Origin: Cyclobacteriaceae bacterium
GTDB taxonomy: Bacteria > Bacteroidota > Bacteroidia > Cytophagales > Cyclobacteriaceae
Direction: 5' to 3'
Assembly (NCBI GenBank): GCA_024644875.1
Contig: JAHEGY010000046.1
Coordinates: 1 to 33,401 of the forward strand
DNA length: 33,401 bases
Positions 1 through 33,401 of the stretch are shown here, in pieces (the stretch's first letter is position 1; every line of letters starts with the position of its first letter). Both the position numbers and the translations under genes were made by a program. Under the pieces are notes generated by a model that did no database searches, was not told where the DNA came from, and worked only from the letters and a program-made list of their open reading frames with translations.

Positions 1-1
1 A

Positions 2-544
2 ATTGATTTTGATACTTTCAAGGAAAAAGTAGTCGTTAAAAGGGCTGCACCGGAAAGAAAAAGTGCTGACCTGGATATGTTCGCCAATATATTCAAACAA
101 TACTACAGCCCGAAAATGTCGACGACCTTCTTCACGGAGCGTACACCCAACTATGAGATCCTGGATAACTTTGGCGTGATCTATACGATCAGTACCTATT
201 CTTCCTATATCGATGGCAGATACTACAGTATGCCCGTTCTGGATAGGAAAAATGTCAGTTCCGAGGAAAGAAAAGAAGCTATCGAGGAGTTATATCCTAG
301 GTTCGAGTCAGATATTAAGTCCTTTATTGTCGATTATGGCAGAACGATCCGCTCTTTAAAGGAAGATGAGATGCTGTTGCTGAAGATCAAAATGACAAAA
401 TGCGAAGATTGCACAATTCCTAAAACGATTGACGTATCAGTAAAAATGAATGTTCTAAAACAATTTGATCAACAGAAGATCTCCAGGGAAAAAGCACTGG
501 CATCAATAGAGATCAAGAAGAATTTTAAAAGTTCGAATTTCTAA
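2..544 (+). CDS. Unrecognised protein, 3' part (5' end outside window)
   Basis: The reading frame is open from base 2 through the first ATG (77) to the stop at 544, so the gene almost certainly begins before the window; at least 180 residues are present. I do not recognise the family. The visible part is soluble-looking, mixed charge, with a Tyr-rich stretch (about residues 60-75 of the visible part) and a pair of cysteines spaced C-E-D-C near the end. No signal peptide can be judged because the start is missing. A strong hairpin terminator follows 26 bases after the stop, so this is the last gene of its transcription unit. Function unknown. Confidence 0.75.
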   Translation: MDFDTFKEKVVVKRAAPERKSADLDMFANIFKQYYSPKMSTTFFTERTPNYEILDNFGVIYTISTYSSYIDGRYYSMPVLDRKNVSSEERKEAIEELYPRFESDIKSFIVDYGRTIRSLKEDEMLLLKIKMTKCEDCTIPKTIDVSVKMNVLKQFDQQKISREKALASIEIKKNFKSSNF

Positions 545-570
545 TCAATACTCAAATCTCTTATACATCA

Positions 571-607
571 AGACTGGTCAGGATTAATCCTGACCAGTCT
601 TTTTTTG
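571..607 (+). terminator. Strong intrinsic terminator
   Basis: A 30-base perfect palindrome (571-600; arms AGACTGGTCAGGA and TCCTGACCAGTCT around TTAA) is followed directly by a run of six further T. It closes the gene ending at 544. A T-run follows only on the plus strand, so it is best read as a plus-strand terminator. Confidence 0.9.
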
Positions 608-764
608 ATCGTTTTCAGTTATATACCAGGAATTATCCCAGTTATGATTTGGATAGATAAGCGTATTTTCATAAAAGCAAAGAAAGCAAAGCAAAATCAA
701 TATAGAATAACAAATTCTATAAACGTGTCATTCTTAATTTTGTCACTGTTTTAAGATATAAGGA

Positions 765-1394
765 TCAGGGACGAAGTATTTTTGCTTTCTTTTGATTTGA
801 TTTGAAAACCAGACCCGGAGGCTGACACTTATCATATGTTGTGAAGAGATCAATCAGCTTACTACCCTTATAATAATAATAATCAAATCTTTCAGTATCA
901 ATTTCAGAGAGTGTACAATCGGAATCATTAAATATCGCCATCAGGGTACGGATTAGAAACTGCTTCTTGAGCTGAATTACAAGACCATCTTCAATTTCAA
1001 CGAAGAAGAGATCATAATAATCATTGATCAAGTCAGAATTAAGATCAAGCCTGGAAAAATACAGGTTCATGGTCCCATCATATATTTTCTTGATGAAGAT
1101 GTATTGATCTATGTTATTGATCATGATCTTATGGGATATCAGGCTGAATTCATCAGAAATAAAGGCTTCTATGAACAAGGGACAATATTCCTTATATTCA
1201 AATTCTGATATCTTTCTGAACAGAATAGACTCGAATTGCTTCTTTTCTGAAGTTTTCTTTAAATAACCATGGATGGTATCGCAGGATGCCGTTATCAAAA
1301 CACCTTTGATCTCTTTTCTATCCTTGGCTTTGACTGAGACTAAACAGCCAAAAATGATAAATAGTACGAGCAATATCCGTTTCACAGTAATCAT
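765..1394 (-). CDS. Secreted protein of unknown function (209 aa)
   Basis: The protein starts with a Lys/Arg-containing N terminus and a hydrophobic segment (about residues 5-22, ending VSVKA), a probable signal peptide. A segment reading GVLITASCDTIHGYLK follows, resembling the 'G-x-I-x-x-x-x-D-T-I-x-G' opening of many uncharacterised exported Bacteroidota proteins; this is an impression, not a family assignment. The rest is rich in Ile, Phe, Asp and Tyr (a YYYY run near residue 175) with no catalytic motif I recognise. It is transcribed alone, facing the first gene of the window. Function unknown. Confidence 0.7.
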   Translation of the reverse strand: MITVKRILLVLFIIFGCLVSVKAKDRKEIKGVLITASCDTIHGYLKKTSEKKQFESILFRKISEFEYKEYCPLFIEAFISDEFSLISHKIMINNIDQYIFIKKIYDGTMNLYFSRLDLNSDLINDYYDLFFVEIEDGLVIQLKKQFLIRTLMAIFNDSDCTLSEIDTERFDYYYYKGSKLIDLFTTYDKCQPPGLVFKSNQKKAKILRP

Positions 1395-1434
1395 AGCTAC
1401 TAAAAAATGTGATTAAAAACGGATGGTCAGGTCA

Positions 1435-1442
1435 CAAAATTA
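1435..1442 (-). promoter_or_regulatory. Candidate -7 box for the 209-aa gene
   Basis: On the minus strand this reads TAATTTTG, an exact match to the Bacteroidota TAnnTTTG element, about 40 bases before the ATG. No well-spaced TTTG -33 element is seen, so this is a half-supported promoter. Confidence 0.35.
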
Positions 1443-1646
1443 TTGGTTGGTCAAATAGCTGGTTATATTTTATCACATAATATGTTGTAATCTGGTTGTT
1501 TTATGTTTATCTGAACATATATCCGCTTTTCTAAAAAAAGGTAAACGCCAAACACGATATTTTTATCATTCATGTCTAAAAAATCCCAATTCATTACCAT
1601 TATCCTTTTTTAAGAAATCAATTCTGAGATCTGTCGGTTATAATAA

Positions 1647-1883
1647 ATGGAACGATCAGATATAGTATTAATCCGCAAAAAGAACATGGAATTTGAATTA
1701 AAAAGCCAGGACCTAAATGAATTTGAAAGACTTTGCGATAAAATTCTTTGCAATCCCGTAATCAGATCAGCAGGTTTTGATGATGATCTTAAAGTAACAG
1801 TCAACCTGAATGGAAGCCATCTCGCTGATTTTTCAATGCTGATCAGAGATATTAAAGTTGAGGTTGCTGAATTGCGTATCTGA
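1647..1883 (+). CDS. Small protein of unknown function (78 aa)
   Basis: The start is either ATG 1647, directly after an in-frame stop, or ATG 1686, giving 65 residues. The product is acidic and soluble. The segment ERLCDKILCNPVI resembles the C-terminal part of PurS-type proteins (consensus like MCEKLLANPVIEDY), but the N-terminal PurS half is absent and no pur gene is nearby, so the likeness may be chance. The opposite strand has an overlapping 92-codon frame that is Ser/Leu/Arg-rich and looks like an antisense shadow; I prefer the plus frame for its protein-like composition. It could be a true short gene or a remnant. Confidence 0.45.
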   Translation: MERSDIVLIRKKNMEFELKSQDLNEFERLCDKILCNPVIRSAGFDDDLKVTVNLNGSHLADFSMLIRDIKVEVAELRI

Positions 1884-2138
1884 ACCAAATGACTATAATA
1901 TTCTTAATTCTATGAACCTGCAGAGCACTAAAATGTCCCATAAATTAACCTTATGAGCAGTGTGCTGTTCATTTTCGAACACTTTTTGACAGTCTAATTA
2001 CCTTATAATTTAAAATCTCAATTTTCTCCTGATTTATAGTTGTTTTTAATACAGAATCAGGACCTGTGTCCGGTTTTAAAACACATTTTACCTGATGAAT
2101 AATTGTTATATGCCTGATTAATAGATATTTATAAAGTT

Positions 2139-2154
2139 TGGCACAAGCTTGGCA
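2139..2154 (+). promoter_or_regulatory. Sigma-54 (-24/-12) promoter
   Basis: The sequence TGGCACAAGCTTGGCA has the invariant GG (2140-2141) and GC (2152-2153) separated by exactly ten bases, with the extended TGGCAC box. It matches the RpoN consensus TGGCACrnnnnTTGCw at all but one specified position. A start of transcription near 2165 would leave a leader of about 20 bases before the ATG at 2186. It implies control by an enhancer-binding activator; I see no clear activator site upstream. Confidence 0.75.
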
Positions 2155-2185
2155 TAATTTAAGGTGAGATTAAATTACTATTATA

Positions 2186-2521
2186 ATGAAAAACCTTAAT
2201 AAAGCTAAATTTTTCGGATGTCTTACAGTTCTCTTAATCATTAACATCCAACAATCCACAGCACTGTCCGCCATGGATATCGGATCAATTATAGAAACAA
2301 ATGATTATGAGATTCTAAATGATATTCAGGAACTATTGGCTGAACACCAGTCCATGAATGAGCCGGAGATAGTTTCGGTTGAAATAGTGGACCAGAACTT
2401 CAACGTGATTGCTTTTGGAAATGAAAACGATAATAAAATAGAAAAATTGATAAACAGATCCGATCTGATCACTGAAATAACGGGAAAGAAATTTTTCCGT
2501 CTGTGCTATGAGACTGAGTAG
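2186..2521 (+). CDS. Small secreted protein of unknown function (111 aa)
   Basis: Residues 1-29 form a classic signal peptide (Lys-rich start, a hydrophobic stretch around GCLTVLLIINI, then STALSA before the likely cleavage). The mature part of about 80 residues is acidic and has a short repeat-like pattern 'SVEIVDQNFNVIAFGNEND ... RSDLITEITGKKFFRL', which looks like a compact beta-rich fold. No cysteine pair, lipobox or enzyme motif is seen. It stands alone behind a sigma-54 promoter and ahead of a terminator hairpin, so it is its own transcription unit. Small exported proteins of this kind are common and unstudied in Bacteroidota; function unknown. Confidence 0.75.
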   Translation: MKNLNKAKFFGCLTVLLIINIQQSTALSAMDIGSIIETNDYEILNDIQELLAEHQSMNEPEIVSVEIVDQNFNVIAFGNENDNKIEKLINRSDLITEITGKKFFRLCYETE

Positions 2522-2607
2522 ATCACGCGTAGCTTATAATTCAACTGAAATAATTGACCACAATTATTAGTTTAAATTCCGATCACCTCTGCTTTCTTAG
2601 TTCCTTC

Positions 2608-2633
2608 TTAATCCCGCCCTCTGGCGGGATTAA
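2608..2633. terminator. Hairpin between convergent genes (bidirectional terminator)
   Basis: An 11-bp perfect stem (TTAATCCCGCC / GGCGGGATTAA) with a CTCT loop sits between the 111-aa gene (ends 2521) and the GH94 gene (stop at 2642 on the minus strand). The T content after the stem is modest on the plus strand (CCTTTATTTT) and low on the minus strand, so termination strength is uncertain, but position and stem fit a shared terminator. Confidence 0.65.
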
Positions 2634-2641
2634 CCTTTATT

Positions 2642-5077
2642 TTAACCCATTAGAATTTCAACCTGGTTCTCGCTTCCTGCAGCGCAGATTGGAATTATGG
2701 GATCATCAATGTACTTACCATTCAGCTTGATAGATTTTACCCCCTTACTCACATGGTCCGGATTTTTAACCGTGATCTGATATATAGCACCCCTGAAGTT
2801 TCGGGTTATATTGAAACTATCCCAGCTTGCGGGGATACAAGGATCAACGATCAATCCATCGTAATCGGGTTGGATCCCCAGGATATATTGAGTTATAGCA
2901 TAGTAATTCCATGCAGCTGTTCCTGTCAACCATGAATTTTTAGCCTCACCGGGTTTAAAGGCATCTTTCCCGGCTATCATCTGAGCATATACATAAGGCT
3001 CCGTTTTATGAAGATCGCTGATCCCTTCAAGAAAGGACGGGGCTATTTTCTTATAGTAATCGTAAGCCCGGTCACCTCTACCCAATAAGGTCTCTCCGAT
3101 CATGATCCATGGATTATTATGGCAGAAAATTCCTGCATTCTCTTTATATCCTGCGGGATAGGTAGAGATCTCTCCGTATTCAATAATATACTTAGTGAAT
3201 GCCGGGTTATTCAGTACAATGCCATATTCGCAATCAAGTTTTTCCTTTACAGAATCAAGAGCAGTCAAAGCACGTCCATCTTCCAATCCGATACCTGCCA
3301 TGGTACAAAATCCCTGTGATTCTATGAATATCTTCCCTTCCTCATTTTCATCGCTGCCCACTTTATTGCCATAGAAATCATAGGCCCGGATAAACCACTT
3401 CCCATCCCATCCATGATTATCGATGGCATTCTTCATATTTTCGATATGTTTCTCTGCTTCCCTGGCTATGTCTGTCTTTCCAATTTGATTGCACAGATCG
3501 ACAAGATCGGAACCGTATAAGACAAACATGCCTGCTATCATGACGGATTCAGCACTGCCACCTTCTTTATTCTGGGTGGTCTGAAAAGATTCATTGGGGT
3601 CGTTTGAAAAGCAATTCAGGTTAAGGCAATCATTCCAGTCTGCCCTGCCTATCAATGGTAATCCATGTGGACCAAGGTTATTGACTACATGATAGAAAGA
3701 CCGTATCAGATGTTCGAAATGGCTCTGGGCGACACTTTCATCATTATCAAAAGGTACTTCTTCATCTAAAATGGAATAATCACCTGTTTCCTTTATATAT
3801 GCTATAGTCGATAAAATAAGCCACAAGGGATCATCATTAAAATTTCCCCCGATGGCATCATTTCCTCTTTTTGTCAATGGCTGGTATTGATGGTAGGCTC
3901 CGCCATCTTCAAATTGTGTAGCGGCTATATCAAGAATTCTCTCACGGGCTCTTTCAGGAACCTGGTGTACAAAACCGATCAGGTCCTGGTTCGAATCCCT
4001 GAAACCCATTCCCCGGCCAATCCCGGATTCAAAATAGGAAGCACTCCTGGAAAAATTGAAGGTGATCATACACTGGTATTGGTTCCATATATTGACCATT
4101 CTATCAAGTTTCTCATCGCCACTCTGGATCTGGTATTTTGACAGCAGATCATCCCAGAAATCACCCAATTTCTTCAGGGCAGCATCCACTTTTTCAACAG
4201 AATCAAAAGAGCTGATCATATCCTTAGCTTTCTGCTTATTAATAACTCCTTTTGATTCCCATTTCCCGTCAGATTCATTTTCCACGTATCCAAGCATGAA
4301 TATCAGGTCTTTGGATTCTCCCGGTTCCAATTCAATTTCTATACAATGAGAAGCAACAGGTGACCATCCATGGGCTATATTGTTATTTAATACACCCTTT
4401 TCAACGGCAGCAGGTTTTTCGAATCCGTTATAGAGTCCTAAAAACGAATCCCTGTCCGTTTCGAATCCATTGATCGGGGAATTTACAGAGAAGAAAGCAT
4501 AATGATCCCTTCGCTCTTTATATTCTGTTTTGTGATAAATCACCGATCCTTCGACTTCCACCTCCCCTGTTGAGAAATTCCTCTGGAAATTGGTCATATC
4601 ATCTTCTGCATTCCAGAGACACCATTCCACGAAAGAAAATAACTTGAATTTTTTTGTTTCCACGCCATTATTCTTCAGACAGACCTTCTGGATCTCTCCC
4701 CAGAAACCAAGAGGTACAAAGTATAATATATCAGCCGACAATCCATTCTTCTGTCCGGTAATGCGGGTATAGCTGAGTCCATGACGGCATTCATATTTAT
4801 CCAATCCAGTTTTCGCTGGTTTCCATCCAGGCGACCAGATGGTATCACCTTCTTTTATATAGAAATATTTTCCGCCATCATCGATTGGTACGTTATTATA
4901 CCTGAACCGGGTAATCCTTCTATATTTCGCATCTTTATAAAAAGAATAACCCCCAGCCGTATTAGAGATCAAACTGAAAAAATCCTCATTCCCTAAATAA
5001 TTGATCCATGGATAAGGTGTTTTTGGATCAGTAATAACATATTCTTTATTCTTATCATCAAAAAATCCGTATTTCAT
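2642..5077 (-). CDS. Cellobiose phosphorylase (GH94)
   Basis: This cytoplasmic enzyme splits cellobiose with phosphate into glucose 1-phosphate and glucose, saving one ATP. The 811 residues match the length of characterised bacterial cellobiose phosphorylases (about 810-820), and similarity to them is visible from the first residues ([24 protein letters not shown]) to the end. Conserved blocks include [19 protein letters not shown] (about 45-63), [35 protein letters not shown] (catalytic acid expected at Asp483), [14 protein letters not shown] and [15 protein letters not shown]. There is no signal peptide. The SSS symporter gene lies 25 bases upstream on the same strand, so uptake and phosphorolysis are likely co-expressed. 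Specificity for another beta-glucoside (for example laminaribiose or chitobiose) is less likely given the overall match. Confidence 0.93.
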
Positions 5078-5102
5078 TCTTCTATCATTGATAATTACAC
5101 CA

Positions 5103-6932
5103 TTATTTATCTTTGGGGAGCTTATCCCACCATGTTTTCTTAAGTATTATAGTACAAACAACAGCCACCGCTATACTTATTATGGTAGGAACCCCTTCCA
5201 GCAGCACAATATAAATGGGGAAGATGACCAGTGCAGTTTGCCAGATAATACCTATAACCACATTGAACATATCCCTTTTAAAGTTTTTATTTTTCTTGAA
5301 ATCAGGATCTTCGGCGATTACTTTATCGTGAATGGGTTTCCAGAAACCCCAGGGGCGGACATTTTTATAAAACTTCTTCAACACATCCTCATCCACCGGA
5401 GGTGCGAGATAAGTGCCAAGGATGCAACCTGTTACGGCTATCAAGAGCATCAATGGGAAGGTATAAAGATCCAGCACGCCGGAGAAAATATACCTGAATG
5501 ATAAGGCCGGAATCAATCCACCAACCATCCCCCAGAAGAATCCATGCCCGTTGAAACGCCACCAGTACCATTTCAGTACATTGGCAGCTACATAACTACC
5601 ATAAAGGCCGGAAACAATCCATTGCAGTACATCATTGACATCTTTCGCATAGAACCCAAAGATGATACTTATTATCACCATTGTAAGACCCGCGATATAA
5701 TTAATGGACTTTATCTTGATATTAGAGGCCGTAGGATTAATATATTTCAGGTAAATATCATTGACAATATAAGCCTGGGTAGCATTTAGGGTGCCAGCGA
5801 ACGTTGACATAAAAGCTGCCAGCAGGCCGGCCAACAACAATCCCATAAATCCAACTGGTACAAACTCGTTTATGGCTGAAGGCAGGATCTGTTCAAAATC
5901 GATACTACCGGCAACTATCAGGTCCAGCTTATCATAATAGATTATCCCTAAAACAGCAAAACCGGCAATCATAAAATACCTAATAGGCATCAGTATTATA
6001 GAAACGGATCCACTCATCAGGGCAGCCTCGCGGGGTGATTTCGAAGACAGTATTTTCTGCATATCATAGGTAGGCGCCGGGCCGGCCATACTTACCAGAA
6101 TACCTTTAAATACCATCATCATAAAAAGTACCGAAAACAGGGAGAATCCATCTTCCGTAATTTTCCTGTTGACTTCAGCTACAATTCCGGACCAGTCAAG
6201 ATCAAGATTCCAGCCAAAGAATGGGCTCTTCCAGCCGGCAGGAACCAGAAATTCGTTGGCTGCCATGGCGTTCATAGCGATAATGCCAATGACAATACTG
6301 GAAAGTGCCATGATAATATATTGGATCAGGTCTGCCCAGACTATACTCATCATTCCACCCAGGAGGGCATAAAGGACGGCAAATATGGTAAATACGATCC
6401 CATATACATGGGCGACATATTCGGGGGCCACCTCGAAGGGGATATATGGAGAAACAATCTCCCAGGGTAAGAATATCTCGACAAATTTACCCAGGCCGAT
6501 AAATCCGTAGGCCAGGTATCCAAGGCCCATGATCAAAGCAAAAATGACAACGACCTTGTGACTTAACCTGGCACCTCCTCCAAATCCGAACCGTGTCCCG
6601 ATCCATTCAGCACCGGTAGTTACATTTGACCGTCTTAACCACATGGATAAAAATACCATCAAAAAGATCTGGTTAAAAACCGGCCAAAGCCATGGCAGCC
6701 AGACACTCTTCAATCCATACACAAACAATATGGTAACAAGCCACATGGTACCTGATATATCGAACATCCCTGAGGCATTCGAAAGCCCGAGCAGATACCA
6801 GGGCAACCTGTTTCCTCCAAGCAGATAGTTTTGTTTACTTTTTTGTGCCCTACGTCTTAAAACCAGTCCGATGATCACAGTTGAGGCCAGGTAGAGGCAG
6901 ATGATGAGAATATCATATATCGTCAATTGCAT
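5103..6932 (-). CDS. Sodium:solute symporter (SSS/SLC5 family), probable sugar importer
   Basis: This inner-membrane protein uses the sodium gradient to import a small solute. The 609 residues contain many hydrophobic helices typical of the LeuT-fold SSS family. Residues 30-55 carry the family's [20 protein letters not shown] signature, and [20 protein letters not shown] (about 374-392) is the TM8-type segment whose Ser376/Thr377 are expected to line the Na2 site. The C terminus is extended past the core by a loop and further helices (about 500-609), as in other bacterial sugar-type SSS proteins. Co-transcription with GH94 phosphorylase points to cellobiose or a related beta-glucoside as substrate; this is inferred from context, not from binding residues. 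Confidence 0.88.
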
Positions 6933-7017
6933 AATGTAAGGAATTTTATTTGATCATTTCTATCGTTTAAAAAATTTAAGATAAGATAGAAAAAGTAAAT
7001 TTTATAAGGATCCTGCT

Positions 7018-7050
7018 AAAAAATAACCCGATCATTAATTGATAAGCAAA
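7018..7050 (-). promoter_or_regulatory. Candidate housekeeping promoter of the symporter-GH94 operon
   Basis: On the minus strand TTTG (7050-7047) and TATTTTTT (7025-7018; consensus TAnnTTTG, one mismatch) are 21 bases apart, fitting the Bacteroidota -33/-7 layout. The leader would be about 80 bases. Confidence 0.4.
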
Positions 7051-7299
7051 TATGGCATCTTCATGCCTAAATAGAAATATTTATTCAGGATTTATAGAGC
7101 ATAGTGGAATGGTAAAAAATCAATAACGATCATAATTCATATGCCGACATACCAATTGAAGAAAAGGTCGATCCCGGTAAGGGCGCCAGGTTGATTGACA
7201 GAAAGGGTGACGGCCGGGAAAAGTGGTGGTGTATCAATTACCCATGAAGGGTGAGACTTTAATGTAAGAGACAGCCATGAGAAAAAACTTTCTATGGAA

Positions 7300-7343
7300 A
7301 AGGTAAAAAGGAAGGGAGGTCAATCAGATCATGAATACCTCCC
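7300..7343 (-). terminator. Probable terminator after amtB-PII
   Basis: Eleven bases after the PII stop codon the minus strand forms a 7-bp GGGAGGT/ACCTCCC stem (7343-7337 with 7320-7314) around a 16-base loop. It is followed by the T-rich run TTCCTTTTTACCTTTTCC. Confidence 0.5.
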
Positions 7344-7353
7344 CTATTATCCA

Positions 7354-7701
7354 TTATATTGCTTTACTTCCCCTTTCGTTGGTCCGTATACGTATGCATT
7401 CCTCAAGCGGCGTGATGAAGATCTTTCCATCTCCCACTACACCATTGGAATTGGTACGGGCAGCCTTTATGATCGTGTCAACGGTAATATCCACAAATTC
7501 AGCGTTTACAGCGATCTCCAGCCTGACCTTGGGCACAAGATTGGGGACTACCTTCTGCCCTCTGATAATATCCTCCTCTGCCATTTGCTGGCCATGACCT
7601 GACACCCTGGATACGGTGATCCGGGTAATTTCAGCTTCTATCAATGCTTCTCGAACCTGGTCGAGTTTTGTTTCACGTATAATTGCAGTAATCAGTTTCA
7701 T
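7354..7701 (-). CDS. glnK: PII nitrogen-regulatory protein (GlnK-like) without uridylylation tyrosines
   Basis: This small trimeric signalling protein senses ATP/ADP and 2-oxoglutarate and, when encoded next to an ammonium channel, usually plugs that channel. Length (115 aa) and the C-terminal signature GVVGDGKIFITPLEECIRIRT (89-107 region) are typical. It aligns without gaps to E. coli GlnB. At the T-loop the usual Tyr46 and Tyr51 are Ile46 and Val51 (segment IIRGQKVVPNLVPK), so the protein cannot be uridylylated in the enterobacterial way. Lys58 and the nearby ATP-site residues are kept. It starts 8 bases after the amtB stop, clearly one operon. GlnK rather than GlnB is chosen from that linkage. 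Confidence 0.93.
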   Translation of the reverse strand: MKLITAIIRETKLDQVREALIEAEITRITVSRVSGHGQQMAEEDIIRGQKVVPNLVPKVRLEIAVNAEFVDITVDTIIKAARTNSNGVVGDGKIFITPLEECIRIRTNERGSKAI

Positions 7702-7709
7702 GTCAAATT

Positions 7710-9044
7710 CTAGTTAGGGTTTAGCATTCCATATCCATGTTCTCCATGATAGGCACTATCAAGTCCTTCCATTTCGCTCTTTGCTGATGACCTCATTCCA
7801 AATAACTTGTCCGTTATCCAGATTATAATCAAAGTCAGTACAGCTGCATAAACTATAGCAATCAGAACGGCTGCTACCTGTACGCCCAATTGCTGCATCA
7901 TGGACCAGCTTCCGCCAGCTGCAGCAGCGGCATCTGCCATCCAGGATTCCCTTATAAAGAAAGTTAAGAAAATGGCCCCAACTATCCCTCCAATACCATG
8001 AATTCCAAAGGCATCAAGACTGTCATCGTATCCAAGCTTGTTTTTCATAATAATTGCATAATAACACAATGCTGATGCTATGATCCCTAAGATCAATGCA
8101 CCGAAGGGCTTGACTACACCTGCCGCAGGGGTTACCGCAACAAGTCCTGCCAATATCCCGGAAACAAATCCCAATGCTGTGGCTTTGCCAGCATGAAAAT
8201 ATTCTATGATAATCCAGGCAATAGCACCTGAGGCAGCGGCGACCTGAGTGGCGGTCAGAGCCTGTGCAGTGGACAATCCGCTGGCGATACTACTTCCTGC
8301 ATTGAAACCAAACCAACCTACCCACAGAAGGCCCCCACCTATCATGGTCATTACAAGGTTGCTTGGCGGAATACTGGTTTTAGGAAAGCCTCTCCTTGCT
8401 CCTAAATAAAGTGCTGCCACTAAACCGCTAACTCCGGCAGAAATATGAACAACTGTTCCACCGGCAAAGTCGATGGCCCCATTGGCACCCAAATTAAACA
8501 GGAATCCATCTTCAGCCCATACCCAGTGACATAAAGGATTATACACGAATATCCCCCATACGGCTATGAAAAATACATAGGCCTTGAAATTCACTCTTTC
8601 TGCGAAGGCTCCGGCAATAAGGGCGGGTGTAATAATTGCGAATTTTCCCTGGAACATTGAGAACACATATTCCGGAACACCAGCTTCAAGAATGGATTCA
8701 TCAATTCCATCCAGGAATACATAAGCGGAATTCCACCCGAACCAACCCCACAATACATTGCTGCCAAAGGTCATGCTGTAACCGACAATGACCCATAATA
8801 TGGTCATTACACCCATAGCTGCAAAACTATGCATCATGGTGCCTAATACATTCTTTGTCCTTACCAATCCACCGTAAAACATGGCCAGACCCGGAACCAT
8901 TAACAGGACCAGGGCGGTTGAGGTAAGCATCCATGCTGTGGCGCCGCTGTCTATCTCAGCACCATCAGAAGCAAACAGACTTCCTGAACTTATCAGTAAA
9001 AAGAAGCCTGTAACATACAAAACTTTCCAATTAAACTTTTTCAT
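7710..9044 (-). CDS. amtB: Ammonium transporter AmtB
   Basis: This trimeric inner-membrane channel takes up ammonium. A cleavable signal peptide (about residues 1-26, ending SLFAS) precedes eleven expected helices. Family marks include MLTSTALVLLMVPGLAMFYGG (39-59), the twin pore histidines His200 (GGTVVHISAG) and His349 (DAFGIHGIGG), and the FAERVNFKAY block (147-156). The 444-residue length is usual. A cytoplasmic tail with GMRSSAKSEMEGLDSAYHGE is the standard C-terminal region needed for PII interaction. Downstream PII shares the operon. Expression is likely tied to nitrogen supply; a near-palindrome lies about 65-90 bases before the start. Confidence 0.96.
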   Translation of the reverse strand: MKKFNWKVLYVTGFFLLISSGSLFASDGAEIDSGATAWMLTSTALVLLMVPGLAMFYGGLVRTKNVLGTMMHSFAAMGVMTILWVIVGYSMTFGSNVLWGWFGWNSAYVFLDGIDESILEAGVPEYVFSMFQGKFAIITPALIAGAFAERVNFKAYVFFIAVWGIFVYNPLCHWVWAEDGFLFNLGANGAIDFAGGTVVHISAGVSGLVAALYLGARRGFPKTSIPPSNLVMTMIGGGLLWVGWFGFNAGSSIASGLSTAQALTATQVAAASGAIAWIIIEYFHAGKATALGFVSGILAGLVAVTPAAGVVKPFGALILGIIASALCYYAIIMKNKLGYDDSLDAFGIHGIGGIVGAIFLTFFIRESWMADAAAAAGGSWSMMQQLGVQVAAVLIAIVYAAVLTLIIIWITDKLFGMRSSAKSEMEGLDSAYHGEHGYGMLNPN

Positions 9045-9110
9045 CGATTAATTTTAAACCTGATTTTTAATAAATTATGTGTTTTTTAATTTTTTTGGCT
9101 ATTATTTTAG

Positions 9111-9133
9111 TGCAATAATAAATTATTTATGCA
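9111..9133. promoter_or_regulatory. Near-palindrome upstream of amtB, possible operator
   Basis: A 23-base element has outer half-sites TGCA ... TGCA and inner AATAA/TTATT around a central A, with mismatches only next to the outer tetramers and at the centre. It lies in an AT-rich 187-base gap between miaA and amtB, 67 bases before the amtB ATG. It could bind a dimeric regulator of nitrogen uptake; no regulator is identified. Confidence 0.35.
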
Positions 9134-9231
9134 AAAAAACGTAATATTAGTTCTAAATTAAACGGTATATTTAATTTTTTTCGGTTTTTTGTTGAAATGA
9201 GGCCTTGAGATGCTTAAATGTATATAACGGG

Positions 9232-10140
9232 CTAATTTGATACAAGGAATTGGCGAATCAATGCCATAATACTATCATAGCTGTCCGGGGCAAACCAATG
9301 AATGCTTTTATCTTTTCTGAACCAGGTTAGCTGGCGTTTGGCATACCGCCTGGTGTTTCTCTTGCAAAGGCGAACAGCCTCATCCAGGTCGTATTTCCTA
9401 TCCAAATAATCAAAAAACTCCGTGTAACCTACCGTTTGAAGTGCCGTAAGGTCTCTGCAGGGCTTTAATGATTTTACCTCCTCAAGCAATCCGGATTGAA
9501 GCATCCTGTCGACACGCTGGTTGATCCTCTCAAAAAGTTCTTCCCGGGGCATATCAAGACCTATTTTTAAAATATCAAAGTTCCTGCTCTTTCTGGATTG
9601 GCTTTTTAAAGCAGAATATTTTTTGCCCGTCTGATGTATTATTTCCAATGCCCTCAAAACCCTTTTCGAATTTTTCAGATCGATGGTTTTCCAGGTGCTA
9701 TAATCCAGACGCTTTAACTCATCAACGAGCGGGTCCAGACCCTTGTCCTCAAGCCGGCCCTGAAGCATATTTCTAAGCTCGGGATCAGGACTGGGGAATT
9801 CGTCAATCCCGTCACAAACGGCTTGTATATACAAGCCCGAGCCTCCGGTCAACAATACAATGTCTTTTTTATATCTTTTGAGAAGCGCTATAGTGTCCAC
9901 TTCAAACCGTCCTGCACTGTAGTAATCATATATGCTTTTATAATTAATGAAATAGTGCTTTACCAGGGCCAATTCCTGAGGCGAAGGTTTAGCCGTTCCA
10001 ATATCCATTTCCCGGTAAATCTGACGTGAATCAGCCGATATAATATCACATTCCAAGGCCTTAGCCAGCTGGATAGAGAGGTCTGTTTTCCCAATTGCAG
10101 TAGGGCCTGATACAACAATCAATTTCAGTTTGTCGTTCAT
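9232..10140 (-). CDS. miaA: tRNA dimethylallyltransferase MiaA
   Basis: MiaA transfers a dimethylallyl group to N6 of A37 in tRNAs reading codons that start with U, which steadies codon-anticodon pairing. The 302 residues show the P-loop GPTAIGKT (12-19), the DxxQxYR-type block SADSRQIYREMDIGTAKP, the GGSGLYIQAV segment and the late QLTWFRKDKSIHWF motif, all diagnostic. Full family length, ATG start. It is a lone gene divergent from the histidine kinase gene and upstream of amtB on the same strand, 187 bases away, so probably a separate unit. Confidence 0.97.
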   Translation of the reverse strand: MNDKLKLIVVSGPTAIGKTDLSIQLAKALECDIISADSRQIYREMDIGTAKPSPQELALVKHYFINYKSIYDYYSAGRFEVDTIALLKRYKKDIVLLTGGSGLYIQAVCDGIDEFPSPDPELRNMLQGRLEDKGLDPLVDELKRLDYSTWKTIDLKNSKRVLRALEIIHQTGKKYSALKSQSRKSRNFDILKIGLDMPREELFERINQRVDRMLQSGLLEEVKSLKPCRDLTALQTVGYTEFFDYLDRKYDLDEAVRLCKRNTRRYAKRQLTWFRKDKSIHWFAPDSYDSIMALIRQFLVSN

Positions 10141-10209
10141 TAAATGGGGATTTATGATTTCAATTTACTTTAATAAATGATAATTCATGAATTCTTTTAT
10201 TAATTTATT

Positions 10210-10217
10210 TAAATTTG
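10210..10217 (+). promoter_or_regulatory. Candidate -7 box of the phosphorelay operon
   Basis: TAAATTTG matches TAnnTTTG exactly. It overlaps the possible TTG start at 10215, which favours the ATG at 10242 as the true start with a leader of roughly 18-25 bases. A clear TTTG at -33 is missing. Confidence 0.35.
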
Positions 10218-10241
10218 AAAAACAGGCAGTATCGGCTATAC

Positions 10242-13200
10242 ATGAAATCAAAAAAGAAGCCAGGAGTTATTAAAAAGCTGAAAGATCAGACTGAAGATCA
10301 TGTCGTTGAAATGTCCGTCTATCTCTCTCCATCGGTGGAATTCAGGGACATGTATATCACTCGTGCCTACGACATAAGTGATCTTTTTGGTTTCCGGCCA
10401 GATGAACTGGAAGGTGTATCAATTGGTGTATTATTCCCGGAATTCCAGGAAAAAGAACGCCTTTCAAATACCTTTTTTTCAGAAATAATCGATGACCTTG
10501 ATGAAGGGCATTCCGTTGGTCGCGAAATGAATTTTCAGCACAGGCATGGCTTCGAATTCAAAGAAAATGTGCGTGTAATTCACAGGGAAGACGATACATT
10601 TGTTATGGAGTTTACGAACAGAACGGCTGGCTTGATGAATGACCACCTTTTGGAAGACCTGGCAAAAAGGGGATCGAAAACAAAAAATATTAGTCGGCAT
10701 ACCCCTTTTTTAATCCGGATGTCTAATGACAAGAATGAGTTTTACTATTTCAGTAAGCAATGGCTACTCTATACCGGATCCAGGCTTAAAGATGAGTTAA
10801 ACAATGGATGGATAAATCACGTTCACCCGGATGATAAGCTTGTACTTGAGGATGCTCTAAAAAAAGCATTCAGATCCAAATCGAAATATGATCTCACCTA
10901 CCGCTTATACCGTTACGACAGTAAAGTTAACCTGGTTTATGAATCCGGGATCCCATTATATGATAATGATGGGAATTATATGGGATATATCGCCACTGCA
11001 ATTGAAAAGGGAGATTATGTTTCACAACAGAAGAAGGATAAAATTCATGGTTTTCTTGAATCAGAAAAAAAACTACAGGAATCACTCAATTATTCCAATC
11101 TGATCTCCCTGACAATAAACCGGAATCAACAAGTTACCTATTGCAACGACAATTTTGCAAACTTAATAGGCCTGGATAAAGAAACAATACTAGGTGCGGA
11201 TGTATATAATTTCCTGGAATTTATTAATACCAATGGAGATCAGATACATCCTGTAATAGATCTTTTTGACAGAAAGAAAGATGCAAGGACGATTGATGCC
11301 TATTTAAACAGTACTTTCAGGGAAAATTCCAAGATCAGCTTCAGTCCCATTCTTTTGTGTGACGAAGAAAGCGAGATGCCATCCATAACATTGGTAGGTG
11401 AGAACATTACGGAAAAAATGAAGGTCAGCAATGCCCTTGAAAAGTCTAATCAACAATTAAAGAGCCTCTTTGATAGTGCTAACGACCTTATACAGATCGT
11501 TTCCCCTGATGGGAATTTCTTGTTTGTTAATAAAACCTGGAAAGATAAATTAGGGTACGCGAATGATGATATCCCCAACCTGACTTTTAAGGACATCCTC
11601 GAAGAAAGTGTACAGGAAAACACCCTGGGCAAACTGGCAGAATTGTCAGAAGAAAATAACGAATTAAAGATTGACACCATACTTAAAACCAAGGATGGAG
11701 ATAAGGTTTTTGTAACTGGCAACCTGAATTGCAGCTATGTAAAAGGAAAGAAGAAAGAATGCAGGGGAATATTTTTTGATGTCACTGAAAGACTAAAAGC
11801 CGAAAAAGCCCAGAATCTTTATTACAGCATTTCAAACCTGACTTTCAATACAGCCGATCTGGATTCCCTTTTTATAGAGATCCATAAAGAATTGCAAAAA
11901 ATAGTAACCGCTGATAATTTCTATGTTGCCTTATGCGACGAGGCAAAAACAAATATTCAATTTCCCTATTTCAAGGATAGTAAAAGTAAAGATGTTAAAA
12001 AAATCCTGAATCGTCCTTTTGGCGATGGATTAACTGAATATGCGATTACTAACCAAAAACCAGTTTTTTACACAGAAAAGGATCTTATTCAGTTGCAGGA
12101 GGATAAAAAACTGAACATTTATGGGAGTATCCCAAAAGTGTGGCTTGGCGTTCCCCTCAAACAGGGTGGAAATATAATAGGTATTATAGTAGTCCAGAGT
12201 TATAGTAATAAGAAAACTTATTCAAGGAAGGATCTTGACCTTCTCGTATTCATCTCCAGCCAGATTGCAACAGCGATCGACCGGCAACAAAAACAAATAA
12301 AGATCAGGGAACAATCCGCCCGGATGCAATCCATATTTGAAAGTGGTGACCATATGATTTGGTCTGTTGACAGGGCTTTATTGTTTTCATCCTATAATCA
12401 CAATTTCTCGGATTTTGTGAAATCGAATTATATGGTCGATTCAAAATTCAGCAAGCCTCCCCAGGATATTAACGAGATCAACAGGACGGTTTTCTGGGAA
12501 TTGAAATACAACAATGCTTTTGAAGGAAAGAGTGTACAGTTTGAATTAAAATTCATAAACTATAAGACTAAAAAGATCTCCTGGAAGAACATCATATTAA
12601 ATCCAATATTTCTTGAAGATAATGTTATCGAAGAAGTATCCGGGATGGCCTATGATATAACGGACAAAAAGCATTCCGAAATTGCACTGAGAAAAAGCGA
12701 GGAGGAGTTCAGGGATATTTTTGAATCCTTTCAGGATGTCTATTTCCGCTGTAGTTTTGATGGCGAGATCACAATGCTCAGCCCTTCCGTAAAAGAATTT
12801 CTTGGTTATGAGGCGGAGGAGCTGATTGGCAAGGATATCACCAATTATTATCTATATTCCAAGAAATCCAAAGACCTTTTAAAAAACCTGGTAAAGGAAA
12901 AAAGTATCAGGGATTTTGAAGCGGCGCTGATCCATAAGGATAGCAGGATCATTCAAAGCCTGTGCAACCTTCGCCTGGTCTATGATAATAAAATGGAATC
13001 TGTGGCCTTGGAAGGTGTTGCAAGGGATATTACCAAACTAAAAGAAACCAATATCGAACTTAAACAGGCCAAGGAAGTGGCTGAAAGATCACTGAAGGTG
13101 AAAGAGCTTTTCCTGGCCAATATGAGCCATGAGATCAGAACTCCCATGAATGGGATAATTGGGATGATAGACCTTATGGAAGGGACAACGATTACCCCGG

Positions 13201-14627
13201 ACCAGAAACATTACATCCAGACTATTAAAAAATCATCGGAAACACTCCTGAATATTCTCAATGATATTCTGGACCTCTCTAAAATCGAAGCAGGCAAAAT
13301 GCAGCTGAAGTGTGAGCCTGTGAAATTGAGGAATACAATGGATAAGATCTACGCATTGTTTGCACAGCAGGCGCTTTCCAAAAATATAAATCTGTATTAT
13401 CACTTGAGTGAGAAACTCCCGGAATATGTATTGATTGATGAAACAAGGCTCCTGCAGATTCTATCTAACCTGATATCAAATGCTATTAAATTTACTGAAG
13501 GGGGCGGGTCTATCGATATCGATCTGAAGAAGGCCAGAATTCCGGGTCAAAAAAACATTGTCCGGTGCGTGGTCAGTGATTCCGGTATCGGTATTTCACC
13601 AGAAAATATAAGAAGGCTGTTTGGCATATTCAGCCAGATCGATAACAGCACTACAAAGTCTTATAGCGGCACCGGGCTTGGTCTTGCAATATCCAAGGAA
13701 TTAGCCAGGCTTATGGGTGGTAAAATTGGTGTCTATTCCACTTTGGGACTAGGTAGCTCGTTCTGGTTCACCTTCGAGGCAGAACCCACTAAAAAAACCG
13801 TTATTATCGAAAATAAAATTGTAGATAATGACATTACAATTGAAGGTTATTTTGAAGAAGAGCAACCGAAGATCCTGCTGGTCGATGACAATGGAGTTAA
13901 CAGGCAGGTGGCCGGTGAGATTCTCAAAAAAGCAGGCTGTATAGTTACACTTGTAGAGAATGGGAAAAGAGCCATCGAACTGGCTGCAACAAACAGATAT
14001 GACCTTATTTTTATGGACATCCAGATGCCCGAAATGGACGGCGTAACAGCTACCAGGAAAATTAAGGAAATGAATCTTGAGGTACAACCACCAATTGTGG
14101 CCATGACGGCCTATTCGATGAAAGAGGATAAAGAACGATTTCTAAGCCAGGGACTCGATGATTACGTTGCCAAACCAATACGTGCCAACGATTTGCTGAA
14201 TAAGGTAAGACAATGGGTCTTGGATGAACAGATATTCAATGGAGAAGGAAGTGAAGATCCGGAATATGGAGAGATCCTCAATATGGACACAGTGAATCAG
14301 CTAATAGACCTTGGTGGAGAGGAAATGGTACATCAGGTGTTCAATGATTTTCTCGAAGAAACTACAGAGCAGATCAATTCAAGCATAAAAGCCGCGAAAA
14401 AAGATGATTATGAAGAAATAAGAAAACATCTTCACACATTAAAGGGTAATGCGGGTACACTTGGAGTTGAGAAATTATCCAAGCAGGCTGAAATGATAGA
14501 AAAAAATATAAAAAATGAAAACTATAAAACCCTTGAAGAAGATCTAAAATTGCTTAACTTAACATTCGAAGAGTTTAAAAATAAGTTTAACCAAATATTA
14601 AAAACATCTAAAGATGAGCGCCCCTAA
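10242..14627 (+). CDS. Hybrid sensor histidine kinase with PAS repeats, GAF, REC and Hpt
   Basis: A phosphorelay hub of about 1460 residues. ATG 10242 is used; an in-frame TTG at 10215 would add nine residues, and residue numbers here count from that TTG. No membrane segment is seen, so it should be cytoplasmic. Order: degenerate PAS (about 35-145), PAS (160-265), PAS (295-405), PAS (413-535), GAF (540-695), PAS (700-825), PAS (830-945), HisKA with NMSHEIRTPMNG (His972), HATPase with NAIKFT, DSGIGIS and GTGLGLAISK (about 1075-1195), REC with MDIQMPEMDG (Asp1268), and Hpt with HTLKGNAGTLG (His1407). All phospho-accepting residues are present. The gene overlaps the downstream receiver gene by 14 bases, making that receiver the natural final acceptor. 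The ligand is unknown; the PAS/GAF array suggests several inputs such as redox or small molecules. Confidence 0.93.
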   Translation: MKSKKKPGVIKKLKDQTEDHVVEMSVYLSPSVEFRDMYITRAYDISDLFGFRPDELEGVSIGVLFPEFQEKERLSNTFFSEIIDDLDEGHSVGREMNFQHRHGFEFKENVRVIHREDDTFVMEFTNRTAGLMNDHLLEDLAKRGSKTKNISRHTPFLIRMSNDKNEFYYFSKQWLLYTGSRLKDELNNGWINHVHPDDKLVLEDALKKAFRSKSKYDLTYRLYRYDSKVNLVYESGIPLYDNDGNYMGYIATAIEKGDYVSQQKKDKIHGFLESEKKLQESLNYSNLISLTINRNQQVTYCNDNFANLIGLDKETILGADVYNFLEFINTNGDQIHPVIDLFDRKKDARTIDAYLNSTFRENSKISFSPILLCDEESEMPSITLVGENITEKMKVSNALEKSNQQLKSLFDSANDLIQIVSPDGNFLFVNKTWKDKLGYANDDIPNLTFKDILEESVQENTLGKLAELSEENNELKIDTILKTKDGDKVFVTGNLNCSYVKGKKKECRGIFFDVTERLKAEKAQNLYYSISNLTFNTADLDSLFIEIHKELQKIVTADNFYVALCDEAKTNIQFPYFKDSKSKDVKKILNRPFGDGLTEYAITNQKPVFYTEKDLIQLQEDKKLNIYGSIPKVWLGVPLKQGGNIIGIIVVQSYSNKKTYSRKDLDLLVFISSQIATAIDRQQKQIKIREQSARMQSIFESGDHMIWSVDRALLFSSYNHNFSDFVKSNYMVDSKFSKPPQDINEINRTVFWELKYNNAFEGKSVQFELKFINYKTKKISWKNIILNPIFLEDNVIEEVSGMAYDITDKKHSEIALRKSEEEFRDIFESFQDVYFRCSFDGEITMLSPSVKEFLGYEAEELIGKDITNYYLYSKKSKDLLKNLVKEKSIRDFEAALIHKDSRIIQSLCNLRLVYDNKMESVALEGVARDITKLKETNIELKQAKEVAERSLKVKELFLANMSHEIRTPMNGIIGMIDLMEGTTITPDQKHYIQTIKKSSETLLNILNDILDLSKIEAGKMQLKCEPVKLRNTMDKIYALFAQQALSKNINLYYHLSEKLPEYVLIDETRLLQILSNLISNAIKFTEGGGSIDIDLKKARIPGQKNIVRCVVSDSGIGISPENIRRLFGIFSQIDNSTTKSYSGTGLGLAISKELARLMGGKIGVYSTLGLGSSFWFTFEAEPTKKTVIIENKIVDNDITIEGYFEEEQPKILLVDDNGVNRQVAGEILKKAGCIVTLVENGKRAIELAATNRYDLIFMDIQMPEMDGVTATRKIKEMNLEVQPPIVAMTAYSMKEDKERFLSQGLDDYVAKPIRANDLLNKVRQWVLDEQIFNGEGSEDPEYGEILNMDTVNQLIDLGGEEMVHQVFNDFLEETTEQINSSIKAAKKDDYEEIRKHLHTLKGNAGTLGVEKLSKQAEMIEKNIKNENYKTLEEDLKLLNLTFEEFKNKFNQILKTSKDERP

Positions 14628-14994
14628 AAAGGTATTAATTGCTGAAGACAGTTCCGTGATCCAGAATCTGACCAAGAAAATACTCTCAATTCAAAACTAT
14701 GAGATATCATCTGTAAAAAATGGCCAACAGGTATTAGACGCGCTTGAAGCTGAACCTTTTGACATAATTCTGATGGATATCAATATGCCAGTCATGGATG
14801 GCATTGAATGTACCGAAAAGATCAGAAGTCTTGATGATGAAGTTAAATCCAAAATACCAATAATTGCAATAACTGGAAATGCGAGGAACCTTAGCCTGGA
14901 GGAGTATCAGGAGATTGGGATCAATGAGTTTTTGCAGAAACCTCTCAATTTTGACCAATTGGTAACACTTGTGAAAGAGCTTACTGCAGATTAA
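14614..14994 (+). CDS. Stand-alone response-regulator receiver (CheY-like)
   Basis: The 126 residues make just one receiver domain and no output domain. The acidic pair follows KVLIAEDSS, the phospho-acceptor is Asp55 in FDIILMDINMPVMDG, the Thr/Ala switch is in IIAITGNA, and the conserved Lys is in FLQKPLN. The ATG lies inside the 3' end of the kinase gene (14-base overlap), so translation is probably coupled. It likely takes phosphate from the Hpt of the upstream kinase and acts by binding a protein partner. The stop overlaps the next start by one base. Confidence 0.93.
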   Translation: MSAPKKVLIAEDSSVIQNLTKKILSIQNYEISSVKNGQQVLDALEAEPFDIILMDINMPVMDGIECTEKIRSLDDEVKSKIPIIAITGNARNLSLEEYQEIGINEFLQKPLNFDQLVTLVKELTAD

Positions 14995-15272
14995 TGGCGA
15001 ATTTTAATTATACCAAACACTTTCTGAATAAAATTGAAGACCTGTATTCTGAAACAGAATATAATCTGCGGTATGAACGCGGACACTTCAAATCGGGATA
15101 CTGTGTCCTGAAAAGTCAGAAATTAGCCATTATCAATAAATATTATTCTCTTGAAGGAAAGATCAACAGTCTGATTGAAATGCTGAAAGAAATAGAGGTG
15201 GATCCGGATAAATTAAGTCCGAAAAACAAGAAACTATTTCTTGATCTAAGTCAAATAACCGAATTATCTTGA
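14994..15272 (+). CDS. Conserved small protein of unknown function (92 aa)
   Basis: A basic, soluble 92-residue protein; its ATG overlaps the receiver's stop (TAATG). It has a Tyr/Arg-rich centre (YNLRYERGHFKSGYCVL), a segment KLAIINKYYSLEGKINSL and a helical C terminus ending in a Pro/Asp/Lys-rich stretch. The pattern is familiar to me from uncharacterised Bacteroidota proteins encoded before an MBL-fold hydrolase, but I know no function. There is no signal peptide or membrane segment. Overlaps on both sides argue that it is truly translated. Confidence 0.82.
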   Translation: MANFNYTKHFLNKIEDLYSETEYNLRYERGHFKSGYCVLKSQKLAIINKYYSLEGKINSLIEMLKEIEVDPDKLSPKNKKLFLDLSQITELS

Positions 15273-16030
15273 TCATAACATTCTTAGGCACAGGCACTTC
15301 CCAGGGGGTTCCGGTCATTGGATGTAATTGCCAGGTATGTGCATCCCCGGATCCTGAAGATAAGCGGCTTCGCAGTTCTGTTCATATTCTTGCCAATGGA
15401 TTGAGCATTGTTATTGATACCGGGCCGGACTTCCGGCAACAAATGTTAAGGGAAAATATTAAAGAACTGGATGCTGTGTTGTTCACCCACCATCATAAAG
15501 ATCATGTTGCAGGAATGGACGACATCAGAAGTTATAACTTTCTGTTAAGAAAAGCTATCCCGGTTTATGCAAATCATACCACAAGAGAACAATTAGAGAA
15601 GGAATTTGAATATGTATTTGAACCCAACGGATATGGTGGAGGGCCAAAAGTATTTATTAATGAAATCGATGGAGAATCCTTTTATCTCAAAGATCTTGAA
15701 ATTACACCAATAGAGGTACTGCATGATAAATTATTGGTTTATGGTTTTAAAATAGGAGATTTCACCTATATCACTGACGCAAATTATATCAGTGATAAAG
15801 AACTTGAGAAGGTCCGTGGTTCAAAATTCCTTGTTTTAAATGCACTTCAAAAAGTACCTCACCCCTCTCATTTTACCCTTGAGGAGGCATTGGAACAGAT
15901 TCGGAAAGTAAATCCTGCTCAAGCTTATCTCACGCATATAAGCCATAACATGGGACTTCATAAAGAAGTATCCGAAATATTGCCGGGCAATGTGCAACTT
16001 GCATACGACGGATTAAAATTGAAGGCATAA
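15269..16030 (+). CDS. MBL-fold metallohydrolase, PhnP-like phosphodiesterase
   Basis: A cytoplasmic two-metal hydrolase of 253 residues. The core motif is HHHKDH (His74, His76, Asp78, His79), with further ligands expected at His152, Asp170 and His223. The N-terminal GCNCQVCASPDPEDKRLRSS block with Cys19, Cys21 and Cys24 is the extra zinc-binding loop of PhnP-type proteins, which cleave cyclic phosphodiesters. No phosphonate (phn) genes are near, so the true substrate is unclear; a cyclic phosphate or nucleotide is plausible. The start is TTG at 15269, overlapping the previous stop; it is needed to keep the first beta strand (MIITFLGTGTSQG). Confidence 0.9.
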   Translation: MIITFLGTGTSQGVPVIGCNCQVCASPDPEDKRLRSSVHILANGLSIVIDTGPDFRQQMLRENIKELDAVLFTHHHKDHVAGMDDIRSYNFLLRKAIPVYANHTTREQLEKEFEYVFEPNGYGGGPKVFINEIDGESFYLKDLEITPIEVLHDKLLVYGFKIGDFTYITDANYISDKELEKVRGSKFLVLNALQKVPHPSHFTLEEALEQIRKVNPAQAYLTHISHNMGLHKEVSEILPGNVQLAYDGLKLKA

Positions 16031-16032
16031 CC

Positions 16033-17589
16033 GTGCATAACAATTACTTTTTCTTAAGAAAACTTGCTGAATCCCTCGAAGAACGATTAAGTGGATTATC
16101 ATCTGCTGCATGTTTCTCACAAAATAAAGATGAATTGATTCTTGCTTTTGTAAAGGGACCCGCAGAATTCTGGATAAAAGCAGATCTTAAAAATCAATTT
16201 TCCTGCCTGAGTTTCCCGGATGAATTCAGGAGGGCACGCAAGAACAGCATTGATATATTTCCGGAAATTATAGGCAAAGAAGTAACTGGGATTCAAACTT
16301 ATGCGCACGAAAGAGCTTTTTCTATTATACTCGACCATGAGATCAATTTACTCTTTAAACTATTTGGAAATAATTCAAATGCTCTTTTATATCAAGAAGA
16401 TCGATGTATTAATGTATTCAAGCATGATTCCGGAGATGAAAATAAGATCAATCCAGAAACATTGGACCGCACAATAAGATCACATGAAGACCATAGTAGC
16501 TTTTCTTTGGATAAGCTCAGAGAGATGATCCCATCATTTGATAAGAACATACTTACATATTTGGAATCGAAAGGCTTTACCGATTCAAAGAACCTGAAGA
16601 TCAAAAAGGATATGGTTAATGATACCCTTGTCTTGCTGAATAATCCAGTTTATTATATTTATCCTGTGAAGGACACGGTAAAATTCAGCCTTATACCGGG
16701 GGACAGGGAGGCAAGGCATTTTACTCATCCTGTGGAAGCGCTTAACTATTTCTATCTCGAATATCATAAATTATACTGGCTGAACAAAGAGAAAGACACA
16801 TTGATCAGGACGCTCAGAAAACAGTTAAAAAAGTCAAAAAACTATATCGTTAATTCAAGAGAAAAACTTCAAAATTTGAAGACCGCCGGAAATTATAAAC
16901 AGTTTGGAGATATAATAATGGCAAATCTTCATGCCATACAGCCGGGCACCGCCAACGTTGAGTTATTTGATTTCTACCATAATGAGAATGTACGCATTAA
17001 GCTGAAAGCCAATTTGAGCCCACAGAAAAATGCTGAGAATTATTACAGAAAAGCAAAAAACCAGAAAATCGAAATTCAGACACTTGAAAAAAATATCCAG
17101 GCAAGGATAAGTCAGGTTCAGCAATTGAATGAATTTATAGAGATAATAGGAAACCACAATGATTTGAAACAATTAAAGATGTTTGCATCGAAGAATGGTT
17201 TGAGTAAGAAAAAAAACGAAGCTGAGTCCCAAAAACCGATGTTCAAGGTTTATGAATATATGGATTTTCAGATTCTGGTGGGAAGAAATGCCAGGAACAA
17301 CGATGAACTCACCTTTGATTATGGATATAAAGAGGATCTATGGCTTCATGCCAAAGATGTAAAAGGATCTCATGTCCTGATAAAATATCAGTCCGGAAAG
17401 AATTTTCCCCGACCGGTCATTCAAGTGGCGGCTCAACTGGCCGCATTTTATTCTTCCAATAAGAACACCAATACTTGCCCGGTAATTTTTACACCTAGAA
17501 AATTTGTGCGAAAATCAAAAGGCCTCCCTGCCGGCGCGGTATTCGTTGATAAGGAGGAGATCATTTTCGTACAACCAGGTGATCTATAG
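16033..17589 (+). CDS. NFACT-family protein (RqcH/Rqc2-like)
   Basis: NFACT proteins bind stalled 60S/50S ribosomal subunits; bacterial RqcH adds alanine tails to stuck nascent chains. The 518 residues show a divergent NFACT-N domain (1-200), a long coiled coil rich in Lys/Gln (about 255-385) and the well-kept C-terminal NFACT-R domain (405-518: WLHAKDVKGSHVLIK, PAGAVFVDKEEIIFV). At the place where RqcH and Rqc2 carry an Asp-Arg pair needed for tailing, this protein reads His92-Glu93-Arg94, so tailing activity is uncertain. The start is GTG, two bases after the upstream stop. It is last in the operon. Confidence 0.85.
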   Translation: MHNNYFFLRKLAESLEERLSGLSSAACFSQNKDELILAFVKGPAEFWIKADLKNQFSCLSFPDEFRRARKNSIDIFPEIIGKEVTGIQTYAHERAFSIILDHEINLLFKLFGNNSNALLYQEDRCINVFKHDSGDENKINPETLDRTIRSHEDHSSFSLDKLREMIPSFDKNILTYLESKGFTDSKNLKIKKDMVNDTLVLLNNPVYYIYPVKDTVKFSLIPGDREARHFTHPVEALNYFYLEYHKLYWLNKEKDTLIRTLRKQLKKSKNYIVNSREKLQNLKTAGNYKQFGDIIMANLHAIQPGTANVELFDFYHNENVRIKLKANLSPQKNAENYYRKAKNQKIEIQTLEKNIQARISQVQQLNEFIEIIGNHNDLKQLKMFASKNGLSKKKNEAESQKPMFKVYEYMDFQILVGRNARNNDELTFDYGYKEDLWLHAKDVKGSHVLIKYQSGKNFPRPVIQVAAQLAAFYSSNKNTNTCPVIFTPRKFVRKSKGLPAGAVFVDKEEIIFVQPGDL

Positions 17590-17701
17590 GTTTTTCCATT
17601 CCTGCGATCATTCCAGGAACTTTCATGAATGACAATTAATATTTATTCCGAATTGTACTACAGGATTTTTTTATAATATGCAGCATAGATTAATTGATGA
17701 T

Positions 17702-19129
17702 CTATACCACGTTAATTCTAACAGAATTATTCCGTGTTCTGCTAATTACCGGAATGGTACTGGTAGTTACATATATGTCACCCTGTTTCAATACCTTCCG
17801 ATCTACAAGGATACTTTGTATATCATTTACGGCATCATCGGTGGATTCGAACTTCTCATAATAAATAACTTTAACGCCCCAGACAAGCGCCAGCTGAGTC
17901 AAGAGCTTTTCATTCCCGGTAAATATATAAATCTGGGCACTAGGTCTCTGACGTGCTATATTAAAGGCAGTATAACCAGATCCCGTTATTCCTGTAATTA
18001 CTTTGGCACTTGTTTCATTAGCCAGTTTACAGGCAGAAGCCAATACCCTGTCAAATAAGAATCCCTCAGAGAATTTATCCCCTTCATAATTTTGATTGAA
18101 AATAAAATCGACTCCTTTTTCAACTGATTCAATGATCCTGGACATGCTTCTCACCGCAAGAGATGGATATTCCCCTGCTGCAGTCTCCACGCTTAACATT
18201 ACTGCATCAGCGCCGTCCATAATAGCATTGGCAACATCACTTGATTCCGCACGTGTAGGCCTCGGGTTAAAGGCCATGCTTTCCAGCATCTGTGTAGCCA
18301 CAATCACAGGTTTGCCAGCTTCATTACATTTCCTTACTAGTGTTTTCTGGATAACAGGAACCCGTTCCATCGGGATCTCCACGCCAAGGTCACCACGAGC
18401 TACCATTAAAGCATCGGATGCATTAATAATTTCATCGATATTATCCACTGCTTCAGGTTTTTCGATTTTAGCAACAATCCTTGCCGACCTGCCACTTTCT
18501 TCAATGATATTCCTCAGTTCGAGGATGTCAACTGCTTTCCTGACAAAAGAGAGTGCAATCCAGTCAACATCGTGTTCCAGGCAGAATTCAAGATCGCTTC
18601 TATCCTTCTCGGTCAAGGAAGGGAGGGATACATTCGTGTTTGGAAGGTTAATGCCCTTTTTTGATTTCAGAATTCCACCATACAGAACCTGTCCATAGAT
18701 TTCCTTTTTTGACTTTCCAATAACCCGGATCCCGATATTCCCGTCATCAATTAAAATGACATCCCCTTTATTTACGTCTCTGGACAAGGCCTGATAGGTG
18801 GTTGAAATAATTTCCTGTGTTCCAAGTATGTTTTTGGTTGTAATTGTAATTTTCTGTCCGACTTTCAGTTGTACTGATCCATTTTTAATTGCTCCTATCC
18901 TTATTTTTGGTCCCTGAAGATCTGCGAGGATTGCAACCGGACTGTGTAATTCCTGGTTAATAGTCCGAATAATATTCATCCTCATGAGGCTTTCCTCCTG
19001 AGAACCATGTGAAAAATTCAACCTGAATACATTGACTCCGGCATTAACAAGTGAATGTATCTTTGACTTGGTATTACTGGCTGGACCTAGGGTAGCTACT
19101 ATTTTGGTTCTGTTAAAAGATTTTTTCAT
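17702..19129 (-). CDS. pyk: Pyruvate kinase
   Basis: Pyruvate kinase makes pyruvate and ATP from phosphoenolpyruvate in the last step of glycolysis. I prefer ATG 19129 (MKKSFNRTKIVATLGPAS), giving 475 residues, near the family norm; an upstream ATG at 19165 would add 12 residues with no family match. Visible blocks are VFRLNFSHG, ILADLQGPKIR, the B domain (about 75-165), the active-site signature VDNIDEIINASDALMVARGDLGVE region, and ATQMLESMAFNPRPTRAE. The allosteric C domain is complete. It runs with the IPExxxVDY-type gene, 113-150 bases downstream of it. Confidence 0.95.
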   Translation of the reverse strand: MKKSFNRTKIVATLGPASNTKSKIHSLVNAGVNVFRLNFSHGSQEESLMRMNIIRTINQELHSPVAILADLQGPKIRIGAIKNGSVQLKVGQKITITTKNILGTQEIISTTYQALSRDVNKGDVILIDDGNIGIRVIGKSKKEIYGQVLYGGILKSKKGINLPNTNVSLPSLTEKDRSDLEFCLEHDVDWIALSFVRKAVDILELRNIIEESGRSARIVAKIEKPEAVDNIDEIINASDALMVARGDLGVEIPMERVPVIQKTLVRKCNEAGKPVIVATQMLESMAFNPRPTRAESSDVANAIMDGADAVMLSVETAAGEYPSLAVRSMSRIIESVEKGVDFIFNQNYEGDKFSEGFLFDRVLASACKLANETSAKVITGITGSGYTAFNIARQRPSAQIYIFTGNEKLLTQLALVWGVKVIYYEKFESTDDAVNDIQSILVDRKVLKQGDIYVTTSTIPVISRTRNNSVRINVV

Positions 19130-19278
19130 TCTTTGGGTATTAACTTTGGTTAATTGCAGGAACATTATACCAACAGCTCATGATCCTTGCAATTACCTGT
19201 GAATATAATAATGTTATTTCCTCAATAAATACATCTCAGGGTTTTTTCTTATCCTGACCGATACATTCTTCATTAGCT

Positions 19279-19707
19279 TCAGAAAATCAAATTTTCCTTG
19301 GATTTCAACTTATCTATTTCGAGAGATACTATATATTGCACTTCTTTGATTTTCTGAAAATCCCTGAGAAATTCCTGATCATTCATGTCGCCTATTGTCC
19401 CATTCTTCATGATCAGATAATCAAATTTATTGAGCTCAGGGATTAAATAAGACATTTTATCTGATTTCCTGTCTTCCGATTTATTTTTCAGCATTCTAAG
19501 CTGGGCATGCTCGGTTTCATAAATATAGTTTGAGATAACAAGGTTTTCATTGTTTAAGAAAGAAATCACAATATCTTCTTCCTTTTTTAGATGCATCCCC
19601 AATTTGTTATTTATCAACCAAGCCAGGTGATAATCTTTTGACAATGAAATAATTCCAAACAGACTAAAATCATAATCATAATCTATTATCAGCTTGTTTT
19701 TAGCCAT
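19279..19707 (-). CDS. IPExxxVDY-family protein
   Basis: A 142-residue protein of a Bacteroidota-specific family named for its IPExxxVDY motif; here it reads IPELNKFDY (about residues 88-96), with Phe in place of Val. Other family-like features are the start NKLIIDYDYDFSLFGIIS, HLAWLINNKLG, and the late EVQYIVSLEIDKLK. No enzymatic role is known to me. It lies directly before pyk on the same strand and back-to-back with acpP, an arrangement I associate with this family. There is no signal peptide or membrane segment. Confidence 0.88.
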   Translation of the reverse strand: MAKNKLIIDYDYDFSLFGIISLSKDYHLAWLINNKLGMHLKKEEDIVISFLNNENLVISNYIYETEHAQLRMLKNKSEDRKSDKMSYLIPELNKFDYLIMKNGTIGDMNDQEFLRDFQKIKEVQYIVSLEIDKLKSKENLIF

Positions 19708-19743
19708 AGAAATACATTTTCATTACTAAAATTGAATTTATTT

Positions 19744-19751
19744 CAAATGTA
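19744..19751 (-). promoter_or_regulatory. Candidate -7 box for the IPExxxVDY-pyk operon
   Basis: The minus strand reads TACATTTG, exact for TAnnTTTG, about 37 bases before the ATG at 19707. A weak TTTC sits 21 bases further upstream in the -33 position. Confidence 0.4.
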
Positions 19752-19798
19752 AGCCGAATCCTACAAATTTGAGAAAATGATAAGATTAAAAAAAATTG

Positions 19799-19830
19799 TT
19801 TGACATTATATCAATAAATATCTTTCTTTG
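19799..19830 (+). promoter_or_regulatory. Promoter of the acpP operon
   Basis: TTTG (19799-19802) and TTTCTTTG (19823-19830; one mismatch to TAnnTTTG) lie 20 bases apart, as in known Bacteroidota promoters. The predicted start near 19837 gives a leader of about 20 bases. Confidence 0.5.
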
Positions 19831-19857
19831 CAAAGTCAAAATTAAAAAGCATCTAAA

Positions 19858-20097
19858 ATGTCTGAAATTTCACAAAAAGTAAAAAGTATTATTGTTGATA
19901 AATTAGGGGTTGAAGAATCTGAGGTAACTCCTGAAGCAAGTTTCACTAACGATCTTGGAGCCGACTCTTTGGATACCGTTGAGTTGATCATGGAGTTTGA
20001 AAAAGAATTTGGAATATCGATCCCTGATGACCAGGCAGAAAATATCTCTACTGTAGGTCAGGCCATTTCATACCTGGAAGAAAACGTCAAGAGCTAA
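19858..20097 (+). CDS. acpP: Acyl carrier protein
   Basis: A 79-residue acidic four-helix carrier that holds growing fatty acyl chains on a 4'-phosphopantetheine arm. The attachment site is Ser37 in [14 protein letters not shown], a full match to the family. Length and charge are typical. It is the first gene of a plus-strand run; fabF starts 26 bases later and uses acyl-ACP as substrate. Confidence 0.98.
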
Positions 20098-20123
20098 TTT
20101 TAGTTTAATTCTAACTTTATTTC

Positions 20124-21374
20124 ATGGATCTTAAAAAAGTAGTAGTAACCGGAATCGGTGCGCTAACTCCTATAGGTAAAAACGTCAGTGAATTCTGGCA
20201 TGGGCTATCTAATGGCGTTAGCGGTGCTGCTGATATAACAAGATTCGATACAACCCACTTCCGGACAAAATTTGCCTGTGAGGTTAAGGATTATGATCCT
20301 TTTGATCACTTCGACAGGAAAGAGGCCCGGAAGATGGATTATTTTACTCAATTTGCATTGATTGCTGCCGGTGAAGCTGTTGAAAACAGTGGACTGGAAA
20401 CAGATTCGATCAATCTTGATCGTGCAGGAATAGTCTGGGCAGCAGGAATCGGGGGACTGAAAACCATCAGCGACGAAATAATTAGTTATGCTGATAACGA
20501 CAGGATTCCGCGGTTCAGCCCCTTTCTCATTCCAAAATTAATACCTGATATCAGCGCTGGCCATTTATCCATAATTCATGGATTCCGTGGACCAAATTAT
20601 GCAACCGTTTCTGCATGTGCTTCTGCAACAAATGCTTTGATTGACGCTTTTCACCTGATCAAATTAGGAAAAGCAGATGTGATAATCTCCGGTGGATCAG
20701 AAGCTGCTATTACTGAAGTTGGTGTTGGCGGTTTCAGCTCAATGAAAGCATTATCTGAAAGGAACGATTCTCCTGAAACAGCATCCAGACCTTTTGATAA
20801 AGATCGGGATGGATTTGTAATGGGAGAAGGGGCTGGTGCTCTAATACTGGAGGAATATGAACATGCCAAAGCAAGGGGTGCAAAGATCTATTGCGAATTG
20901 ATCGGAGCTGGATTATCTGCTGATGCACATCATATCACTGCCCCTCACCCTGATGGACTGGGTGCAAAACTGGTTATGAAGAATGCCCTTGAGGATGCAG
21001 AAATCTCCCCGGAGGAAATGGATTATGTAAATGTTCATGGAACATCCACACCTTTGGGAGATATCAGTGAAGTGCTGGCTATAAAGGAAGTTTTTGGAAA
21101 GCACGCCTATAATTTAAATATTGGTGCAACAAAATCCATGACTGGCCACCTTCTGGGGGCTGCTGGTGGAGTGGAAGCAATTGCCTGTATACTTGCCATG
21201 CAGAATAATATTATCCCTCCAACAATAAATCACTTCACCGACGACGATAATTTAGATAATAACCTTAATTTTACATTTAACAAGGCACAATCCAGAGAGA
21301 TAAACGTAGCCTTAAGTAATACATTTGGGTTTGGAGGTCATAATACCTCTGTTATTTTTAGGAAAATAGTATAA
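20124..21374 (+). CDS. fabF: 3-oxoacyl-ACP synthase II
   Basis: This condensing enzyme extends acyl-ACP by two carbons with malonyl-ACP in fatty-acid synthesis. The 416 residues contain the Cys-His-His active site: Cys165 (VSACASATNAL), His305 (VNVHGTSTPLGD) and His342 (MTGHLLGAAG), with Lys337 and the late NTFGFGGHN glycine loop. Length and motif order fit FabF rather than FabB. acpP is upstream; rnc starts 2 bases after the stop, so they are co-transcribed. Confidence 0.97.
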   Translation: MDLKKVVVTGIGALTPIGKNVSEFWHGLSNGVSGAADITRFDTTHFRTKFACEVKDYDPFDHFDRKEARKMDYFTQFALIAAGEAVENSGLETDSINLDRAGIVWAAGIGGLKTISDEIISYADNDRIPRFSPFLIPKLIPDISAGHLSIIHGFRGPNYATVSACASATNALIDAFHLIKLGKADVIISGGSEAAITEVGVGGFSSMKALSERNDSPETASRPFDKDRDGFVMGEGAGALILEEYEHAKARGAKIYCELIGAGLSADAHHITAPHPDGLGAKLVMKNALEDAEISPEEMDYVNVHGTSTPLGDISEVLAIKEVFGKHAYNLNIGATKSMTGHLLGAAGGVEAIACILAMQNNIIPPTINHFTDDDNLDNNLNFTFNKAQSREINVALSNTFGFGGHNTSVIFRKIV

Positions 21375-21376
21375 AT

Positions 21377-22120
21377 GTGCACTTTTTGTGGGCAAGATTC
21401 TTTCAGTTTTTTAAACGAGTATCCAGGGACGACAAAGAACTAGCTAAATCAATTCATCACACCCTTGGTATAAAACCCGTAAATATTTCACTCTATCGTC
21501 TGGCAACCCAACATAGCTCTGTGGCAAAAGAGAATATTGGTGGATCAAAGGATTCCAATGAAAGACTTGAATATCTGGGAGATGCCATATTAAGTGCCAT
21601 CGTGGCTGATTATCTTTTCAAGAAATATCCATATAAAGATGAAGGATTTCTGACTGAGATACGTTCCAGAATCGTAAATCGTGAATCTCTGAACCATTTG
21701 GGCAAGAAACTTGGATTAGATGAAATCGTAGCCTATAATGATACAAGACGTCATGCTCAGGCCTATAAATCTATACTTGGAGATACCTTGGAAGCTTTCA
21801 TTGGTGCTGTTTATCTCGACAAAGGATATAAGAAATGCAGATATTTTGTCATGAATTCTTTACTATTTCCACATCTGGATATAGATAAAATTATTTCCAT
21901 AAATCCTAACTTTAAAAGTAAGGTCATAGAATGGGCGCATAGAAATGCTAAAATAATCCGGTTTGACATACTGAAAGTAATTGAAAGCAAACATTATAAA
22001 GAATTTATAGCTCAGGTAATTATTGATGATAAACCTTATGGGAAAGGTACTGCGTTCAATAAAAAAAGGGCCGAGCAGGAAGCGGCCGAAAAAACATGTA
22101 AGATGTTAAAAATTAACTAA
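21377..22120 (+). CDS. rnc: Ribonuclease III
   Basis: RNase III cuts double-stranded RNA and processes rRNA precursors. The signature NERLEYLGDAIL is present (about 57-68), with the second acidic cluster GDTLEAFIGAVYLDKGY supplying catalytic Asp and Glu. The dsRNA-binding domain fills about 175-247 (GKGTAFNKKRAEQEAAEKTC). The N terminus is about 20 residues longer than in E. coli. The start is GTG at 21377, two bases after fabF; the ATG two bases earlier is out of frame. A FabF-RNase III pair is common in Bacteroidota. Confidence 0.96.
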   Translation: MHFLWARFFQFFKRVSRDDKELAKSIHHTLGIKPVNISLYRLATQHSSVAKENIGGSKDSNERLEYLGDAILSAIVADYLFKKYPYKDEGFLTEIRSRIVNRESLNHLGKKLGLDEIVAYNDTRRHAQAYKSILGDTLEAFIGAVYLDKGYKKCRYFVMNSLLFPHLDIDKIISINPNFKSKVIEWAHRNAKIIRFDILKVIESKHYKEFIAQVIIDDKPYGKGTAFNKKRAEQEAAEKTCKMLKIN

Positions 22121-22130
22121 TAGGAGTTTT

Positions 22131-24011
22131 TTGGATCATATTTTAAAAATAGCAAGTGCCACCGTTAATCAAATGCCATTGGATTGGGATACCAATCTGG
22201 ATCATATAAAATCTGCCATTGCCGAAGCAAGAAAACTTAATGCTGATATCCTTTGCCTGCCGGAATTATGTATAACCGGATACGGATGTGAAGATCTTTT
22301 TCTCAGCAACTGGGTTTCGGAAAGAGCTATTTCACTGATACCTGACATTTCGAGGTATTGTAGCAATATAACAGTTCTGGCAGGACTTCCCATTTGGTTG
22401 AATAATCAAAATTATAATTGCGTTTGTGTTATACAGGATAGTAAAGTAATAGGTATAAATGCAAAACAATTTATGGCAAATGATGGGGTTCATTATGAGC
22501 CAAGATGGTTCAGCCCGTGGCCTTACGGGAAGCAAGATACATTGAATATCGATGGTCAATTCGTGCCTTTTGGTGATTTTCAGTTTCATGTTAAGGATAT
22601 TTACTGTGGTATTGAGATATGTGAGGATGCATGGCGGCCTAACCGGCCGGCTTGTAGATTAATGGATAAAGGCATTCAACTAATCCTTAATCCAAGTGCA
22701 AGCCATTTTGCAATAGGTAAATCTATCCGTAGAAAGAAGCTGGTTGAAGACAGTTCCAGAACCTTTCATTGTACCTATGTATATTCCAATTTACTGGGCA
22801 ATGAAGCAGGCCGCATGATTTATGATGGGGAGTGTTTAATTGCCCAGGAAGGACGATTAATTCAACAGAATAAAAGATTGTCCTTTAATGACGTAAATAT
22901 CATCACCGCAGATATTAATTTTAGAGATCCAAAAAAATCACATGCGGAATTCAATTATGAAAATCTCGATCGAAATGAGGAATTTGTGAAAGCTGTAGCC
23001 CTCGGACTATTTGACTACATGAGGAAAAGTAAAAACAAGGGCTTTGTTTTGAGTTTGAGTGGAGGTGCTGATTCTTCTTCCAATGCGGTGTTGGTCGCTG
23101 AAATGACCAGAAGGGGATTGAATGAACTTGGGGTAAAACAATTTCTGGAGAAATTAGGACGCATTGATCTGATCAATGATATTGAAGATAAGGATGAAAA
23201 AGAGGTCTGGCGGATTATTAATGGCAGCATACTTACCTGTGTATATCAGGCCACAAAAAACTCATCAAAAGAAACGGAGGCCGCCGCCAGGAACCTTTCA
23301 GAATTTATAGGAAGCACTTTCTTTCGATGGAATATCGATGAAGAAGTAAATTCCTATACTCAGAAAATCGAAAAAATAATCGGCCGTAAACTGACCTGGG
23401 ACTTAGACGACATCACCCTTCAGAATATTCAGGCAAGAACAAGATCTCCCATAATCTGGATGCTGGCCAATCATCTACATTTCATCCTGATCACTACCTC
23501 AAACCGAAGCGAAGGAGATGTGGGATATGCTACCATGGATGGAGATACCAGCGGCAGCCTTGCCCCTATTGCGGGAATAGATAAGTATTTCATTTTAAAA
23601 TGGATGAAATGGGCTGAAAAACATTTGGGATATTCAGCATTAAGCTATGTTAATGAGCTGGAGCCTACAGCAGAACTAAGACCCAAGGAGCAGGATCAAT
23701 CTGATGAACGTGACTTGATGCCTTATAAGATCATGGTGGAAATTGAAAAACTGGCCGTATACAGACACCTTTCGCCGGATGCGGTGTATTATCAGTTAAA
23801 GAGCAAAAACTTAACAGATAATCGGAGTTTAAAGCATTATATCATAAAATTTTACCAACTTTGGGCCAGAAATCAGTGGAAACGTGAACGGATAGCACCC
23901 GCTTTTCATCTTGATGATTTCAATGTTGATCCAAGAACCTGGTGCAGGTTCCCGATCCTGTCGGGAAGCTACGCCAAAGAGCTTGAGGAGTTAAATAAGA
24001 TAGTGGATTAA
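22131..24011 (+). CDS. nadE: Glutamine-dependent NAD+ synthetase
   Basis: The enzyme amidates nicotinic acid adenine dinucleotide to NAD+, using ammonia from glutamine. Residues 1-270 are the nitrilase-type glutaminase with Glu45, Lys112 and Cys164 (GIEICEDAW). Residues 285-626 are the synthetase with the ATP loop LSLSGGADSSS (308-317) and TTSNRSEGDVGYATMDGDTSG. The TTG start at 22131 is preceded by TAGGAG (22121-22126), one of few Shine-Dalgarno-like sites here, and the next Met is inside the fold. It lies 10 bases after rnc. Confidence 0.95.
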   Translation: MDHILKIASATVNQMPLDWDTNLDHIKSAIAEARKLNADILCLPELCITGYGCEDLFLSNWVSERAISLIPDISRYCSNITVLAGLPIWLNNQNYNCVCVIQDSKVIGINAKQFMANDGVHYEPRWFSPWPYGKQDTLNIDGQFVPFGDFQFHVKDIYCGIEICEDAWRPNRPACRLMDKGIQLILNPSASHFAIGKSIRRKKLVEDSSRTFHCTYVYSNLLGNEAGRMIYDGECLIAQEGRLIQQNKRLSFNDVNIITADINFRDPKKSHAEFNYENLDRNEEFVKAVALGLFDYMRKSKNKGFVLSLSGGADSSSNAVLVAEMTRRGLNELGVKQFLEKLGRIDLINDIEDKDEKEVWRIINGSILTCVYQATKNSSKETEAAARNLSEFIGSTFFRWNIDEEVNSYTQKIEKIIGRKLTWDLDDITLQNIQARTRSPIIWMLANHLHFILITTSNRSEGDVGYATMDGDTSGSLAPIAGIDKYFILKWMKWAEKHLGYSALSYVNELEPTAELRPKEQDQSDERDLMPYKIMVEIEKLAVYRHLSPDAVYYQLKSKNLTDNRSLKHYIIKFYQLWARNQWKRERIAPAFHLDDFNVDPRTWCRFPILSGSYAKELEELNKIVD

Positions 24012-24022
24012 ATATTTATTTC

Positions 24023-25171
24023 ATGGAAATACTAGGGTATATTTTGTGGTCGCCGGTACCGGAGATCTTTCCGAATCTGGATTGGGGAATAGTAGGCAAC
24101 ATACGATGGTATGGATTATTATTTGCAATGGCCTTTATAGTCGGTCAGCAGATCATGTCCTACATATTCAGGGTAGAGAAAAGACCTGACCGGGATATAG
24201 AAACACTTACCATATACATAGTCGTGGGAACCATTATCGGGGCCAGGCTGGGTCATGTGCTTTTCTATGAACCCATGAGATTCCTGGCTGATCCCATTGA
24301 GATATTCATGATCCAGAAAGGTGGCTTAGCCAGTCACGGGGCTGCAATTGGTATCATTACCTCCATATATGTTTACTCAAATTATTTTATTAAAATTGGT
24401 TTCTCCAAGCCTTTCTTTATTGTTAAAAGAAAAAAACGAGCCGGTCAAAGTTTTCTTTGGGTCATCGACAGGATCGTAATTGTCGTGGCAGTTGGGGGGT
24501 GCTTTATAAGAATGGGTAATTTTCTAAACAGTGAAATAATTGGTAAACCCTGGGATCACAATATGGCGGTTTTCTTCGCAAGGGATGTTATTGATCAATT
24601 TGAGCTCGATCAGAATATCGAAGAGGTGGATATTAAGAAAAGCCAGTCAGGCGCTTCCGGCGCAAATCCAATAGAAATTTCCCTGAAGTTCAAAAACAAT
24701 GATTACCAGGAAAACCAGATCAAAACTTACCTTGACCGGAATGTAAAAAGAATCCTGACAAATTATGAACATATCAGTTTGCATATTAATGAACCTGCAG
24801 ATCAACCCCTGAACTATACACTTACAAAAAGTGATGATGGTTCTTATCTGGCTGTGATCTCTACCTATGCAATCCCGCGCCATGCCACTCAGGTATACGA
24901 AGCCCTGACAAGCCTTTTACTTGCATTTTTATTATTCTGGTTGTGGTCTCTGAGAAAGAGCCAGACCCCTCATGGCCTGCTCTTTGGATTATTCCTGATT
25001 ATATTATTCGGATTGAGGTTTTTTCATGAGTTGTTTAAAGAAAATCAGGTAGATTTCGAAAATACAATTCCGATGAATATGGGGCAGTGGTTAAGTATCC
25101 CCCTCGTATTGATCGGAATTTATGTGTTCCTGCGGGCATTACAAAAGGGGTCACCAGAGGAAGGTAACTAG
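24023..25171 (+). CDS. lgt: Prolipoprotein diacylglyceryl transferase, with an enlarged loop
   Basis: Lgt attaches diacylglycerol to the lipobox cysteine of prolipoproteins in the inner membrane. Family marks are NIRWYGLLFAMAF, GARLGHVLFYEP, GGLASHGAAIG (His105), FIRMGNFLNSEIIGKPW (161-177) and PRHATQVYEAL (285-295). The 382 residues exceed the usual 270-300 mainly because a polar stretch (about 188-283, rich in Asp/Asn/Lys) separates the last two motifs, where E. coli has some 40 residues. It is embedded between nadE (11 bases) and the outer-membrane barrel gene. Confidence 0.94.
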   Translation: MEILGYILWSPVPEIFPNLDWGIVGNIRWYGLLFAMAFIVGQQIMSYIFRVEKRPDRDIETLTIYIVVGTIIGARLGHVLFYEPMRFLADPIEIFMIQKGGLASHGAAIGIITSIYVYSNYFIKIGFSKPFFIVKRKKRAGQSFLWVIDRIVIVVAVGGCFIRMGNFLNSEIIGKPWDHNMAVFFARDVIDQFELDQNIEEVDIKKSQSGASGANPIEISLKFKNNDYQENQIKTYLDRNVKRILTNYEHISLHINEPADQPLNYTLTKSDDGSYLAVISTYAIPRHATQVYEALTSLLLAFLLFWLWSLRKSQTPHGLLFGLFLIILFGLRFFHELFKENQVDFENTIPMNMGQWLSIPLVLIGIYVFLRALQKGSPEEGN

Positions 25172-25190
25172 AATAAAAAACCAAAACTAT

Positions 25191-25260
25191 GTAAATTCGT
25201 GCAATTCGATGCATCTTTGATGTAATCTGAGTCATATCGTGGTAGAAAAAGTGGCAAAAA
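25191..25260 (+). repeat. Degenerate 10-11 bp tandem repeat before the barrel gene
   Basis: About five successive units of 9-11 bases begin with G[TC]A or GCA and centre on a TTCG/TCTG/TCGT core (GTAAATTCGT, GCAATTCGAT, GCATCTTTGAT, GTAATCTGA, GTCATATCGT), then two A-rich units ending AAAAA. The period matches one helical turn. The repeat runs through the GTG start assigned at 25239. Similar 'AATCTGTG'-like strings recur between genes in Bacteroidota, from memory; origin and role are unknown. Confidence 0.45.
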
Positions 25261-26750
25261 TTTCAAAAACATCTGATATCGGGAAGATAGTATGGGTTAA
25301 TATTCTAGGCCCTTGTATTGCTATAGTTTTACTAACTCTATCCGGAAATTTAATCTTCCAAAATTCTGCCAATGCCCAGATGCCAGCCAAATACTATACA
25401 AACCTGGAAGACATACCTTTTGACTCTTTAAGCATTGATCGAATATTCATTATTGGCAATAAAAGGACAAAAGAACGCATAATCAGAAGAGAACTTGATT
25501 TTACAGACGGCGACAGGGTCTCAACTGGAGGTCTTAAGGAAAGGATCAAAAAAAACGAAGAGAAACTGACCAATACCTCGCTATTCCAGGTTGTTAAAAT
25601 CTCTCTGGTAGAGATAAACAATGACCGTGTAGATGTGATCGTCAGGTTGGTGGAAAGATGGTATATTTTTCCAATACCGGTGCTGGAACTGGCGGACAGG
25701 AACTTTAATGACTGGTGGAAGAACCAGAATGCTGACTTCTCAAGGATTGAATGGGGATTAAAGTTATACCTATACAATATGAGGGGAAGAAATGAGACAC
25801 TCAGGCTCCAGGGTCAATTTGGATTCACTAAACGGTTTAAAATCAGTTATGAATTCCCTTATATTGATAAAAAGCAACGGTTTGGCCTTGGGTTCTTGTT
25901 CGATTATAAACAAAACAAAAACACATACTACCGGACGGAAGATAACATTCTGGTATTTTTAGATAGTGATCACTGGCTCAGGGAGCAATATATTGGCGAT
26001 GTTTCTACCACGTACCGTAAAGGATTCTATTCAGTGCATAAATTCGGGGGAAGTTTTTACAATACTGAAGTCAATGACACCATTGCAGAGTTAAATCCAA
26101 ACTACCTGGGGCAAGAAGGCAAAACCCAGCAGCGTTTTCTCAGCCTTTATTATTCCTTTGCCAACGATAAACGGGATATAGCAGCCTATCCCCTCCACGG
26201 ATCATATTTCGTAGGATCGATAAGTAAGAACGGCTTGGGCGTATGGGATGATATTAACAACATACAGTTAAGCGCTTTATATTATAAATACATTGACATT
26301 GGAAAACAGTTCTATCTTACGGGTAATATAGGCGGGCAATATTTAACGCCTACAGATCAACCCTATAATGTGTATAACCGTATGGGTATTGGCCGGTTTA
26401 CATTACGGGGCTATGAATTGTATGTCATTGAAGGGCCTTTTTTTATTCAAAACCAATGGACATTCAGAAAGCTTCTCTTTAAAATAGATAAGAACCTTAG
26501 TTCAGCTATCCCAATTCGTTCGTTAAGCCGGTTTTATCTTGCTCTTTATGCTAAAACCTATTTCGATCTCGGTTACATAGAAGGATATCCCAACAATGAG
26601 CTGAACAGGAGATTGACGAACCAGTTGTTATATTCCGGTGGGTTTGGAGTGGACCTGGTAACGATATATGATTTAGTTCTCCGATTCGAATATACATTCA
26701 ATAAACAGAGTGAATCAGGATTCGTCTTTGGATTCAGGGGCGTTTTTTAG
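25239..26750 (+). CDS. BamA/TamA-like outer-membrane protein (D15 family, one POTRA)
   Basis: A 503-residue exported protein with a hydrophobic signal segment (about 17-45, ending NSANAQ), one POTRA-like module (about 63-137: IDRIFIIGNKRTKERIIRRELDF) and a C-terminal beta-barrel (150-503) ending in Phe, as surface-antigen D15/Omp85 proteins do. The full five-POTRA set of BamA is absent, so it is a relative, perhaps a channel or assembly factor. The start is uncertain: GTG 25239 is used, GTG 25251 is possible, and no ATG precedes the signal. It lies 67 bases after lgt. Confidence 0.85.
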   Translation: MVEKVAKISKTSDIGKIVWVNILGPCIAIVLLTLSGNLIFQNSANAQMPAKYYTNLEDIPFDSLSIDRIFIIGNKRTKERIIRRELDFTDGDRVSTGGLKERIKKNEEKLTNTSLFQVVKISLVEINNDRVDVIVRLVERWYIFPIPVLELADRNFNDWWKNQNADFSRIEWGLKLYLYNMRGRNETLRLQGQFGFTKRFKISYEFPYIDKKQRFGLGFLFDYKQNKNTYYRTEDNILVFLDSDHWLREQYIGDVSTTYRKGFYSVHKFGGSFYNTEVNDTIAELNPNYLGQEGKTQQRFLSLYYSFANDKRDIAAYPLHGSYFVGSISKNGLGVWDDINNIQLSALYYKYIDIGKQFYLTGNIGGQYLTPTDQPYNVYNRMGIGRFTLRGYELYVIEGPFFIQNQWTFRKLLFKIDKNLSSAIPIRSLSRFYLALYAKTYFDLGYIEGYPNNELNRRLTNQLLYSGGFGVDLVTIYDLVLRFEYTFNKQSESGFVFGFRGVF

Positions 26751-26876
26751 AAAAGAGACAGATTACGGCTTCGGATTTATAAAAAAAGTAATATATCCTT
26801 CCAAACTTCAACTTTCCTTCAAAGTTAAGTGCTACATTTATTTTGAGCAGCCGTTATTTATACTTTTTAATATTAA

Positions 26877-29366
26877 ATGATGTTCAAGAAGGCGAAATAC
26901 AACAGAATTCTTCTTGCATTAATTGTTTTATTGTCGGTCATAACTGTTCAGAGCACATTAAGCCAGATAGTTAAAAAAGAAATTAATGCTATAAGGATTT
27001 CAGAACCTCCTAAGATTGATGGTTTACTGGATGAGACCGCCTGGGAGAATGTACCGGAAGCAACAGATTTTCTTCAATACGAACCCTTTAATGACAGGCC
27101 GGCAACCTTTCCTACCATAGTTAAATTTACTTATGATGATAATGCGATCTATATAGGTGCTTATATGTATGATCCTAATCCGGACAGTATATTAACGGAA
27201 TTGGGCATTAGAGACTCTGATTCGCGTATAAATGCTGACAACTTTAGCATAGATATCAATCCCTATAATGATGGCGTCAATGGTTTTACGTTCAAGGTTT
27301 CAGCCTCCGGTGTACAAACTGATGTTAACCGGTCCGGCACGGGAAGAAGATCACCCGGATCAAGTACCAGGGGGGATATTAATTGGGATGCGGTATGGGA
27401 CAGCGATGTTCAAATTGTAGAGGATGGATGGATTGTTGAAATGGAGATCCCCTATTCAGCGCTTCGATTCCCGGATAAAGAGGTTCAGACATGGGGGATA
27501 AACTATTGGCGAGATTTAAGAAGGTATACGGAGACCTCAAGCTGGAATTTTGCTGACAGGCAAGTAAGAAATCAGATGAATTATCTGGGCATAATTAAAG
27601 GAATTGAAGGTGTTAAACCTCCGCTTCGGTTAGCCCTTTATCCGTATATCTCCGGCTATATTGAGAAAAGTTCTTCACAGGATTCCTGGGGAAAGACCCT
27701 ACGCGGGGGAATGGATCTAAAATGGGGAATTACGGAAAGTTTTACTATGGATGTTACATTAATACCCGATTTCGGTCAGGTAAGATCGGATGAGAAAATC
27801 TTAAACCTTACACCCTTTGAAGTACGATATGAAGAAAGAAGGCAGTTTTTCACCGAGGGAACAGAGCTATTCCAGCGGGCCAATTTATTTTACTCCAGAA
27901 GAATCGGATCAGAACCGGTGGGATATGAAGATGTGGAGGATCTACTTGAAGAAGGGGAAGTAATTACCGAAAATCCCACAAAAACAAAAATGATCAATGC
28001 TACTAAGATCTCAGGCAGAACAAATAAAGGCCTTGGAATTGGATTCCTGAATGCCATGACCTTGAAAAGTGAAGCCATTGTTCAAAATGCTGAAACGGGA
28101 GAAGAACACAGTATAATGACCCAACCCTTTACGAATTATAATATACTGGTATTTGATCAGAGCCTCCCCAACAATTCATACGTTAGTCTGATCAATACCA
28201 ATACCTATATGAAAGATGCAGGATATATTGCTAACGTTACTGGTTCTGAGTTCAATATCAATGATAAAAGTAACCTTTATGGGGTAAGGGGGGAAATAGC
28301 TGTGAGTCAACAATACATAAGAGATCTTGACGATAATTTTGGCCATAAATATGAGATTAGTGCCGGAAAATTCGGCGGTGAGATCCGATATCGCTTAAGC
28401 CGGGAAGTGGTTAGTGACAAATATGATCAGAATGATCTTGGCTACCTGAGACGAAATAATGAGATCGAAAACCAGGTTACTTTTGATTATGTAAATATAA
28501 AACCGACTGGCATTTTGTTATCTTATGGAACAGGATTGAATGTTGATTACAACCAACTGTATAATCCCAGGAAATTTACGGGCTTAAATATTGGCCTGGA
28601 TGCAAGGGCAGAATTTGTAAATCGATTCGATATCTTCATAAAAGGAGAATATACTCCAATGGGAATGAAAGATTATTATGAGCCCAGGGTTGAAGGAAGG
28701 TATTTCTCCATCGACAGGGCTTTTGAAATGTTTTCAAGATTCTCAACCGATAGCAGAAAGATGATTGCACTCAGGGGGGGATTCAGATATCAGAAAATAT
28801 TTTCACCGTACGATCAAAAGACCTATAGTATTGAGGCTATCCCTCGGTTCAGGGTCAATGATAAATTTACCTACTCTTTGGGTGTTGAACATCAACAAAG
28901 GATCAATGATATAGGATATATCACAGATAATGGACCTGACTCGATTTATTTTGGGAAAAGGAACTCTCCTACCTGGATTGGGACCATAAATGCCAGCTAC
29001 ATTTTTACAAATACAATTTCACTTGGATTTGACCTGAGACATTATTGGTCCAGGGTAGATTATGATGGATCATATTATTTTCTAAATGAAGACGGAACAC
29101 TGTCTTTATTGGAGAATGACCTTGGTGAAGCAGATCTAAGTTATAATGCATTTACTATTGACATGGTATTTAGATGGAACTTTGCACCTGGTTCATGGAT
29201 GGTGGCAGTCTGGAAAAACATTGTTGATGCTGAAGGTGATCTTGTAAACAATTATTTCAGGAACATAGACTATATGTTCAGTAATAATCAGGTCAACTCA
29301 TTTTCATTGAAGTTTTTATATTACCTTGATTACCAGAATATCCACAAAGTGTTCCAAAAGAAATAA
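26877..29366 (+). CDS. DUF5916 outer-membrane protein with CBM9-like N domain
   Basis: After a signal peptide (residues 1-30) comes a carbohydrate-binding CBM9-like domain (about 35-240: PPKIDGLLDETAWENVPEA, DDNAIYIGAYMYD, WIVEMEIPYSALRF) and then the DUF5916 region (240-829), rich in alternating aromatic strands and probably an outer-membrane barrel. I know the domain pair from Bacteroidota but no proven function. The N domain's DGxLDExxW motif suggests glycan contact. It may be co-transcribed with the mannanase, 63 bases on. Confidence 0.88.
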   Translation: MMFKKAKYNRILLALIVLLSVITVQSTLSQIVKKEINAIRISEPPKIDGLLDETAWENVPEATDFLQYEPFNDRPATFPTIVKFTYDDNAIYIGAYMYDPNPDSILTELGIRDSDSRINADNFSIDINPYNDGVNGFTFKVSASGVQTDVNRSGTGRRSPGSSTRGDINWDAVWDSDVQIVEDGWIVEMEIPYSALRFPDKEVQTWGINYWRDLRRYTETSSWNFADRQVRNQMNYLGIIKGIEGVKPPLRLALYPYISGYIEKSSSQDSWGKTLRGGMDLKWGITESFTMDVTLIPDFGQVRSDEKILNLTPFEVRYEERRQFFTEGTELFQRANLFYSRRIGSEPVGYEDVEDLLEEGEVITENPTKTKMINATKISGRTNKGLGIGFLNAMTLKSEAIVQNAETGEEHSIMTQPFTNYNILVFDQSLPNNSYVSLINTNTYMKDAGYIANVTGSEFNINDKSNLYGVRGEIAVSQQYIRDLDDNFGHKYEISAGKFGGEIRYRLSREVVSDKYDQNDLGYLRRNNEIENQVTFDYVNIKPTGILLSYGTGLNVDYNQLYNPRKFTGLNIGLDARAEFVNRFDIFIKGEYTPMGMKDYYEPRVEGRYFSIDRAFEMFSRFSTDSRKMIALRGGFRYQKIFSPYDQKTYSIEAIPRFRVNDKFTYSLGVEHQQRINDIGYITDNGPDSIYFGKRNSPTWIGTINASYIFTNTISLGFDLRHYWSRVDYDGSYYFLNEDGTLSLLENDLGEADLSYNAFTIDMVFRWNFAPGSWMVAVWKNIVDAEGDLVNNYFRNIDYMFSNNQVNSFSLKFLYYLDYQNIHKVFQKK

Positions 29367-29429
29367 AAATATTCTTACTAGAATGGATGTACCATAAAGA
29401 TCTTTTATACGGTTAAAAAACAAAAAAAA

Positions 29430-30482
29430 ATGAAGAGATACCATACTACATGCATCGCTTACACTGCATTTATTTTTTTATTTTCCACTTCCATTATTCT
29501 GGCCCAAAAACCGGTTAATCCTGAAGCCTCGGATGAAGCCATTAAACTTCTTGAATACATTTATGATATTTCAGGCAAGCAGATTATTACAGGACAACAT
29601 TGTGCCCCATTGATTGGCTCCACCAGGTTACCCGTAGCACATCGCAGATTCGGGAAATATCCTGCTTTATTCGGACAGGATTTTGGATTCAGTTATCCGG
29701 GATACTGGGATGGGATTAATTTCAGGCAACAAATCGTGGACGAAGCGATAAGAAGGCATAATGAAGGCTTCATTATATCCCTGATGTGGCATGCTGTACC
29801 GCCTACCCAGGATGAGCCGGTTACTTTCCGGGAATCCATACAGGGAGATCTGAGTGATGAAGAATGGCAAGACCTGATTACCCCGGGTACATTGGTCAAC
29901 GAAAGATGGAAATCCCAGGTCGATGTTATTGCATGGTTCCTCAAACAACTACAGTATGCCAAAGTTGCGGTACTTTGGCGGCCATACCATGAAATGAATG
30001 GCGGCTGGTTCTGGTGGGGAAAAAAAGATGGGGATAATGGTTATAAAAAATTATGGCATATGATGTACGACCGTCTGGTCAACTTTCATGCATTGAACAA
30101 CCTGATCTGGGTTTACAATACCAATGAATTCAAGGATGGTGTTGATCCGCATGCCATGTATTATCCGGGTGATAATGTAGTGGATATTATAGCTACCGAT
30201 GTGTACACCGAAGGATTTAATATGGAAAACTATGAACAGATGCTCGAACTTGCCGGAAGCAAACCCATAGCCCTGGGTGAGGTTGGACAGGTTCCGGGAC
30301 CGGACATAATCAAAGAACAACCCGGTTGGGCCTGGTTTATGCAATGGGGTGATCCCGGTGGGTTTGGTGCAGGATTCCGGTCCGCTTATGATGTATATAA
30401 CTCGGAGACAGCAATAACCCTGGAGGAATTGCCCTGGGTGGACATGAAAGATCCAGGCGTACATTATCCAATTTTGAAATAG
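29430..30482 (+). CDS. GH26 beta-mannanase, secreted
   Basis: Endo-1,4-beta-mannanase-type enzyme. The first 25 residues are a signal peptide (cut likely after ILA). The single GH26 domain has TGQH (54-57), the acid/base Glu188 in WRPYHEMNGGWFWWG and the nucleophile Glu284 in IALGEVG, with ISLMWHAVPP between. At 350 residues it is a bare catalytic domain without binding modules. GH51 follows 29 bases later, indicating joint use on decorated mannan or mixed hemicellulose. GH26 also holds lichenases and xylanases, so mannan is the likely but not certain substrate. Confidence 0.92.
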   Translation: MKRYHTTCIAYTAFIFLFSTSIILAQKPVNPEASDEAIKLLEYIYDISGKQIITGQHCAPLIGSTRLPVAHRRFGKYPALFGQDFGFSYPGYWDGINFRQQIVDEAIRRHNEGFIISLMWHAVPPTQDEPVTFRESIQGDLSDEEWQDLITPGTLVNERWKSQVDVIAWFLKQLQYAKVAVLWRPYHEMNGGWFWWGKKDGDNGYKKLWHMMYDRLVNFHALNNLIWVYNTNEFKDGVDPHAMYYPGDNVVDIIATDVYTEGFNMENYEQMLELAGSKPIALGEVGQVPGPDIIKEQPGWAWFMQWGDPGGFGAGFRSAYDVYNSETAITLEELPWVDMKDPGVHYPILK

Positions 30483-30511
30483 ATCTTATTACTAAAGAAG
30501 CTAGTACCAAA

Positions 30512-30622
30512 ATGATTCCAAGATCATTTATTTTAAGATCACTGACATTTATCCAAATAAACAGTACACCAATGACTCCCAGATCTACATTCATAAGATC
30601 CCTGACAATCATCCTGATTTCC
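30512..30622 (+). repeat. Imperfect 60-bp tandem duplication at the start of the GH51 gene
   Basis: The bases from ATG 30512 (encoding MIPRSFILRSLTFIQI) align with those from ATG 30572 (MTPRSTFIRSLTIILI) at an exact 60-base offset, roughly seven of ten bases identical. Each copy carries its own ATG. Confidence 0.6.
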
Positions 30623-32536
30623 TTTTTAGTATTATCAACATGCACAACTCCTCAGGATGAGACGGCACTGAAGGTAAATATTGACATTCTAAAAAGAGGG
30701 GCACCCATAGAAAAATATATTTACGGGCAGTTCATAGAACACCTTGGAAAATGCATTTATGGTGGGATCTGGGCTGAAATGATTGAAGACCGAAAATTTT
30801 ATTATCCTGTTACCTGGGACTTTGATCCTTTTGGCAGTGATAATGATCCCCATTGGAATACTGGCCCATACCCTTATTTGAAAGCTTCTCCCTGGCAGGT
30901 CATTGGAACCGAAGAAACTATTTCGATGGACACGATCAATCCCTTTACCGGGGTACACACACCAGTTATATCTTCTTCAGATGGATCGGGTAAATTTGGG
31001 ATAAGACAGGGAGGGCTTGGTCTTTTAAAAGATAAATCTTATCAGGGCCGGATTATATTGGCCGGGGATGAATCGATCCTTCCGGTTAATATTCAACTCT
31101 TGTCAAGAGCCAATGAATTGATTAAAATTACTGTAAATGAGATAAGCAGCGACTACACAAGCTACCCGATATCCTTCAATTCCACATTTGATTGTGACAG
31201 CACTGTTCTTGAAATATTCAGTGAGGGTCAGGGAAAATTCCGCATTGGGACAATTTCATTAATGCCTTCAGACAATATCAAGGGCTGGCGTAAGGATGTA
31301 GTGGATCTTATGCAGGAATTGAATGCCCCGGTCTATCGATGGCCGGGCGGTAATTTTGTTAGCGGTTATAACTGGAAGGATGGTATAGGCGATCGGGACA
31401 GGCGTCCTCCACGTAAGAACCCGGCCTGGAAAGGAGTGGAACATAATGATGTGGGTATCCATGAGTATATGGACTTGATGGAAATTCTGGATACTGAGCC
31501 ATTTATAGCGGTCAATACAGGATTAGGTACTGTGGAAGAGGTGGCTGAAGAAATTGAATATTGTAATGGTGGTCCTGAGACATCTATGGGTAAACTCAGA
31601 GCTCAAAATGGACGAGAAGAACCTTATAAAGTTAAATGGTGGGCCGTGGGTAATGAGATGTATGGCGATTGGCAGTTAGGCCATATGCCTTTATCTGAAT
31701 ACGTTAAAAAACATAATGCCATGGCAGAGGCTATCTGGGATAAGGATCCGGATGCAAAATTGATCGCGGTAGGGGCTGTCGGAGAATGGAGTGAGACCAT
31801 GCTTGGCGAATCATCCGAACACATGGATCTGTTGAGCGAGCATATTTACGTCCAGGAACTGGATAATGTGCAAAAACATGCACTTCAGCTGAAAGAAAGT
31901 ATCCGCAGGGTTGCCGATGCACATAGAAAATACAGAAAAGAACTCATAAGCCTTTCAGATAAGAACATTCGAATTGCATTGGATGAATGGAATTACTGGT
32001 ATGGTGACTATATATACGGGGAACTTGGAGTGCGGTATCACCATAAAGATGCGTTGGGAGTGGCGATCGGATTACATGAATTTTTCAGGAACAGCGATAT
32101 TTATTTCATGGCCAACTATGCACAAACAGTAAATGTTATTGGATGTATAAAAACCACGAATACCAAATCAGGATTCGCTGCAACAGGTCTTCCATTAAAA
32201 CTTTATCGAAATCATTTCGGAACAATCCCTGTTTTCATCGATGAAGAATATGATGATCTTGACATAGTAGCCTCCCTTGATCCCAATATGAATAAGATCA
32301 CCGTTTCCATAGTTAATATTGCCCAGGATAATAAGTCCATCAGCCTGGATTTCGGCACTACTTCAATCCGGCCTGATGGGAGACAATGGTTGATCCATAA
32401 CAGTGATCCTGAAGCGTACAACATGCCTGGTGATGAACCCAATATCAGGATTGAGGAGGCTAATATCAGCTTGACAGAACGTACATTATCCATTCCAGGA
32501 TATTCGATCCTTGTTATAGAGGCTGAAATAGAATAA
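30512..32536 (+). CDS. GH51 alpha-L-arabinofuranosidase, probable lipoprotein
   Basis: A GH51 enzyme that removes alpha-L-arabinofuranosyl groups from hemicellulose. The catalytic pair is Glu382 (WWAVGNEMYGDW, acid/base) and Glu492 (IALDEWNYWYG, nucleophile); RWPGGNFVSGYNW and the C-terminal beta-sandwich (about 590-674) are also kept. The first 20 residues are a near-copy of the next ones (see repeat at 30512), so the real start may be ATG 30572, giving a normal lipoprotein signal ending LVLSTC. The lipobox Thr before Cys is slightly atypical. Some GH51 members act on glucans instead. Confidence 0.9.
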   Translation: MIPRSFILRSLTFIQINSTPMTPRSTFIRSLTIILISFLVLSTCTTPQDETALKVNIDILKRGAPIEKYIYGQFIEHLGKCIYGGIWAEMIEDRKFYYPVTWDFDPFGSDNDPHWNTGPYPYLKASPWQVIGTEETISMDTINPFTGVHTPVISSSDGSGKFGIRQGGLGLLKDKSYQGRIILAGDESILPVNIQLLSRANELIKITVNEISSDYTSYPISFNSTFDCDSTVLEIFSEGQGKFRIGTISLMPSDNIKGWRKDVVDLMQELNAPVYRWPGGNFVSGYNWKDGIGDRDRRPPRKNPAWKGVEHNDVGIHEYMDLMEILDTEPFIAVNTGLGTVEEVAEEIEYCNGGPETSMGKLRAQNGREEPYKVKWWAVGNEMYGDWQLGHMPLSEYVKKHNAMAEAIWDKDPDAKLIAVGAVGEWSETMLGESSEHMDLLSEHIYVQELDNVQKHALQLKESIRRVADAHRKYRKELISLSDKNIRIALDEWNYWYGDYIYGELGVRYHHKDALGVAIGLHEFFRNSDIYFMANYAQTVNVIGCIKTTNTKSGFAATGLPLKLYRNHFGTIPVFIDEEYDDLDIVASLDPNMNKITVSIVNIAQDNKSISLDFGTTSIRPDGRQWLIHNSDPEAYNMPGDEPNIRIEEANISLTERTLSIPGYSILVIEAEIE

Positions 32537-32537
32537 T

Positions 32538-32562
32538 GATCCTTCATAATCCCTCAAGGATC
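32538..32562. terminator. Weak hairpin between convergent GH51 and GH3 genes
   Basis: GATCCTT and AAGGATC form a 7-bp stem around an 11-base loop, right after the GH51 stop. No T-run follows, so terminator function is doubtful. Confidence 0.3.
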
Positions 32563-32602
32563 TATGACAGGAAATTGTACATTAGATTCCTAAATCCCGC
32601 AA

Positions 32603-33401
32603 TTAATTTTCAGTTTTATATTTTCTGCTTCTTTCATCCCGGATAATTCCACTCCAGTTCAATCCGAATGCAAAATCATATGAATTTCCATCACTGTCCA
32701 CATGAACTTCCATATCGAATGGAACATCTTCCATCTGTTTCTCTACCGTAGCCATATTGGCCGGCATCTGAAGAGGCAATAATCCCGAAGGTTCTACCTT
32801 GCCTGAGATTACATCAAGCACAGCCTGGTCCTGTACATTGAAGTTAATGAGCAATCCCTGGATTGATTTTTCAAATTCATTGACCACAGTTGGATTGGAC
32901 ATTTTAAGGATAACGATCACCGGTTTGCCATTCATGGCTTTAACTGTTTCGAGTACCAGGTCAAGATCAGATGAATTTCTGACCTCTACCGTTTTATCCT
33001 TGTACGTCCTGTTTAAAACATCCTGTTCCCTGGGATCCCCGGCCAGGCTTGTTTCCCTTGCTTCGGTGGCAGTATAGCTCCCATACTGGAGGCTTACAGG
33101 GAAAAATCCATTCCCTCCCTTTTCAACATCCCCGGCATTATATCCTGCAGTACGGCCATTTTGAGGATTGACAATCACCACGATGGCTACATCTGCATTG
33201 CCAGGATTATCCGTTATGTCAAAATATTTTGAGGCCAGTTCAGGGTTGATGGGTGCTTCATGGCGTTCCGGTGTTTCTCTTCCGAAGAAATTTCTTGAAG
33301 CAGGGATGTATCTTTCAGGGATATATACCCTGGTATCCATTTTTAAGGGAAGAATATTATCTGAATTCTTCAACAATACCAGGGATTTAAGCTGGGCCTG
33401 G
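32603..33401 (-). CDS. GH3 family glycosidase, C-terminal part (start outside window)
   Basis: The frame is open to the right edge; the visible 266 residues start QAQLKSLVLLKNSDNILPLK, which is the hallmark opening of the GH3 C-terminal (alpha/beta sandwich) domain, followed by NADVAIVVIVNPQNG, KPVIVILKMSNP and the late SGLLPLQMPAN block. The N-terminal TIM barrel with the nucleophile Asp lies beyond the window. Likely a beta-glucosidase or beta-xylosidase. The usual C-terminal fibronectin-like domain is absent: the protein ends with YDFAFGLNWSG plus 13 residues. It converges on the GH26/GH51 genes. Confidence 0.85.
   Translation of the reverse strand, partial: QAQLKSLVLLKNSDNILPLKMDTRVYIPERYIPASRNFFGRETPERHEAPINPELASKYFDITDNPGNADVAIVVIVNPQNGRTAGYNAGDVEKGGNGFFPVSLQYGSYTATEARETSLAGDPREQDVLNRTYKDKTVEVRNSSDLDLVLETVKAMNGKPVIVILKMSNPTVVNEFEKSIQGLLINFNVQDQAVLDVISGKVEPSGLLPLQMPANMATVEKQMEDVPFDMEVHVDSDGNSYDFAFGLNWSGIIRDERSRKYKTEN

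Follow-up and report, generated by a model that had tools for sequence, protein, structure and literature searches.

A sigma-54-type promoter shared by a dispersed family of small acidic exported proteins in Cyclobacteriaceae

Background

Peptide-sensing systems of the Bce type pair a kinase whose two membrane helices are joined by hardly any loop with an FtsX-type transporter, and at sigma-54 promoters in other systems IHF plays a DNA-bending role. Within the phylum of the organism studied here, the portions of the published record considered cover the sigma-54 regulon of Flavobacterium psychrophilum, for which three activators were reported (PMC9723704), and the regulation of FtsX-like and further ABC permeases by sigma-54 in Bacteroidia (PMC12316311). 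Exported proteins under sigma-54 control are already known as such; the protein family, regulon, enhancer, extra dyad and spread reported below were described in none of the papers listed by searches of the open-access literature (preprints excluded), and the family, its enhancer, the extra dyad and their spread appear new in that sense.

The locus and its promoter

The window, i.e., the whole stretch of DNA analysed (33,401 nucleotides of a Cyclobacteriaceae bacterium, contig JAHEGY010000046.1), carries a sigma-54 -24/-12 element, TTGGCACAAGCTTGGCA, at 2138-2154 on the forward strand, called from comparative evidence together with a weighted score. Its GG lies at 2140-2141 and, ten bases on, its GC at 2152-2153, one mismatch away from TGGCACNNNNNTTGCW. 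On the same strand, the gene of a 111-aa exported acidic protein runs from the ATG at 2186 to the stop codon ending at 2521, the ATG lying 46 bases downstream of the leading G in the -24 GG, and the position of the element predicts a transcription start near 2165. The first-pass annotation had proposed just this arrangement, a near-consensus element with exact ten-base GG/GC spacing 32 bases before the ATG of a small exported protein, and the sequence bears it out, both in the distance (counted from 2154) and in the open reading frame, which opens with lysine-rich sequence and has a hydrophobic segment. The gene had also been given a terminator: a terminator-like hairpin does exist at 2608-2633 (unstranded), but its ownership is ambiguous, as it begins 87 nt past the stop codon, lies next to where the convergent gene 2642-5077 ends and may serve either gene or both.

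Two further symmetrical features, neither assigned to a strand, precede the element. An enhancer-like palindrome, TGTCCGGTTTTAAAACA, occupies 2067-2083, 56 bases before the -24 GG, and has one mismatch to TGTnC-N7-GnACA (taken alone, p = 0.03 in 200 shuffles). Nearer the promoter, a second dyad spans 2107-2131 and is centred 21 bases before the GG; its core, CTGATTAATAG, lies at 2114-2124 and its TTA at 2129-2131, and where the consensus has TAA on the left, this copy has TAT. Farther upstream of the gene, at 1686-1883 (+), there is a 65-aa acidic ORF that lacks a signal peptide.

By itself, the -24/-12 element is modest evidence, suggestive and not decisive, and it is the comparison with other loci that decides. 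With up to three mismatches allowed, TGGCACNNNNNTTGCW matches the window 113 times vs 117 in shuffled sequence, and two more one-mismatch matches (5403-5418 and 5781-5796, minus strand) lie within the gene at 5103-6932. The weighted promoter score is more selective, the site at 2138-2154 being the sole one in the window to reach 21 or more; sites as good occurred 0.17 times on average (maximum 1) in 30 windows simulated with a first-order Markov model.

A dispersed family of fast-diverging proteins

Searching the genome with the window protein returned four places, the window's own included, and a profile search of the host genome (G000) gave five strong members and a divergent one, C117. Five strong members were found in the sister genome G001 by the same means, and one strong and one divergent member in G004; scanning G000 with the promoter pattern added C167 as a new family-associated place. 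Built from 29 members, a profile matched at least 75 of the 390 genomes of the host's taxonomic family, belonging to at least 33 of the 84 genera sampled; single genomes gave as many as ten matches, and all of these counts are lower bounds, as the search scored 12 candidates per genome. Only two genomes matched in a phylum-wide sample of 395, and both come from the host's taxonomic family. Thus the gene, described as lone in the first-pass annotation, is indeed isolated in its neighbourhood but is one of a dispersed paralogous family sharing a promoter type. The profile search and the genome-wide scan for the element that the annotation had suggested both proved productive: the former gave paralogues in the genome and relatives across the taxonomic family, the latter 13 sites, of which five precede family genes (reversed control, 4 sites). 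Its view of the protein as one of no named family also stands, as profile scans assigned it to no Pfam or NCBIfam family.

These sequences diverge rapidly. The 89 family proteins fall into 53 clusters at 50% identity, and identity within two syntenic pairs from G000 and G001 is 32% and 33%, vs 53% and 65% for their neighbours. Neighbouring genes were unrelated in the 17 family loci viewed, leaving an operon with neighbours unsupported, and where a family gene lies behind a permease gene, as it does in G394 and G287, it has its own promoter. One locus (L161, G167:C13, 4683-5707) holds tandem family genes with nearly identical N-termini, which suggests a recent duplication.

The window protein starts with a signal peptide (residues 1 to about 29) and continues with an acidic helical middle and, at residues 64-106, a predicted strand-strand-helix-strand-strand domain (block pLDDT 92-97), with which the structure model of L003 agrees. 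This C-terminal domain is the most conserved part of the family proteins. From residue 26 to the end, the net charge has a median of -11 over 89 members, is negative in 96% and amounts to -12 in the window protein.

Database models named little. When scanned over 29 members, each Pfam and PADLOC model matched just one member, the most frequent PHROGs model matched one, and the most frequent NCBIfam model matched three; the best E in NCBIfam was 0.00024, by one member. A Cache sensor domain was considered and set aside, as Cache_WalK reached 17.4 bits in the window protein against a cut-off of 27 and each Cache model matched one of the 29. Type IX secretion cargo was likewise rejected: TIGR04131 (type B sorting) matched 1/29 members, with an E of 0.0018, and no Pfam sorting domain appeared among the 29 at E 0.1. 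In structural comparison, Foldseek returned no match to the L003 model with an E of 0.001 or below, and the best VIA-align Z scores were 3.4 and 3.1; lists as weak or empty as these exclude no fold. Solved structures searched by sequence returned three matches (E 0.07-0.54), none of them convincing, among which 3msw is a weak lead. The C-terminal domain has its elements in the same order as the N-terminal part of IscB (Z 3.1), protein L B1 (Z 3.0) and BofC (Z 2.8); these scores, obtained with the model of the window protein, are all low and equalled by unrelated entries. This is a common small arrangement, with no sequence relation shown.

Shared promoter architecture

We compiled 31 family members and fixed a promoter threshold of 17 after viewing them. 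Left out were weak matches (E about 1e-3 or worse, e.g., L038-L041, L043-L046 and L066-L070), L042, L033 (cut by a contig end) and strong matches without a given locus. Within 160 nt of the start, 28 of the 31 have a -24/-12 element, the exceptions being C117, G004:C59 and G023:C17, and 26 of these 28 also have the palindrome TGTnC-N6/7-GnACA, one mismatch being allowed.

The same threshold was then applied to a hold-out set of 60 members picked among the matches listed and spread over genomes, of which L255 (already used) and L243 (whose contig ends before the promoter) were removed, leaving 58. The best site per upstream stretch was scored, and shuffled sequences were handled likewise. An element was present in 54/58, compared with 6.5 in shuffles and 8/57 in the downstream control (one member lacked a full downstream stretch), and element and palindrome together in 53/58, compared with 0.35 and 0/57. 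Among clusters made up of held-out members only, 28 of 32 have both, each judged on its first member and with kinship handled through clustering at 50% identity alone.

Palindrome centres gather near 62-65, 72-74, 80-84, 94-98 and 105-107 bases before the GG, with one at 131, and are phased at 10.5 bp (Rayleigh p about 2.5e-8, n = 44 clusters; p 8e-5 for exact palindromes, n = 21), with the group at 80-81 bases off the ideal helical step. Phasing of about one helical turn would fit the need of an activator to loop from one face of the helix. Genome scans for the palindrome joined to the -24 box gave 10, 13, 6 and 4 matches in G000, G001, G394 and G335 (reversed control: 5, 1, 2 and 2), many of the matches falling inside genes.

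Aligning 82 promoters also brought out the second dyad, with the consensus tAAnnnncTgatantcagnnnnTTA (small letters marking weaker positions), centred 21 bases before the GG, between the palindrome and the -24 element; positions -1 to +3 and +12 of this consensus are partly fixed by the choice of best site, which leaves the dyad unaffected. CTGAnnnTCAG with up to two mismatches occurs in 34/46 clusters, vs 1, 1 and 2 in three control windows. A pattern uniting the dyad and the -24 box, with three mismatches tolerated, matched 13 places in G000 (reversed control: 0) and 9 in G394 (reversed control: 2). The G000 matches take in C36, C115 and C150 (three of the family's five strong members), a 31-aa ORF (C167), a 102-aa ORF (C47), an ABC ATPase gene (C148) and the gene of a 144-aa exported protein (C213), and the rest have no -12 element or no sensible gene start. 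Since the dyad-bearing promoters at C47 and C148 adjoin other activators, the dyad may belong to the sigma-54 promoters of this lineage in general, and its binder might then be a general sigma-54 partner there. These 82 promoters form a natural set for studying sigma-54 enhancers in Bacteroidota.

Several promoters of this kind precede other genes. The 31-aa ORF recurs in G001 (L114, G000:C167, near 20861-20947; L113, G001:C192, near 277-362; 61% identical), is preceded in both genomes by an exact palindrome and a TTGGCA element, and may encode a microprotein of the same regulon. A 134-aa exported protein (L109, G000:C150, near 33536-33621) has a -24/-12-like element and an exact palindrome, and the 144-aa exported protein (L263, G000:C213, near 13740-13768) a -24/-12-like element and the dyad; family membership was not seen for either, and both are possible extra targets of the regulon. 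Upstream of an FtsX-type permease gene (L014, G000:C89), an element at 148221-148237 is accompanied by two overlapping or adjacent palindromes.

Candidate regulators

Sigma-54 units had been expected to be tied to enhancer-binding response regulators, in keeping with which the host genome holds an RpoN gene and ten Sigma54_activat matches, eight of them strong, including four activators (C203, C186, C30 and C148) that are response regulators followed by a kinase. The C186 pair (G000:C186) consists of a regulator with receiver, sigma-54 activation and Fis-type DNA-binding domains (L119:7349-8731) and a kinase (8721-10076). By simple hydropathy, this kinase starts with one merged hydrophobic segment and those of C203, C30, C148 and Roseivirga with two close hydrophobic segments, the loop being almost absent throughout; in C30 the second segment is reported as two overlapping ones.

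Regulators of the C186 type (at least 68% identity) occur in 17/22 genomes searched, among them four without a family match (G002, G017, G059 and G071). They were not found at that identity in G001 (an 87% complete assembly; best 54%), G023 (best 63%), G010, G012 and G030, and G001 and G023 have family genes despite this. In a set made up of 16 relatives and the host genome (L134, cut by a contig start, and L144, 63% identical, were excluded), the palindrome with at most one mismatch lies within 180 nt before the C186-type gene in 17/17 cases (1.33 expected by shuffling) and is exact in 11/17 (0.05 expected). A loose scan found a -24/-12-like site downstream of this palindrome in five of the relatives (L127, L129, L131, L132 and L135) and no clear one upstream of the host genome's own C186 gene. 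Before C203-type genes the palindrome was found within 250 nt in 7/9 cases with at most one mismatch, and was exact in 3/9.

FtsX-type or ABC genes adjoin some of the sister activators. An FtsX-type permease lies beside the kinase/regulator pair at C148 and, in G394 and G287, near a different activator, from Roseivirga, and there one family gene is found behind the permease gene; the upstream region shared by permease and activator in these genomes has a palindrome that also matches the loose pattern. The family gene occupies the same position in G335, where the permease/activator pair is absent from the 15-kb stretch. No FtsX-like permease or other transporter was found in the 14.7-kb stretch around the C186 pair.

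Proposed mechanism and alternatives

We consider it probable that the window locus is an orphan target of a dispersed two-component sigma-54 regulon whose products are small acidic exported proteins. The family consists mostly of single genes set among unrelated neighbours, before which palindrome, dyad and -24/-12 element follow one another in fixed order and at favoured spacings. A membrane histidine kinase would phosphorylate a response regulator with sigma-54 activation and Fis-type DNA-binding domains, the phosphorylated regulator would bind the palindrome and, upon looping of the DNA, would open the RNA polymerase waiting at the -24/-12 element (2138-2154), so that the scattered family genes would be switched on together. 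Judged from sequence, a sigma-54 promoter at the window locus is well supported, as had been claimed from the element alone and is now upheld by the conservation of element and enhancer before family members, and we infer its dependence on RpoN. That the element is a chance match devoid of regulatory meaning might be argued from the 0.17 equally good sites per simulated window and from a pattern frequency not above that of shuffles. We nevertheless judge the promoter real and a chance match extremely improbable, because the element is conserved before divergent paralogues, in a hold-out test (54/58 vs 6.5 shuffled) that rules chance out and with the controls described.

Which activator acts on the family is a closer question. 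The C186 pair, rather than a sister, is a good candidate, to which we give about even chances. The motif itself fails to single it out, since the palindrome also stands before C203-type genes and in the permease promoter beside a different activator, and G001 has family genes with no close C186-type match. It is thus quite possible, if not the reading we would choose, that the regulon is real and answers to a sister activator, of the C203 type or other, or to several with overlapping sites; against this, the match before C186-type genes is the more regular one (17/17, 11 exact) and the G001 assembly is incomplete. A different role for the products themselves, under the same promoter logic, would make them secreted signals or ligands (in quorum or kin recognition or in feedback on the kinase), with specificity given by the variable middle. 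Such proteins would be exported, short, paralogous and fast-diverging, as these are, the syntenic pairs included; yet it is the folded C-terminal domain that is most conserved, beside the genes viewed neither a processing site nor a dedicated exporter turned up, no receptor is known, and we hold this role to be improbable.

For the regulon of acidic exported proteins, the common promoter logic points to an undescribed cell-envelope response. Because sister systems adjoin FtsX/MacB-type transporters, we tentatively suggest that the system responds to envelope damage or to a cationic antimicrobial compound and that the acidic proteins are protective binders or chaperones in the periplasm or outside the cell, which, speculatively, would bind or buffer something cationic or misfolded beyond the inner membrane. 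Taken as one, the observations could also mean, although we rate this broader proposal as doubtful, that rapidly diversifying acidic exported mini-domain proteins are among the main products of a sigma-54 two-component response in this branch of the Cytophagales, with the dyad bound by a protein in an IHF-like, DNA-bending role. Shared control logic and a candidate regulator make the role of this unnamed family testable.

Comparison with described systems

The likeness to Bce-type peptide sensing is in the kinases beside the four activators, at whose start two hydrophobic segments lie close together or merge, and in the ABC/FtsX genes that adjoin some sister systems; unlike in Bce-type systems, the regulator here is a sigma-54 activator, and the C186 pair has no transporter alongside it in the stretch viewed. 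The F. psychrophilum genome has three activators vs eight strong ones in G000, and the part of that report considered here describes no comparable paralogous family, enhancer palindrome or second dyad (PMC9723704). As regards the sigma-54-controlled permeases of Bacteroidia, the part of the report considered here concerns transporter families, whereas the present family consists of small exported proteins; the likeness lies in the host genome's own FtsX-type permease gene (L014) and ABC ATPase gene (C148), both of which have -24/-12 elements (PMC12316311).
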